A DNA stretch of 50,723 bases from the IMG/VR virus record IMGVR_UViG_3300032249_001122, positions 1-50,723 of that record; one strand, given 5' to 3'. The position numbers and the translations under genes were made by a program. Positions 1 to 50,723 of the stretch are shown one piece after another. Position 1 is the first letter of the stretch; each line of letters opens with the position of its first letter. The DNA comes from a virus. The notes beneath the pieces were generated by a model. The model saw nothing but the letters and a program-made list of their open reading frames with translations. It had not been told where the DNA came from and did not search any database.

Positions 1-615
1 GGTGAGACGCGCCTTAATGATACTCTGACTTCTACAAACACATTCCAGGCACTCACTGCAAACCAAGGTCGTGCGCTGAATCGCGTATTCTCGACAACCT
101 TTGATGGACTTGTTCCTGCGAACAATGCGACCAATAACCCAGCCGCAAATGGCCAGTATCTTCTATCTGCCGCAGGTACATGGGTGCCGCCGGGTGGTTC
201 TGGAGGTTCTGGTTCTGTCACATCCGTCACAGTTGCCGGCGGAAATGGTTTGGTATCTACGGGGTCACCCATCACGGTTGCTGGAACGATTACTGTCTCG
301 GCGAACGATGCATCTACCACCGTAAATGGTGTGGTGCGTCTAGAAGACACCGTAACATCCACGAACACCTTTGGTGCGGCCACACCCAGAGTGGTGAAAG
401 TGGCATATGATGCTGCGCTCGCCGTACGATCTGGTACCGTAAACTCTGTGTCTATAATCGCAGGCTCCGGTCTTGTTCAGTCCGGATCACCGGTAACTGG
501 AACAGGTTCGATCACGGTAACCGCCAATGATGCGTCTACCACGACAAACGGCGTCGTCCGTCTAAACGACTCACTGACCTCTTCAAATGTCGGACAAGGC
601 CTGAACCGGCAATGA
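1..615 (+). CDS. Partial tail-fibre repeat protein running into a head-on junction
   Basis: The reading frame is open from the first base of the window, so the start lies outside. The product is built from the same fibre repeats as the minus-strand genes that follow: blocks resembling GTVNSVSIIAGSGLVQSGSP, then a TVTANDAST block, then NGVVRLNDSLTSSN. It includes a glycine/serine linker near codon 65 that also occurs in the fibre at 536-3214. After SLTSSN the expected continuation TGQALTANMG is replaced by VGQGLNRQ and a stop, exactly where sequence of the opposite polarity begins (about 597-602). The end is therefore probably not a natural C-terminus. It is either an inverted or truncated fibre gene or an assembly chimera. 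Confidence 0.7.
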   Translation, partial: GETRLNDTLTSTNTFQALTANQGRALNRVFSTTFDGLVPANNATNNPAANGQYLLSAAGTWVPPGGSGGSGSVTSVTVAGGNGLVSTGSPITVAGTITVSANDASTTVNGVVRLEDTVTSTNTFGAATPRVVKVAYDAALAVRSGTVNSVSIIAGSGLVQSGSPVTGTGSITVTANDASTTTNGVVRLNDSLTSSNVGQGLNRQ

Positions 616-3214
616 TAGAAACCGAGTTTACTGTACCGGATCGTACTGTGAAGGCTGCGTCATACGCCTGTTTTACGGCGCGTGGAGTTGCAGCCTGGAA
701 GGTATTGGTCGATGTGACCGTGTCTTCCAGAGTGACTACACCATTGACGGTCGCAGACGCCGCATTGGCTGTGACGGTGATTGACCCTGAACCTGTGACG
801 GGTGAGCCAGACTGGACCAGACCTGTACCTGCGATAATGGAAACAGAGTTTACCGTACCGGATCGGATAGCGAGCGACGCGACATTAGCTACACTAGCCA
901 AATCAAAGGCCTGTTTGACGGCCCTCGGTGTTGCAGCCTGGAAGGTGTTGGTTGATGTAACCGTATCCTCAAGTCTCACTTCACCGTTCTGGACGAGTGA
1001 CGCGGCTTGGATTGCAAGAGTGCGATTGGTCGTCAGATCGCCACCACCGGTCAAAGGTGAAGTCGTGGAGATCGTAAATGTATTCTGGACCTTTCCAATC
1101 AACTGCTGGGAGATCAGGAAGCCCATGTTGGCAGTAAGTGCCTGGTCTAGTCTGGCCGCTGTTAGTGTATCATTCAGACGCACAACACCATTGACGGTTG
1201 TCGAAGCATCGTTGGCAGTAACCGTGATTGTACCCGATCCGGTTACAGGTGAACCCGACTGAACAAGCCCTGTGCCGGCAATGATGGATACCGAGTTGAC
1301 CGTACCGGATCGGACCGTCAACGCCGCATCATAGGCCTGCTTCACCGCTCTTGGTGTTGCAGCTTGGAATGTATTGGACGAAGTAACCGTATCCTCAAGT
1401 CGAACTTCACCGTTTTGGGCTAGCGTCGCGGCCTGGATCGATAGAGTTCTGTTCGTGGATAGGTCGCCGCCGCCCGCAAGAGGCGAGGTCGTTGAGATGG
1501 TTGTTGTGTTCTGGACTTTTCCAATCAACTGCTGGGACAGTAGGAAACCCATATTCGCGGTGAGCGCCTGGCCTGTATTAGACGAGGTCAACGAATCATT
1601 CAGTCTCACGACACCGTTTGTTGTGGTTGACGCGTCATTAGCCGAGACGGTGATCGTACCAGTGATGGTGACAGGAGAGCCGGTTGACTGCAGTCCGTTT
1701 CCTCCGGCGACCGTTACCGATGTTACTGTTCCACCGCCACCACCGCCACCGGAACTAGGCGCAACCCATGTACCTGCTGCAGTCAGCACATACATTCCGT
1801 TGCCTGCATTGTTTGCAGGAACCAGACCAGGTCGTGTCGTAGAGCCTGCGAAGATATCCGTGTTGGAAACCTTGAAGGTGTCCAAGTAGCGGCCCATGTT
1901 CGCGGTAAGGGCCTGATTTGTGTTGGTCGATGTCAGGGTATCATTCAGTCTCACGACACCATTTACGGTGAGTGATGCATCATTGGCGGTGACTGTGATT
2001 GATCCGGTTCCAGTTACGGGCGAACCAGTTTGGACGAGTCCTGAACCTGCGATAATGGAAACCGAGTTGACGGTACCTGAACGGACGGCGAGCGCAGCAT
2101 CATACGCCTGCTTGACGGCGCGTGGAGTTGCGGCACCAAAGGTATTGGTCGAAGTAACCGTATCTTCCAGGCGAACGATACCATTTACAGAGGTCGATGC
2201 GTCGTTGGCTGTGATGGTCAGATTGGCCGAAAGTGGCCCACCACCTAGCAATCCGCTACCGGTAAAGATCGTGCGCGAATTGGCCGTGATGGAGTTCGCA
2301 AAGGCATTTGCATGGAATGTGTCAAGAATATCGGCGTGAAGATTCGAATCAGGTCCCTGATTGTTCTCATTCCAGATACGAGCAGACTGTCCTATGATAG
2401 GCTGATTCGTACCGTCAGTCGAGAACAGTCTCAGTCCGCCCGTATGTGAGTACGCAACAGGGCTTAGTGATGCCGGGAATACTGTATCATTCGGCCATTC
2501 TTCGGTGACGACCTGGAACACATAAGGCGATGCATGATTCGATGTGAGACGATATGTGTTCGCCGTCAGCACGATTTCTGGCTGATTTGTATTGACCGTA
2601 TTCAGCTTCAGATGTGGATATGGAAGAGACGGAATGCCGGTTGCCGACACGGATGCATAATAGATCGCCGAGTCGAACAGAACTCCTGTTCCGAGCGTCT
2701 GAATGCGCCAGACATAGGTTCTGTCGCCTGCAAGATTACCCGTGTTCGCTCCAGACCAATCCAGAAGCGTCGGCTGATCCGTTGCGGATGCGGTGTATTG
2801 ACGAGATGTAACATTATAGCCACCGAAATATCGCACACCACCAATAGGCGTCACATTCGACAGGGCGAGCGAATCGACAATATATTTGCCCATGTTCGCA
2901 GTGAGTGCCTGGAATGTATTAGGCGACGTGACCGTATCATTCAATCTGACAATACCATTGGAGATGAGTGTCGCCTCGGCCAGCGCACTCGCACTGTCTA
3001 CCGTCTTTAATACGAGACCGGCGTTTGTAGTATTTGACGCAAACCAATATTCAACAATGCCGTTTGCGGTGTTGACGCCAACGGTAAGCCCCTGATAACG
3101 AATTGCCGGCGTGACGTCAGCATGAACGTTTGACACATTCGCATGTGGACCATATCTGTTGTCAACAGCTCTTGGTGCCTGAACGTTCAGATTATCGTTT
3201 AAGAGAATGGGCAT
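536..3214 (-). CDS. Long tail-fibre protein with tandem fibre repeats
   Basis: This 892-residue protein starts with a unique N-terminus (MPILLNDNLNVQAP), followed by a non-repetitive domain to about residue 300. After that come several repeats of about 100-130 residues of the type GTVNSVSIIAGSGLVQSGSP / TVTANDAST / NGVVRLNDTLTSTNT / QALTANMG, with a poly-glycine linker. Such beta-rich repeats are typical of phage fibre shafts. An AGGAAG Shine-Dalgarno precedes the ATG. The last 22 codons are Arg-rich nonsense created where it crosses the head-on junction into the plus-strand fibre, so the true C-terminal tip seems lost or swapped. Adhesion to the host is inferred from family type and position. 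Confidence 0.75.
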   Translation of the reverse strand: MPILLNDNLNVQAPRAVDNRYGPHANVSNVHADVTPAIRYQGLTVGVNTANGIVEYWFASNTTNAGLVLKTVDSASALAEATLISNGIVRLNDTVTSPNTFQALTANMGKYIVDSLALSNVTPIGGVRYFGGYNVTSRQYTASATDQPTLLDWSGANTGNLAGDRTYVWRIQTLGTGVLFDSAIYYASVSATGIPSLPYPHLKLNTVNTNQPEIVLTANTYRLTSNHASPYVFQVVTEEWPNDTVFPASLSPVAYSHTGGLRLFSTDGTNQPIIGQSARIWNENNQGPDSNLHADILDTFHANAFANSITANSRTIFTGSGLLGGGPLSANLTITANDASTSVNGIVRLEDTVTSTNTFGAATPRAVKQAYDAALAVRSGTVNSVSIIAGSGLVQTGSPVTGTGSITVTANDASLTVNGVVRLNDTLTSTNTNQALTANMGRYLDTFKVSNTDIFAGSTTRPGLVPANNAGNGMYVLTAAGTWVAPSSGGGGGGGTVTSVTVAGGNGLQSTGSPVTITGTITVSANDASTTTNGVVRLNDSLTSSNTGQALTANMGFLLSQQLIGKVQNTTTISTTSPLAGGGDLSTNRTLSIQAATLAQNGEVRLEDTVTSSNTFQAATPRAVKQAYDAALTVRSGTVNSVSIIAGTGLVQSGSPVTGSGTITVTANDASTTVNGVVRLNDTLTAARLDQALTANMGFLISQQLIGKVQNTFTISTTSPLTGGGDLTTNRTLAIQAASLVQNGEVRLEDTVTSTNTFQAATPRAVKQAFDLASVANVASLAIRSGTVNSVSIIAGTGLVQSGSPVTGSGSITVTANAASATVNGVVTLEDTVTSTNTFQAATPRAVKQAYDAAFTVRSGTVNSVSIIAGSGLVRHLKRSVSRLDGRRRLSW

Positions 3215-3227
3215 TCAATATTTCTTC

Positions 3228-5876
3228 CTAGGTGTTTCTAAATTCTATTGAGCCAGAGGTTGTAGTTGAAAATCCACTGATGTATACCTTGAACGACTGT
3301 GAAGTCCAATATCCGTCAGGCGAATTCACATTTTGTAGGACAGGCGATAGAATGAATTGTCCAGGCCCGATATCACCGTTATTTAGTGCCGTATTATACC
3401 ACTTAGTCTTTGATGTGTCTGTTGCAATGTGGGCCATCCAGACATATTGCGACACCGCACCGAAAGTAACAGTAACCGTGCCGGATGAGGATGTTAGAAC
3501 CTTATTCGTAGTACCGGCCGCAATGGCAGTTGCGATGTCTCCAACCGTCGGTGCGCCAGCAGATAGTCCCCAGAAATAAGGATATATTCCAGTGACGCTG
3601 GTGGAAGACGATGTAAATGTGGTACATGCCGCCTGAGGCGCGTTAACGCTTCGGACCGCAAACGCTCTTACATCATCGACGCCTTTATTGTTTTTCTTGA
3701 CAAAACCTGCTAAATAGTTTCCTTGAGCATCCCATGATGTCGATCCCGCAACAACAACAAATATGTTTGTATTTGTGCCTAAGTATGTAAAGTTTGGTTT
3801 GTTTGGATTGGTATATCCAAACTGATCGGAGACGTTTGTGGTAATGGTCGTAACCAATGCCGTATTTGTGTTAATAGTCGAGCCGCCTCTTCTGAATGCT
3901 ATTGCCGTGAACGTGTTCGCATCGTTCTTTGTGCCAGTCGATGTCATCGTCTGAGTAATGGTACTTCCGATTTCTTGTGTACCAGAAACAGTACCACTGA
4001 ACGATATCGTTGGATTGGTATAGGTCGGAAGCACATCCGGAAACAGAATCGTATCCAATACTTGAACAACATTTCTTGTTTTCCAGACTGCCGCATTCGC
4101 AACAGCCGCTCCTCCCACCGCAATACTATCAACCGAATCAGATATTGAGGTGTTATAGATTGTGGATAGGACATTTGTAGCTGGATTCAGTGCGAGCGCA
4201 ACATTGGACGCAACAGTGATTGTTTGACCGTCGCCTCCTCCGCCGCCACCACCGACAGGAGGTGCAACCCACGTTCCCGCGGCCGTCAGAAGGAACTGAC
4301 CGTTGCCGGCAGTGTTAGCAGGCACAAGACCTGGGCGGGTTGTCGAACCGGCAAAGATGTCCGTATTGGAGACCTTGAAGGTATCCAGATAGCGACCCAT
4401 GTTGGCCGTGAGAGCCTGATTGGTATTTGTCGATGTGAGCGTATCGTTTAGTCGGACCACGCCATTCACCGTCGTGGATGCGTCATTGGCCGATAGTGTA
4501 ATGGAACCTGTGTCCGTGACAGGAGAACCAGATGAAACAAGACCTGTGCCGGCCAATACAGATACGGAGTTGACGGTACCGGATCGGATTGAGAATGCAG
4601 TTGTGTTGATCGACGCCGCAAAGGTATTCGCGAATGTCGCAATACGATGAACAGTATTCACCGCATTAGGAGTTGCGGCACCGAAGATGTTAGCCGATGT
4701 GACGGTATCATTGAGACGCGTTTCACCGTTCTGGGTAACTGTTGCCGCCTGAATAGACAAGGTCAGCGAAGATGAGAGCGTACCACCACCCGACAAAGGA
4801 GATGTGGTAGAAATAGAGGTGGTGTTCTGTACTTTTCCAACAAGCTGTTGAGAAATCAAGAATCCCATATTTGCGGTAAGGGCCTGATTCGTATTGGAAG
4901 AGGTCAGCGTGTCATTGAGGCGTACCACACCGTTGACGGTGGTTGACGCGTCGTTCGCGGAAACTGAAATCGTTCCCGAACCCGTAATCGGCGATCCGGA
5001 CGATGTAAGGCCTGTACCCGTCGATACAGATACAGAGTTGACCGTACCTGAACGAACCGAGTATAGCGCAGTATTGACTGTACTTACAAGAGTATTTGCG
5101 AATACTGCGATGCGATGGACCGCATTTACTGAATTAGGAGTTGCCGCTCCAAAGGTATTCGCGGAGTCTACAACATCCGTCAGTCGTACTATACCGTTAA
5201 CGGAAAGCGACGCGGCATTTGCGGAAAGAGTAATCGTTCCGGAGTCCGTGATGGGAGAACCGGAAGAGATAAGACCGGTCGATGCCGCGACCGTGACTGA
5301 GTTGACGGTACCAGAACGAACACCGGATGCGGAAGTAACTGCGGTCGCCGCAACTCTCTGAACGGCATTGAAGGCATTGGCCGTCGCCGCTTGGAATGTA
5401 TTTGTCGAGAATACAGAATCTTGCAGACGCACGACACCGTTGGTGGTGATCGATGCATCATTAGCCGAGATCGTCCGATTGGTCGTGAAGTCGCCACCAC
5501 CGACCAGACCGTTTCCGGTCGAGATCGTGAATGTGTTCTGGACCTTGCCGTCGAATAGCGACGCAATATAATAACCCATGTTCGCAGTGAGCGCCTGGGT
5601 TGTGGACAATGAAAGTAGGGAGTCCTGAAGACGAACGATACCGGTCTGGGAAGTCGATGCCTGATTGGCAGTGATCGTAATGATTCCGGAAATCGTGATA
5701 GGCGAACCGGACTGACGAAGCCCTTCGGAGGTCGCAATGGACACCGACTGAACCGTACCGGCCGCAAGAGTCGCATCCGATGTGATGCCTATCTGTCGGA
5801 CACCGGAACGCGTCTGCTGATCAACAGAAATACGCTGTGGTGTTGGATTATTGACGGTTACTCTAATATTGGGCAC
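3228..5876 (-). CDS. Long tail-fibre protein with tandem fibre repeats and distinct C-terminal domain
   Basis: This 882-residue protein is a paralogue of the gene downstream. It has five or six repeats of the GTVNSVSV-xGTGLxSSGSP / ANDASTTVNGVVRLNDT / NxNQALTANMG type, then a glycine linker after TWVAP, then a non-repetitive domain of about 300 residues that ends without repeats. That domain is likely the distal receptor-contacting part. The start is GTG, with a purine-rich AAGGGG about 13 bases upstream and a CATAAATA late box at 5919-5926. DNA identity with the neighbouring fibre genes is high enough to read by eye, so homologous exchange between them is likely. Confidence 0.78.
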   Translation of the reverse strand: MPNIRVTVNNPTPQRISVDQQTRSGVRQIGITSDATLAAGTVQSVSIATSEGLRQSGSPITISGIITITANQASTSQTGIVRLQDSLLSLSTTQALTANMGYYIASLFDGKVQNTFTISTGNGLVGGGDFTTNRTISANDASITTNGVVRLQDSVFSTNTFQAATANAFNAVQRVAATAVTSASGVRSGTVNSVTVAASTGLISSGSPITDSGTITLSANAASLSVNGIVRLTDVVDSANTFGAATPNSVNAVHRIAVFANTLVSTVNTALYSVRSGTVNSVSVSTGTGLTSSGSPITGSGTISVSANDASTTVNGVVRLNDTLTSSNTNQALTANMGFLISQQLVGKVQNTTSISTTSPLSGGGTLSSSLTLSIQAATVTQNGETRLNDTVTSANIFGAATPNAVNTVHRIATFANTFAASINTTAFSIRSGTVNSVSVLAGTGLVSSGSPVTDTGSITLSANDASTTVNGVVRLNDTLTSTNTNQALTANMGRYLDTFKVSNTDIFAGSTTRPGLVPANTAGNGQFLLTAAGTWVAPPVGGGGGGGDGQTITVASNVALALNPATNVLSTIYNTSISDSVDSIAVGGAAVANAAVWKTRNVVQVLDTILFPDVLPTYTNPTISFSGTVSGTQEIGSTITQTMTSTGTKNDANTFTAIAFRRGGSTINTNTALVTTITTNVSDQFGYTNPNKPNFTYLGTNTNIFVVVAGSTSWDAQGNYLAGFVKKNNKGVDDVRAFAVRSVNAPQAACTTFTSSSTSVTGIYPYFWGLSAGAPTVGDIATAIAAGTTNKVLTSSSGTVTVTFGAVSQYVWMAHIATDTSKTKWYNTALNNGDIGPGQFILSPVLQNVNSPDGYWTSQSFKVYISGFSTTTSGSIEFRNT

Positions 5877-5918
5877 AGGCGAATATTTCCCCTTGGTCGT
5901 CGTTCTCTTCTTCCAAGT

Positions 5919-5926
5919 TATTTATG
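5919..5926 (-). promoter_or_regulatory. Late promoter box CATAAATA
   Basis: The minus strand reads CATAAATA, 7 of 8 matches to the T4 late consensus TATAAATA, 43 bases before the GTG of the fibre gene. There is no recognisable -35, as expected for sigma-gp55/gp33 promoters. Confidence 0.6.
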
Positions 5927-5936
5927 CGTCTATGCC

Positions 5937-6284
5937 TTACGAAACCGACGGCGTGACCGTGATAATACCTTCCAGAACACGGGAACGTTGACCGGCGGCC
6001 GAGATCGTGAGAACATCGTACCAGTAGCGACGCGGATAGTACGTCGCCGTATTGGCCGCCGTCTGGGAGATTCGAATCGCTCCGTTCTGGGCGTCCACCA
6101 GAGACGTGTTGAAGATGATGTCCGGAGTCGTATTCTGGGCAAACGATGAGTACGACTTGCGGGCATTGCAGCACACGATATAGCCGACCACATTGATGTT
6201 CGCATTATTGAAGTCATCGGTAAGGGTCAGGTCTCGCGAAAAGTCCGTTCCTTGATCGAGAATGAGTTCTAGAAATGCTGGCAT
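5937..6284 (-). CDS. Small beta-sandwich virion protein (LtfC/p132/Gp6-like)
   Basis: This 115-residue protein has the pattern of the phage LtfC/p132/Gp6 beta-sandwich family. It has an N-terminal LDQGTDFSRDLTLTDDF strand pair, a NVVGYIVCCNARKSY strand, an NGAIRIS hairpin and a C-terminal VLEGIITVTPSVS strand. Such proteins occur next to fibres in many myoviruses and are thought to be fibre-associated or adaptor proteins; the exact job is not known. The family assignment comes from recall of the pattern, not a search. The gene has its own late box 28 bases upstream, separating it from the glycine-rich adhesin gene. Confidence 0.6.
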   Translation of the reverse strand: MPAFLELILDQGTDFSRDLTLTDDFNNANINVVGYIVCCNARKSYSSFAQNTTPDIIFNTSLVDAQNGAIRISQTAANTATYYPRRYWYDVLTISAAGQRSRVLEGIITVTPSVS

Positions 6285-6311
6285 GGCGTATGTGTTCCTA
6301 TCTTCTTTTTC

Positions 6312-6319
6312 TATTTATG
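6312..6319 (-). promoter_or_regulatory. Late promoter box CATAAATA
   Basis: The minus strand reads CATAAATA, 28 bases before the ATG at 6284. It overlaps the stop codon of the upstream adhesin gene, so it starts a new unit without an intergenic gap. Confidence 0.6.
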
Positions 6320-7949
6320 AATCGGAATATGACTCAACAATGACAAGACCCGGCGCACCGTTGCCGCCTCGGACCCATCCTCTCGTTTCAGGTTCAATTC
6401 CGATTGGATCACAGTTCCAGTCAGCTACGGCACCACCACCACCTGCACCGTATCCTATTCCATCTTTTCCGTGACAGTACTTGGTATTGTCTGTCATTCC
6501 ACCAATAACACCCCCCATTCCACCTTGACCGTACGGTGTCGATCCTCCTACTCCTCCGAAAGCATAACATGGTACATCAGTCAGAGTATGATTTGGAGCA
6601 GTCTGATGCCATTGTATAAATCCAGGATCGGAATAGGAATTTAGAACAACGTCCCAGAATTTTTCTGAGACAGTGGGGCCGCCGGACGCCTTTGTCGCAA
6701 TACAGGTTACCTGCTGAACACTATTCGAAAGTTCGGTGTATTGTGACATTTTTCCACCATAGCCTCCGGCTGCCTCCACATAATTATCTCCAAAATAAGA
6801 TTCCGATCCACTTCTATTGGCCTCAGAATTGGCGCTCGCCCATCCTCCTCCTCCAGCAAAGACTGAGACGGTAGATGGAATTGTGATTGCGGTATTGACC
6901 CAGGTATAGATGGCTCCGGCACCCCCGCCCGTACTTACGAACGAGTCGGCGACGGTCGCGGTGTTACCACAGTTCGCACCGGCACCTCCACCTCCAACAA
7001 CTATTACCTTGACCCAGTTTGTATTGGCCGGTTTTGTCCAGTTATGAAAAGTACCCTCGATGATTCCGGGTATTCCGGCCAGATTCGCAGTTGTATATAC
7101 CTTCTTGTCAATCAATCGGCCGACCAGATTGGCCCGACCGGACGTGTCGCGTATTCGGTTTGACACTGCATTGACGGCATTGGCCGTTACAGCCAAACCG
7201 GTCGCAGTAGAGTTTGCCTCGTCGTATAGTACGATCAGACCCGACTGGGTTAGATTTCCGAGTTGATATCCATTGGCAGAAATAGTTATTCCTGAGTTTC
7301 CGGAAGATGAGAGAATTACACCCGATCCCTGAATCAGATTGGCCGATATTGTAACGCTTCCGTTTGCGACAGTCGTGACGATACCTGCACCGGCCGTGAA
7401 TCTCGTTTTGTCCAGTTTTCCGGATGCCGAGTTACCGACAAGAATATCACCGGCAGTATAAGTCGTTTCGCCCAGACCACCGCGGGTTTCATCGACCACA
7501 TTCGTTACAATGGAGGCATTGAGTGCGTCCGTATTTGCCTTGATCATTGCCCATACGACGGAGTTGGCTGATGCCGGCAAATCGATACGCGTATTCGTGA
7601 TTGAGTCTACAACATCGGCTGTGAGTGTAATTGTTCCTCCGAGAGGAATGCCGAGAGAACCACCAGTGACGCCGGCGGAAGTTATCACATTTAGTGATGT
7701 ATTCTGAAGTAGATTGTTCCGAACAGTACCGAACATCGCGAGGGCGTTCAGTGAGAACAGAAGTATTCCGTTTCCTCTCAGAGTACCGTTGGATACATTG
7801 AGTGCCGTGCCGGTACCAGATAGAAAGATATTTCCGTCCGTGATGAAGGAGTTTGCCGTTCCGAAGTTGACATTTCCCACCAATGTATTGATGGAAGTTC
7901 TCCAGAAGTCCATGGTATTTGCTGCGAATACTATTTGTTGTCTAGGCAT
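6315..7949 (-). CDS. Glycine-rich tail adhesin
   Basis: The N-terminal two thirds are beta-rich shaft sequence with NANGSVTISAN-type strands and a GLAVTANAVNAVSN block. The last 200 residues form a glycine-rich domain opening with FHNWTKPANTNWVKVIVVGGGGAG, followed by GGYGGK, GGVGGSTPYGQGGMGG and GAGGGGA runs. It matches the glycine-rich adhesin domain found at fibre tips, where glycine strands may form polyglycine-II bundles as in S16-type gp38. The chosen ATG is 9 bases after GAGG; an in-frame ATG six bases earlier (7955) is possible. The start overlaps the stop of the upstream paralogue. Receptor binding is inferred. Confidence 0.75.
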   Translation of the reverse strand: MPRQQIVFAANTMDFWRTSINTLVGNVNFGTANSFITDGNIFLSGTGTALNVSNGTLRGNGILLFSLNALAMFGTVRNNLLQNTSLNVITSAGVTGGSLGIPLGGTITLTADVVDSITNTRIDLPASANSVVWAMIKANTDALNASIVTNVVDETRGGLGETTYTAGDILVGNSASGKLDKTRFTAGAGIVTTVANGSVTISANLIQGSGVILSSSGNSGITISANGYQLGNLTQSGLIVLYDEANSTATGLAVTANAVNAVSNRIRDTSGRANLVGRLIDKKVYTTANLAGIPGIIEGTFHNWTKPANTNWVKVIVVGGGGAGANCGNTATVADSFVSTGGGAGAIYTWVNTAITIPSTVSVFAGGGGWASANSEANRSGSESYFGDNYVEAAGGYGGKMSQYTELSNSVQQVTCIATKASGGPTVSEKFWDVVLNSYSDPGFIQWHQTAPNHTLTDVPCYAFGGVGGSTPYGQGGMGGVIGGMTDNTKYCHGKDGIGYGAGGGGAVADWNCDPIGIEPETRGWVRGGNGAPGLVIVESYSDS

Positions 7950-9675
7950 TGACATAAGCCTCTATTCTGATATAAGCTTCCCCACCATTTGATCCTTTAT
8001 GATCGTAGTCTCCTACATTTGCACTGATCGACGCGGAGGCTCCACATCCATAGTCGGTCACGCTGGTCAGACCATCTTCATTTTTTTTACCTAGGCCTGA
8101 GCCGGCCGAAGTGCTTGACACCAATCCGTCATAACCAGCTATATCATATAGGTATCTTGTTGAATTCACATATGATGATACGAATTCGCCCGATACTCTG
8201 GCCGGCCAGCCTCCCCATCCTACTACATGGAAAGGCCCAGCGCCGTTTGCGAGGCCTCGTTGTACAACCATTCCTGGATATCCTGGGCGCCCGGCTGATT
8301 TCTGAATGACTGTAGCGGCCTGAGAATTTGCCCAGGCCTTGGGTACTCTATAGGCGCTTGAGTTGGCGCAGAATCCAGTATTTGACAGAGCGCGAAGATA
8401 TTGCGCGCCGGGTCCACCCTCAACGAAGAGTATGTAACCTGGATTGGCGCCGTTGGCTATTCCTATCTGACAATTTTGACCGTCGCCTCCATTTTCTCCG
8501 GGGGATGGATTGCCGCCGTTGCCACCATCACCTGTGGAAACACCAGCACCGAATTTTCTCACCGTCAAAAATCCAGCCCCATTAATATCACGGAAGTTGA
8601 TCAATTGATCTCTCGTAATAATGGCCTTCATCGCTGCGGCCGAGCCGCCGCCGTTGCCCATTACATAGACCGATGCTGAGTTGTTATTGTTAGCCGAAGT
8701 TGAACCTCCACCTCGGCCGACGACAGTTACAACAATATGAGAGAGGGTCTGTATATTTGCTATTCCTCCACCCCAGATATTATTCGCGTCTGTGCCACTT
8801 GACCAGGTGAATTCATATGTATTTGACAGGATCAGACGACCGGATGCGTTAATCAGACCAGAAGATGCGCCGACCGCAACTATATTCGAAACGGCATTCA
8901 GACTGTTGGCTGATGCACCTTCAGTAGTAACGGCTCGACCGGAAACCGAATCCCGAATTTTGATTACGCCTATGGTCGACGTGGTTGCGTCCGGATATAC
9001 ATTTTGTGATACCGTGATTCCAGAGTTACCTGTGGAAGTGAATGCGATGTTACCGAGTGATATCAGATTCGCTGTGAGGCCTACGAAGCCTCCAAGTGGA
9101 CTGGAAATCATTCCACTCAGACCTAGAGGGGCCGCGAATTCTAGTTGTCCAGACACTCCGTTACTGATCGCGATTCGACCATTCGAATGCGAGACGACTC
9201 CTGTTCCGCCCACATTCTGGAAGAATCGCCCTTGTGTCTTGGTGACTGTGCCTACAGCCGCGATCAGACGCGGAATAGCATTTGCGGCCGCGGGCAAGAA
9301 TGGAGATGTATTCGTGAGCGAGTCTACAGGATTCGAAACAAGCGTGATTGTTCCCGTATTCAGGGACGCCGTGACGGTGCCTACGAATACTCCCGCACCA
9401 TTCGCGAATGTCATGGAGGAATTCTGAAGCTGGGAGTTTCGGAATGTTCCAGTTATCGCGGCATTGGTGTACGAGAAGATTCCGGAACCGTTGCCGTAGA
9501 TCAGACCATTCGCGACATTGACGGATACGAAACCAGTGGAAGGTGTCGGATTGACAGTAAGACGTGACACGGAATAGGTGTTGCTTGTCATATAGTTGAA
9601 CGCCACGATACACTGATTCGTGATCATGCGGAAATATTCTAGTGAGTTTGTCAAGTCAACGTTTGCAATAGGCAT
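7942..9675 (-). CDS. Glycine-rich tail adhesin, paralogue 2
   Basis: This 577-residue protein has the same plan as its two neighbours. A short N-terminus (MPIANVDLTNSLEYFRMI) is followed by SVNVANGLIYGNGSGIFSYTN-type shaft repeats, an AEGASANSLNAVSN-like block, and then a C-terminal glycine-rich domain with GRGGGS, GNGGGSA, GDGGNGGNPSPGENGGDG and GWGGWP. The C-terminal domains of the three paralogues differ much more than the shafts, as expected if they bind different surface structures. It abuts the upstream paralogue (one base between coding regions), so it is probably translated by coupling; no strong Shine-Dalgarno is visible. Confidence 0.73.
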   Translation of the reverse strand: MPIANVDLTNSLEYFRMITNQCIVAFNYMTSNTYSVSRLTVNPTPSTGFVSVNVANGLIYGNGSGIFSYTNAAITGTFRNSQLQNSSMTFANGAGVFVGTVTASLNTGTITLVSNPVDSLTNTSPFLPAAANAIPRLIAAVGTVTKTQGRFFQNVGGTGVVSHSNGRIAISNGVSGQLEFAAPLGLSGMISSPLGGFVGLTANLISLGNIAFTSTGNSGITVSQNVYPDATTSTIGVIKIRDSVSGRAVTTEGASANSLNAVSNIVAVGASSGLINASGRLILSNTYEFTWSSGTDANNIWGGGIANIQTLSHIVVTVVGRGGGSTSANNNNSASVYVMGNGGGSAAAMKAIITRDQLINFRDINGAGFLTVRKFGAGVSTGDGGNGGNPSPGENGGDGQNCQIGIANGANPGYILFVEGGPGAQYLRALSNTGFCANSSAYRVPKAWANSQAATVIQKSAGRPGYPGMVVQRGLANGAGPFHVVGWGGWPARVSGEFVSSYVNSTRYLYDIAGYDGLVSSTSAGSGLGKKNEDGLTSVTDYGCGASASISANVGDYDHKGSNGGEAYIRIEAYVNA

Positions 9676-9676
9676 T

Positions 9677-11338
9677 TTATGTATAGACCTTGATTACGAC
9701 TACACCGTTTGCTCCGGATGCACCTGAAATGTATGTAGTACCCGAACCAGGACTTGCAGTGTCATTGAAGGCTCCACCACCTCCGGCTCCACCAAATCCA
9801 CTACCATTTCCAGCCACGGCTGCCGAATCTCCGTCCGGCCCATAACATGTTGGTGTGGAGCCTCCGGTTATTGATGTGTTGACTGAATAGGATGTCCAGC
9901 CTCCTAGACACCAACCGGGAACAGAACCTCCGTATGAGCCAATAGTATTACCCTTATTGAGACGAATTATCGGCTCCGGAGGCGCCCCAGGAATCATTAT
10001 GAAATAGTCAGGCTGGGGTGCACCAGGTGTGACGCTGCGTCCGGTCGCGAAGTTGACAGTGTGTGAGTTTGCCATGGAAAACCATGTAACCAGATTTGAT
10101 CCGGCAATAGAATCAACCGATGTCAGACCTCCATTACCTCCGTTTGCATATAGATCGAGAGCAGTATTTCCTGAATTCTGGGAGAATATGGTATTACCAC
10201 CTCTATATCCTACGCGTCCTTGTCGGAACGAACCTGAAGAGTTTCCGGCATGTCCTACTGTGATTGTACAGACCGAGTTAACATTAGAATTGGCGAATCG
10301 CACCTGAATAAGCGCACCTGCAAATCCTCCGGAGCAATAGTTTGCGTTTGCGGTACCGGTCGGGCCAGCACCATTACCTGCACCCGCACCACCACCACCT
10401 GCACCGATCATGATCAGTTCGATGTTCCCGGCATTTGCAGGTTTCGTCCATGTGTATACGCCAGGCGTCGAATATACTGAGTATTCGATTAGACGACCGG
10501 ATTGATCCTGGCTTGTCGAAGAGAACTTCGCGAGTGCAGCCGAATGTACCGCATTGACCGCATTGGCAGTCGCGGCAATAGTCAGGTCAGTACAGGAAGT
10601 TGTATCGTCCAGTCGTGCAATACCTAATGTGGTCGTGGTGGCCACAGGTGGAGCATTGATGAACACCTGGTGTCCGCTGGTGACTGTCGTGTTTGTTCCC
10701 TGAATCAAATTGGCAGAGAATCCAAGACTTCCCGGCCCATACGTCGCGGCGATACCTATGCCAGGTCTTACGGTATTTGTCGTGAGAGAACCTTCGGTCG
10801 TACCGATTAGAGTTTGTCCGCCTCCGATGAAAAAGGATGCGCGACCCGTACCACCTACGGCGGTCGATAGGACTCCAGTATTCACCAGATTCGCGTCTGC
10901 TGCCACGGACGCAAGAATCGAATTCGCGCCTCTCAGAGAATTGGCCGAGAGGGCAATATTTGTGCGCGTGTTCACGAACGAATCGACTGGAACGATGTTG
11001 ACGGAAATGGTCGATCCCAGAGAAAGGGTTCCGCCTCCGTTCATTCCGGTGGTCGCGTTCACCGTAATGGACGAGTTGCCTAGCTGGGAGTTTCGGAATG
11101 CATTGAGAGACACTGCCGTTCCAGGAATGGAAAACAGATTGAATCCATTGGCAATAATGAAGCCGTTTGCGACATTGAGTGATACGGCCGTTGTGTTTGC
11201 TGGATTGATTACCACATTGCCGTCGAAGTTGAATCCCGTAGGCGCCAACATTCCATTGAGAGTAGACGATAGCTGATTAACTATCGTTCGCCCAAAATCG
11301 ATGGTATTGGTGATGAGAATCCGACTGATATTGGCCAT
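9677..11338 (-). CDS. Glycine-rich tail adhesin, paralogue 3
   Basis: This 553-residue protein is the first of three tandem adhesin genes. The N-terminus resembles the others (ILITNTIDFGRTIVNQLSST); the shaft has VSLNVANGFIIANGFNLFSI and TANAVNAVHS blocks. From about residue 290 a glycine-rich domain begins (YTWTKPANAGNIELIMIGAG) with GGGGAGAGNGAG, YGGSVPGW and GFGGAGGGGA. Three tandem copies with different tips suggest gene duplication and diversification of receptor-binding proteins. The assignment rests on composition and the YTWTKPA entry motif; the receptor is unknown. Confidence 0.73.
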   Translation of the reverse strand: MANISRILITNTIDFGRTIVNQLSSTLNGMLAPTGFNFDGNVVINPANTTAVSLNVANGFIIANGFNLFSIPGTAVSLNAFRNSQLGNSSITVNATTGMNGGGTLSLGSTISVNIVPVDSFVNTRTNIALSANSLRGANSILASVAADANLVNTGVLSTAVGGTGRASFFIGGGQTLIGTTEGSLTTNTVRPGIGIAATYGPGSLGFSANLIQGTNTTVTSGHQVFINAPPVATTTTLGIARLDDTTSCTDLTIAATANAVNAVHSAALAKFSSTSQDQSGRLIEYSVYSTPGVYTWTKPANAGNIELIMIGAGGGGAGAGNGAGPTGTANANYCSGGFAGALIQVRFANSNVNSVCTITVGHAGNSSGSFRQGRVGYRGGNTIFSQNSGNTALDLYANGGNGGLTSVDSIAGSNLVTWFSMANSHTVNFATGRSVTPGAPQPDYFIMIPGAPPEPIIRLNKGNTIGSYGGSVPGWCLGGWTSYSVNTSITGGSTPTCYGPDGDSAAVAGNGSGFGGAGGGGAFNDTASPGSGTTYISGASGANGVVVIKVYT

Positions 11339-11343
11339 TATTA

Positions 11344-11505
11344 CTACTGCGCCTTCTTATCCAGTCGAATCAGAATATCCAACATCGTATCGACCTTGGA
11401 TTCCAACGCACCTACTCTTTCCTCTATTGCGTCCTGCTGTCGCTTCTTTTCGAGAGCAACACGGCGCGCCGTTTCATAGTTGTTCTTTTCTACCGGAGAT
11501 GTCAT
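11344..11505 (-). CDS. Small coiled-coil protein, unknown function
   Basis: This 53-residue protein (MTSPVEKNNYETARRVALEK...) is almost wholly helical, with heptad-like spacing of Leu/Val/Ile in its second half (RVGALESKVDTMLDILIRLD), so a coiled coil is likely. A longer frame reaches 11604, but the late box GATAAATA at 11536-11543 lies inside that extension, and GAAGG sits 8 bases before the ATG at 11505. The shorter start is therefore preferred. It sits between the accessory structural gene and the adhesins; a role as an oligomerisation or assembly factor for fibres is a guess. Confidence 0.6.
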   Translation of the reverse strand: MTSPVEKNNYETARRVALEKKRQQDAIEERVGALESKVDTMLDILIRLDKKAQ

Positions 11506-11535
11506 AATCAAAGCCTTCGATCCTATCTGTCGATG

Positions 11536-11543
11536 ATATTTAT
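11536..11543 (-). promoter_or_regulatory. Late promoter box GATAAATA
   Basis: The minus strand reads GATAAATA, 31 bases before the ATG at 11505. Its position decides the start of the coiled-coil gene and probably drives the three adhesin genes that follow. Confidence 0.6.
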
Positions 11544-11610
11544 CGCTGTCCTTGAGGTCCATGAGGTCCGGACAGTGAATATTTGTGCTAGGGTTATCCG
11601 CCATAATGTA

Positions 11611-14136
11611 TTAGATTCCATATGGTGCGAGTGCAATCGCCCTCATGTCGAACGCAACAGGAATGACTGTCGTCGTCTGGGATGTTAGCACGATCTTGAT
11701 CGCAAACTGATTGAACGAGTCGTAGGTTGTCGAACCGGAGGTATAGGTCACCGACTGCGAGTTAGCCGACGCATGATACTCGTACTCAATCGGATCGTTC
11801 TCGTCGTCCGAATACTGATTCGTCGGAGTCACCTGAGTCATCAGTGACCAAGGCTTTGCAGTAAACGGTTCTGGGTCCGAAAGGTTTCTGATCTTGTAGT
11901 ACACATAGACCTCGGTCGTCTGAGGTTTTGCGGCTGTCACATAGCATCGGATATCACCGGCATCGAAGCCTTCGGCAAGTGTGATCACGCGCGTCACATA
12001 ACGAGCGCGGGCAAGACCACCTTCGGCAGAGGTTTCGGAAGCAATGATGACATTCGCGTTCGCTCCGGCGGTACCGCCGAAGATGATCGCAGTCGCCTGG
12101 CCAGTGTAACCGGAGCCGAGTGAGTCCACGATGATTGACTGAATCGCGCCACCAGAAATCTGATCGACGCGCGCATTCGCACCCGTTCCACCACCACCGG
12201 TAATAAGAACGGCAATGTTCGCATTGGTCGTGTAACCCGTACCACCATTAACGATGGTGATTGCATCGTTCGTGATCGGAAGATTGTTGATCATGTTTTC
12301 CGAACCAAGAACGAGTAGCTTCTGGGTCTGAATGATCGGCGACAGATTACGGTCGTTCGTTGACATCGAACCGCGGACACGGAAGAGTCCATCGGTCGCT
12401 CCACCAATCACGGTACGTGAGGTCAGATCATAGGTCTTTTTGGGCGTGATGTTCGTATAGGACGAACCGAAGTTGGTCGAGTACGAGTACGACAACGAGG
12501 TGTTGTTATACATTTCCTCGTAGGTCTGGACATACAGAGAGTCGGCATTGATGTTATATGACGGAGCGGCCGCATAGAAATCAATCGTTCCGGAAGAACC
12601 GGTATTGAACACGGCCTTCTTGATAACGAACATGAGGTCCTCTTCCTGGACGGGCGTCCAGGTCGATCCATTCTGGGACTTGAAGAAGGACCCCAGATAA
12701 GGCTGCGTGGACACGATACGCGATGAGCCGATGATTTGCTTGCCCAGTTCAGACACGTACACATTATAGTTGAGCGAGTCCGTCAGCGCGACGATTGCAT
12801 ATTCACTGCCCGGCGCGAGATACACAGGACCCGGGAAGGTAAAGGTTGTCGCGGTCAGCGCATTGGCCGTATTAGGAAGAGTGGATAGCTTGATCTGATG
12901 AGGATACAGTTCGGTCTCACCGTTCTTCAGGATTTCTGACGAATGTGGGAATCCGTTAACGACCGGACGAACTTGTAGAGTGACAGGTAGTACTGTGTCC
13001 TTGGACGCAAAGAACAAATCGACTGATGTGATCATGACGCCCGAAGGATACAGCGATTCGTCCACGAAGAAAGTTTCCGCAATAGGGTCGCGTTTCACGG
13101 GTCTTGGTGTAGGTGCAGGCTGCGTCGGCGCAGGAGGTGGCGGCGCCGGCTGCTGTGGATGCTGAATCGTGATGTCCGTCTTGACTTCGGTCAGACCTGT
13201 GCCGATGAATCGGAACTCTGCACGCGTGAGTGCGCGCTCAGGATTATTGTCTGCATTGTCAATGATTCTGAACAGACGTTCGCCGGCACGGAACTTCAGC
13301 GTAGGCGTGTTCGGAATGACGAATGTACCGGCAATACAACCTACGCGTTCGACCACATGCGATCCGATGGAGTAGCGCGAGTTTCCGGTTGGCTGAGTCG
13401 TCCAGTTGGTCACGACATTCGCGACCTTTGTTATGCCATTATACTGTGCGATCAGGCCGGACTGTGCAACGCCCGAGCCGGATACGATGTATACCGTATT
13501 ACCGACATACCAGCCGGATGTTCCGCTGGCATCGGCAGCAAATGTGATTGAGTTTGCTCCGCCTGGAGGAACACCTACGGCCGCACTGCCGCCGTTTGCG
13601 GTACCTGAGCGATGATCATAACGATCAATAACCGCGACGGCACCGGACTTGGTACCAGTAATCGTCGCCCCGACAGGAAAGTCACCGATGACATTTGCAA
13701 GAAACAACACGGTGTTTCCGGTGGCCAAATCGATTGTCGCGTCGAGAATCGTTGCCGTATTCGTGAGATATGTGATCTGGTCCGAGTTTCCTAGGACATC
13801 AATGAATCCGTTATTCGTTCCGCGAATTCCTAGAGCGGATGCGCGCTGTACATACTGGGAGACATTCACGCCATCAAAGAAATAGAATACCGGCGTCTGA
13901 GGACGCAGAGATGTTCCGACAAAGGTCGTAGGAAATGTACGCAGAAATGGATTGGTCGAAATGTCGGTAACAAACGACTGAGTAGTCGAAGCCGAACCGG
14001 CAGGCTGTACAGTCGTGGTGACCGTAGGAGGCTGAACGGTTCTACGCGAGCGGCGATTGTCCGCATTGATACGCGGCGTGCCGATAACGACACCACCTCT
14101 ATTTCTTCTTCCGCGTAACCTAAAAGGACCTGACAT
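11611..14136 (-). CDS. Baseplate/fibre-connector structural protein (C-terminal half of DUF4815-type protein)
   Basis: This 841-residue protein has a basic N-terminus (RLRGRRNRGG), a beta-rich middle with a proline linker (PQQPAPPPPAPTQPAPTP), and then the block PIAETFFVDESLYPSGVMIT / SVDLFFASKDTVLPVTLQVR. That block is typical of the C-terminal region of DUF4815-containing virion proteins of T4-like marine phages. Near residues 625-700 are two GTGYTT/GSGYTG repeats also seen in gp6, gp7 and gp8 here. A strong AGGAGAG precedes the ATG. The upstream gene looks like the N-terminal part of the same ancestral protein, so this may be a split gene. A role in linking fibres to the baseplate is inferred from position. 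Confidence 0.6.
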   Translation of the reverse strand: MSGPFRLRGRRNRGGVVIGTPRINADNRRSRRTVQPPTVTTTVQPAGSASTTQSFVTDISTNPFLRTFPTTFVGTSLRPQTPVFYFFDGVNVSQYVQRASALGIRGTNNGFIDVLGNSDQITYLTNTATILDATIDLATGNTVLFLANVIGDFPVGATITGTKSGAVAVIDRYDHRSGTANGGSAAVGVPPGGANSITFAADASGTSGWYVGNTVYIVSGSGVAQSGLIAQYNGITKVANVVTNWTTQPTGNSRYSIGSHVVERVGCIAGTFVIPNTPTLKFRAGERLFRIIDNADNNPERALTRAEFRFIGTGLTEVKTDITIQHPQQPAPPPPAPTQPAPTPRPVKRDPIAETFFVDESLYPSGVMITSVDLFFASKDTVLPVTLQVRPVVNGFPHSSEILKNGETELYPHQIKLSTLPNTANALTATTFTFPGPVYLAPGSEYAIVALTDSLNYNVYVSELGKQIIGSSRIVSTQPYLGSFFKSQNGSTWTPVQEEDLMFVIKKAVFNTGSSGTIDFYAAAPSYNINADSLYVQTYEEMYNNTSLSYSYSTNFGSSYTNITPKKTYDLTSRTVIGGATDGLFRVRGSMSTNDRNLSPIIQTQKLLVLGSENMINNLPITNDAITIVNGGTGYTTNANIAVLITGGGGTGANARVDQISGGAIQSIIVDSLGSGYTGQATAIIFGGTAGANANVIIASETSAEGGLARARYVTRVITLAEGFDAGDIRCYVTAAKPQTTEVYVYYKIRNLSDPEPFTAKPWSLMTQVTPTNQYSDDENDPIEYEYHASANSQSVTYTSGSTTYDSFNQFAIKIVLTSQTTTVIPVAFDMRAIALAPYGI

Positions 14137-14169
14137 TTTTGTTTGCTCTCCTTGGAATATTTTGTAGTA

Positions 14170-17100
14170 TTATGTTCTGCGGCGACGGCTTGAACGACGA
14201 CCGAACCAGCCAATCTGCCACCAGCGACGACGACCGCCATGAGGGTCCGGACGAGGTACTGTATTTGCCCTAGGTGCGTTACCATTCTGTGCCGGTGGTA
14301 CCGTAATGAGATTATCATTCTGACCCGACGGATTGATGATGACTGCCGGTGCCGTGATTGTATCGACCCAGATGTCTGCATCCGGGAACATCTTGAGCGT
14401 ACCGGCATAGATCGCGAACATGTAAGGCTGTATGTTCTCGGTCTTCGTGGCTGCGGGCTGAGTGACCATGACTTCTTCGGTATATGCAAGGGTCGCAGCC
14501 TGTGACGCAATTGTGATTCCTGAGTTGGATGCATAGTACAGAGGGGTGGCCGTCGCAAAGTTGCGAGGAACCATACCGCCGGTATCGACATCCATGGCAC
14601 AGTCATAGTCGGTCGAGGACACGTCACCGATTGAGTGGCCTGTGAACGAGTCAACAATGATGCCATATTTCGCGCGGGATAGACCAAGTGCATCCGTGAT
14701 TGTCGTGTCCGTCGCATCCTTTTCAAGAAGCGAGAGCGTCGTGTAGTATTCCAGATTCGTGATGCGTTGCTCCAGCGCACCGATGTCACGCATCGTGTAA
14801 CGTCTGTTTTCCTGATATGTCACATCCACATTGGCGGTATATAGAGTATACGCCGGTGTGTATAGCTTGTACAGAATCATCGAGTCGGTAATGTTTCCAG
14901 GCTCGACCGGATTGACTGCCGGCACGCCCTGAATCAGCTTGAACTGTCGGTCTTTGGTCAGAACCAACTTGTCGATTCGGCTCAGGAAGTACTGATACTG
15001 CACCGTCTGGAAGTTATAGTTAGGAACAGACAGACGCAATCCCTGATATACCTGGTTTCCAATGGCGGCATTCGATGCCGGTGTCACGCGTGGACGGAAG
15101 TCCAAGCAGTCGCGTAGCGCATATGTGAGTCCGTCGGACAACGTGGCCGAAGGAATCTCGGCATAACCTGTATTGGCCGAGTTAGGATACGAGTCAACAG
15201 AGAAGTAACCCAGACCAGACGATGTATAACCTGCGGCATGATCGTACCAATCAACGCACGCGACCAGATTTCCTGACGGAGACTGTGCCGAGTTCTTTAA
15301 TGAGATCGATGAATGCCCGTAGTGTGTATCTGTCTGACCGTTGTCGAAGTTAAAGCGGGTCGTCACATCCGTGAAGCCAGTCAGTGATGACGCCGGAGCC
15401 GGGAAGCCCGTTCCAACACCCATATCCCAAATCTTGGAGATACGGATTGCGTCAGGAATGTAGAGCGACATCTTCGCGCCAGGATTTCGGAACGGATTCT
15501 GAATCACGACCTGGCCGGCTTGTAGATAGACTGTGGTGTTCGCAACAGTCGAGTAACCAGTGACCGGGTCCTGATATAGCTGCTGGAACGAACCGTTGGA
15601 TGCCTGAGGTACAGGATTGAATACCGTATTGGATGCATTGTAGCGAACCTTGGTCTTTGGTCCCGTCTCGCCTCCGGCAATGATCTGTACGGTTGCAACG
15701 ATGGTTGCCGTGAACGTATCAGGCGATGCAGGCGCCGATCCGTCGGTTGTCATCTGGACGAAGTGTGTCGAACCACCGCCACCGGTAGTCGTGATTGTTC
15801 CTAGCTGAACGATGTCACCATTGGAGCGGCCGGATGTACCAGCGGCCGTCACATACACAATATAGTTCGTAAGCACTGCGGTCGAGGTACCTGACGATAC
15901 ACCAGAGGACGTCACGAATGATTCGTTGATACCATCAACCTGGATACCACCTGTAGGTGTCGTGATTGTGCCTGCGGTGAACGCGACGCCCGTAAAGACT
16001 TTCTTGTACTGATAGTTAGGAACAGAAGGCGCAAGCAGAGAGCCGGCCTTTATGAAGTCCTGAGGGAATGGGAACACAAGGGACGGGTCCGTTGATTCCT
16101 GGAAGTATGTCGAGCCGCCAGAGCGCGACGCCTGAGTCACATTGTATTTTGTCCAGAGCGTATTCGCGCCCGTGTTTGACGAGCCACCAGTACCGGCGAC
16201 GGCCTTGAGGTCCTTCGTGTCGAAGTCGATTGACACATTTGTGGCATTTGTCGGAGTCGTCGTAAAGACCGTATTCGTCGTGACGAACTTGTGACCTGTC
16301 GCATTGACGGAGTAGCCCGCAATAACGGCCATCTGTCCGGTACCAGGACCGCTGGTGAATCGGATTGTCGCACCGACATAGGCCGATGTCTGGGATGAGA
16401 AGGTGTTCTGGGCATTGGGATCATATAGAAGAATCGTATTGGCAGAGATGACCGTGCTGACATTCGAGCGCAGATTGGAGTATACCGTATCGAACATGTA
16501 CAGACGATACACGCGAGACTGGGCATTTCCTGTGTTTGCGGCCGAATCATATGTCACCATACGAACACGACCTGTTCCGATCTTGGTCGAACGATACTGG
16601 GCACCCACCGGAGTCGTGGCAGGCGTCGCAATGTTCGCGATCATCTGATGCGGTACGCAATGCAGATCGATAATCATAGGTTCGGAATGATCGAGATATC
16701 CGCGACCTTCGGAGACTGTCAGATAGTTTCCGTATGACATGTTGAGTGGATAGTTGGAGACCGTTGTCGTGTCACGCGCGCGAGGAACGATGATTTGCGT
16801 CGGAGCAATCGTCTCGAACTCATAGCCATGCACATACGCCTTGCCTGGATCGATTGTCGCAATGTAGGTGTTCGCATTGGACGAGTTATCGGAAAGATTG
16901 AGCCTGAAGGCACGGACGGTATATGATCCAGATTCATCGAAGGTGCGTCGAGCAAGTGTATCTTCCAGATCGGAATAGACGGGATACACGACCTTCTTCT
17001 TGACGACACCGTTTTCCATGCGCAGCAGTTCAATGAATGCCGAATCGTCGGTCGAGGTCAGTGAACGCGTGGTAAGTGTGAGATCGATCTTATAACGAGC

Positions 17101-17820
17101 GCCGCCAGGCGCCTGATAGTTTGAGGACTCTTGTGCGGGGTCGAGCAGTGATGTGTCGGAGGCTTCGGTAATGATCTGATCGGTGATCGCAAGACCTATG
17201 CGCGCGTTTGCCGCAGTCGTATACTTGGATGCAATCGTGGACTGGCCGGGGGCGCGCACAAAGAAGCCATTGAAGAAGAAGATGCCGTCGGAAACGGATG
17301 CAATCGCGGCTGGTGTGTTTGCATCTGTTGCCGCAAGATTGGCGAAGATGGCTGTGTTCGGAACCATGATCGTATCGCCGCTCTGGAACTTATTTCCGGT
17401 GAGATACTTGATGACGAGTGCAGGAGGCTCGGTCGTGGAGTTAGCTGTCGCACCAATGACATACGCCTGGACTAGTGTATTGGATGAACCATATGCAATC
17501 GTCTGATTGAGGAACTGAGAGACATTGACATCCACATTGGCATACTGAGTCGCAAGATTGAGCGTGACGCCAGTGGTATCAATCGAAATCTGACCGCCCT
17601 GAACGATAGAGCCGTTATCGTAGATTGAGCGACCGAAGCGTTCCGTCTGGACCTGGGCCATCGTCTGCATCTGGGTAAGTTCGCGAGCCTGGATAGGATA
17701 TCCAGGACGGATCAGGATGCGATAGAAGTTCTTGTCTTCATTATAGTCATCATAGTAAGGCGCACCACGGCTTTCAATAGGAACAACCTTGGTGTTTGCA
17801 ATGTTTGCCGATGCGGTCAT
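14170..17820 (-). CDS. Large baseplate-associated structural protein, DUF4815-type
   Basis: This 1216-residue protein opens with the signature of DUF4815 virion proteins: APYYDDYNEDKNFYRILIRP, then GYPIQARELTQMQTMAQVQ and ERFGRSIYDNGSIVQGG (residues about 19-75). The rest is beta-rich, with an ALRDCLDFRPRVTP motif near residue 910 and a coiled segment around ALEQRITNLEYYTTLSLLEK. It ends in an Arg/Trp-rich tail (RRRRWWQIGWFGRRSSRRRR). The Arg-rich end here and the Arg-rich start of the next gene are what a split in one ancestral gene would leave. The position after gp8 corresponds to gp9/gp10 in T4, so a peripheral baseplate role is inferred. Shine-Dalgarno: AAGGACTGAC then ATG. Confidence 0.65.
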   Translation of the reverse strand: MTASANIANTKVVPIESRGAPYYDDYNEDKNFYRILIRPGYPIQARELTQMQTMAQVQTERFGRSIYDNGSIVQGGQISIDTTGVTLNLATQYANVDVNVSQFLNQTIAYGSSNTLVQAYVIGATANSTTEPPALVIKYLTGNKFQSGDTIMVPNTAIFANLAATDANTPAAIASVSDGIFFFNGFFVRAPGQSTIASKYTTAANARIGLAITDQIITEASDTSLLDPAQESSNYQAPGGARYKIDLTLTTRSLTSTDDSAFIELLRMENGVVKKKVVYPVYSDLEDTLARRTFDESGSYTVRAFRLNLSDNSSNANTYIATIDPGKAYVHGYEFETIAPTQIIVPRARDTTTVSNYPLNMSYGNYLTVSEGRGYLDHSEPMIIDLHCVPHQMIANIATPATTPVGAQYRSTKIGTGRVRMVTYDSAANTGNAQSRVYRLYMFDTVYSNLRSNVSTVISANTILLYDPNAQNTFSSQTSAYVGATIRFTSGPGTGQMAVIAGYSVNATGHKFVTTNTVFTTTPTNATNVSIDFDTKDLKAVAGTGGSSNTGANTLWTKYNVTQASRSGGSTYFQESTDPSLVFPFPQDFIKAGSLLAPSVPNYQYKKVFTGVAFTAGTITTPTGGIQVDGINESFVTSSGVSSGTSTAVLTNYIVYVTAAGTSGRSNGDIVQLGTITTTGGGGSTHFVQMTTDGSAPASPDTFTATIVATVQIIAGGETGPKTKVRYNASNTVFNPVPQASNGSFQQLYQDPVTGYSTVANTTVYLQAGQVVIQNPFRNPGAKMSLYIPDAIRISKIWDMGVGTGFPAPASSLTGFTDVTTRFNFDNGQTDTHYGHSSISLKNSAQSPSGNLVACVDWYDHAAGYTSSGLGYFSVDSYPNSANTGYAEIPSATLSDGLTYALRDCLDFRPRVTPASNAAIGNQVYQGLRLSVPNYNFQTVQYQYFLSRIDKLVLTKDRQFKLIQGVPAVNPVEPGNITDSMILYKLYTPAYTLYTANVDVTYQENRRYTMRDIGALEQRITNLEYYTTLSLLEKDATDTTITDALGLSRAKYGIIVDSFTGHSIGDVSSTDYDCAMDVDTGGMVPRNFATATPLYYASNSGITIASQAATLAYTEEVMVTQPAATKTENIQPYMFAIYAGTLKMFPDADIWVDTITAPAVIINPSGQNDNLITVPPAQNGNAPRANTVPRPDPHGGRRRWWQIGWFGRRSSRRRRT

Positions 17821-17843
17821 GTCAGTCCTTGTGTGCGATATTA

Positions 17844-19157
17844 CTAGAAGAACGAGATTATTAGTTTGATATCTTCAGTCTGCGACGGGTTACGCGCGAC
17901 GGGAGATATGTCGTCTATATAGATGATTTTTCCAGAGTTTCGTGTCAAATCTGGATTGGTTACTCCGGTTACATAACGAGACGCAGCCGTGACGGCTCCG
18001 ACGAGAGGTGCAGCCGTAGGGGTTCCGCGCGTCTCGGCCAGCTTCACGATTCCGTTGGCGGTGTCGAATTCGATGATTTCACCCACAAACGTCGCAGTAT
18101 CAAAGGTCGTTCCCTGGAATGCAAATTCGTCCTGGGCAAAGTTTGCACCTGAACCGGTTACGGAAAGCTTTGTTGTCTGGGAGAATGTGGTGCCTGAGAA
18201 GGCATTTCCGGCATACGAAAGAGGATCGGCGATCAGCGCAATCTGACGGAAATCATTGGTCGTGGGAATCGTTCCACCTTCGTCGGCACGAAGTCTCACA
18301 TTAATGAGAAGAGTCTTTGCACCCAGTTCGGACACTGCATCGGAACCGTGTCCACCCTTGGGTCCTATGGAGATCGAGAGGGCCGCGCCGGCACCTGTTC
18401 CGGAAATAGCCGCATTTGCGAAAGTATAGCCGGAACCTTTTGACACAATCGTGACATTCGTGACCGCACCCGACACAGTGTTGGTCGTGAGAGTGGCTGA
18501 AGCCCCCGCACCGTCGCCTGTAATAGATACGGTAGGCGTGCCTGTATAACCAGAACCTTGAGAAGTAATGTCAATCGAATCGATAGACCCGTCGGTGGCG
18601 GCTTGTTGGACGCGCCACTGCAGAGAACCGTCATTTGCGACGAGCGTTCGGACAGGAATCCATTCGTTTGTCGTGAAACGAATACGATCAACATCAGAAA
18701 GCGTGTACATGTACTTCCAGATATAGCCGTCGGCTGTGGTATAGGTCGTATTAGGATTGGTCGAGATCGGTTTTATGGACGAATTTGCATTTTTGTTATT
18801 GAATATACACTTGTACACATTGAAATCGTCGGTCAGCACATAGGGAAGATTGGTCGATCCGTACAGTGTCGAGCGTTCGCAGTCATATGGAACATATACC
18901 GTATTGGCCGTCCAGTTCTGACGACGGATTACATACGAGATGTCGCCGCCGGTAACCTTCTTGCCGCTGATGACATTGCGCCATACTTCGTAGACCGCAT
19001 CGACGGACGAGTTGGCCTGCGGAGGATTTGCGTCATTTGACCACGGATCAGCGCGCGCAATCGCGAGATACACGTTGGCCGTGTTGGAGATGGCGGCCCG
19101 GAATGATCGTGCCATGAAGACGCCCATGTCGGCCGTGAATGTTGACGTACTTGGCAT
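17844..19157 (-). CDS. 8: Baseplate wedge subunit gp8
   Basis: The match to T4 gp8 is clear by eye. Residues about 30-45 (ARADPWSNDANPP, cf. GRSEPWSSNEN), VYEVWRNVISGKKV, SYVIRRQNW, VYKCIFNN, GYIWKYMYTLSDVDRIRFTTNEWIPV, FRQIALIADPL and the C-terminal SGKIIYIDDISPVARNPSQTEDIKLIISFF-type end (cf. SGEMIYMENRPP...QTEEINILFTF) all align in order. At 437 residues it is about 100 longer than T4 gp8 (334). The excess is an insertion between the wedge core and the FRQI strand, made of two GxGY repeats (SQGSGYTGTPTVSITGDGAG). gp8 bridges wedge and hub in T4. The next gene upstream is gp7, as in T4. Confidence 0.92.
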   Translation of the reverse strand: MPSTSTFTADMGVFMARSFRAAISNTANVYLAIARADPWSNDANPPQANSSVDAVYEVWRNVISGKKVTGGDISYVIRRQNWTANTVYVPYDCERSTLYGSTNLPYVLTDDFNVYKCIFNNKNANSSIKPISTNPNTTYTTADGYIWKYMYTLSDVDRIRFTTNEWIPVRTLVANDGSLQWRVQQAATDGSIDSIDITSQGSGYTGTPTVSITGDGAGASATLTTNTVSGAVTNVTIVSKGSGYTFANAAISGTGAGAALSISIGPKGGHGSDAVSELGAKTLLINVRLRADEGGTIPTTNDFRQIALIADPLSYAGNAFSGTTFSQTTKLSVTGSGANFAQDEFAFQGTTFDTATFVGEIIEFDTANGIVKLAETRGTPTAAPLVGAVTAASRYVTGVTNPDLTRNSGKIIYIDDISPVARNPSQTEDIKLIISFF

Positions 19158-19197
19158 GATGTCGTACTATTCCTTTTTTCGTTCGTTCTGTTATATA

Positions 19198-22100
19198 TTA
19201 GTAATATTTTGTACTTCCAGGCCCACCGCCAAAGACTACCTGCGGGGCAAGCAGCATAGGATTACTGAGTCCTCCTACACCTGTTCCATTTGCCGCAAAC
19301 GCCGGAGCCCCAAATCCGGAATTAAAAAACAGATAAGGGGCCCCTTTGGCTGTAAGGGGGATTACCGTATTTGCCCTGAAGTAATACTTGGCCGTGACGA
19401 AGAGACCATTAGAGTATCCGGCCTGGGATGTGCCTCCAATCATAATGTCCAAATTAGGTGCCAACTGACGAGGACGAATGAGGCATCGTCGGATTTCTGG
19501 AAGCTGAGTAGATACTCCACCATACCTCATCCAATAAAATTCCGATATGTTTCCAGTATATGTATTCTGACCGGTCGTGTTTGAACCGAGCGAGAACAAT
19601 GTAATGCCATTAAGATTCGCTTCTTGAGGAATCCGATGCTGAGTGGTTCTGATAATCTTGCACGATGAACTGTTGTTCAGGAACATTCCATGAATCGGCA
19701 GGCCTTCGCCGAACGGTCCTTTCTGAGAGTTCGTGTCCAGACATGACACAAAATGATACCAGGTATTGGTCTGGAGAGGATGCGTGACCGAATTCGTGCG
19801 CGCATGATATAGCAACTCACCCGTGAGATTGTTGGCAAAGTTGACGCCGATGTAATGGCCTGTTCCTGATAGTTCTTCCTGGGCATTGGCATAGATTATG
19901 CCGCCACCCTCAATTCCCGTTTTGACATAACGCGACGCCACCATAGGAGGTGTGGCGCACGGACCTGCACCTTCATAGTTCGTAGGCTCCAGCTGAGCGC
20001 CCCACATCGCAAGACCAGACGAAGTGTCGCCGGTGTAGGTTTCCGTTTCTCCTCGGCAGGCCCTGATCAGAACAAATCCTGTTCCTGAAGGTGTATTTCC
20101 GGTTATTCCAGTCATCTGACAACGATACCAGCCGTTGTTGGCGAGTTCGATTTTTGCATTGTTGGTATTATACAGAGTACCCACGGAGCCGTTTCCGGAT
20201 AAGCCAAAAAACGCTATTGTTGCAGTCGGCGACGGAACTTGAGTTCCGACGGCCACCGACCAACGCAACTGTACATTAGTCGTGTTTCCAACTGGTTTGA
20301 AATATTGAGAGAACGTATAAAGGGAACGCGAAGTCATATTTGTGGAGAGACGGCCCATCTGATGTTGTGTTAAGTTGGTATCTTCATACACAATATCGCC
20401 GGTCATTGTTCCGTCGGGTGCGAGTACGCTATCCAGGGCCAGCGCACTTACGCCACTCGTTATGACGTTCCATTCCGGCGAGACCATCGATTCGGAATTT
20501 GCCCACTCATTATAGCCCATAACGGTGCGTTCTTTTCCGATGTATACCGTCCATACTTTATTGTTGCCGTTATTGGCAGCCGCAACACCACCAGTCCAGG
20601 ACGAGTTCGCGATCTCGACCAATGTCATTTGGGCATTGTCATTAGCAATATAATTCGGGAAGTTTATCCATAGGGATACGGCTTGATTGTAGTATACGTT
20701 GGAACCGATGATGTAGCTGTCGTAGAGAATAATTCCGTTATTTCCATGGAATATAATTGTGTTCGACTGCCCGGTGTTGAGATAGTAGTCCAGTCTATTT
20801 TCCGTTCCTGTATTGCCTGTGGAAGTGTCGGATGTGTTTATGGTTATATCATCCACGAGAGCATAGTCGCCCCAGACTCGGATGCCTGAAGGATGCAGCA
20901 GATTTCTAACGGCCGTGATCCACTTCTCATATGCAAGTCCAACGCGGACGACATACGAATAGTTCTGCCAATAGTCTCGGTCTTGGATGTAGTTGTAGGC
21001 CGACGGGAACCCGTCTTGGTTCAGGAAGTAGCCTGGATAGGTAAAGATACCTTGGACGACTGATGTAGACAGATTAGCCGTACCGTCACCATAGCCCGGA
21101 AGTGTCGCGACGGGTGCGGTCGTATAGCCTTGGCCACCGGATGTAATAGTAACGCCCAGAATTGTGCCGATTGCGCCGGTCGTTGGCGTGATGGACGCAC
21201 CGGATGCGATCTGCGACGCGGCTGTGATGTTTGCCCCGACTCCAGCACCGGACGCTACTGTGATGGACGGAAGATAACCGTCGAAGTATCCTAGGCCGCC
21301 AGCAACCTCATTATCGGATGTTGTGTAATAGCGCACGCGTGTGATTGCGCCGGTGCCATTGACCGACATGACGTTTGCCTTCGCACCGAATCCATAGCCC
21401 TCAGGTGGATTCGTGAAGACGAGTTCGTCGCCTGCGGAATAGCTGGCGCCACCGGAATTGATAATCAACGATCCTAGAATACCCAAAGGCGCGACCGATG
21501 TGTTCGCGATGATGGAGATCGTAGGAACTGATGTGTATCCTGTTCCGGGTGCAAGAACCTGCACAATCGTTGCCGGTCCGCAGTTCGAATAGGTAAATGT
21601 GGATGCAAGCGTGCTGATGACATTGAGTGCAAGATTAGCGGTGGTGCGCGCAAAGATTGTCTGGGCGGCGCCCCATGTCGCAGATTGAATCTGAGAAATC
21701 TGATTGGCGTCAATGTTATATGTGTTCGGATGGAATACTCCGGAGTTATTGACAGTGAGTACGGAACCGTTTGCACCCGAACCGCCACCACCAGAGAAGA
21801 GTAGGAAGTTGTTCTGCTGATAGCCCGAACCCCCACGCACGACTTGCATACCGGAAACGTTTCCGGTCGAGACTGACGAGACGACGGCGGCCGCTCCGGA
21901 ACCGTCTCCACCCGTGAACGTGACAGGATTTCCTATTGCATAACCAGAACCTCCGGTACCGACAACAATCGATGACACAAGACCGGAAAAGATATTGGAT
22001 GTGAGGGTGACAAGATTGTTGGATGTGTCATAGTACTGGGTACGCACGACTTCACCGGATGTGAAGGTGTTTGAGATGGACGACAGATAGATTTCATTGA

Positions 22101-23358
22101 TGAGCGTGCCGAGTTCATAGAACTGTTCCACACGCTCGACGGATGCAGTCGTATTGGACGACACACCCTGAAGCTGTCGGCCTTCATATAACGCAAATGT
22201 CGCAAGGCTATTGTCTGAGTTTCCGTTCAGCTTTGTCGCGGTCACGCGCAACGATTTCTGGATAATCCACTTACCATCGGATGCCTTCAAAATATGATCC
22301 TTAGGATACAGTATTTCGGACTCGCCACCGTCGGTGAGAAGACGCATCAGGAACTTGTAGGACTTCTCGGTTCCTCGCGCGCGATAGAAGTCTTTTATCT
22401 TGGGAAGTAGTTTCTTGTAATCGGTCGCGAGCGTCTTAGGATACTCATATGTGTAGGTCGGAACACGGGCTCCGGTGACAGGATTAATCTGAGAGTTACT
22501 GGTAGGAGTAAAGATCGTAGCTTTCGTTCCAGGCTCAATTTGGAAATCACCGACGAGGAATCCTTTGGTCGGATCACCGCTATGCGTGACGCTACCCAAA
22601 TAACTCTGTTTCGTGAATATCGCATATGTGGTGTTCGTGATAGCCGCCGTCGAATTTCCTGTCAGGGCTATTTTATACCATCCATTCGATTCGACAGTCA
22701 CGGTATTCGAGATATATGTGCCGAAGGTTAGAGGGTTCCCAGTTGAAGTAATTCCCGTAGGCGAAAGATTAAACTCAAAGCCGTATCCGTCATTTCCAGG
22801 TCCTTGGTCTTTATATTGTATATAACCTGCGGTACGACCGGCCGGTTTGATCTTAAACGACCATGTTGTCGGACCGAGAGCCGGCCTTCTTTCTCCGGCA
22901 ACAAGCACATGGGAAGATGTTGCCGAGTCTTCTAAAACAAGAGTCGCAGTTTCGGCGCCGCTTGGAAGCGAACCTGCGTTTGCCGTTTTGGTGGCATTGG
23001 AAAGAGAGTATGTCAGAGAATTGAAACCATCAGAATATCTGAAATAGTTCGTTCCTACAATAACTCCGTTACTCGTATTCGAGTTGTCGATCTCTCGCGA
23101 CGGCAGAAACGACAGGAACTCGGAATACAACTGGGTCGTGAAGTCGTCCATTGATTTCTCAATGTCACGGCCGTCCATGAGTTTCTTTGCGCGCTCAATG
23201 ACCTTACCGGTTCCGACCGAGCCTGTATCACCTTGGACAGTCTGTTCCAGGTATTCATAGTATGCCTCCATGAAGGCCACGAATAGGGGATGATCATCCC
23301 GAACGAATGCCGGAAGCTGAGAGGATACGAGCGTGGAAATCTTTGTATTGACAGTCAT
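19198..23358 (-). CDS. 7: Baseplate wedge gp7-like protein with inserted lectin-like domains
   Basis: This 1386-residue protein is in the T4 gene 7 position. The core is recognisable: FVRDDHPLFVAFMEAYYEYL at the start, LLPKIKDFYRARGTEKSYKF, then GGESEILYPKDHILKASDGK, and a run of GxGY repeats (about 450-790). Two jelly-roll modules of the phage carbohydrate-binding type are inserted, each with NGWYxxxxTG and a closing E-x-TKA/WGAQLE strand: one at about residues 95-290, the other at about 945-1145. The second splits a LamG/concanavalin-like domain (QAVSLWINFPNYIANDNA ... LQTNTWYHFVSCLD). A surface glycan-binding role is inferred. No strong Shine-Dalgarno; the gene starts 6 bases after gp6 and is probably coupled. 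Confidence 0.8.
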   Translation of the reverse strand: MTVNTKISTLVSSQLPAFVRDDHPLFVAFMEAYYEYLEQTVQGDTGSVGTGKVIERAKKLMDGRDIEKSMDDFTTQLYSEFLSFLPSREIDNSNTSNGVIVGTNYFRYSDGFNSLTYSLSNATKTANAGSLPSGAETATLVLEDSATSSHVLVAGERRPALGPTTWSFKIKPAGRTAGYIQYKDQGPGNDGYGFEFNLSPTGITSTGNPLTFGTYISNTVTVESNGWYKIALTGNSTAAITNTTYAIFTKQSYLGSVTHSGDPTKGFLVGDFQIEPGTKATIFTPTSNSQINPVTGARVPTYTYEYPKTLATDYKKLLPKIKDFYRARGTEKSYKFLMRLLTDGGESEILYPKDHILKASDGKWIIQKSLRVTATKLNGNSDNSLATFALYEGRQLQGVSSNTTASVERVEQFYELGTLINEIYLSSISNTFTSGEVVRTQYYDTSNNLVTLTSNIFSGLVSSIVVGTGGSGYAIGNPVTFTGGDGSGAAAVVSSVSTGNVSGMQVVRGGSGYQQNNFLLFSGGGGSGANGSVLTVNNSGVFHPNTYNIDANQISQIQSATWGAAQTIFARTTANLALNVISTLASTFTYSNCGPATIVQVLAPGTGYTSVPTISIIANTSVAPLGILGSLIINSGGASYSAGDELVFTNPPEGYGFGAKANVMSVNGTGAITRVRYYTTSDNEVAGGLGYFDGYLPSITVASGAGVGANITAASQIASGASITPTTGAIGTILGVTITSGGQGYTTAPVATLPGYGDGTANLSTSVVQGIFTYPGYFLNQDGFPSAYNYIQDRDYWQNYSYVVRVGLAYEKWITAVRNLLHPSGIRVWGDYALVDDITINTSDTSTGNTGTENRLDYYLNTGQSNTIIFHGNNGIILYDSYIIGSNVYYNQAVSLWINFPNYIANDNAQMTLVEIANSSWTGGVAAANNGNNKVWTVYIGKERTVMGYNEWANSESMVSPEWNVITSGVSALALDSVLAPDGTMTGDIVYEDTNLTQHQMGRLSTNMTSRSLYTFSQYFKPVGNTTNVQLRWSVAVGTQVPSPTATIAFFGLSGNGSVGTLYNTNNAKIELANNGWYRCQMTGITGNTPSGTGFVLIRACRGETETYTGDTSSGLAMWGAQLEPTNYEGAGPCATPPMVASRYVKTGIEGGGIIYANAQEELSGTGHYIGVNFANNLTGELLYHARTNSVTHPLQTNTWYHFVSCLDTNSQKGPFGEGLPIHGMFLNNSSSCKIIRTTQHRIPQEANLNGITLFSLGSNTTGQNTYTGNISEFYWMRYGGVSTQLPEIRRCLIRPRQLAPNLDIMIGGTSQAGYSNGLFVTAKYYFRANTVIPLTAKGAPYLFFNSGFGAPAFAANGTGVGGLSNPMLLAPQVVFGGGPGSTKYY

Positions 23359-23364
23359 GTTATA

Positions 23365-25455
23365 TTATCGCGTTCCAGAATCATCTGTATATACATTTAT
23401 TTCTATAGAGGTGAGATCGGATTCATCGATGGTAATGATTCGATTCTTCACCGGAAAGAGTGTTTCGTCCAGCGGTTTGATCTGAAGGGCGAAGACGCCT
23501 TGCTCCAGACCATAGTACGGCGTGGATGCGACAGAAAAGCCTGTAAGAGATTTCAGCACGACCTGGCCCGTGTCATAGTCGATTGTTCCGGCCTTATCAT
23601 TGACGATGACCTTCTGGCCGTTCTCCTGCAGATAGTATGTCTGAATCGTACCGTTTCGTCCGAGTAGATTGACCTTTGCCGTTGCCCCGGTGCCCGTTGC
23701 GTCATTGACGGTGGCGGTCGCAACCGTATAGTTCGCACCACGATCATTGACGGTGATCGAACGAACCTGGCCATTGACGACGGTTGCGGTCGCCTTTGCT
23801 CCGGCACCGTCACCGGCGATGGTTACTGAGGGAGAATCCGAATAGCCCGTTCCCGGTGTCAGCATCGACACAGAATCGATGCCTGTGAACGCTCCAAGAA
23901 CCTCTTCGAAGAATACGTCACGAACAATGTCAGAGTTGTCGCGCACGGTTATCGTGGGTCGCGAGGTCATACGCTCCTGAAGACCTCCTCGATGAAGAGG
24001 CGAGAAGAAGTTGACGTCATAGTTCTGCGTCACACCGTTGACGAGCGTGACCTGCTTGATCATATAGACCTCGACATCATTTGACATGATCGACTTGTCG
24101 GCCTGATCGATGAGATAATGCAGCTTCGAGTTTCGAAACACCGAGTTGAATGTGTTGAGATTTTCATCGCGATAGGTCAACACCGTCTGACGCACCAGTG
24201 ATTTGATTTCATCGGCCGTGCGCGAGGTTTTCTTTGGGTCATAGTACACCGAGATCGAGAACTTCAAGTAGAGATAGTCCGGATCGATGATCTCAGGCGT
24301 GACGGTCAGCACAGACTTTGTGCGAATAATGTCATTGACAATCGCGTCCTTCTGGGCCGTCGTAAGAATGAAACCTGTCTTGGGCTTCATCGAAATGAAG
24401 ACCTTGCCGTACTGAGGAGGTTCGTACTCTTCTCCACCCCAGATCGACAGCGATTCGATGTTAGGATAGTCGCGCTTCAACAACAACGAGTAGTCGTTCT
24501 TCGTGACTGCACGATTCTGGGTCGTGTAATGAATAGGCGCGCGGAATTTGATTTCCTCGATTGTTTCCTTTTGGGAACCAGAGGCCGCAGCGGACACGGA
24601 GGTCACCGTAATGTTCGATATTGCGCCCAGAGGATTCGCAATCGTGAACACATTGGCCTTGTTCGGAGCGTCGGCGTTCGTGTCGAGATATGTGACCTGG
24701 ATGATATTTCCGTTCGACAGAGACTTTCCGAACACTCCGTCACCGAAGTAGAGCGTATACGAGCCGTTTTCTGTCTCGTCCAGGAAGTACACGGCGGAAT
24801 TGGAGTCGAGTTCGGTGATGTCTTCTGCAAGTGTGAAGACTTCCTGATTCGTGCTTGATCCGGACTGCTGGACGATGACCGAGATCGTGTCCGTATCAAT
24901 GGAAGACGAATCAATCAGATAACGCTGACGAGGATTGTTCTGATCCTGAGCGAATTGATACGTGATGACCTCACCTTCCTTGATTGCGACATCCGGGAAG
25001 AAGAAGGCGCCGTCGGCCTTGTTTACCGTATAGGAATCCAGCGTGACGAAGTTGTAGTTGACGGAATCGACGGCTTCCGAGATGAACTGGGTGTACTTCG
25101 GAATCGTGAGGGTCGCCTGTGTATTTCCAGCCGGAGGTGTCGCGAGAACATTGATGTATGCGACCGCGCCTGTGCGCGAGCGGGGAGTATAGCCTAGCAG
25201 CTTTGCATGTGACAGCACGGAATTGCGTAGCTGGGCTGTATTCAGGAACATTTCGTTCGCAGTCATGTTCAGATAGTACGCCATGTAGTGTGTATTGTAT
25301 GCAAGAGTATCCAACAGGATATTCATCGCCGAACCTTCGAAATCGTAGTCCGAGAACTCAGCCTGGGAGCGTAGGAAGTCCTTCAGATTGGCCTTGATGG
25401 ACGAAAAGTCCGTCTCCGTGATTCTGAGATTCGTATTTGATGTTACTGATGGCAT
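23365..25455 (-). CDS. 6: Baseplate wedge subunit gp6 (baseplate J-like)
   Basis: This 696-residue protein begins with the conserved gp6/baseplate-J N-terminus: TDFSSIKANLKDFLRSQ, then FSDYDFEGSAMNILLDTLAYNTHYMAYYLNM, NEMFLNTAQLRNSVLSHAKL and LGYTPRSRTGA. The middle has the gp6 region GFILTTAQKDAIVNDIIRTK and VLTYRDENLNTFNSVF. Near residues 525-600 a GTGYSDSPSVTIAGDGAGA repeat pair is inserted, the module shared with gp7, gp8 and the DUF4815-type protein. T4 gp6 is 660 residues, forms the iris ring of the baseplate and joins the wedges. The ATG overlaps the gp25 stop (TAATG), giving translational coupling. Confidence 0.93.
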   Translation of the reverse strand: MPSVTSNTNLRITETDFSSIKANLKDFLRSQAEFSDYDFEGSAMNILLDTLAYNTHYMAYYLNMTANEMFLNTAQLRNSVLSHAKLLGYTPRSRTGAVAYINVLATPPAGNTQATLTIPKYTQFISEAVDSVNYNFVTLDSYTVNKADGAFFFPDVAIKEGEVITYQFAQDQNNPRQRYLIDSSSIDTDTISVIVQQSGSSTNQEVFTLAEDITELDSNSAVYFLDETENGSYTLYFGDGVFGKSLSNGNIIQVTYLDTNADAPNKANVFTIANPLGAISNITVTSVSAAASGSQKETIEEIKFRAPIHYTTQNRAVTKNDYSLLLKRDYPNIESLSIWGGEEYEPPQYGKVFISMKPKTGFILTTAQKDAIVNDIIRTKSVLTVTPEIIDPDYLYLKFSISVYYDPKKTSRTADEIKSLVRQTVLTYRDENLNTFNSVFRNSKLHYLIDQADKSIMSNDVEVYMIKQVTLVNGVTQNYDVNFFSPLHRGGLQERMTSRPTITVRDNSDIVRDVFFEEVLGAFTGIDSVSMLTPGTGYSDSPSVTIAGDGAGAKATATVVNGQVRSITVNDRGANYTVATATVNDATGTGATAKVNLLGRNGTIQTYYLQENGQKVIVNDKAGTIDYDTGQVVLKSLTGFSVASTPYYGLEQGVFALQIKPLDETLFPVKNRIITIDESDLTSIEINVYTDDSGTR

Positions 25456-25868
25456 TAGCGGATTCTCTCGAGGATAAAGGAAACGGAGGTTGGTGAGACT
25501 TGATTCTGAATGAAGAACTCAATCACGACTGAGTATGCATTGTTGTCGAAGTCGGCGGTGACGGAACAGGTCTCGATTTTCACGCGCGGCTCATAGTTCC
25601 GAATGACTTCCAGGATTGCAGTCTGAAGCGAACTTGCAATGACGGGTGACATGTTCTCGAAAAGCAACTGACGTGCCGAGCATCCGATCCAAGGCTGGAA
25701 AGGCTTCTCGTAGAAGTTCATGAGTACCAGATTCTTCACTGCCTGAATAACCGCGGACGAGCCATACTTGCGTGCGACATCCTTGCGTGCCGGATGCTTT
25801 GTGAAGGACATGTCCAGATCAGAGAATGTTCTGACTTCTGGCGTCACTTGTGAGGTTACGATGGGCAC
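25455..25868 (-). CDS. 25: Baseplate wedge subunit gp25
   Basis: This 137-residue protein carries the gp25 family features: SDLDMSFTKHPARKDVARKY near the N-terminus, AVIQAVKNLVLMNFYEKPFQP, then LFENMSPVIASSLQTAILEV with a charged NYEPRVKI strand, and a C-terminal VIEFFIQN strand. gp25 primes sheath assembly on the baseplate and is the counterpart of TssE. The start is GTG, with AGGAG 11 bases upstream. The stop overlaps the gp6 start by one base. Length matches T4 gp25 (132). Confidence 0.95.
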   Translation of the reverse strand: MPIVTSQVTPEVRTFSDLDMSFTKHPARKDVARKYGSSAVIQAVKNLVLMNFYEKPFQPWIGCSARQLLFENMSPVIASSLQTAILEVIRNYEPRVKIETCSVTADFDNNAYSVVIEFFIQNQVSPTSVSFILERIR

Positions 25869-25874
25869 TGGTTA

Positions 25875-26867
25875 TTAGTCTCCTAAAATCTCTTTGAGTC
25901 TATCGGTTCCAATAAGATACTTCAACAAATACTTTCCGGAAGGCTCGGAATAGACGGACGTCACAAAGGACGAAAGGGTTGAGTATGCCAACTGACTCTC
26001 GACCTGTCTATAGAAGTCCACATCCGAATCAATGATATTACGCACTCCGGCCACCATTGCATCAAGTTCGTTATATGTCATCTCCATGTTTGCCGTGTTC
26101 GAGGTGATCGGCGGAATCAGCAGGGTCATCTTGTCCCTGTAACTCTGCAGCAGATCGGCACTGAACAACGAAGACATGCAGTACATCACATTATTGGACG
26201 AATATGATCCGTTTGCATCCAATCCATTAGACAAGGTATTTAGCGCCGTACCTACGGAAATGACCTTTTGCAGATCAATATCATCCGCTAATATTGCGAC
26301 GCGCAGACCGGACAGTCGGTCGGTATGATCCGTGAGTTCGGAAAGCATTTCAACGAGTCCGTAGACCTTCGGTGTGAAATCAAACGCGGCGTTCGACTGA
26401 TATACCGAATTCACATAAACGGAAGGAATCTGAGCCTGAAGAGGATCGGACGACAGCGCAAAAGATGTCTGGGCGCCATCCGCGACGAAAATGTCCTGGA
26501 ATGCGACATTTCCGCGGCCGACATAGCGCACCTCGATATTGGATGTAACAACAGGGGCTTCCGTGAATACGATAAGGGCCGAATTCGATACGAGTCGAGA
26601 AAGCAGATTGGCCTTTCCGGAAGGACCTATATGATTGGTGACATCCGAGATCACCGAGATCAGAGTGTTCGCATCGCGCGAAGTGAATGAAATGATATTC
26701 GCGACCGGATTGACGAAGATGCCGGCACGACCGGACAGTATGAGTTCCGAGAACAGATTGGTGGATGTCGGATCGTTCTGAAGCGGATAATACTCTCCGA
26801 CTCCTGGCGTCGTTGCATATGACGGAACGGAGATGATTGTGTTTGAGGTTGGGCTTGGATGGGTCAT
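25875..26867 (-). CDS. Unrecognised structural protein in the baseplate operon
   Basis: The family is not recognised. The roughly 330-residue protein has a beta-rich first half (IISVPSYATTPGVGEYYPLQ; SNIEVRYVGRGNVAFQDIFV) and a helical second half (LLQSYRDKMTLLIPP; YNELDAMVAGVRNIIDSDVD) ending in KYLLKYLIGTDRLKEILGD. The first half resembles short tandem beta domains of baseplate-associated proteins. The frame is open from a TTG at 26900, but that would overlap the preceding gene; the ATG at 26867 lies 4 bases after its stop and is preferred. Position between the spike tip genes and gp25 argues for a virion protein. Confidence 0.6.
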   Translation of the reverse strand: MTHPSPTSNTIISVPSYATTPGVGEYYPLQNDPTSTNLFSELILSGRAGIFVNPVANIISFTSRDANTLISVISDVTNHIGPSGKANLLSRLVSNSALIVFTEAPVVTSNIEVRYVGRGNVAFQDIFVADGAQTSFALSSDPLQAQIPSVYVNSVYQSNAAFDFTPKVYGLVEMLSELTDHTDRLSGLRVAILADDIDLQKVISVGTALNTLSNGLDANGSYSSNNVMYCMSSLFSADLLQSYRDKMTLLIPPITSNTANMEMTYNELDAMVAGVRNIIDSDVDFYRQVESQLAYSTLSSFVTSVYSEPSGKYLLKYLIGTDRLKEILGD

Positions 26868-26871
26868 GTTA

Positions 26872-27837
26872 TTATGATGGCCATCTGTATTCTTCGACAA
26901 TCACGACACCAGGTCCACCGTTTGCACCAAAGGCGACTTCACCCGCGGACGTGCATTTGGAACCCGTTCCCCCCACTCCCCATGTAGTGGTCTGAGACAT
27001 TGACGACGCCCATCCATTAGGTGTCGCTCCGGACCTATAGGGATTTGCAGTAGCCGATCCCCATATTGAACTTCCCCCAAAAGATGGTGAGGCCGGTGAG
27101 CCTGTACCGGTTGCATCAATATCGGTTCCATATGATCCTCTATTTCCTGGTATTTTCAACGAACCCACATAAGGAATTCCTCCGTCACCTGGCGGCATAG
27201 TCGATCCGGGCTGAAGTCCTTGGCCCAATCCATGAAGATTATTTGGAGAGCCATATCCACCTCCGGCGATCACAAGTGAGTTATTTCCAAAAATAGAATT
27301 GCTTCCGTTGGCGCCATTTTGATTGTTCGATCCTCCGCGCCCTCCAGCCATGACGATGACCTGTTCCGACGGGGAAAGATCGGATGCATTGAACCATGAG
27401 ATGCAGGTCGCGCCTGAGCCTCCTCCGGCAGACTGAGGATCAAGTGACGCCGAATTGGAGGATGCACATCCTGAACCTCCCCCAGACCCAGTTGCAGTCA
27501 CCTTTATGAACGCAAGATTGGCTGGCTTCTGATAGTGCGTATTGGAGATTGTGCCTGTGTGTGAGTTGGACGCAATGACATACGCATTGATCGACCAGAT
27601 TTTGCCGCCAGTCATAAAGCCTGAGAACGTAATGTTTCCAGTCACGACCATATCGCGCGCAACCGTCAGGTTTCCATACACATGTGAGTTTCCGGTGACC
27701 GACAGATTTCCGGAAACGTTTGCATTCGCAGCCACGGAAAGACTCTCGGTGATCAATAGATTACCGGTAATCGTGTTCCCCGAAAACATCGCAAGGACTT
27801 CTGGGTCGAGCGCGATCAGTTTGATTTTGTCTACCAT
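26872..27837 (-). CDS. Glycine-rich adhesin-like protein inside the spike/baseplate operon
   Basis: This 321-residue protein has an N-terminal ladder of short repeats (ITGNLLITESLSVAANANVS, SGNLSVTGNSHVYGNLTVAR, VTGNITFSG) that reads as a narrow beta-helix or fibre shaft. It then has the entry motif QKPANLAFIKVTATGSGGG and a glycine-rich domain (GGRGGSNNQNGANG, GGGYGSPNN, GVGGTG, GANGGPGVVIVEE). The same C-terminal class occurs in the three adhesins at 6315-11338. Location directly after the PAAR tip gene is unusual for a fibre. Shine-Dalgarno AGGATAG precedes the ATG. Attachment site on the virion is unknown. Confidence 0.65.
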   Translation of the reverse strand: MVDKIKLIALDPEVLAMFSGNTITGNLLITESLSVAANANVSGNLSVTGNSHVYGNLTVARDMVVTGNITFSGFMTGGKIWSINAYVIASNSHTGTISNTHYQKPANLAFIKVTATGSGGGSGCASSNSASLDPQSAGGGSGATCISWFNASDLSPSEQVIVMAGGRGGSNNQNGANGSNSIFGNNSLVIAGGGYGSPNNLHGLGQGLQPGSTMPPGDGGIPYVGSLKIPGNRGSYGTDIDATGTGSPASPSFGGSSIWGSATANPYRSGATPNGWASSMSQTTTWGVGGTGSKCTSAGEVAFGANGGPGVVIVEEYRWPS

Positions 27838-27844
27838 AATCTAT

Positions 27845-28129
27845 CTATCCTGCCGAAAACATCTTGGATGAACCTGTCATATTGAAGGACCCGCACGAAA
27901 TAGAATCACCGATGCGCGCGACGGCCTTGCCCTGCACAAATAGCTTGTGGGAGCCGGTCGACTGCGTTCCTGGATGACATGAGGTACAGCAATGTGTTTG
28001 CCACTGATCGCCGACGCGCACGACTCCACGACCTTGAACGAAGAACTTGTTCGAACAGGTCGCATTGGGTCTGGATGGAAAACATCCGTGACCGGTACAC
28101 ATCTTTCCATCGTTGACGACCGCGGGCAT
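27845..28129 (-). CDS. PAAR-domain spike tip protein
   Basis: This 94-residue protein has the PAAR fold pattern: MPAVVNDGKMCTGHGCFPSR, then a repeat of NKFFVQGRGVVRVGD and HKLFVQGKAVARIGD, with His/Cys residues (CTGHGC, THCCTSCHPGTQ, SISCG) suited to bind the metal at the cone apex. PAAR proteins cap the gp5/VgrG beta-helix and sharpen the membrane-piercing tip. It follows gp5 with a TAATG overlap, so spike and tip are made together. Length is typical for the family. Confidence 0.93.
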   Translation of the reverse strand: MPAVVNDGKMCTGHGCFPSRPNATCSNKFFVQGRGVVRVGDQWQTHCCTSCHPGTQSTGSHKLFVQGKAVARIGDSISCGSFNMTGSSKMFSAG

Positions 28130-29106
28130 TATTTGTAATCGTACTTTGTTCCAGACCAGGTCTGGACGCCTTTCGACGTGTGATTAAACTTCTCATCCGA
28201 TATCGTCATGGCCTTACCGACCTTCAGGTCCAACTTTCCGTCTATCGTCCACTTCGCATCGCCTTTAACATGTAGAGTATTATCTCCACCGACGAGGATA
28301 TTGGCGTCGCCATCCACGTTGATACGCGCGGCTCCTTTGACGTAAACGTTATTATCTTTGACCACGATATGGTAATCGGAACCATATACATGAACTGTAC
28401 GAGAGCCGTCGGGCTGTAGTTCCTCGTAAGTTCCACTACGATGATGGGTGTTAATGCGCTCGGCCCCTGGCGTATCGTCATGTTCAGCAACATGTCCCGA
28501 TTCTGTGACAACCACCTGATTGTATGGATATTTTGCAGCATAAGGTGATTTGGGTTCGCTCCATTTTGTACCCGCGGAGTCGGTAACCGAAACGCAGTTT
28601 GCATTTCTGGAATCGATGTAGGTGTTTGCTCCTGAGACATCTTCGTTCCTTGCTAATCTGGGCGTGTGAGGCTCGTTTAGTCTATCAGGATATCTAGTAG
28701 GCTTCGCACCCGGAAGAGATGGGCGCTTGTCTAAATCTTTGCCGGGGTCCGCGAAACCTTTCGCAGCATCCGGTGTCGTCTCAGGTATACCGTGAAAGAT
28801 GCCCATGATGACAGGATATTCACCTTCCTTGCCGTCCATGAAGTAACCCATCACCATCGTGCCCTCTTTCGGGGGTACGACAGAACCGTGCGTACCGTTC
28901 ACCGGATGTAGAACATGTGCCCAGGGAAGATGCTCGGTCGGAATCATCGCCTTGTCGTCCGTGTGCCAGGCATGAATGCGTACACGCGCGCGACCCAGAT
29001 GAAGCGGATCCATACGATCTTCGACCACGCCCATCCACCATACGAAGCCGTCAAGGCCCATATGAATGGAGGAGACTGAGGATTGTAGTGTCTTTTCAAT
29101 GGCCAT
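28129..29106 (-). CDS. 5: Central spike protein gp5 / VgrG-like, without lysozyme domain
   Basis: This 325-residue protein has an OB-fold at residues about 20-110 (FVWWMGVVEDRMDPLHLGRA, RVRIHAWHTD, HVLHPVNG, GTMVMGYFMDGKEGEYPVIM). A linker follows, then a C-terminal triple beta-helix ladder (TVHVYGSDYHIVVKDNNVYV, INVDGDANILVGGDNTLHVK, GKLDLKVGKAM). T4 gp5 (575 residues) carries a lysozyme domain between these parts; here OB-fold and helix are joined by about 100 residues with no lysozyme motif. Cell-wall digestion during entry must come from elsewhere, probably the M15 domain of the tape measure. The stop overlaps the PAAR start. Confidence 0.88.
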   Translation of the reverse strand: MAIEKTLQSSVSSIHMGLDGFVWWMGVVEDRMDPLHLGRARVRIHAWHTDDKAMIPTEHLPWAHVLHPVNGTHGSVVPPKEGTMVMGYFMDGKEGEYPVIMGIFHGIPETTPDAAKGFADPGKDLDKRPSLPGAKPTRYPDRLNEPHTPRLARNEDVSGANTYIDSRNANCVSVTDSAGTKWSEPKSPYAAKYPYNQVVVTESGHVAEHDDTPGAERINTHHRSGTYEELQPDGSRTVHVYGSDYHIVVKDNNVYVKGAARINVDGDANILVGGDNTLHVKGDAKWTIDGKLDLKVGKAMTISDEKFNHTSKGVQTWSGTKYDYK

Positions 29107-29108
29107 GA

Positions 29109-30443
29109 CTAGAATAACTTTCCGAATCCGATTGGAGATTTGTTTCCGCCTGCAGGTGACGCCGGTGTGGCGGCCACATCATCCTTTACGACGGTCATTT
29201 CCGTGAAATACTTGCGTTCGACCGTCATCATGTGTGTGATTGTCGTGATGATATAGTTGCCGCCGATGAGTTCGTCAGTGAGTTCCGTGGACTGATCCTC
29301 AGGCGAGATGATGTTGAGTTTGATGATGTCCCCCGACTTGATGGTCGGATTACCTGGAACATACAACTTGATTCGATGATCCTGAAAGTTTTGCAGGAAG
29401 GCATTGCGTTGCAGGTCGGTTTTTTCGATCTGATGCGGCTTGATGTTCGTGTCGCGCGCCTTGATGTAGGAATTCTGGGGTTGATTGAGCGTGGTCACCA
29501 CAAATCGCGAATGAGACTCCGGCATCTTGTTCGGTGTGTCTCCCTTACGATTCTGGATGGGTTCCATCTTATTGGTCGACTTGCCTTTTCCTTCCAGATG
29601 CATCGTCTTGTCAAAGAACTCAATGGCATCGTGCTTGATCGTCGCGACAGCCTGACGCAGTATGTCGAATGTCATGAGATTGGATGCATATTTTCCAGCC
29701 TGGGTATTCGACAGCGTATCGAAGTTCTGATGAATGGCATAGGATATGATTGAGAAAGGATCGATCACGGACGAGTCGATTCGGGCCTGCTTGTAGGTAT
29801 ACTCGGCTACGGGCGCCTGCTTGAACAGCGTCTCGATGGATTTGTATTTGAAGCCATGTGCAAGTGTCTGATAGAACATGAAGGATGGATGATCCGTCTG
29901 GGTGAGCGCCTTACGTGACACCTTGTTGATTGCCTCGAACGGACGCATGTACGGTATCGTCATGTTCGTGACGCCTACCGTAGGTTCGATCTCAAGGTCC
30001 TTGACGGGAATCTTCAGCGTATTGACGGCGATGTCCTTTACGATGTCAGACACCAGCTTTCCCTGGAACGACTTCGACATGGAATACTGGGACGCAATGA
30101 ACAACTCCTCGGAACAGAACATGAGTCGATATGTCTGGGACGCGTTGGATACACGCTTTCGGTCGAGAATGTTATAGATGCGATATGACTTGGTGATCAA
30201 CTGGGGCGTGTCTGGCGTGCCGAACGATATTGCGACATGTCCGAAGCCTTTGAGAAGCGCCTTGTCGATCAGATTGAGTCCGTCGAGTACCGTGCATTCT
30301 CCGAATACAATAGGAAGCAGCAGCGACTCGGACACCTTGAACTCCTGGACCATTGCCCAGATATCGATCTTTACCGACGACTCGGATATGATGTTGAAGG
30401 CTTGGACATCAATGTCCACGGCCGAGGTTCTATATGACGGCAT
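29109..30443 (-). CDS. 27: Baseplate hub protein, gp27-like
   Basis: This 444-residue protein lies between gp53 and gp5, the place of the hub. The first 200 residues are beta-rich and hub-like: SSVKIDIWAMVQEFKVSESL, PIVFGECTVLDGLNLIDKAL, FGHVAISFGTPDTPQLITKSYRIYN-type strands, then KLVSDIVKDIAVNTL. That is the tail-tube-like pair of domains known in gp27 and VgrG N-termini. HPSFMFYQTLAHGFKYKSIE matches the second hub domain. T4 gp27 is 391 residues and forms the trimeric ring holding gp5. Assignment rests on context and these motifs. AAGGATAG precedes the ATG. Confidence 0.8.
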   Translation of the reverse strand: MPSYRTSAVDIDVQAFNIISESSVKIDIWAMVQEFKVSESLLLPIVFGECTVLDGLNLIDKALLKGFGHVAISFGTPDTPQLITKSYRIYNILDRKRVSNASQTYRLMFCSEELFIASQYSMSKSFQGKLVSDIVKDIAVNTLKIPVKDLEIEPTVGVTNMTIPYMRPFEAINKVSRKALTQTDHPSFMFYQTLAHGFKYKSIETLFKQAPVAEYTYKQARIDSSVIDPFSIISYAIHQNFDTLSNTQAGKYASNLMTFDILRQAVATIKHDAIEFFDKTMHLEGKGKSTNKMEPIQNRKGDTPNKMPESHSRFVVTTLNQPQNSYIKARDTNIKPHQIEKTDLQRNAFLQNFQDHRIKLYVPGNPTIKSGDIIKLNIISPEDQSTELTDELIGGNYIITTITHMMTVERKYFTEMTVVKDDVAATPASPAGGNKSPIGFGKLF

Positions 30444-30458
30444 TCTATAGACTATCCT

Positions 30459-31115
30459 TTATCGCGACGTCAAGACCGATTCCGGGAATCTTGGCGCAAT
30501 GGACAACTCCCTGTCCAGATTCTTCTTGATGACTTCTATGTATTCTTTCTTCAGCAACTTGATGGAACGCTTGCGCTCGTTTCTGTCGAGTTCGTCCGCC
30601 CAGGCAGTAACCGCGTTCTTCGTGATTGTTTCGGCCACTGTTGTTCCGTCCGACAGATCGTAGGAGTTGAATGTGGTGGCTGCGAGAGCGGTATAGGTGT
30701 TGTAATCAATGACCATTTTTGAGGTCGTCGTGAGTCCTGAGGCTGAGTCGCGACGGTCGATCTGCTTCTCATAGCGCACGACGCGTCTCTGGGATTCCTC
30801 AATCGTTCCGTACTTACCGATCATGTACTTTGCAAAGCGTGTGTAGTCAAGAGGCCAGTCATAGAACGGATCGACCACATCATTCATCATGAGAACGACC
30901 CAGTGAAACTCTGGATTGCCGTAGTACTTGTCGGCAATCATCTCGGGCGTGTCGCCGTCCTGGACCAGATACGGATAGTACACGGACGAGTTCTGCTTGA
31001 TCGACTTGAGAACTCCGATACGCACGAAGATATTGGTGGCGATATCATAGTTTCCGGAGCGCGTTCCGTCCAGATCGTACAGTACCTTGGGAAAGAGATC
31101 GAAGAATTTTGCCAT
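30459..31115 (-). CDS. 53: Baseplate wedge subunit gp53
   Basis: This 218-residue protein (T4 gp53: 196) starts KFFDLFPKVLYDLDG and carries NIFVRIGVLKSIKQNSSVYY, then a LysM-like stretch, YLVQDGDTPEMIADKYYGNP, and FHWVVLMMNDVVDPFYDWPL. All of these are hallmarks of gp53. The C-terminus is a basic helix. gp53 links adjacent wedges around the hub in T4. It sits between gp48 and the hub gene with four bases to the former, consistent with one late transcript. AGGG precedes the ATG by about 10 bases. Confidence 0.93.
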   Translation of the reverse strand: MAKFFDLFPKVLYDLDGTRSGNYDIATNIFVRIGVLKSIKQNSSVYYPYLVQDGDTPEMIADKYYGNPEFHWVVLMMNDVVDPFYDWPLDYTRFAKYMIGKYGTIEESQRRVVRYEKQIDRRDSASGLTTTSKMVIDYNTYTALAATTFNSYDLSDGTTVAETITKNAVTAWADELDRNERKRSIKLLKKEYIEVIKKNLDRELSIAPRFPESVLTSR

Positions 31116-31118
31116 GTC

Positions 31119-32231
31119 TTAGTAGCCCTGCATCGTCTTGTCTTTGGTGATCAGATCGACTTCTTCGAAACTCAACTGCAGACGAACATTGACTGGTCGT
31201 CCATCTGATCCGAAGACGGCGTATTGGCCTGAAGGTGCATAATCGCAAATCACATCCGTGATGACGCATGTCGAGATTTTAGGAATCATGATCGAGTCCG
31301 CGCCGGAGAACTTGAACTGAATGTCAAACTCGGAAGGTGGAATCAGATAACGACCACCACCGCCAGCTGCAAACGAGGGGGCGGCCGCCGACCTGAACTG
31401 ATTGACGATGTTATGAATGGACTGCATTTCGGTGCGTGAGCGTGCGGCCATCATGAAGTCGAATTGGAATCTACGCATCTCGGTCTTGCGGAAAATGACC
31501 TCGATCTGAGGATTGAGTGCGACGCCGCCTGTGTTCATGAGAATCATGTCGCGCATATCATCTCCGCCACCAAAGGCACCCGAAATCGCACGGGCCCCAG
31601 CTTCTAGGGCAAAGGGCGCACCGGTGCCGAGATTAGAGCCACCTTGAGTTGCCTGGGAAAGTTGGGACGCTCCAAGAACAAGACCTAGCTGATCCGTGAG
31701 CGACATGTCGGTATATTCATTTTTCTGACCGAACACGATGGTATTTGGAATGTACAGAGCAATCGTCGTGGATGTTGCGACTACCTTGCGTTTGGCAGAG
31801 AACAACTTCATATTTGATATTCCGACAGTGTTCAATGCACTTTCCACGACACTGCCCGAGATGGTCTTTTCGATGGCGCCCGTAAGAAGAGATACACCCT
31901 GCGCTCCCGGACCTCCCGCGAATAGGCTATTCGATACTCCGTTTAGCTGACTAAACGGAGTGGAGCCCGGGCCAGCCGTCGCCACCGACTTCAGGACATT
32001 GAAGACGATCCAGTTTTGAAAGGGTCCGGTTCCAATGTTTTCCGGATACTGAAATGTCTCTCGCTTGGTCTGAGAGTTATACAGATCGGCGAGAGGTCCG
32101 CGTGCAGCCGTTCTGGGAGTCTGACCTGCTGCATAACCTGCAATCTGGGTGATCGCCGCTGCCGGATTGTCATTGACGAACGGAAGCGCACTGCCCACAG
32201 CCTTGGTTATCATGTTGGAGATCAGGGACAT
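31119..32231 (-). CDS. 48: Baseplate tail-tube cap gp48
   Basis: This 370-residue protein (T4 gp48: 364) shows NWIVFNVLKS, LYIPNTIVFGQKNEYTDMSL, PQIEVIFRKTEMRRFQFDFM, SRTEMQSIHNIVNQFRSAAA, YLIPPSEFDIQFKF and a C-terminal MIPKISTCVITDVICDYAPS followed by VNVRLQLSFEEVDLITKD. This is the typical gp48 layout: a tube-like domain with an Ala/Gly-rich N-terminal tail. gp48 caps the baseplate and, with gp54, starts tube polymerisation. It is first in the long minus-strand baseplate unit and has a late box at 32274-32281. Confidence 0.93.
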   Translation of the reverse strand: MSLISNMITKAVGSALPFVNDNPAAAITQIAGYAAGQTPRTAARGPLADLYNSQTKRETFQYPENIGTGPFQNWIVFNVLKSVATAGPGSTPFSQLNGVSNSLFAGGPGAQGVSLLTGAIEKTISGSVVESALNTVGISNMKLFSAKRKVVATSTTIALYIPNTIVFGQKNEYTDMSLTDQLGLVLGASQLSQATQGGSNLGTGAPFALEAGARAISGAFGGGDDMRDMILMNTGGVALNPQIEVIFRKTEMRRFQFDFMMAARSRTEMQSIHNIVNQFRSAAAPSFAAGGGGRYLIPPSEFDIQFKFSGADSIMIPKISTCVITDVICDYAPSGQYAVFGSDGRPVNVRLQLSFEEVDLITKDKTMQGY

Positions 32232-32273
32232 TACGGCTATATACCTTCTAGGAGAAAAACAACGGGTTCGGAT

Positions 32274-32281
32274 TATTTATG
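32274..32281 (-). promoter_or_regulatory. Late promoter box CATAAATA for the baseplate unit
   Basis: The minus strand reads CATAAATA, 43 bases before the gp48 ATG, in the divergent gap. It overlaps the ATG of gp4 on the other strand. It could drive the whole minus-strand baseplate operon. Confidence 0.6.
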
Positions 32282-32752
32282 TCGTATAAAGGGAAATATA
32301 CCCCCACAAACATCGCAAAGTATCGAGGCGACTGGAAGAATGTCGTGTTCCGTTCTTTATGGGAACGACAGATCATGAAGTACCTTGACGAGAACGAGTC
32401 GGTAGTCGAATGGTCCTCCGAGGAACATCCTATTCCATATTTATCGCCACTCGACGGCAGATATCATCGTTACTTCGTGGACTTCTGGATCAAGGTCCAG
32501 CGACCCGACGGAACACTTCGTGAGTATCTATGGGAATGCAAGCCGTCGAAGGAATCCGTACAGCCGGTGCTGAAAGAAGACGCATCGAAGGCCGCGAAAC
32601 GACGCTATGCGCTGGATGTGAGAAAGTATGCCGTGAATCATGCGAAGTGGACCGCCGCTCGTAAGCTATGCGAACAGAAAGGCTGGACCTTTCATATCAT
32701 TACCGAAAAGCAGCTAGCCTCGCTCGTCAACAATAGCAAGAAGCGCGGATAA
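32279..32752 (+). CDS. 4: Head completion protein gp4 (nuclease-fold)
   Basis: This 157-residue protein aligns with T4 gp4 (150 residues): YKGKYTPTNIAKYRGD, VFRSLWERQIMKYLDEN, VVEWSSEEHPIPYLSPLDGR, YHRYFVDFWIKV, LWECKPSKE, AKWTAARKLCEQKGWTFHII and ITEKQL. The VDFWI...WECKPSK spacing fits the D...ExK active site of a restriction-endonuclease-like fold, as proposed for gp4/gp50. It is needed to finish filled heads so tails can join. The only good Shine-Dalgarno (AGGAG, 32250) is 25 bases upstream, so initiation may be weak. First gene of the plus-strand block. Confidence 0.93.
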   Translation: MSYKGKYTPTNIAKYRGDWKNVVFRSLWERQIMKYLDENESVVEWSSEEHPIPYLSPLDGRYHRYFVDFWIKVQRPDGTLREYLWECKPSKESVQPVLKEDASKAAKRRYALDVRKYAVNHAKWTAARKLCEQKGWTFHIITEKQLASLVNNSKKRG

Positions 32753-32753
32753 C

Positions 32754-33398
32754 ATGAAGTACGTCAAGCGGGAAACCAGAACCAACAAGCCCGAGTCGCG
32801 CGAGGCGATCATTGACACGGTCTTCCGCGAACTGTCGGACACGAACTATCCTCCCGAATCCGACGGCGCCCGACGCTGGCTGATGAGACGCGCAAAAGAG
32901 ATATATCACATCAATCGTGGAATAGTTAAGGACTCGGAACGCCAGATCACGGACATCTGGGATGTGATTCCAGGCCGCATGTTCATGTATGCATATGACG
33001 CAAAGACAAAGGACAAGCTGAAATACTGGGATAGACTGCCGCTAGTGATGCCAGTGACGCGTTATCATGACGGATTCCTAGGAATCAACTTTCATTATCT
33101 ACCCCCGTCGTATCGATTCTTTCTGATCGACCGACTCAATAAGTTCCGAAATAACTCTAAATACGACGAGACAACGAGAATCCGGCTGAACTACAATCTG
33201 ATTCAGCGATACACGCGTCTCAAGTATGCAAAGCCGGCCCTACATCGTTATCTGTACTCCCACATTCGTTCCAAGATTCTCTGGATTCAGCCGATTGAAT
33301 GGGATGTGGTACTGTCACTACCGAGCGAGAATTTCGCAAAGGAGCAGAAAATGGTTGTTTGGAACGAATCACGAAAGAAGATACGAAATGACAACTAA
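32754..33398 (+). CDS. Conserved T4-like myovirus protein, function unknown
   Basis: This 214-residue protein carries LMRRAKEIYHINRGIVKDSE, then PGRMFMYAYDAKTKDKLKYW / DRLPLVMP and DGFLGINFHYLPPSYRFFLI. I recall this pattern from marine T4-like phages as a conserved, functionally unassigned protein near tail and head genes. The YAYDAKTKDKLxYWDRxPL core is its best marker. It starts one base after gp4 and its 3' end overlaps the next gene by 11 bases, so it belongs to the same transcript. A structural or assembly role is inferred only from context. Confidence 0.65.
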   Translation: MKYVKRETRTNKPESREAIIDTVFRELSDTNYPPESDGARRWLMRRAKEIYHINRGIVKDSERQITDIWDVIPGRMFMYAYDAKTKDKLKYWDRLPLVMPVTRYHDGFLGINFHYLPPSYRFFLIDRLNKFRNNSKYDETTRIRLNYNLIQRYTRLKYAKPALHRYLYSHIRSKILWIQPIEWDVVLSLPSENFAKEQKMVVWNESRKKIRNDN

Positions 33399-34167
33399 TA
33401 AGGCATCGATCAATGCTCCCCGTCCCGAAGATGTAGGTGCGTTCTGGAGCAGAATCACCAATCGCGGAGGCGGTCCCGCCAAGACGTCGCGCTTTCTCAT
33501 TCAGATCGCGAGCCGACCTCGTTTTCCGGACTCCTGGAAGTTGAACTTTCCACAGGAAATGAATCGGCTGTCCGATCTCACTTTTCAGTGTGACACCGCC
33601 GAGATTCCTGGACGCTCGATTGCGACCAATGATATTCAGATCGGGGGTCCGACGATCAAGCTTCCGTACGGATCGACCTATTCCGATATGACGCTGAACT
33701 TCATCTGTACGAATGACATGTACGAGCGCAAGATTTTTGATGACTGGCTCAACTATATCAACAACGTCACGAACTTCACGATCTCATTCCGGGAAGACTA
33801 TACGACCTCCATATACATCTTCCAGTACGACGAAGGTGGTGATCAGTCAATGAGCCCGGCGGTTACATTCGGAGTCGAACTGATCGAGGCATATCCGATT
33901 GCGATCAATCCTATGCAGCTAGCCTGGGCCGAAGATTCCGTGCATCGTCTGGGTGTCACATTTGCATATACATATTACAGGCCTCTGTCGTCCCTTACGG
34001 CACCTCGTGGAATACCTTCGTCGGTTCTTGCCGGTCTGGGTTCTGCATCCGGTGTCCTGAGTACATTCCAGAATGCGCTAGTGGGTGAGGCGACAGGCAT
34101 AATCAATCGCTCGCTCAATGGAGCGTTGACTGGCTTCTCCAGTTTTCTAGGTAGTTTCTTTAGCTAA
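33388..34167 (+). CDS. 54: Tail tube initiator, gp54/gp19-like
   Basis: This protein of about 260 residues belongs to the T4 gp19/gp54 tube superfamily: TSRFLIQIASRPRFPDSW, LTFQCDTAEIPGRSIATNDI, IKLPYGSTYSDMTLNFICTN, YERKIFDDWLNYINNVTNFT and the terminal YPIAINPMQLAWAEDSVHRL. T4 gp19 is 163 residues and gp54 is 320. The extra C-terminal tail of about 60 residues and the position beside gp26/gp51 and near gp48 favour gp54, the protein that seeds the tube on the baseplate. The frame is open upstream, but the ATG at 33388 with GAAG before it overlaps the previous gene least. Confidence 0.8.
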   Translation: MTTNKASINAPRPEDVGAFWSRITNRGGGPAKTSRFLIQIASRPRFPDSWKLNFPQEMNRLSDLTFQCDTAEIPGRSIATNDIQIGGPTIKLPYGSTYSDMTLNFICTNDMYERKIFDDWLNYINNVTNFTISFREDYTTSIYIFQYDEGGDQSMSPAVTFGVELIEAYPIAINPMQLAWAEDSVHRLGVTFAYTYYRPLSSLTAPRGIPSSVLAGLGSASGVLSTFQNALVGEATGIINRSLNGALTGFSSFLGSFFS

Positions 34168-34195
34168 TACCATAATATGAAAGGTGAAACATTCA

Positions 34196-34948
34196 ATGTC
34201 ATTATTTCCTAAACTTGATACTCCAACACACAATATCGTGCTGCCCATTTCCAAGACGGCCGTCACATTCAGGCCGTATCTCACGAAGGAAGAAAAGCTT
34301 CTTCTCATGGCGTTGGAGTCGAAAGACCCGAAGATCGTCATGGAAACCATTCGTCAGATCGCGATCAACTGTGTTGTCACTCCCGACAAACTCGACGTCG
34401 ATAATCTCGCGTTGGTTGACCTTGAATATCTGTTCCTGCACATGAGAGCAAAGTCGAAAGGTGAAGTCCTTGAGGCGCAGTTCTCCTGCAAGGCGGATAT
34501 TACCCACGAAGACGGAACGATTGAAACCTGTGGCGCACCGGTCGTTCTCAAGACACGAATCGACAATCTCGGTATTGTGAATCTCGACAAATATCAGAAT
34601 GTGATTCCACTTACCGACAAGGTAGGTGTTGTCATGCGTCTCACACGCTACAAGGACATGATCGATGCGACAATTTCCCGACCGGACGATACGGCCATCA
34701 AGATGGCATATTCCGTCATTATGGCTGGCATTGAGGCAGTCTATGATGCGGACGAGGTCACGAAGGTTGACAAGTCGAATCGAGATGACCTTGAAGAGTT
34801 TCTGGGTTCACTGACCCATGACCAGTTCGCAAAGATCGAGGAGTTCTATCAACGCGCACCCAAGATCGACTATAAATTCAACATGAAATGTGGAAAGTGT
34901 GGCTTTGATCATGAGATTCAGTACGCGGATATCTCAAGTTTTTTTTAA
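34196..34948 (+). CDS. 26: Baseplate hub / tail assembly chaperone gp26
   Basis: This 250-residue protein has the gp26 opening (LPISKTAVTFRPYLTKEEKL / LLMALESKD) and body (DLEYLFLHMRAKSKGEVLEA). Its Cys motifs (CKADITHEDGTIETCG; CGKCGFDHE) could hold a zinc ion. T4 gp26 is 208 residues. The chosen ATG follows AAAGGTG by 9 bases; a GTG at 34184 is in frame but lacks a Shine-Dalgarno. It ends in a run of eight T (34939-34946) directly before the stop; slipping back one base there enters the gp51 frame. gp26/gp51 lie just before the tape measure, the place of frameshifted tail chaperones in other phages. Confidence 0.88.
   Translation: MSLFPKLDTPTHNIVLPISKTAVTFRPYLTKEEKLLLMALESKDPKIVMETIRQIAINCVVTPDKLDVDNLALVDLEYLFLHMRAKSKGEVLEAQFSCKADITHEDGTIETCGAPVVLKTRIDNLGIVNLDKYQNVIPLTDKVGVVMRLTRYKDMIDATISRPDDTAIKMAYSVIMAGIEAVYDADEVTKVDKSNRDDLEEFLGSLTHDQFAKIEEFYQRAPKIDYKFNMKCGKCGFDHEIQYADISSFF
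34939..34948 (+). promoter_or_regulatory. Probable -1 ribosomal frameshift site (T TTT TTT then TAA)
   Basis: Eight consecutive T give the heptamer T TTT TTT in the gp26 frame, followed at once by the stop TAA. In the -1 frame the reading continues from base 34945 without a stop through 34972 into the gp51 frame. gp51 itself has no good ribosome binding site. The slip would add about nine linker residues between gp26 and gp51. No clear downstream stimulatory stem was seen by eye. Confidence 0.7.
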
Positions 34949-34971
34949 TACTGTTTTGTGATGATAACCTG

Positions 34972-35184
34972 ATGAACTATTATAGGACGAACTTTTCCAT
35001 CGTCCACATTCATAAATGGGGATCGTTCAAGGACTTGGACGAAATGCTTCCCTTTGAGCGCGATGTATATAAAGCCATGTTGGTTCAGCACCTCAAGGAG
35101 GAGGCGGAACGTATGAAGGAGGAAGTCGAGCGACAGAAGAACATGCAGTCCAAGATAAATAGTAGCATACGAAGAGGGCGGTAA
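34972..35184 (+). CDS. 51: Tail assembly chaperone gp51-like, probably made as a gp26 fusion
   Basis: This 70-residue helical protein (NYYRTNFSIVHIHKWGSFKD; DEMLPFERDVYKAMLVQHLK; EEAERMKEEVERQKN) matches the short gp51-type protein that follows gp26 in T4-like phages. Its ATG lacks a Shine-Dalgarno and its frame is open upstream to the T8 slip site at the end of gp26, so the main product is likely a gp26-gp51 fusion. By analogy with the lambda gpG/gpGT pair, the fusion would bridge tape measure and tube protein. Its C-terminal region contains a late box for the tape measure gene. Confidence 0.72.
   Translation: MNYYRTNFSIVHIHKWGSFKDLDEMLPFERDVYKAMLVQHLKEEAERMKEEVERQKNMQSKINSSIRRGR
35154..35161 (+). 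promoter_or_regulatory. Late promoter box GATAAATA
   Basis: The plus strand reads GATAAATA inside the end of gp51, 30 bases before the GTG of the tape measure gene. It may give the tape measure extra late transcription. Confidence 0.5.
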
Positions 35185-35190
35185 CAAGAC

Positions 35191-37179
35191 GTGGCAAGCA
35201 AAATCCTAAATACGGCACGAACACTATATGCCGAAAACGAAGCAGGTTCAATGCGTCAGGCTGTTGGACAGGCAATGCACGCTCATGCGTCTGCTGCCTT
35301 TCATCCCACGAATCTGATCGGAAAGACTTTCGGCTTCGGATCGTTTATTCATACGATGGCGCGACGCTCCAAGATGAAGATGTTCGGTGAGCCTACATAT
35401 GAGCCGGGTGGCATAAAAAATCCTTTCAAGTCGGACTTGAAAGGATTGCCTAAAGGTGGAAAGGGTCGATCTTCTGCTGGTGTTGCAGTCGAAGCCGAAC
35501 AAGCCGTCAAGGCGGGCCGCACGGATGTGGTGATGCTCAAGACTCTGGGTCATGTTGAAATCAACACAAATAGAACGGTAGATTATCTTCAGACAATAGT
35601 CGAGGGAAATGCAAAGTTGGCAGGAACTGCGGAAGAGAACGCGGCTGAAGCCAAGGCATCGGACGAAAAAAATAATGCTGCTCTCGTAGCCGCGATGTTG
35701 GGTCTAGGAAAAGGTGAGCCCGACGGCGCCGCGCTGGCCGGTGCTGCCAATGGAGGTATACCTGCACTGGCCGGTGGCCTTATGGGCACCCTAGGAATGG
35801 GTGCTGGTATGGCAGGTGGCGCCGCCCTAGGTGGAATGCTGGGACCTCTGCTACTGCGCGCAATTCCTCCAGTTGCCATCGCAGCCCTTGTAGGAAAGGG
35901 AGTATGGGACGGTCTGAACAAGTGGGAAGAAACTGGTAATTTCGGCGAGGCAATATATGCCGCATTGGATAGTGCGACGCTGGGCATCGTGTCCAGTCTT
36001 GCCAATCTATTCGCCGCTGCGGCCGATAAGTTCTGGAAGAACAACAAAGAAGATATCATGGACATATTGAGTATCTCCCAAGGTAAGGTTCCACAAAAGA
36101 TACTAGACAGGGGACAGGCAAAGGTGAATGCTGCAGCCAAGGCCAAGGCGGCCGCCGCTGCCAAGATCAAAGCTGATGCTGCAAAACCGGGAGCCAAACC
36201 TCCAGCGCCAATACAGGCAGGCATGGGATTGGGATGGATGGGATCAATAGCAGCCGGAGCAGGTTATCGTGGGCCGATGGGCACCACCGGTACCGGTGGT
36301 ACTGCTGCTGCCACTACAACAGTAAAGCCTGGAGGTGCCGGTGGTGGTACTAGTACCACGACGCTGGCGCCGGCCGCGGCTGCATTGAGTTCTGCTGCCA
36401 CCACCAAAGGCAATACTCTAAGTACCGCCAATGGTGGCACATTGAGTATCAGACGCTCCGCAGATACGAAGAATCTGAGAGCAGGCCTGATGGATAAAGT
36501 CAAGGAACTGCAAGGCCAGTTCGGAAAGAATATGACGATCACTAGCGGCCATCGTGACGCCACGCGTAATGCAAACGCTAGAGGCGCCAAGAAATCTCAG
36601 CATCTTCACGGAAACGCAGTCGATATTAAATTCAACGGAACGAAGGAAGAAACGATTGAGTTTGTCAACAAGGCATCCGCAATGGGCTTCACCGGCATAG
36701 GAGTATATGGGCCTGGAAGTGTGCATCTTGACGTTAGAAAGACTAAGAGTATTTGGGGTCCGGATTATACTGGCGCGTCTGTTCCATCCTGGGCTGCCCC
36801 AGCCTTGAATTCTCATATGGGAAGAAAATCTGCACCAATTGCAATGCCTTCGGACCCAACCGCCGACTTTTCGAAACTTGTCCAAGATCAGGTAGCCTCT
36901 ACACTGATCAACCCAAGAAAAGATGTATCAGGTATCACTGAAATACATCAGAATCAGGCGCGCGCCCTTGCAGCCGCCACGGCTGGAACACAAGAAGTGA
37001 TGGCCGAACGGGCCGCGGCACCCCCGGCACCTTCACCGCCCAACGTCAATGTCAATGCCGGTGCCGGAGCATCCAATATCACGGCCGAGCAAGGCCTGTC
37101 GAACAAGAGTGGATATGAAGGCATTGATGATATCATTTCGAAGGTACTCGTCGCCATGGGTGCCGTGTCCGCCACATAA
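35191..37179 (+). CDS. 29: Tail tape measure protein with M15 peptidase domain
   Basis: This 662-residue protein follows the gp26/gp51 chaperones. The N-terminal half has helices, an Ala/Gly-rich hydrophobic stretch (about 190-250, GGLMGTLGMGAGMAGGAALG) typical of tape measures, and Ala/Lys and Thr/Gly linkers. Residues about 425-525 form a peptidase M15A domain: SGHRD (452-456), the full SxHxxGxAxD motif (S469, H471, G474, A476, D478) and HLD (H512), giving the zinc triad H471/D478/H512. The enzyme would cut peptide cross-links of peptidoglycan during DNA entry, replacing the lysozyme missing from gp5. The start is GTG after GAGGGCGG. T4 gp29 (590 residues) has no such domain. Confidence 0.82.
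   Translation: MASKILNTARTLYAENEAGSMRQAVGQAMHAHASAAFHPTNLIGKTFGFGSFIHTMARRSKMKMFGEPTYEPGGIKNPFKSDLKGLPKGGKGRSSAGVAVEAEQAVKAGRTDVVMLKTLGHVEINTNRTVDYLQTIVEGNAKLAGTAEENAAEAKASDEKNNAALVAAMLGLGKGEPDGAALAGAANGGIPALAGGLMGTLGMGAGMAGGAALGGMLGPLLLRAIPPVAIAALVGKGVWDGLNKWEETGNFGEAIYAALDSATLGIVSSLANLFAAAADKFWKNNKEDIMDILSISQGKVPQKILDRGQAKVNAAAKAKAAAAAKIKADAAKPGAKPPAPIQAGMGLGWMGSIAAGAGYRGPMGTTGTGGTAAATTTVKPGGAGGGTSTTTLAPAAAALSSAATTKGNTLSTANGGTLSIRRSADTKNLRAGLMDKVKELQGQFGKNMTITSGHRDATRNANARGAKKSQHLHGNAVDIKFNGTKEETIEFVNKASAMGFTGIGVYGPGSVHLDVRKTKSIWGPDYTGASVPSWAAPALNSHMGRKSAPIAMPSDPTADFSKLVQDQVASTLINPRKDVSGITEIHQNQARALAAATAGTQEVMAERAAAPPAPSPPNVNVNAGAGASNITAEQGLSNKSGYEGIDDIISKVLVAMGAVSAT
35419..35447. repeat. 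29-base perfect palindrome inside the tape measure gene
   Basis: Two 14-base arms (AATCCTTTCAAGTC and its exact complement) flank a single G. It is coding (KNPFKSDLKGLPKG). On the minus strand the hairpin would be followed by six T, so it could act as an antisense terminator; on the plus strand it would form a stable mRNA hairpin. Confidence 0.8.
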
Positions 37180-37208
37180 AAAAAGGGGAGCATTTGTTGC
37201 TCCCCTTT
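37178..37208. terminator. Bidirectional rho-independent terminator
   Basis: An 8-base stem GGGGAGCA/TGCTCCCC with a five-base loop lies between convergent genes. Seven A precede it and TTT follows, so on the minus strand it ends in seven T and on the plus strand in a short T run. It closes the tape measure unit and the gp32 unit. Confidence 0.85.
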
Positions 37209-37227
37209 CGGTACTCGCTATTGGTGT

Positions 37228-37581
37228 TTACTTTCTGCCCTTCTTACGCTTGGGCGTCATCTTCTTTTTCGCAGCCTTCTTCTTATTAACAGGCTTCTCC
37301 ACGACTTCTACCTTTGGTGTCGTCGTGATGACATCTTCAGGTGGAGGAGCCGCCGGCAGCGGATCAGATGCGGTATCGGCATGCCATCCTGAATAGTTAG
37401 GAATCTCTTCCTTCTCACTAAGAGAAAGAATGAGTTCGTCCAGATTCCGGTTCACGTTCGAAATCGCGCGTGAACCTTTCTTGAGACCTTCCTCATAACC
37501 ATCCATTCGTCCGATGTAGTAGGCAGCCACGGCCACCATGACCGTGGTGAGTGCCGATAGAACAAAGTATTCAATCATCAT
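37228..37581 (-). CDS. Small membrane-anchored protein with basic tail
   Basis: The family is not recognised. The 117-residue protein has an N-terminal membrane segment (residues about 4-24, YFVLSALTTVMVAVAAYYIG), a charged helical stretch (DGYEEGLKKGSRAISNVNRN), a Pro/Ala linker and a Lys/Arg-rich C-terminus (NKKKAAKKKMTPKRKKGRK). The positive-inside rule suggests the basic tail is cytoplasmic, where it could touch DNA or membrane lipids. It follows gp32 by 12 bases and is closed by a strong terminator. AAGGAAA precedes the ATG pair. Confidence 0.7.
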   Translation of the reverse strand: MMIEYFVLSALTTVMVAVAAYYIGRMDGYEEGLKKGSRAISNVNRNLDELILSLSEKEEIPNYSGWHADTASDPLPAAPPPEDVITTTPKVEVVEKPVNKKKAAKKKMTPKRKKGRK

Positions 37582-37593
37582 TAGTTGTTTCCT

Positions 37594-38562
37594 TTAGCTA
37601 GCAAGCTGTTTGAACATTTTGAGGTCTTCGTCCTCGTCTTCGTCCGTGTCCGGAACAGAAGTCGCGACTGCAACCTTCTTGGGTGCTTCGCCGGCAACGG
37701 CGACCTTGCGCGTATGGGGAGTATCTTCCCATGGCGGCGTTTCGTCGCCATCATCTTCAGAACTAGCCGCCGCAGGCTTTGCGGTCGTCGTGTAGGCAGA
37801 TGATGCGTCGATTGTTCCCAGTACGTCCTCAAGCTTGCGCTTCAGTTCGGCATAGGACTTGAACTTGTCCGGTGTGATCAGGTCCGTGAGAGAGTGCTGG
37901 GCGGACCAGATTTTCTCGTAGGCTTCGTCATTGACCTTTCCGAAGAGAGGTCCTGGCGTATCGAACTCGGACGAGTCGTAGTTACGGAACCCACCGTCAC
38001 CCTTGCGAATACGCAGCTTGAAGTTGGCGCCCGTTTCAAAGTCAAACGGAAGGAACTTGGGCTGGTCGGGGAATGTAGGCTTCAGGGCCTCTTCGATCTT
38101 CTTCTTGATCTTGGGACCGTAGGAGAACAAGAACACCTTGCCTTCCGTCTCAGGCTGCTTCTCGTCCTTGATAACAAGGATGTTCGACACATAGCCAAGC
38201 TTGCGCTTCTGCTTGCGTGCCTCATCCTGTTGTCCAGAATTCCAAAGCTTTGAGTTGTATTCCGAAACCGGATCGGTTTCGTTGATTGTGGTACGAGAGT
38301 TTTCGATGTACCACTTACCCGTTGGGCCCTTGAAGCCGTGGGAATAGATGGTGACGGATGCGTCTGCGGGTGACACCTTGCCGATGTCTGCGTCTGCAAC
38401 TGGAAGGAATCGGATGATTGCGTAGCCATTGCCGGCCTTGTCTACTGAAGGCTTCCAGTAGCGATTGTCATCGTAGCTGGTCTTGGCATTTGCCTTGTCG
38501 TATTGGACGGCCATGTCGTCCACATTCTTCATCGAATTCATAAGGTCTTTGAACTTGCTCAT
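37594..38562 (-). CDS. 32: Single-stranded DNA-binding protein gp32
   Basis: This 322-residue protein (T4 gp32: 301) aligns through AGNGYAIIRFLPVADADIG, YSHGFKGPTGKWYIENSRTT, NILVIKDEKQPETEGKVFLF, SYGPKIKKKIEEALKP, GANFKLRIRKGDGGFRNYD and the acidic C-terminal tail DTDEDEDEDLKMF that recruits partner proteins. In T4 a zinc is held by one His and three Cys after IENCSSTHGDYDSCPVC; here the matching stretch is IENSRTTINETDPVSEYN with no Cys, so the zinc site is lost. It heads the gp32 unit next to gp59 and gp33, the T4 order. GGAG precedes the ATG by 8 bases. Confidence 0.95.
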   Translation of the reverse strand: MSKFKDLMNSMKNVDDMAVQYDKANAKTSYDDNRYWKPSVDKAGNGYAIIRFLPVADADIGKVSPADASVTIYSHGFKGPTGKWYIENSRTTINETDPVSEYNSKLWNSGQQDEARKQKRKLGYVSNILVIKDEKQPETEGKVFLFSYGPKIKKKIEEALKPTFPDQPKFLPFDFETGANFKLRIRKGDGGFRNYDSSEFDTPGPLFGKVNDEAYEKIWSAQHSLTDLITPDKFKSYAELKRKLEDVLGTIDASSAYTTTAKPAAASSEDDGDETPPWEDTPHTRKVAVAGEAPKKVAVATSVPDTDEDEDEDLKMFKQLAS

Positions 38563-38619
38563 TTCTGTATTCTCCGTATATTTGATTTGTGTGTTTGTGG
38601 TCTGTATCAGCGACCTATT

Positions 38620-39270
38620 TTATATAGCGTCGTTATTCTGCGTTTCCTTGTACATATTACGATATTTTCTGAGGTCCAACTCGGTGCCCAGAAAGGCCAT
38701 ATCGGAATACTTCGAAAGAAACTTCTTCGTCTTCTCCCATAAAGGATCACCTGCCAGGTTCTTACTCTTCGACCAAGTCTCGAAAAGCATTCCACCCGTG
38801 ATCTTGTCCAAGATGATAATCGTCTCGGGCATGATCGAGCCATCATAATATAAAGCCAGGAGCAACGGAAGATCAGATTTTGCTCCTGACTGTTCTTTCA
38901 TCCTAACATACTCCGCGACTGTTGTCAAGTCTTTTTTCACGAAGTAGTCGAGGGCCTGTTTCTTTGCCATGTAGTCGAGCGCACGATTCCTGGCGGCGGT
39001 TGTCGTGAGGCTTCCAATCCAGACCTTCGCTGGATCGATCTGCAGGCCCGTCGAACCGTGAATGAGATTGCCGACAATGTGATCGCGCAATTCTTCCTCG
39101 GACGATATCTTCGCGCCCAGGCGCTCAAAGAACAGGCGGTCTTTGCGCTTTAGGTACGACTCGACCTTTGCGTTTACCTTGCCGTGATAGCGCACATAGT
39201 TATAGGAATCCATCGTGAAGTGATTCTTGATGGCAATGAATGCCTGATAGACTTTGAATCCGGGGATCAT
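38620..39270 (-). CDS. 59: Helicase loader gp59
   Basis: This 216-residue protein (T4 gp59: 217) starts IPGFKVYQAFIAIKNHF, then MDSYNYVRYHGKVNAKVESY, KDRLFFERLGAKI, HIVGNLIHG, GSIMPETIIILDKITGG and the C-terminal LGTELDLRKYRNMYKE. All are consistent with the all-helical gp59 that loads gp41 helicase on forks coated by gp32. The start overlaps the gp33 stop as ATGA, so the longer frame to 39405 is not used. It is placed just upstream of gp32 on the same strand. Confidence 0.93.
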   Translation of the reverse strand: MIPGFKVYQAFIAIKNHFTMDSYNYVRYHGKVNAKVESYLKRKDRLFFERLGAKISSEEELRDHIVGNLIHGSTGLQIDPAKVWIGSLTTTAARNRALDYMAKKQALDYFVKKDLTTVAEYVRMKEQSGAKSDLPLLLALYYDGSIMPETIIILDKITGGMLFETWSKSKNLAGDPLWEKTKKFLSKYSDMAFLGTELDLRKYRNMYKETQNNDAI

Positions 39271-39530
39271 ATCGTCTTTGCCGATGCTCTGGGTTTGCGC
39301 GCCTTCAGAAAGTGTAACTCGGTGGCTTCTTTCTTGAGTCGCGACTTGAGGGAATTCGACAGAAGTTTCGGAACAAGTTCCACTTCTATGTCGAGTGCAG
39401 TACAATGATGCAGAATGGCTTCCATGACCGTGAGGCCTGTGTTAGCCTGAATGCGCGAAATCGCGACCTCAAAGGCCGCGATCTCATTTCGTTGTGTTAC
39501 TGATAGTTTCTTGTCGCCGTGTGGTGCCAT
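39267..39530 (-). CDS. 33: Late transcription co-activator gp33
   Basis: This 87-residue protein resembles the small gp33 of T4-like phages: helical VTQRNEIAAFEVAISRIQ, then GLTVMEAILHHCTALDIEVE, LVPKLLSNSLKSRLKKEATE and LHFLKARK. In T4, gp33 binds the RNA polymerase beta flap and connects it to the gp45 clamp so that sigma-gp55 can fire late promoters. The finding of late boxes across this window fits. It is coupled to gp59 by ATGA. The Shine-Dalgarno is weak. Confidence 0.85.
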   Translation of the reverse strand: MAPHGDKKLSVTQRNEIAAFEVAISRIQANTGLTVMEAILHHCTALDIEVELVPKLLSNSLKSRLKKEATELHFLKARKPRASAKTI

Positions 39531-39537
39531 GATATGC

Positions 39538-40260
39538 CTAGGGTATCCTGTAGAAGATATGCAATCCGATCTTGGTGGTTTTCTTGTATTGCTTGCGCCA
39601 TTTCGGACTCACATAGGTTGCATGATAGAAGGTTGCCCCATTTGTCGGGTCTTCATTCACACCACTATTATAACTCAAATAGGTCTCGGTTGCAAGTGTT
39701 TTTATTTCATTCCAGACAGGTTTTTGCTTCACGCGTGCCAGCTTGCGATGGAATCCGCGTTCGCATCGATACGAGAACGCACACACCATGACACTCTTTA
39801 CCTTGCCTTTTCGCTTCCATGTCTTGGCGGCCTTGAAGTTTACCACATCACAGATTTCCTTGGAAAACTCATAGTGATGCTTGTTGTGATGTGAGTCGTC
39901 CGGGGTCCACTTCGCGCGATTCATGATGACATTCGCGACGGCAATCTTGCCATCCGTGGGTTCTCCAAGCGACTCGAAATAGATGGCTTCCGTGAGACAG
40001 TAAATGTCTCGTTCGGCATCGCGGGACAGGGACCTTTCTTCAATGTCAACCCGGCGGCGATCTTCGCGCTCCTCGGAGCGTTCGAACCTGACATCGGAAT
40101 ATTGGGATGATCTGATGTTCTCGGTTACTTCTTCAATGGATACCTGACGCTCACCTCGGTCGGCGATGGGTTCCATGGCAGTAATACGGGGTCCGGCCAT
40201 AGCAGGCCAGACGGAAAAAGCAAATAGTGTAGTTGCAGTCAAAATGGTTTTGATAAACAT
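39538..40260 (-). CDS. Secreted cell-wall hydrolase, SleB/CwlJ-type (Hydrolase_2), likely endolysin
   Basis: This protein of about 240 residues starts with a signal peptide (FIKTILTATTLFAFSVWPAMAG) and a charged linker. It then has the SleB fold: CLTEAIYFESLGEPTDGKIA with the catalytic Glu region, VANVIMNRAKW, FSKEICDVVNF, VMVCAFSYRCERG and GATFYHATYVSPKW. SleB-type enzymes cut the glycan strand of peptidoglycan. As the only secreted wall hydrolase in the window it is a good endolysin candidate. Export through Sec would make it a signal-sequence endolysin. The ATG at 40260 lies 8 bases after AAGGA; another ATG lies at 40266. Confidence 0.85.
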   Translation of the reverse strand: MFIKTILTATTLFAFSVWPAMAGPRITAMEPIADRGERQVSIEEVTENIRSSQYSDVRFERSEEREDRRRVDIEERSLSRDAERDIYCLTEAIYFESLGEPTDGKIAVANVIMNRAKWTPDDSHHNKHHYEFSKEICDVVNFKAAKTWKRKGKVKSVMVCAFSYRCERGFHRKLARVKQKPVWNEIKTLATETYLSYNSGVNEDPTNGATFYHATYVSPKWRKQYKKTTKIGLHIFYRIP

Positions 40261-40331
40261 TGACATTATCCTTTCGTGTGGGGGAAAGAGGCGGAATAGG
40301 TTCCTTTCGAGAGTTATTGTTGTTGTGCGTG

Positions 40332-40360
40332 TGAAAAAAGGAGGCAAGGTATCCTTGCCT
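40332..40360 (-). terminator. Rho-independent terminator
   Basis: The minus strand forms a perfect 10-base stem GGAGGCAAGG/CCTTGCCTCC with a three-base loop followed by six T. It closes the 80-residue membrane protein gene and isolates the SleB gene. Confidence 0.88.
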
Positions 40361-40380
40361 CCAATGTGTGTGCGCGTATA

Positions 40381-40623
40381 TTACTTCGTCACTTCTTCCG
40401 CTGCAGGAGCGCCGGCAGCAGCGGCTTCAGTGCCGGCTGGTGCTTCGACAACCGGAGCAGGTTCCTCGGTCACGACGACTGCCTGAGGAGCCGTGGACGG
40501 GGTAACATCGACCGAAACTGCCGGCGTCGTTTCTTCAACGGTAACAGTAGCAGGCGCGAAGGCGAAATATCCACCACCAAAACCGATAACGGCGGCGACG
40601 GCAATTGCAAGAGCATTGTTCAT
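40381..40623 (-). CDS. Small exported or membrane-anchored Ala/Pro/Glu-rich protein
   Basis: The family is not recognised. The 80-residue protein has an N-terminal hydrophobic segment (residues 3-24, NALAIAVAAVIGFGGGYFAF), followed by a low-complexity region of Ala, Pro, Val, Thr and Glu (TVEETTPAVSVDVTPST; EEPAPVVEAPAGTEAAAAGA). It may be anchored in the inner membrane with the acidic part in the periplasm. It lies between the outer-membrane barrel gene and the wall hydrolase gene, each with its own terminator, so the three form an envelope-directed cluster. AAGGATA precedes the ATG. Confidence 0.65.
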   Translation of the reverse strand: MNNALAIAVAAVIGFGGGYFAFAPATVTVEETTPAVSVDVTPSTAPQAVVVTEEPAPVVEAPAGTEAAAAGAPAAEEVTK

Positions 40624-40660
40624 GATATTATCCTTTTATGATGATTGGGTTGTTACTCAA

Positions 40661-40690
40661 AGAAATCCCTGGAGGTTTGACCCTCCAGGG
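40661..40690 (-). terminator. Probable terminator hairpin
   Basis: A 9-base perfect stem CCCTGGAGG/CCTCCAGGG is followed on the minus strand by ATTTCTTT. The T run is imperfect. It lies 19 bases after the stop of the outer-membrane barrel gene. Confidence 0.65.
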
Positions 40691-40708
40691 TAACTATCCG
40701 CGTCTAAA

Positions 40709-41326
40709 TTAGAACGCGAAGTTGACGGACGCAACGATTGAACTGTTGCCACCGTCCGAGAGTTCCGTATTGAGAACTTCAATAGCGGGACCCTGCATGT
40801 AACGATAACCGACGCCGGCTGTTACGCCAGGTGCGATATCGGTGTTGATGCCAGCACCAAGCTGCCATGCAACGCCAGATGCTTCAAGCTTGAGCAAAGA
40901 AACATCTTCGAAGGTTGCAGTTGTCTTGGCATAGCCTACGCCAGCCAAAACATAAGGACGCACAGGACCGAGGTCCACAGGTACGTCATACACGACATTA
41001 CCGAGAATGGCAGTCGTTTCATGCTGTGCATTGATCTTTCCACCGAAGATATCAACATCGTTCGAGCGGTTGGACAAGTCGGCTTCAATACGAAGACCTT
41101 TCACTGCATTCACGCGAGTGCCGACAACGCCGCCGACTGTGTAGCCGGAATTGTCATCAACAAACTTGGAATTGATAACATCATCCCAATTTGCGCCACC
41201 GTAGATTCCGACATAGGAACCGCCGGTGAATGCACCGTCGCCAGCCGAAGCCACTTCAGACAGACCGATAAGCGTTCCGACTGACAAAGCGACAACTGCC
41301 GCCGTTTTAATGAGAGCATTCTTCAT
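40709..41326 (-). CDS. Outer-membrane beta-barrel protein, Omp25/OmpA-like
   Basis: This 205-residue protein has a clear signal peptide (residues 1-28, ending SEVASAG), then alternating amphipathic strands (GSYVGIYGGANWDD, YTVGGVVGTRVNAVKGLRIE, TAILGNVVYDVPVDLGPVRP, YVLAGVGYAKTTATFED, VAWQLGAGINTDIAPGVTAG, VGYRYMQGP). The C-terminal strand ends in Phe (SSIVASVNFAF), the signal for the Bam machinery. This is the eight-strand barrel of the OMP_b-brl/Omp25 group common in Rhizobiales and Brucella. A phage copy could change receptor display or exclude later phages, as proposed for lambda Lom; that is inference. AAGGAG precedes the ATG. Confidence 0.88.
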   Translation of the reverse strand: MKNALIKTAAVVALSVGTLIGLSEVASAGDGAFTGGSYVGIYGGANWDDVINSKFVDDNSGYTVGGVVGTRVNAVKGLRIEADLSNRSNDVDIFGGKINAQHETTAILGNVVYDVPVDLGPVRPYVLAGVGYAKTTATFEDVSLLKLEASGVAWQLGAGINTDIAPGVTAGVGYRYMQGPAIEVLNTELSDGGNSSIVASVNFAF

Positions 41327-41372
41327 TCTTTAGTTCTCCTTGTTGATTAAGTATAATGTAGGCGTAGTGAAC

Positions 41373-41410
41373 AAAAAAGGCAGTTTTTTCTGTTGCCATG
41401 AAAAACTGCC
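41373..41410 (-). terminator. Terminator of the tmRNA gene
   Basis: The minus strand forms a 10-base stem GGCAGTTTTT/AAAAACTGCC with a 12-base loop, followed by six T. It lies directly after the tmRNA coding piece. Confidence 0.9.
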
Positions 41411-41427
41411 AAAACACCGTCTAGAGA

Positions 41428-41469
41428 CTAAGCCGCGAGGGCATAGTCCATAGGCACATTGTCATTAGC
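41428..41469 (-). other. tmRNA tag reading frame (ANDNVPMDYALAA, TAG stop)
   Basis: Thirteen codons from GCT to GCT followed by TAG. ANDN is the usual alphaproteobacterial tag start and ALAA a ClpXP-type end; the VPMDY centre is unlike tags I recall. A GCA triplet directly before could be the real resume codon, which would add one Ala. Confidence 0.88.
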
Positions 41470-41560
41470 TGCGACATTTACAGTTTTGGAACGATGAGGA
41501 GTTCCGGGCCACTGATCTACTGAACTTCTACTCGCCATCCGTCGAATCTATGTCATCCCC

Positions 41561-41638
41561 ATCAGAGATACAGCGGCGACAATATTAGAGACCTTTGCTC
41601 TTATCATCGGGACGGTCATGCGAGGACCGCTGTATCTT
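41561..41638 (-). other. Processed spacer between tmRNA acceptor and coding pieces
   Basis: This 78-base segment starts and ends with arms of a perfect 11-base inverted repeat, so the precursor folds as a hairpin that would place both mature ends at its base. In alphaproteobacteria the matching loop is cut out, leaving two RNA pieces. Confidence 0.75.
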
Positions 41639-41707
41639 TGGTGGAGATGGCGGGTACTGCCCCCGCGTCCGAATGCACTTTCGTTGAACTATCAACAATC
41701 AGTCTAC

Positions 41708-41715
41708 TATTTATA
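41708..41715 (-). promoter_or_regulatory. Late promoter box TATAAATA (exact T4 consensus)
   Basis: The minus strand reads TATAAATA. With the T4 spacing, transcription would start near 41702, the expected 5' end of the tmRNA acceptor piece. It lies in the gap after the gene that ends at 41748. Confidence 0.8.
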
Positions 41716-41747
41716 CACGAACCCTAACCATAAGTCAAGTGGTTTCT

Positions 41748-42218
41748 TTAGACTGGAACAAATCCGTCTAATGTGTCGCGTGTTTCTCCGTCATTTCCAC
41801 TGGGAGTGGAAGGCTGCTCGGTCTTTTCAATGGTTTTCGACACCGAGATGATGCACGTCAGGCTTTCCGAATCAGTCTCGGTGACGATTCGCAGGAAGCC
41901 ATCGACCGTTTCTCTCTTCCAAAACGTGATCACATGCGGCTTCTTTTCAAGGTCCACTGTATGTGAAGTCTCTTGTGGAACAAATCCGTCGGCGAGTAGA
42001 TCAGGAACGATTGTGGATGTCAGATCACAGGCGACCGCCAACTTCATAAGCTTACCGGTCGTGCCTTTCAGGTCCGACTCATGGAACTGTTGTCCAAAGA
42101 ACATCTTATCCGGAGTCTTCAGATTCGAAGGTACTCCTAGATATACAATGCCTCCAATGAAGACGACGGCGGCTACGACCGTCACGACATTCTGTAGCCA
42201 GTGTTCAGGACTTAGCAT
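41748..42218 (-). CDS. Membrane-anchored protein of unknown function
   Basis: The family is not recognised. The 156-residue protein has an N-terminal membrane helix (residues about 8-28, LQNVVTVVAAVVFIGGIVYL), followed by a soluble alpha/beta part (FGQQFHESDLKGTTGKLMKL; DGFLRIVTETDSESLTCIIS) and a low-complexity acidic tail (TEQPSTPSGNDGETRDTLDG). The soluble part probably faces the periplasm. It starts 7 bases inside the exonuclease gene, so the two are co-translated. GGAG lies 11 bases before the ATG. Confidence 0.65.
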   Translation of the reverse strand: MLSPEHWLQNVVTVVAAVVFIGGIVYLGVPSNLKTPDKMFFGQQFHESDLKGTTGKLMKLAVACDLTSTIVPDLLADGFVPQETSHTVDLEKKPHVITFWKRETVDGFLRIVTETDSESLTCIISVSKTIEKTEQPSTPSGNDGETRDTLDGFVPV

Positions 42219-42979
42219 TCTCTGTAATACTCCGAGATAAGGGTCATAAGCTGATCTTCATAGTCACGCGTGCGCTTGACGAACACCTGACAGAAATTCT
42301 CTTCCTCGACGGAAATGATCGTGACGATTTGTTTGATCTTGTGCCCGGTCATTTCCTCGTACATGAGAGCATAGCCAGTCTCTTGTAGGAAGTAAGACTC
42401 CACCCAAGACTCGCGCTTGAGTGCGCGTGACGTCTTGTGATCGATGACGGAAAGCACTCCGTCGAAATCGGCAATCGCATCAACCGTGCCGGCGATCTTG
42501 AGGAACTTCGAATACATGCCTTGCTCAATGAGCCGGACATTATCAATCCTATTCAAAGACGACAGGGCACACTCGAAACGATGAATTTCCGGTTCCGTTA
42601 GATTGGTATAATCAAACTCGTTCTTGAGATAGGACTCCGCCATTGAGTGAAACGACTTTCCTTTGGTCGTTGCCTCGACGGAAATGCGTGCAGCCTCGGT
42701 CTCACCGACGCGTGCCTTCCACTTGTTGAGTGCCTTAGTCTTGTCTTTCAGGACCGCTCCCAACAGGGTAGTCATTGAAACCGCTTCCGAACCGTCCGGC
42801 AGGATGTAGTGGCGTCCCATCGGCGTATCCCGCGTTGGTAATGTGGGCAGAGCGGATAACACCTTGTCGCTTTCCGATAGCGTGTGCGCGAAGTGTTTCA
42901 AGGGCTTCCGCGCGGCCGGGACTTTCTCGACGTGTCGGGCCTGGCGCCAGCTTAGTTTTGGGGGTGTTGTGTGTGTCAT
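42212..42979 (-). CDS. PD-(D/E)XK exonuclease, RecB/Cas4-like
   Basis: This 255-residue protein has the order expected for phage RecB-family nucleases: GRHYILPDGSEAVSMTTLL (about 55-73), GKSFHSMAESYL with H111, then GTVDAIADFDGVLSVIDHKT, giving D167, D180 and K182 of the PD-(D/E)XK site, followed by ETGYALMYEEM (motif QxxxY-like). Many T4-like phages carry such a gene near PhoH and nucleotide genes; a DNA repair or recombination role is likely. The ATG at 42979 has GAGG 8-11 bases upstream (TGAGGTATTATA), so the first 50 residues seem real, although they overlap the nucleotidyltransferase gene by 245 bases. Confidence 0.85.
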   Translation of the reverse strand: MTHTTPPKLSWRQARHVEKVPAARKPLKHFAHTLSESDKVLSALPTLPTRDTPMGRHYILPDGSEAVSMTTLLGAVLKDKTKALNKWKARVGETEAARISVEATTKGKSFHSMAESYLKNEFDYTNLTEPEIHRFECALSSLNRIDNVRLIEQGMYSKFLKIAGTVDAIADFDGVLSVIDHKTSRALKRESWVESYFLQETGYALMYEEMTGHKIKQIVTIISVEEENFCQVFVKRTRDYEDQLMTLISEYYREC

Positions 42980-43433
42980 TATAATACCTCAGTACATGTG
43001 CCTCAAAGTTGGCGAGAATGTTGGACGACGAGTTCATCTTGTTCTCACCTCCAACGCCGAAGGCAAATCTCAGGCGTGCGGGATGCAAGCCTGACAGTCT
43101 CATTTCTGGAATGTTCTTTGCGTCACGATCCCCACCATTCGCGAAGATCGCGTCATGAAACGGAAAGTATGACAGCATCTTTTCGATTGCATCGCAGGCC
43201 GATCCATCGGTATCATCGAAATCGAAGGTGTAGTCCACCGACTTGAGATTGCCTAGAACCTGTTGGCGCTCAACGAATGGCATGAATGCATAACCCTTCT
43301 TGCGAATGAGCCAGGCGTCCGAATTGAGTCCGACGACCAGCTTGTCTCCAAGTCTTTTGGCTGCGTTGAGATATGCGATATGTCCTGAATGAAGTGGGTC
43401 GAAGCCCCCTGTTACGATTACGATGGTACTCAT
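42735..43433 (-). CDS. HxGH nucleotidyltransferase (cytidylyltransferase/RfaE2-like) with overprinted C-terminal tail
   Basis: Residues 1-147 are a compact adenylyl/cytidylyltransferase: VIVTGGFDPLHSGHIAYLNA with H15-S-G-H18, KRLGDKLVVGLNSDAWLIRK, FANGGDRDAKNIPE and FGVGGENKMNSSS. The fold resembles the HldE/RfaE2 domain that activates sugar phosphates; substrate unknown. Family members of this size usually stop near residue 147. Here the frame runs 85 codons further (LAPGPTRRESPGRAEALETL...), Arg/Gly/Pro-rich and lying over the exonuclease gene in another frame. GGAGG precedes the ATG by 9 bases. Confidence 0.85.
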   Translation of the reverse strand: MSTIVIVTGGFDPLHSGHIAYLNAAKRLGDKLVVGLNSDAWLIRKKGYAFMPFVERQQVLGNLKSVDYTFDFDDTDGSACDAIEKMLSYFPFHDAIFANGGDRDAKNIPEMRLSGLHPARLRFAFGVGGENKMNSSSNILANFEAHVLRYYNDTHNTPKTKLAPGPTRRESPGRAEALETLRAHAIGKRQGVIRSAHITNAGYADGTPLHPAGRFGSGFNDYPVGSGPERQD

Positions 43434-43478
43434 GAGAAAACACCTCCATGGCTATATCAATATATAGCGGAGGGTTTT

Positions 43479-44024
43479 CTAGAACCATTCGGGTTTACCA
43501 CGATTTGTCCAGATCGCCATCGGAATTCCTTTGGCGTCCAGAGTCTTGGTGTCGCGATAATAGGTACGGTACGCTTCGACGGGATCGTTGTGCTTGTAGT
43601 CAGGACCGACGGCCTGGAACTCTTTGGCCATGTACGGTGTCTCGGACAGCGTGCCTAGACGATTGGGGATGATGGATATATCGCCAGGCATGTACTTCAG
43701 AGAGTCGTAGGTTTTCATGAATGCGCCATGGCGCTTGTGATCGCCATAACGGAACTTGTATTCCGCATGAAGCGATATCCACAACTGGAGTAACCAGGCA
43801 TAGTTCTCGGAACAATCAGCCGCCCATTTGACAGACGGATGATTGCGATGAGTGGGCTTGTATATCTTGCCTTGATTGTTGAGATAGATCGCCGCCGATG
43901 GACGATGAATTCGCCAGACAGTGGAAAGAATCTGAGCGTATTCCGTCAGCATCTTGACCACATGTCGGTCGATGTGTGCCTGGGCTGCGAGCGCCGGGTT
44001 TTTGTCGAGCATGAAGATGTTCAT
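43479..44024 (-). CDS. Conserved phage protein of unknown function
   Basis: This 181-residue protein has a pattern found in many phages: NIFMLDKNPALAAQAHIDRH / VVKMLTEYAQILSTVWRIH, KPTHRNHPSVKWAADCSENY, WLLQLWISLHAEYKFRYGDH and the end DPVEAYRTYYRD ... WTNRGKPEWF. The conserved His, Asp and aromatic residues suggest an enzyme, but I know no proven activity. A host-type promoter (TTGACT-N17-TATCAT) lies so close that transcription should start at or next to the ATG at 44024, so the mRNA may be leaderless. A longer frame from 44039 would begin inside the -10 box. Confidence 0.75.
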   Translation of the reverse strand: MNIFMLDKNPALAAQAHIDRHVVKMLTEYAQILSTVWRIHRPSAAIYLNNQGKIYKPTHRNHPSVKWAADCSENYAWLLQLWISLHAEYKFRYGDHKRHGAFMKTYDSLKYMPGDISIIPNRLGTLSETPYMAKEFQAVGPDYKHNDPVEAYRTYYRDTKTLDAKGIPMAIWTNRGKPEWF

Positions 44025-44030
44025 TGTGTA

Positions 44031-44059
44031 ATGATACACTAACGCGGCGTGAAAGTCAA
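44031..44059 (-). promoter_or_regulatory. Host sigma70-type promoter TTGACT-N17-TATCAT
   Basis: On the minus strand TTGACT (44059-44054) and TATCAT (44036-44031) are separated by 17 bases. The predicted start point, about 7 bases further, coincides with the ATG of the downstream gene. Confidence 0.65.
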
Positions 44060-44709
44060 GTTTTCTTTTTGGTTACCAACTGCGTGATCTTGTGAATCTT
44101 GATGGAGTCGGAATTGTACGGCATGTATACATTATGCCTGGTCGCCATGTTCATGTTCTCGCCGCCATTATACCTGATTCCGTCATAGCCCTTCTTGATC
44201 AGATGGTCGCGGGCTGCAGCGGTATTAATGCCACCTCGCGACAGTCCGAAGAATACCTGTTTTCCGGTAAGCTTATGTTTGCCATCTTTCAGGTCATTGA
44301 GGACCTGATGTCGATCTGTTCCAGCTTTCATGAGTCCTGCGGAACGTGCGAACTGTTCATGATGTTTAGGATCGTCAGGCAACACATGCTTGAGTTTGTC
44401 GCCGTGGAACTCATGATCCACATCGAACACATTCTTCATCTTGAGTTTTGTATGATACACATACGGCGTCGCCGTCTTTGCGTGACGGGCCATCGAGCGC
44501 GCATAGGTCTTGGATACGTCATGATGATCCGTGAAGTATCCTACTCCACCGCCCATGTGATCATTAGGAATGCGGGCATGTTTCTGTTCGAACTTCTTGA
44601 ACAGACGTCCTGATCCGTGATATGCATCCACCTCGACGGGGTTATGTGCACCGGTGGGGTTTCCCCCACCGGATTCTTCTTCTCTCAGGAAGTCGCTAAA
44701 CTTTTTCAT
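44056..44709 (-). CDS. ADP-ribosyltransferase-like protein with capsid-targeting-like N-terminus
   Basis: This 217-residue protein resembles the ART-PolyVal type of ADP-ribosyltransferase folds: VDAYHGSGRLFKKFEQKH (residues about 27-44), HMGGGVGYFTDHHDVSKTYA (about 51-70), a TPYVYHTKLKMKNVFDVDH strand pair, and GYDGIRYNGGEN followed by HNVYMPYNSDSIKIHK. That is the usual order of His, Tyr and terminal strands. The first residues MKKFSDFLREEE resemble the capsid-targeting peptide MKTYQEFIAE of T4 internal proteins, with an LRE site like those cut by gp21 protease. It may be packed in the head and injected, like T4 Alt; this is inference. AGGA precedes the ATG, which overlaps the phoH end. Confidence 0.6.
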   Translation of the reverse strand: MKKFSDFLREEESGGGNPTGAHNPVEVDAYHGSGRLFKKFEQKHARIPNDHMGGGVGYFTDHHDVSKTYARSMARHAKTATPYVYHTKLKMKNVFDVDHEFHGDKLKHVLPDDPKHHEQFARSAGLMKAGTDRHQVLNDLKDGKHKLTGKQVFFGLSRGGINTAAARDHLIKKGYDGIRYNGGENMNMATRHNVYMPYNSDSIKIHKITQLVTKKKT

Positions 44710-45703
44710 TTAGGAGCATTCCTGTATTCAGTGGTGGCTTATCATAATTCGACACGCCCATGAATCCTCGCTCCGTTGTCACCGGAGTAATCGGAAAATC
44801 ACTCAGAGGCCAGCCTAGCGCAGGTCTGGAAACAGGAATCTTTCGATCCTCGTTCTCCGTACGCGCGATGATGTAGTCCTTCACGATGGAAGATCGCACG
44901 ATGTCCTCGCGACCGAATTCGACATACTCGAATCCTTTCAGCTTGTGCAGGATCGCCATGAACTTATGCAGGCCGTGCTTGTCGGAATCCTTGTCAAGGT
45001 CCGTCTGACGGAAGTCACCGCAGAAGATGATGCGGCAGTTCTCGCCGATACGCGTCATGACAGTATCCAGTTCCTGGAAGGTCATGTTCTGCATTTCGTC
45101 CACGATCACGATGGAGTCGGTGAATGTCACTCCACGCAGAAACGAGGTTGTGGTGAACTCAAAGAGTCCGCGCTCCTTCAGGATATTGTATCCGTTGCCT
45201 TCCCCGAACAGCGAGTCACAGATTTCCATGTACGGTTCTTCGTACACACGGGACTTCTCCATGGCAGAGCCAGGCAGGAATCCAATGTCACGCGATGGCA
45301 CGACCGAGCGAATGGTGACGACCTTCTTGTATTGTGAGCCTTTGGTATTGAAAATATCTTCCAGCGCGAGGAATAGCGAAATGAATGTCTTACCCGTGCC
45401 GGCATATCCGTGCAGCATCATGTGCTTGCCGTTACGATATTCCTCGAACGCGCGCGTCTGGTTTGCCGTGAGAGGTACAATCTCATGCAGGGAAAACTTA
45501 TCGCGGTGATGACGGGTTTCTTGGCGGCGGGCACGTTTCTCAGCCTTACGCATACGCTTTAGTGTTCGGCGCTGATCGGCATCAAGCGGGTGATAGCTTC
45601 TACGGCCATTTGGTGTCGATTCGATATTGTCCAATCCTATATTGTTCAGCGACTCAAAGAATTTGTCGTTTCTGCTGGTACGGTCGGTATCGGATGCTTT
45701 CAT
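44696..45703 (-). CDS. phoH: PhoH-family ATPase
   Basis: In this 335-residue protein, residues 1-70 are a charged basic region. The PhoH domain follows: PLTANQTRAFEEYRNGKHMM, Walker A GYAGTGKT (99-106), VVTIRSVVPSRDIGFLPGSA, Walker B IVIVDEMQN (D202, E203), IIFCGDFRQTDL and FGREDIVRSSIVKDYI. PhoH proteins are RNA/DNA-related ATPases common in large phages, where they are often used as a marker gene; their role in infection is not settled. The N-terminal extension with RTLKRMRKAEKRARRQETRH could bind nucleic acid. AAGGAAA precedes the ATG. Confidence 0.95.
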   Translation of the reverse strand: MKASDTDRTSRNDKFFESLNNIGLDNIESTPNGRRSYHPLDADQRRTLKRMRKAEKRARRQETRHHRDKFSLHEIVPLTANQTRAFEEYRNGKHMMLHGYAGTGKTFISLFLALEDIFNTKGSQYKKVVTIRSVVPSRDIGFLPGSAMEKSRVYEEPYMEICDSLFGEGNGYNILKERGLFEFTTTSFLRGVTFTDSIVIVDEMQNMTFQELDTVMTRIGENCRIIFCGDFRQTDLDKDSDKHGLHKFMAILHKLKGFEYVEFGREDIVRSSIVKDYIIARTENEDRKIPVSRPALGWPLSDFPITPVTTERGFMGVSNYDKPPLNTGMLLNEKV

Positions 45704-45754
45704 TGGATATTTCCTTGTGGTTTAGTGAGTGGTAGTCTATACAAGGAACGAGGT

Positions 45755-46018
45755 TTACATCTCCTTGGGGATGGCGTCGAGACGCCCTTTGCCGATGTTT
45801 CCCTTTGGATGTCGTTCCTTCATTTTTCCAAGAACATACTTGGAAAAGTCGGAGGGTGGCTTGGTGATCCCAAGACGCACCGCGTCGCCCATGTTGACAG
45901 CAATGGGGACTTGTTCAATGTGTGGATTTTGTGAAAGGTAGGTTTCCTTTTCCGACATGCTCATGAGGTCGTCAAAGGTTTTCTTGGTCTTGTTATTGCG
46001 AAATGTGTAGATCGGCAT
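45755..46018 (-). CDS. Small FmdB-like protein without zinc cysteines
   Basis: This 87-residue protein starts MPIYTFRNNKTKKTFDDLMS, like FmdB-type zinc ribbons (MPIYEYxCxxC), but the Cys pairs are absent. It continues MSEKETYLSQNPHIEQVPIA, a form I recall from several T4-like phages. The C-terminus is basic (KMKERHPKGNIGKGRLDAIP). Function unknown. The ATG at 46018 has GGAGTGAC upstream and a GCTAAATA late box at 46046-46053. The longer frame to 46030 would place the start inside the Shine-Dalgarno region. Confidence 0.72.
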   Translation of the reverse strand: MPIYTFRNNKTKKTFDDLMSMSEKETYLSQNPHIEQVPIAVNMGDAVRLGITKPPSDFSKYVLGKMKERHPKGNIGKGRLDAIPKEM

Positions 46019-46045
46019 GAATAATGTCACTCCATAGACTCGTCC

Positions 46046-46053
46046 TATTTAGC
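46046..46053 (-). promoter_or_regulatory. Late promoter-like box GCTAAATA
   Basis: The minus strand reads GCTAAATA, 28 bases before the ATG at 46018. It keeps TAAATA and differs from the T4 box in the first two bases, as do two other boxes near 49.4 and 49.9 kb. Confidence 0.5.
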
Positions 46054-46073
46054 CGCCTGGAGAGGGCAGATAC

Positions 46074-46099
46074 AAAAAAAGGCGACGATTGTTGTCGCC
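46074..46099 (-). terminator. Rho-independent terminator
   Basis: The minus strand forms GGCGAC/GTCGCC with a seven-base loop, followed by seven T. It closes the H1-like gene 30 bases downstream of its stop. Confidence 0.88.
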
Positions 46100-46128
46100 G
46101 CCTCTTTCTCGTTATCCGTGTGCGCGTA

Positions 46129-46614
46129 TCAGCGCAGGAAATCGGGAAGATCAGAACGATCATCCAGTTCATTGATATCGCCGATATCAACTGATGCCGC
46201 TGCTGCGGCGATGTCGGCGTCAGTCATGACTGCAGCGGCCGGCGCAGCGACCTTCTTCGCAGTCGGCGACTTCTTCACTGCCGCCTTTGCCACGACCGGC
46301 GGGGCAACCACCTTGGGCGCTTTCACTTTCGCGACCTTGGGTGCCTTGGGTTTCGCAGCGGCGACCGCCTTCTGGGCGGGAGCCTGAGCCGGCGCGGACA
46401 CCATCGTATACGACACGACATTGCGTCCGTCCTTGTTCGCAGTAATATCAAAGCCGAGCGTGCCCAGCTTCCATGCCTGCTTTGACGCAGGTGCCATCGC
46501 CATGCCCACTGGGCCCATGGTCGCGACAAGCTGTGCGGGGGTTACCGTCTGCTGCGGAGCAGCGGTGAAAAGTGCCAGGGCTGCCTGGTACATGTTGTAG
46601 TTTGTATTCGCCAT
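46129..46614 (-). CDS. Histone H1-like basic protein
   Basis: This 161-residue protein has an N-terminal domain of about 75 residues (YQAALALFTAAPQQTVTPAQ / LVATMGPVGM; AWKLGTLGFDITANKDGRNV) that could be a small winged-helix-like fold. Residues about 80-130 follow with Ala, Lys, Pro and Val in KAPKV/PKAPK/VAKAAVKK repeats, as in H1-like tails. It ends in a short acidic segment (DINELDDRSDLPDFL). The tail suggests binding to DNA or RNA without sequence preference, perhaps in genome or nucleoid handling. The ATG at 46614 follows GGAGTGAC; a perfect host promoter lies at 46681-46709, so it is probably made early. Confidence 0.75.
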   Translation of the reverse strand: MANTNYNMYQAALALFTAAPQQTVTPAQLVATMGPVGMAMAPASKQAWKLGTLGFDITANKDGRNVVSYTMVSAPAQAPAQKAVAAAKPKAPKVAKVKAPKVVAPPVVAKAAVKKSPTAKKVAAPAAAVMTDADIAAAAASVDIGDINELDDRSDLPDFLR

Positions 46615-46680
46615 TCGTAAGTCACTCCACTCATTTGCGGAACAGAACCATTCCGTTCCTTTTCTCATTCAACAGATAAC

Positions 46681-46709
46681 ATGATAACACAATCGGAGGC
46701 ATCTGTCAA
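46681..46709 (-). promoter_or_regulatory. Strong sigma70-type promoter TTGACA-N17-TATCAT
   Basis: On the minus strand TTGACA (46709-46704) and TATCAT (46686-46681) are exactly 17 bases apart, 67 bases before the H1-like gene. A GGTAAATA box overlaps the upstream side (46714-46721), so the gene may be read early and late. Confidence 0.8.
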
Positions 46710-46745
46710 GCACTATTTACCGATTGGTTAATTTCACAGGTTTCG

Positions 46746-46856
46746 TCAGTGGAACTGCATCGCGACGAGATACGGAAGACTGAAATACCAGAATTCCAGA
46801 AGCGTCACATACGCCGACATTTCTTCGGCGTCGAGGGGATACAAGATCGTTGGCAT
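46746..46856 (-). CDS. 36-residue small protein
   Basis: The frame MPTILYPLDAEEMSAYVTLL...AMQFH starts in a TAATG overlap with the stop of the gene upstream and has AAGGTGA before it, so coupled translation is likely. It is rich in aromatic and aliphatic residues (LEFWYFSLPYLVAMQFH) and its second half could lie along or in a membrane. The family is not recognised. Support comes from the stop-start overlap and the ribosome binding site. Confidence 0.5.
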   Translation of the reverse strand: MPTILYPLDAEEMSAYVTLLEFWYFSLPYLVAMQFH

Positions 46857-47122
46857 TAGATTTTCACCTTCTTTGTTTTTCTGTTCCAAGAAACTGGGAT
46901 CGTGTCAGCAAGATGCTGGGCGATCCAACGCGAACTCTCGCCGGCACTCCAGCCGTCGATCACGGTATAGGTCTTGTTCACGATCTGCCGATCAGCCTTC
47001 TCGTCAACGCCGACAATGCCTTTCTCTTTCATCAACTCACCGAGATACTGCCGTACGGAAATCATATAGACGGACAGACTGTGAACTTCGGTGTCGGTCA
47101 TTCGTTTTTCTGAGGTACTCAT
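46856..47122 (-). CDS. Small protein of unknown function
   Basis: The family is not recognised. This 88-residue protein (STSEKRMTDTEVHSLSVYMI; SVRQYLGELMKEKGIVGVDE; IDGWSAGESSRWIAQHLADT) looks helical and soluble, with a basic end (NRKTKKVKI). The frame extends to 47182, but the ATG at 47122 follows a purine-rich GTGAGAG and avoids overlap with the next gene. It is co-transcribed with the 36-residue frame downstream. Confidence 0.6.
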   Translation of the reverse strand: MSTSEKRMTDTEVHSLSVYMISVRQYLGELMKEKGIVGVDEKADRQIVNKTYTVIDGWSAGESSRWIAQHLADTIPVSWNRKTKKVKI

Positions 47123-47141
47123 ACTCTCACTTTCTTTTTTG

Positions 47142-47504
47142 TTACGACGCCCAGTAGGCTTCGGACTCAGGCGAAGCCGCATACCGAGCAGCCGACATCA
47201 TGCGGGCCGTTTCGAACTTCTTCTTGAAACCCCAAGTCTTCTTCAACTCACGCGTCACGAACGAACTCAGGAAAAGCTTCTGGGCGACGACCTCAATGGC
47301 CGTACCAGCGACATAACCTTCCTGGACGATTTCATCGACCTGGGCCGTCAGGAATACGAGAGCGGTCGCTTTCACAAGCCGCATCTCTTCAGTGCGCGTG
47401 GGCGCCTGACCGTTTTCTGACAGATAGGCCGAGAACTTCGCGAATGTTTCGCGACAGACCGCTCGGCGATAGGCCAACTCAAGGGGGATTTTCTTCGATT
47501 TCAT
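47142..47504 (-). CDS. Small helical protein of unknown function
   Basis: The family is not recognised. This 120-residue protein (KSKKIPLELAYRRAVCRETF; TEEMRLVKATALVFLTAQVD; TRELKKTWGFKKKFETARMM) is predicted mostly helical. The ATG at 47504 is 8 bases after AAAGG and is preferred over the frame start at 47573, because a promoter-like pair (TTGCAT-N17-GATAAT) lies within that extension at 47545-47573. Confidence 0.6.
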   Translation of the reverse strand: MKSKKIPLELAYRRAVCRETFAKFSAYLSENGQAPTRTEEMRLVKATALVFLTAQVDEIVQEGYVAGTAIEVVAQKLFLSSFVTRELKKTWGFKKKFETARMMSAARYAASPESEAYWAS

Positions 47505-47544
47505 AGGGGAACCTTTCTTCTCTTCTGTCTCAATCTTCACAAGT

Positions 47545-47573
47545 ATTATCTCATGTTTCTGGAACGAATGCAA
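47545..47573 (-). promoter_or_regulatory. Possible host-type promoter TTGCAT-N17-GATAAT
   Basis: The minus strand has TTGCAT and GATAAT 17 bases apart, about 40 bases before the ATG at 47504. The match is 4 of 6 and 5 of 6 to consensus. Confidence 0.45.
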
Positions 47574-47686
47574 CGGAAATCCACCTCAGATTATTGCTTT
47601 GTTTATGCCGTTCGCGCAATAATATTACGCATCAAATATGACACTTTACTGCGCTTTTTCGGGGTTAAGGTCTCGGATATGATACG

Positions 47687-47717
47687 AAAAAACCGCCCCA
47701 GACGGTGCTGGGGCGGT
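47687..47717 (-). terminator. Rho-independent terminator
   Basis: A perfect 10-base stem ACCGCCCCAG/CTGGGGCGGT with a six-base loop is followed on the minus strand by a T run. It lies 8 bases after the stop of the 28-residue frame, which supports that frame. Confidence 0.88.
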
Positions 47718-47724
47718 GTAATGA

Positions 47725-47811
47725 TTATCGGCGATACTCGTTGCTACCGTCGTATGTGACGGCTACAAACGCGACTGCACAAATCACAGCGATTCCAAGT
47801 ACAATTAACAT
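47725..47811 (-). CDS. 28-residue single-span membrane microprotein
   Basis: The frame MLIVLGIAVICAVAFVAVTY followed by DGSNEYRR is a membrane helix with a short charged tail. GAGGTGG lies 9-10 bases before the ATG, and a strong terminator follows the stop by 8 bases. An in-frame upstream ATG (47859) would give 44 residues with a basic N-terminus (RVRIGRIWSREVVNE). Such small membrane proteins are common in phages and may act on host envelope enzymes or as holin-like pieces; no function can be assigned. Confidence 0.6.
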   Translation of the reverse strand: MLIVLGIAVICAVAFVAVTYDGSNEYRR

Positions 47812-47901
47812 TTCGTTAACCACCTCTCGGCTCCAGATGCGACCAATTCGCACTCTCATGATTAACTATATAGTACGCACACAGTGCGCTTTGTGAAAGT
47901 T

Positions 47902-48063
47902 TTATGAAATGTTTGGATCGTTCGTCATGGAGAGCAAATCACGCAGAACCTTGTTTTCATTTTCCAGTGCGATGATCTGTTCGGTCAGGTTGCTTATCAA
48001 TTCCTGAAGAGGGTCTTTTGGAAGTTTGGCAATCAGTTCGTCCATGTCTCTGTCACTTATCAT
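47902..48063 (-). CDS. 53-residue coiled-coil protein
   Basis: The frame starts MISDRDMDELIAKLPKDPLQ and continues ELISNLTEQIIALENENKVL then RDLLSMTNDPNIS. Leu/Ile heptads (residues about 19-44) make a leucine-zipper-like helix, so it likely dimerises. GGAGAG lies about 12 bases before the ATG. The family is not recognised; composition resembles small phage regulators or scaffold fragments, without more evidence. Confidence 0.55.
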   Translation of the reverse strand: MISDRDMDELIAKLPKDPLQELISNLTEQIIALENENKVLRDLLSMTNDPNIS

Positions 48064-48106
48064 GATCTATTATTAACTCTCCTCAAATTTTCTGGAAAAT
48101 GGAATG

Positions 48107-48114
48107 GATAAATA
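48107..48114 (+). promoter_or_regulatory. Late promoter box GATAAATA
   Basis: The plus strand reads GATAAATA, 41 bases before the ATG at 48155. This gene is a lone plus-strand gene among minus-strand ones, so the box in matching orientation is informative. Confidence 0.65.
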
Positions 48115-48154
48115 TGGCGTCACATAACGACCCAAAGAAAAGGAATCTGACCAC

Positions 48155-48499
48155 ATGCCTACTCGCCAATATATCTGCCAAGTGTCATTTGGCTCAAACA
48201 CTTCACCGTTTATGACTATAACGGCGGACACTTTTGCTGAAGCCGGAACGATTGCCGTTAGCTTGTACGATGCAAATACCGCGGTTCCTCATCCGTCCGG
48301 AAACACACAAGGTGCGAATCCTTTAGGTCATCAGTATTCCGTCGCGAACAATAATACCTCTGTTACTGTGTCAGTTCGCGATCCACAAGGACGCGGCGTC
48401 TATACATTCAGAGCCTTTGGTCGCATTGTCAATACCGCACCTCAGGTTGTCTATACCTGCTTCGCCAATAATGCAACTTTTGTCCCTTCACTCAATTAA
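48155..48499 (+). CDS. Lone plus-strand late protein, unknown function
   Basis: The family is not recognised. The 114-residue protein is beta-rich: RQYICQVSFGSNTSPFMTIT, TFAEAGTIAVSLYDANT, TSVTVSVRDPQGRGVYTFRA and QVVYTCFANNATF. It could be one immunoglobulin-like or small virion-surface domain; a minor capsid or decoration role is only a guess from its late promoter. It has its own late box and AAGGA before the ATG. The stop overlaps the convergent metallopeptidase gene by a few bases. Confidence 0.6.
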   Translation: MPTRQYICQVSFGSNTSPFMTITADTFAEAGTIAVSLYDANTAVPHPSGNTQGANPLGHQYSVANNNTSVTVSVRDPQGRGVYTFRAFGRIVNTAPQVVYTCFANNATFVPSLN

Positions 48500-48969
48500 G
48501 AAGAAGCCTTAGGTTTCCTGTAGTTCGGGCAGGGCTTGGGTTTCTTCTTGAAGCGTCGTGTCATCCAGTTGCGGACGATTGCGGGGGGTTCTTCGCGTCC
48601 CCTCGCGGCGTCATGATCCGCGCATTCGGCGACATAACGCTTGGCTTCGGCAATCATGGAACGAGGAACGCAGAGTCCTTCGGAACGCATGGTCGCCATC
48701 GCCCAGTGTTCGGCCTCGTATTCCATGCGCCACATAGGCTCGGAATAGCCAGGCTTCAGATGTCCTAGATGATGATGGGCACATTCGTGTAGAAAGATGA
48801 AAAGGGCTTCGCGGGATTTTGGGAACGGCACATACATTTCTTTCGAGCCGTCTTTCAGGACGGTCGCGTGTGCCGGAATGAGATAATCGTCTTTTCGGAA
48901 GCGAACTGTCACTCCACGGGGTCGCCATTTCTTGGCAATGGTGAGCAGTAGATGATTCGGCTTTGCCAT
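48496..48969 (-). CDS. HExxH zinc metallopeptidase-like protein
   Basis: In this 157-residue protein, residues 61-65 form HECAH within FIFLHECAHHHLGHL, the HExxH zinc motif; MEYEAEHWA (about 82-90) supplies the downstream Glu, as in ImmA/SprT-like small peptidases. The N-terminus is basic (IAKKWRPRGVTVRFRKDDYL) and the C-terminus very basic (RNWMTRRFKKKPKPCPNYRK), so it may bind DNA. GGGGAG lies 8 bases before the ATG at 48969 and a late box at 49002-49009; the longer frame to 49050 would run over the promoter. The target is unknown. Confidence 0.75.
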   Translation of the reverse strand: MAKPNHLLLTIAKKWRPRGVTVRFRKDDYLIPAHATVLKDGSKEMYVPFPKSREALFIFLHECAHHHLGHLKPGYSEPMWRMEYEAEHWAMATMRSEGLCVPRSMIAEAKRYVAECADHDAARGREEPPAIVRNWMTRRFKKKPKPCPNYRKPKASS

Positions 48970-49001
48970 GGTCGAACTCCCCGGAAGAATGATTGTGTCT
49001 C

Positions 49002-49009
49002 TATTTATC
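49002..49009 (-). promoter_or_regulatory. Late promoter box GATAAATA
   Basis: The minus strand reads GATAAATA, 33 bases before the ATG of the metallopeptidase gene and 15 bases after the 3' end of the tRNA gene at 49024. Confidence 0.62.
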
Positions 49010-49023
49010 CCCCAAAAGAGAAC

Positions 49024-49098
49024 TGGTAGCCCCTGATGGTACCGATCCACCGGTCTTCTCCGTGTAAAAGAGTTGCTTTCCCATTAAGCTAAGGGGCC
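49024..49098 (-). tRNA. tRNA-Val(TAC)-like, non-canonical T-loop
   Basis: Seven-pair acceptor (GGCCCCT/AGGGGCT), T8-A9, D-stem GCTT/AAGC with GGG in the loop, anticodon loop TTTACAC (anticodon TAC), T-stem GGTGG/CCATC, A73 and encoded CCA. The T-loop is ATCGGTA instead of TTCRANN. The anticodon stem has only four pairs, so the anticodon call is moderate. Its first 10 bases contain the stop of the gene upstream. Confidence 0.75.
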
Positions 49099-49388
49099 TT
49101 ATTCTTCTGTATGCTGTTTATCTTTTTCCGAAGGCGCATGTGTCTTCGATGCAGATTTGCGAATCCTTCGATCTGGGCGGTTGTTTTCCACAGCTTGTTT
49201 CCTGCGAAGAATGCGACGCCTAGAGTTACGAGCATTCCTACAAGCAGAAAGAATCCGTTGAGTCCTAGAGCGGAAAAGATTACACCCAGTAACGCAACAC
49301 ATGAAACTAATGTGACAATCTCTATCGCGAGAATGATCCGCAATCGTTTGATTACACGGCGCGGCGTCGTTAACGGCATAGAGGACAT
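49089..49388 (-). CDS. Two-span inner-membrane protein
   Basis: The family is not recognised. The 99-residue protein has a basic start (TTPRRVIKRLRI), two hydrophobic helices (residues about 17-38, ILAIEIVTLVSCVALLGVIF, and about 43-64, NGFFLLVGMLVTLGVAFFAG) and a basic helical tail (HRRHMRLRKKINSIQ). Size and two spans are compatible with a class II holin, but many other small membrane proteins look alike. AGGA lies 8 bases before the ATG. The stop TAG is positions 8-10 of the tRNA-Val gene, an unusual protein/tRNA overlap. Confidence 0.65.
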   Translation of the reverse strand: MSSMPLTTPRRVIKRLRIILAIEIVTLVSCVALLGVIFSALGLNGFFLLVGMLVTLGVAFFAGNKLWKTTAQIEGFANLHRRHMRLRKKINSIQKNKAP

Positions 49389-49405
49389 CCTAGTTTCCTG
49401 TCCCC

Positions 49406-49413
49406 TATTTAGT
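49406..49413 (-). promoter_or_regulatory. Late promoter-like box ACTAAATA
   Basis: The minus strand reads ACTAAATA, 18 bases before the two-span membrane gene and 3 bases after the CCA of the upstream tRNA-like gene. Confidence 0.5.
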
Positions 49414-49415
49414 GA

Positions 49416-49505
49416 TGGCGGAAAGCGGAGGGCACGATCCCCAACCCTTATTTCATGGTCCGTTCATTTAGCAAACGGCGCCAGACCCCGTCTGGTTCGC
49501 TTTCC
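49416..49505 (-). tRNA. Class II tRNA-like gene, probably tRNA-Ser, non-canonical
   Basis: 90 bases, perfect acceptor GGAAAGC/GCTTTCC, G73 and encoded CCA, D-hairpin CCAG/CTGG with a G-rich loop, long variable region: the size and G73 fit tRNA-Ser. The anticodon stem CCGTT/AACGG encloses nine bases TGCTAAATG, holding GCT (Ser); closing a T-G pair would instead give TAA with C33. The T-loop reads ATCGTGC. Identity is therefore tentative. Confidence 0.6.
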
Positions 49506-49512
49506 ATGAATC

Positions 49513-49586
49513 TGGTAGTCCCTGAAGGTTACGCTCCTTCGACTTTTGCATGTCGAGCAAATGTATTCCTATTATACTAAGGGACT
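49513..49586 (-). tRNA. tRNA-like gene with perfect stems but odd anticodon and T-loops
   Basis: AGTCCCT/AGGGACT acceptor, T8-A9, D-stem GTAT/ATAC with GG in the loop, anticodon stem TTTGC/GCAAA, T-stem GAAGG/CCTTC, A73 and encoded CCA. All stems pair fully. The anticodon loop is TCGACAT (GAC, Val, but C33 instead of T33) and the T-loop AGCGTAA. The plus strand would give GTC with T33, but the spacing of arms and the CCA fit only the minus strand. Confidence 0.6.
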
Positions 49587-49666
49587 AAATTGTTGCCCTA
49601 CGGAAGAACTAAGATTCCGCTTCACCATTCATCCGGGACCAGACTAGCCCTACACGGGCACGGCTG

Positions 49667-49921
49667 CTATGCGGCCGCCAGAGCAATCGTGAACAATACC
49701 GAAACGACTGCGAATCCTCCAAGGATCATATTGCGCCAGGTCGTGAGTGCTTCCACTCGCTTCTCAAGTTCACCAATACGCTTTTCGAGTTCTGCCATGT
49801 CCGCTTGTCGAACGACTTCCTTCTGCGCATCCTTTATTTCCTTGAAATCCTCCGAGAGGTTTTCGAGTTTAACTATGACTCGCGCCATATCAATCGTTGT
49901 TTCTTGAACTATTTCCTGCAT
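49667..49921 (-). CDS. Coiled-coil protein with C-terminal membrane anchor (XhlA-like)
   Basis: This 84-residue protein has residues 1-60 as a heptad coiled coil (VIVKLENLSEDFKEIKDAQK; MAELEKRIGELEKRVEALTT), then W, R and a membrane helix (ILGGFAVVSVLFTIALAAA) at the very end. This is the plan of XhlA/hemolysin-type accessory proteins that work with holins in host lysis; the role is inferred. GGGAG precedes the ATG by 8 bases and a GCTAAATA late box lies at 49952-49959. The 81 bases between its end and the next tRNA hold no gene that I can support. Confidence 0.65.
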   Translation of the reverse strand: MQEIVQETTIDMARVIVKLENLSEDFKEIKDAQKEVVRQADMAELEKRIGELEKRVEALTTWRNMILGGFAVVSVLFTIALAAA

Positions 49922-49951
49922 TTCCGTAACTCCCGCGTTGTTATTACGGGA

Positions 49952-49959
49952 TATTTAGC
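49952..49959 (-). promoter_or_regulatory. Late promoter-like box GCTAAATA
   Basis: The minus strand reads GCTAAATA, 31 bases before the ATG at 49921 and 8 bases after the stop of the GroES-like gene. Confidence 0.5.
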
Positions 49960-49966
49960 CTACGCG

Positions 49967-50245
49967 CTATGCAAGGATTCCGATGATGTCGGCTTCGCGC
50001 ACGATCACATTGTCCTTGTGACCATAATCCATCCACTTCGCGAACATGATGCGCTGGCCTTTCTCAATGGCCATGGGAATGAGTTCGCCGTGATCGGTAA
50101 TGCGACCTGGACCTACGATGACCACAGTGCCTTCGCGAGGCTTTTCTTGCGACTCATTGGGTAGAAGAATGCCACCCTTGGTCTTTGTGACCGACTCGTC
50201 ACGCTTCACAATTACTCTGTCACCAAGCGGAATCAATGTAGCCAT
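49967..50245 (-). CDS. GroES-like co-chaperonin 1
   Basis: This 92-residue protein has the GroES fold in order: IPLGDRVIVKRDESVTKTKG, the mobile loop with GGILLPNES (residues about 24-32), EGTVVIVGPGRITDHGELIP, IEKGQRIMFAKWMDYGHKDN and the closing VIVREADIIGIL. Length and pattern match bacterial GroES more than T4 gp31. It would cap host GroEL to fold capsid protein. The ATG at 50245 has AGGAATAAG upstream and follows the second GroES-like gene by 7 bases. Confidence 0.93.
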   Translation of the reverse strand: MATLIPLGDRVIVKRDESVTKTKGGILLPNESQEKPREGTVVIVGPGRITDHGELIPMAIEKGQRIMFAKWMDYGHKDNVIVREADIIGILA

Positions 50246-50252
50246 GTTATTC

Positions 50253-50615
50253 TTATTCCTTTTCATCTAGAATGCCAAGAATCTCTGTATCGATATCCTG
50301 GACGAGGGTGAACCAATTTTCTGCGGAATTGTCGAACTTTACATCTGCGCCGGACAGGCCTTTATCTGAGACCTCACCCGGAAGCATTGCCGGCATGAGA
50401 TACTTCTTCAGGATCACGCGATCACCTGGCTTGATTTCGGGCGGAACTCTTTTTCCGTTCTTGATCTTGCCGGGTCCGACTGCGACCACTGTGCCTGTAA
50501 TAGGTAGTCGTCCTTCATGAAACATGTCGGGCAACAGAACATTGCCGGAAGTTTTTTCAGGCGTAGGATCACGAAGGATCACTGCACGATTCTTGATGGG
50601 TCTGGGATACTTCAT
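50253..50615 (-). CDS. GroES-like co-chaperonin 2, divergent
   Basis: This 120-residue protein keeps the GroES framework: PIKNRAVILRDPTPEKTSGN, VLLPDMFHEGRLPITGTVVA, VGPGKIKNGKRVPPEIKPGD and RVILKKYLMP, ending DIDTEILGIL. Compared with copy 1 it carries an insertion between the last strands (AMLPGEVSDKGLSGADVKFD). Two tandem copies could form mixed rings or serve different clients. The ATG at 50615 is preceded by GGAG; the longer frame to 50675 would run into the tRNA-Gln gene. Confidence 0.85.
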   Translation of the reverse strand: MKYPRPIKNRAVILRDPTPEKTSGNVLLPDMFHEGRLPITGTVVAVGPGKIKNGKRVPPEIKPGDRVILKKYLMPAMLPGEVSDKGLSGADVKFDNSAENWFTLVQDIDTEILGILDEKE

Positions 50616-50646
50616 GCTTTCGTCAACTCCATAGAGAAAAAAGAAA

Positions 50647-50720
50647 TGGTTGGGAGCCATGGATTCGAACCACAACTATTCGGGTCAGAGCCGAGTGTCC
50701 TGCCGTTAGACGAGCCCCCA
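50647..50720 (-). tRNA. tRNA-Gln(CTG)
   Basis: T1-A72 start pair typical of tRNA-Gln, acceptor TGGGGGC with GCTCCCA, D-stem GTC/GAC with GG in the loop, anticodon loop CTCTGAC (anticodon CTG), T-arm TGTGG/CCATG with a normal TTCGAAT loop, A73 and encoded CCA. Unlike the three tRNA-like genes near 49 kb it is canonical. Confidence 0.88.
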
Positions 50721-50723
50721 TTA

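Follow-up and report, generated by a model that had tools for sequence, protein, structure and literature searches.

The window analysed here is a viral contig of 50,723 bases from a T4-like phage with genes for baseplate, tail tube, gp32, gp59 and PhoH proteins, and a complete permuted tmRNA is encoded on its minus strand at 41742–41377, as found in silico with Rfam models and by direct reading. The phage-borne, two-piece form claimed for this strand in an earlier sequence-only reading was confirmed by full-length matches above the cut-offs to RF04321 tmRNA_permuted (86.1 bits, E 3.4e-15, cut-off 47) and RF01849 alpha_tmRNA (73.7 bits, E 2.8e-18, cut-off 50), the latter being the covariance-model check which that reading had proposed and the sole RF01849 match within the record. 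ARAGORN detected no tmRNA in the window, so routine annotation would overlook it. By direct reading, GGGGATG (41560–41554) of the coding piece pairs with CATCTCC of the acceptor piece in a 7-bp acceptor stem containing G3:U70, CCA follows, and the T-loop is of the alpha type (GGCAGTA). At the spacer (41638–41561) the closing stem is an 11-bp perfect inverted repeat (AGATACAGCGG/CCGCTGTATCT). The loop of the terminator hairpin, identical in the nearest related contig (L091), retains GGCAACAGAA as in the tmRNA model for alphaproteobacteria. The acceptor stem, of which compensatory variants occur in relatives, the inverted repeat and the tmRNA's own terminator are all as the sequence-only reading had described them. 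Coordinates are collected in table 1.

Table 1. Features of the tmRNA locus and of its spacer (window coordinates).
Feature	Position	Strand	Basis or remark
-35 hexamer TTGACT, 17 nt before TATAAA	41733..41738	-	also in L091, L200
TATAAATA: sigma70 -10 and/or T4-type late box	41708..41715	-	motif scans, relatives
Acceptor piece (tRNA-like 3' half, T arm, CCA)	41639..41703	-	direct reading, Rfam
Acceptor 3' strand CATCTCC	41649-41643	-	followed by discriminator A and CCA (41641-41639)
Removed spacer (ITS), 78 nt, with outer stem	41561..41638	-	repeat analysis, spacer comparison
Structured RNA element in spacer, unnamed	41566..41637	-	family alignment, covariation
Element P1 (outer stem)	41637-41627/41576-41566	-	
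Element P2 (4-bp hairpin)	41623-41621/41609-41607	-	
Element probable pseudoknot	GACC 41617-41614 with GGTC 41593-41590	-	
Coding piece and its 3' hairpin	41373..41560	-	direct reading, Rfam; begins GGGGATGACATAGATTCGACGG at 41560
Tag reading frame AANDNVPMDYALAA + TAG	41428..41472	-	direct reading, frames of relatives
3' hairpin and terminator	41373..41410	-	10-bp hairpin 41410-41379 plus T6

Other features of the record were noted alongside. The gene directly downstream of the tmRNA (40709–41326, minus) encodes an outer-membrane beta-barrel protein (PF13505, E 1.7e-15) with a signal-peptide-like start, which is 84% identical in L091 and unusual for a phage. The protein encoded next to PhoH (44056–44709, minus) has a match to a polyvalent-protein ADP-ribosyltransferase domain (PF18760) that, at 29.1 bits, stays below the cut-off of 31.2, and a tRNA at 49516–49586 (minus) was found by Rfam (51 bits) and was absent from the ARAGORN output.

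L091, the nearest contig found (gp32 88%), keeps the gene order and the tmRNA, with acceptor and coding pieces 94% and 89% identical to those of the window; its acceptor stem is changed to GGGTGCG/CGCATCC and fully paired through compensation, its tag reads ANDNSPMTQELRLAA and its terminator is intact. In every phage tmRNA that could be parsed by script all seven acceptor-stem pairs were formed despite differing sequences, and the tmRNA is therefore not a product of chance. Permuted tmRNAs above the cut-off were found in 37 of the 50 gp32/PhoH T4-like relatives scanned, and the order PhoH–exonuclease–tmRNA–gp59–gp32 is conserved in L230, a far more distant phage (gp32 45%). Two-piece tmRNAs of marine and aquatic phages have been published, 53 of 133 phage tmRNA structures being called two-piece (PMC9004378), and 79 sequences from bacteriophages, counting every form, are listed in the tmRNA database (PMC11915505). 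Given the 37 relatives, the distant synteny and the published cases (PMC9004378), a two-piece tmRNA is a known trait of this phage lineage, and the novelty which the sequence-only reading attached to it was overstated. That the tmRNA was captured from a host and survives as a non-functional relic is hardly credible: SmpB was not found in the 50.7-kb record (possibly a fragment), so that host SmpB would be needed, but the stem of L091 is compensated and its tag and terminator are intact, the synteny has held across phages at gp32 45%, and the tmRNA is widespread in the lineage. The comparisons show a complete tmRNA evidently under purifying selection, real yet ordinary for its lineage.

The window shares with the alphaproteobacterial two-piece tmRNAs (RF01849/RF04321) the order acceptor piece–spacer–coding piece, the 7-bp stem, G3:U70, the alpha-type T-loop, the ANDN start of the tag and the 3' loop GGCAACAGAA; it differs from them in being phage-borne, in the conserved independent RNA held by its 78-nt spacer and in its tag centre, VPMDY. 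Melnitz, a phage of Methylophilales, and the pelagimyophages are, like the source of the window, myophages of aquatic habitats that have T4-like genes and a two-piece ssrA of the alpha type, but the ssrA of Melnitz, unlike that of the window, is reported with a glutamine riboswitch, and no description of the spacer element was found in the consulted sections (PMC9004378).

The tag frame ending in TAG that had been proposed is present at 41472–41428 (GCA-GCT-AAT-GAC-AAT-GTG-CCT-ATG-GAC-TAT-GCC-CTC-GCG-GCT-TAG) and reads AANDNVPMDYALAA*, with an Ala resume codon and an AA end; either GCA or the following GCT may be the resume codon, giving an encoded tag of 13 or 14 residues. The exact tag was found in no other virus of the viral collection, and a genome scan for ANDN-x(3-4)-DYALAA, with GAC only for the first D, returned 13 stretches, none of them titled alphaproteobacterial. 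The tags of sister phages are equally variable in the middle (ANDNFAPVDYALAA, ANDNFASQDYALAA, ANDNSPMTQELRLAA) and still end in AA or LAA. The description of the tag as unusual was overstated, and the tag is a variant inside a fast-changing group. AA and LAA ends are typical of ClpXP degrons. Since the centres vary among sister tags and the ends are kept, there is no sign of a different protease, and the different protease outcome that the sequence-only reading drew from VPMDY is not borne out. Separately, the tmRNAs of two other contigs (L171 and L072) carry the tag ANDAFYGEDRLAA, far from the usual ANDE..ALAA centre.

Upstream of the tmRNA, a TATAAA -10 ends 6 nt ahead of position 41703, where the RF04321 match begins, and the hexamers and spacing TTGACT-N17-TATAAA are common to L091 and L200. 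TTGACA-N17-TATAAATA lies ahead of the tmRNA in L230, a perfect TTGACA/TATAAT pair lies immediately upstream in L177, L187, L189, L192 and L194, and in several relatives a perfect consensus sigma70 promoter stands where the late box is absent. The exact T4 late box claimed before the 5' end is there (41715–41708) as the single copy of TATAAATA in the window, against a chance expectation of 0.60; taken alone it is weak evidence, because 46% of shuffled windows carry at least one. TATAAATA is about two-fold enriched in relatives (69 versus 31.7), and [ACGT]ATAAATA occurs nine times in the record against 4.7 expected, with three minus-strand sites 27–42 nt before genes of the tail block, the tail tube cap gene included, and two plus-strand sites 29 and 40 nt before genes. 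As [CGT]ATAAATA lies 27–42 nt before several genes of the record, a T4-like late signal is credible; these sites speak against mere chance as an explanation of the box, and a T4-type late box at the tmRNA is plausible. The late box was ruled out as the sole promoter by the sigma70 -35 that relatives conserve at 17 nt and by the several relatives with a sigma70 promoter only. The promoter is readable by sigma70 and possibly also as a phage late promoter, and both readings stand; of the late expression proposed earlier the late signal survives, but exclusively late expression is unsupported, since the same bases form a sigma70 -10. A possible late-promoter variant, [CG]ATAAATA, was observed 27–42 nt before genes at 32281, 6319 and 5926 (minus) and 35154 (plus), three of these sites lying within the tail gene block.

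The most striking part of the locus, passed over by the sequence-only reading, is the removed spacer. When the tmRNA region was compared by BLAST, unrelated phages were matched mainly in the spacer: Rhodococcus phages Francesca and Dorin at 88% over 50 nt, Microbacterium phage Zooman at 78% over 54 nt and Sulfitobacter phages at 88% over 41 nt. A tRNA-Lys gene lies about 7 nt beyond the end of the match in Francesca and Zooman. A strict pattern scan gave 39 viral stretches; from the additional ones returned by a wider scan, 16 were accepted into the family, which as found comprises 49 distinct phage members. Nearly all have an outer stem of variable sequence (P1), a short hairpin (P2), a loop GACC and a downstream GGUC. 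The covariance model R1 matched the window at 41640–41560 with 88.1 bits, the window sequence having been included in its construction.

In an alignment of 25 sequences all 10 outer-stem pairs show changes on both sides, and the covariation score of the stem was 0.408 against 0.152 in shuffles, with none of 500 shuffles as high; it collapsed when the partners were slid by 1–3 columns. The P2 pairs were always standard in 47 sequences, with four Watson–Crick types at pair 19-33 (CG 32, UA 12, AU 2, GC 1) and three at pair 18-34 (UA 27, CG 18, GC 2). G-U pairs outnumbered A-C mismatches in P1 (16 versus 5, on a somewhat biased scoring), which together with the strand of the adjacent genes (29 of 29 on that of the element) points to an RNA. 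GACC and GGUC were invariant across members, although GACC/GGTC was prescribed by the search patterns, and the single scan in which it was left free constrained other positions; as the two strands never vary, we infer the probable pseudoknot purely from conservation and complementarity. The alignment holds 19 invariant columns, partly imposed by the search patterns.

No match below E 0.18 was found with R1 over 775 kb of T4-like relatives. A search of Rfam 15 at relaxed E-value returned tmRNA, tRNA, manA and spurious matches only, with no family that explains the element, and Rfam ribozyme families did not match the window element at E<=10. The element was not found in E. coli genomes, and among plasmids it was present in one Sulfitobacter record. 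In the open-access literature a 13-base piece of the core occurred in one unrelated match, and a search by topic found no description of the element, which is apparently an undescribed structured RNA family. A known ribozyme or riboswitch was rejected because the relaxed-threshold Rfam search yielded no family for the element, and hammerhead, HDV, twister and pistol were rejected because their layouts, compared by eye, did not fit.

Placement of the family was examined relative to tRNA and tmRNA genes. Twenty-six of the 49 members lie within 50 nt of one, against 6.5 expected for random positions in the same tRNA-rich stretches, and all 29 adjacent tRNA or tmRNA genes are on the strand of the element. 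Members abut the 3' end of a tRNA, the 5' end, or both, the 5' end as often as the 3', and in L221 and L256 the element sits between two tRNAs. It is present as a single copy in 38 of 40 records, though many have 10–20 tRNAs nearby, and for roughly half of the members no tRNA lies within 50 nt. Where tmRNAs are concerned, the element occurred in four settings: inside the spacer of the tmRNA in the window, inside the spacer of tmRNAs of the L223/L230/L239 type (RF01849 94 bits, tag ANDNALIETRLAA), 39 nt upstream of a one-piece tmRNA in L254 and, in L318, with a one-piece tmRNA on one side and a tRNA on the other. Most stand-alone copies have no clear promoter. The copy in L247 is closely preceded by a perfect sigma70 promoter and has a run of U following P1, and that in L249 is closely preceded by a late box.

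GOLLD and ROOL are structured RNAs nested in phage tRNA arrays. In Francesca a manA RNA (RF01745, 72.9 bits) was observed at 1135–1317, between tRNA-Met and tRNA-Lys; it is, like the element, an RNA of a phage tRNA array, about 0.2 kb upstream of the element, but manA RNA, GOLLD and ROOL are all far larger and belong to unrelated families. Theta ribozymes, which are HDV-like, resemble the element as small structured RNAs flush with phage tRNA ends (PMC10879173). The element departs from them in strand order and sequence, in abutting both 5' and 3' tRNA ends, and in being mostly single-copy and found also without tRNAs. The nested double pseudoknot of the theta/HDV-like fold (P1, P2, P3 and P1.1, with cleavage 5' of P1) does not describe it, and covariation instead supports an outer closing stem with a short hairpin inside.

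The element might be imagined as a cis-acting processing module that helps to part neighbouring tRNA or tmRNA pieces, for instance as a small self-cleaving ribozyme of a new kind or as a landing site for a nuclease. Its position flush with mature tRNA ends, between tRNAs, between tmRNA and tRNA and, in the window, between the two tmRNA pieces would suit such a role, as would a compact core rich in invariant bases, which is typical of ribozymes, and theta ribozymes act in this way at the 3' ends of phage tRNAs (PMC10879173). We nevertheless regard a processing module as rather unlikely, since a genome with many tRNAs usually has one copy, 5' ends are abutted as often as 3' ends, stand-alone copies lack a nearby tRNA, and a closing stem with a hairpin inside misfits the HDV-like strand order. 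A cis-regulatory RNA for downstream genes, be it an attenuator, antiterminator or ligand-binding leader, appears more improbable still. Ten of 33 members have at least five T in the 8 nt past the seventh P1 pair, and several lie shortly upstream of genes; yet the genes downstream of stand-alone copies are unrelated, save in two pairs of similar loci, the element is also found downstream of tRNAs, and a terminator within the tmRNA spacer would abolish the coding piece. Single copy, indifference to the neighbouring tRNA, adjacency to both 5' and 3' ends and stand-alone copies favour a trans-acting RNA over a ribozyme processing each tRNA, and of the roles considered for the element a free trans-acting small RNA is the likeliest.

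Spacers were also compared between tmRNAs. Those of the window and L230 are 88% identical without gaps, and 47 of 48 core positions are shared. Nearly all of the remaining changes fall in the outer stem, and most are compensatory. The coding pieces, by contrast, are 73% identical with gaps. A core near-identical in distant phages, within surrounding RNA that has diverged, implies strong function or recent exchange. In the closer L091 the spacer insert is largely unrelated and the closing stem alone remains; the element is thus dispensable for the tmRNA. The insert of L091 had no match in the phage collection. Across some 40 phage tmRNAs the spacer measures 11–186 nt, and nearly all longer spacers have TGAT before G1 and keep the closing stem. 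That the insert is neutral or selfish, with no role of its own, could be argued from such hypervariability and from the swapping of inserts between close relatives; it is very unlikely in view of the strong covariation, the invariant columns (owed in part to the search patterns) and a core better conserved between the window and L230 than the tmRNA itself.

The three longest spacers contain open frames longer than those of most shuffles (p 0.03–0.04 each, uncorrected), and the tmRNAs concerned (L029, L089 and L145) are all Rfam-confirmed. In the first (IMGVR_UViG_3300042309_001896, permuted tmRNA at 3091–3557, 186-nt spacer) a 78-codon frame begins in the spacer and extends into the coding piece, and its residues 3–56 match the C-terminal 54 positions of phrog_4098 (E 1.1e-10); a gene, or part of a protein, may be embedded in this tmRNA spacer. 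The spacer frame of L145/L200 has a CxC...CCGxC pattern and likewise extends into the coding piece, that of L089 comprises 50 codons wholly inside the spacer, and Pfam gave no support for either. An unannotated permuted alpha tmRNA was also noted in Mesorhizobium phage Cp1R7A-A1 (L214; MT188704.1, about 58,700–59,100; RF01849 112 bits; ARAGORN tag VAANDNHFEARALAA), whose spacer has GTTCGTT...TTCCCGATG in common with that of L091, possibly a second spacer RNA module. Taken together, the spacer appears to behave as an exchangeable cargo site.

Our best explanation, held at about even confidence, is a working alpha-type two-piece tmRNA whose spacer would carry an independent, trans-acting RNA released by processing. 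We infer the following course for its transcription, processing, release, stability and action in trans. A single precursor would be transcribed from the sigma70-readable, possibly also late, promoter. Host RNase P would cut at G1 of the coding piece and tRNA 3'-processing enzymes at the acceptor CCA, so that, on established biology, the spacer would be released, and the two tmRNA pieces would use host SmpB. The freed RNA would be compact, about 75 nt, with the outer stem, the small hairpin and the pseudoknot; tRNA-type processing would give it clean ends, and it would be stable and act in trans in the infected cell. More tentatively, and in our estimate somewhat doubtful, the tmRNA spacer of phages may serve as a cargo bay that releases its contents, the cargo here being a new family of host-manipulating, trans-acting pseudoknot RNAs. 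That family would be shared by phages of Actinobacteria and Proteobacteria and might, for instance, titrate a nuclease or a defence factor, and small open reading frames would occupy the spacer in other phages.

By itself the tmRNA adds one further phage two-piece tmRNA missed by standard software. What is new is the spacer RNA family, together with the view that the tmRNA spacer serves as a cargo site open to exchange. The family spans phages of Rhodococcus, Microbacterium and Sulfitobacter as well as T4-like phages, and it offers a short, testable sequence in the culturable phages Francesca, Dorin, Zooman and pCB2047-A/C. It suggests that phages may use the excised segment of a permuted tmRNA as a delivery site for other genes.
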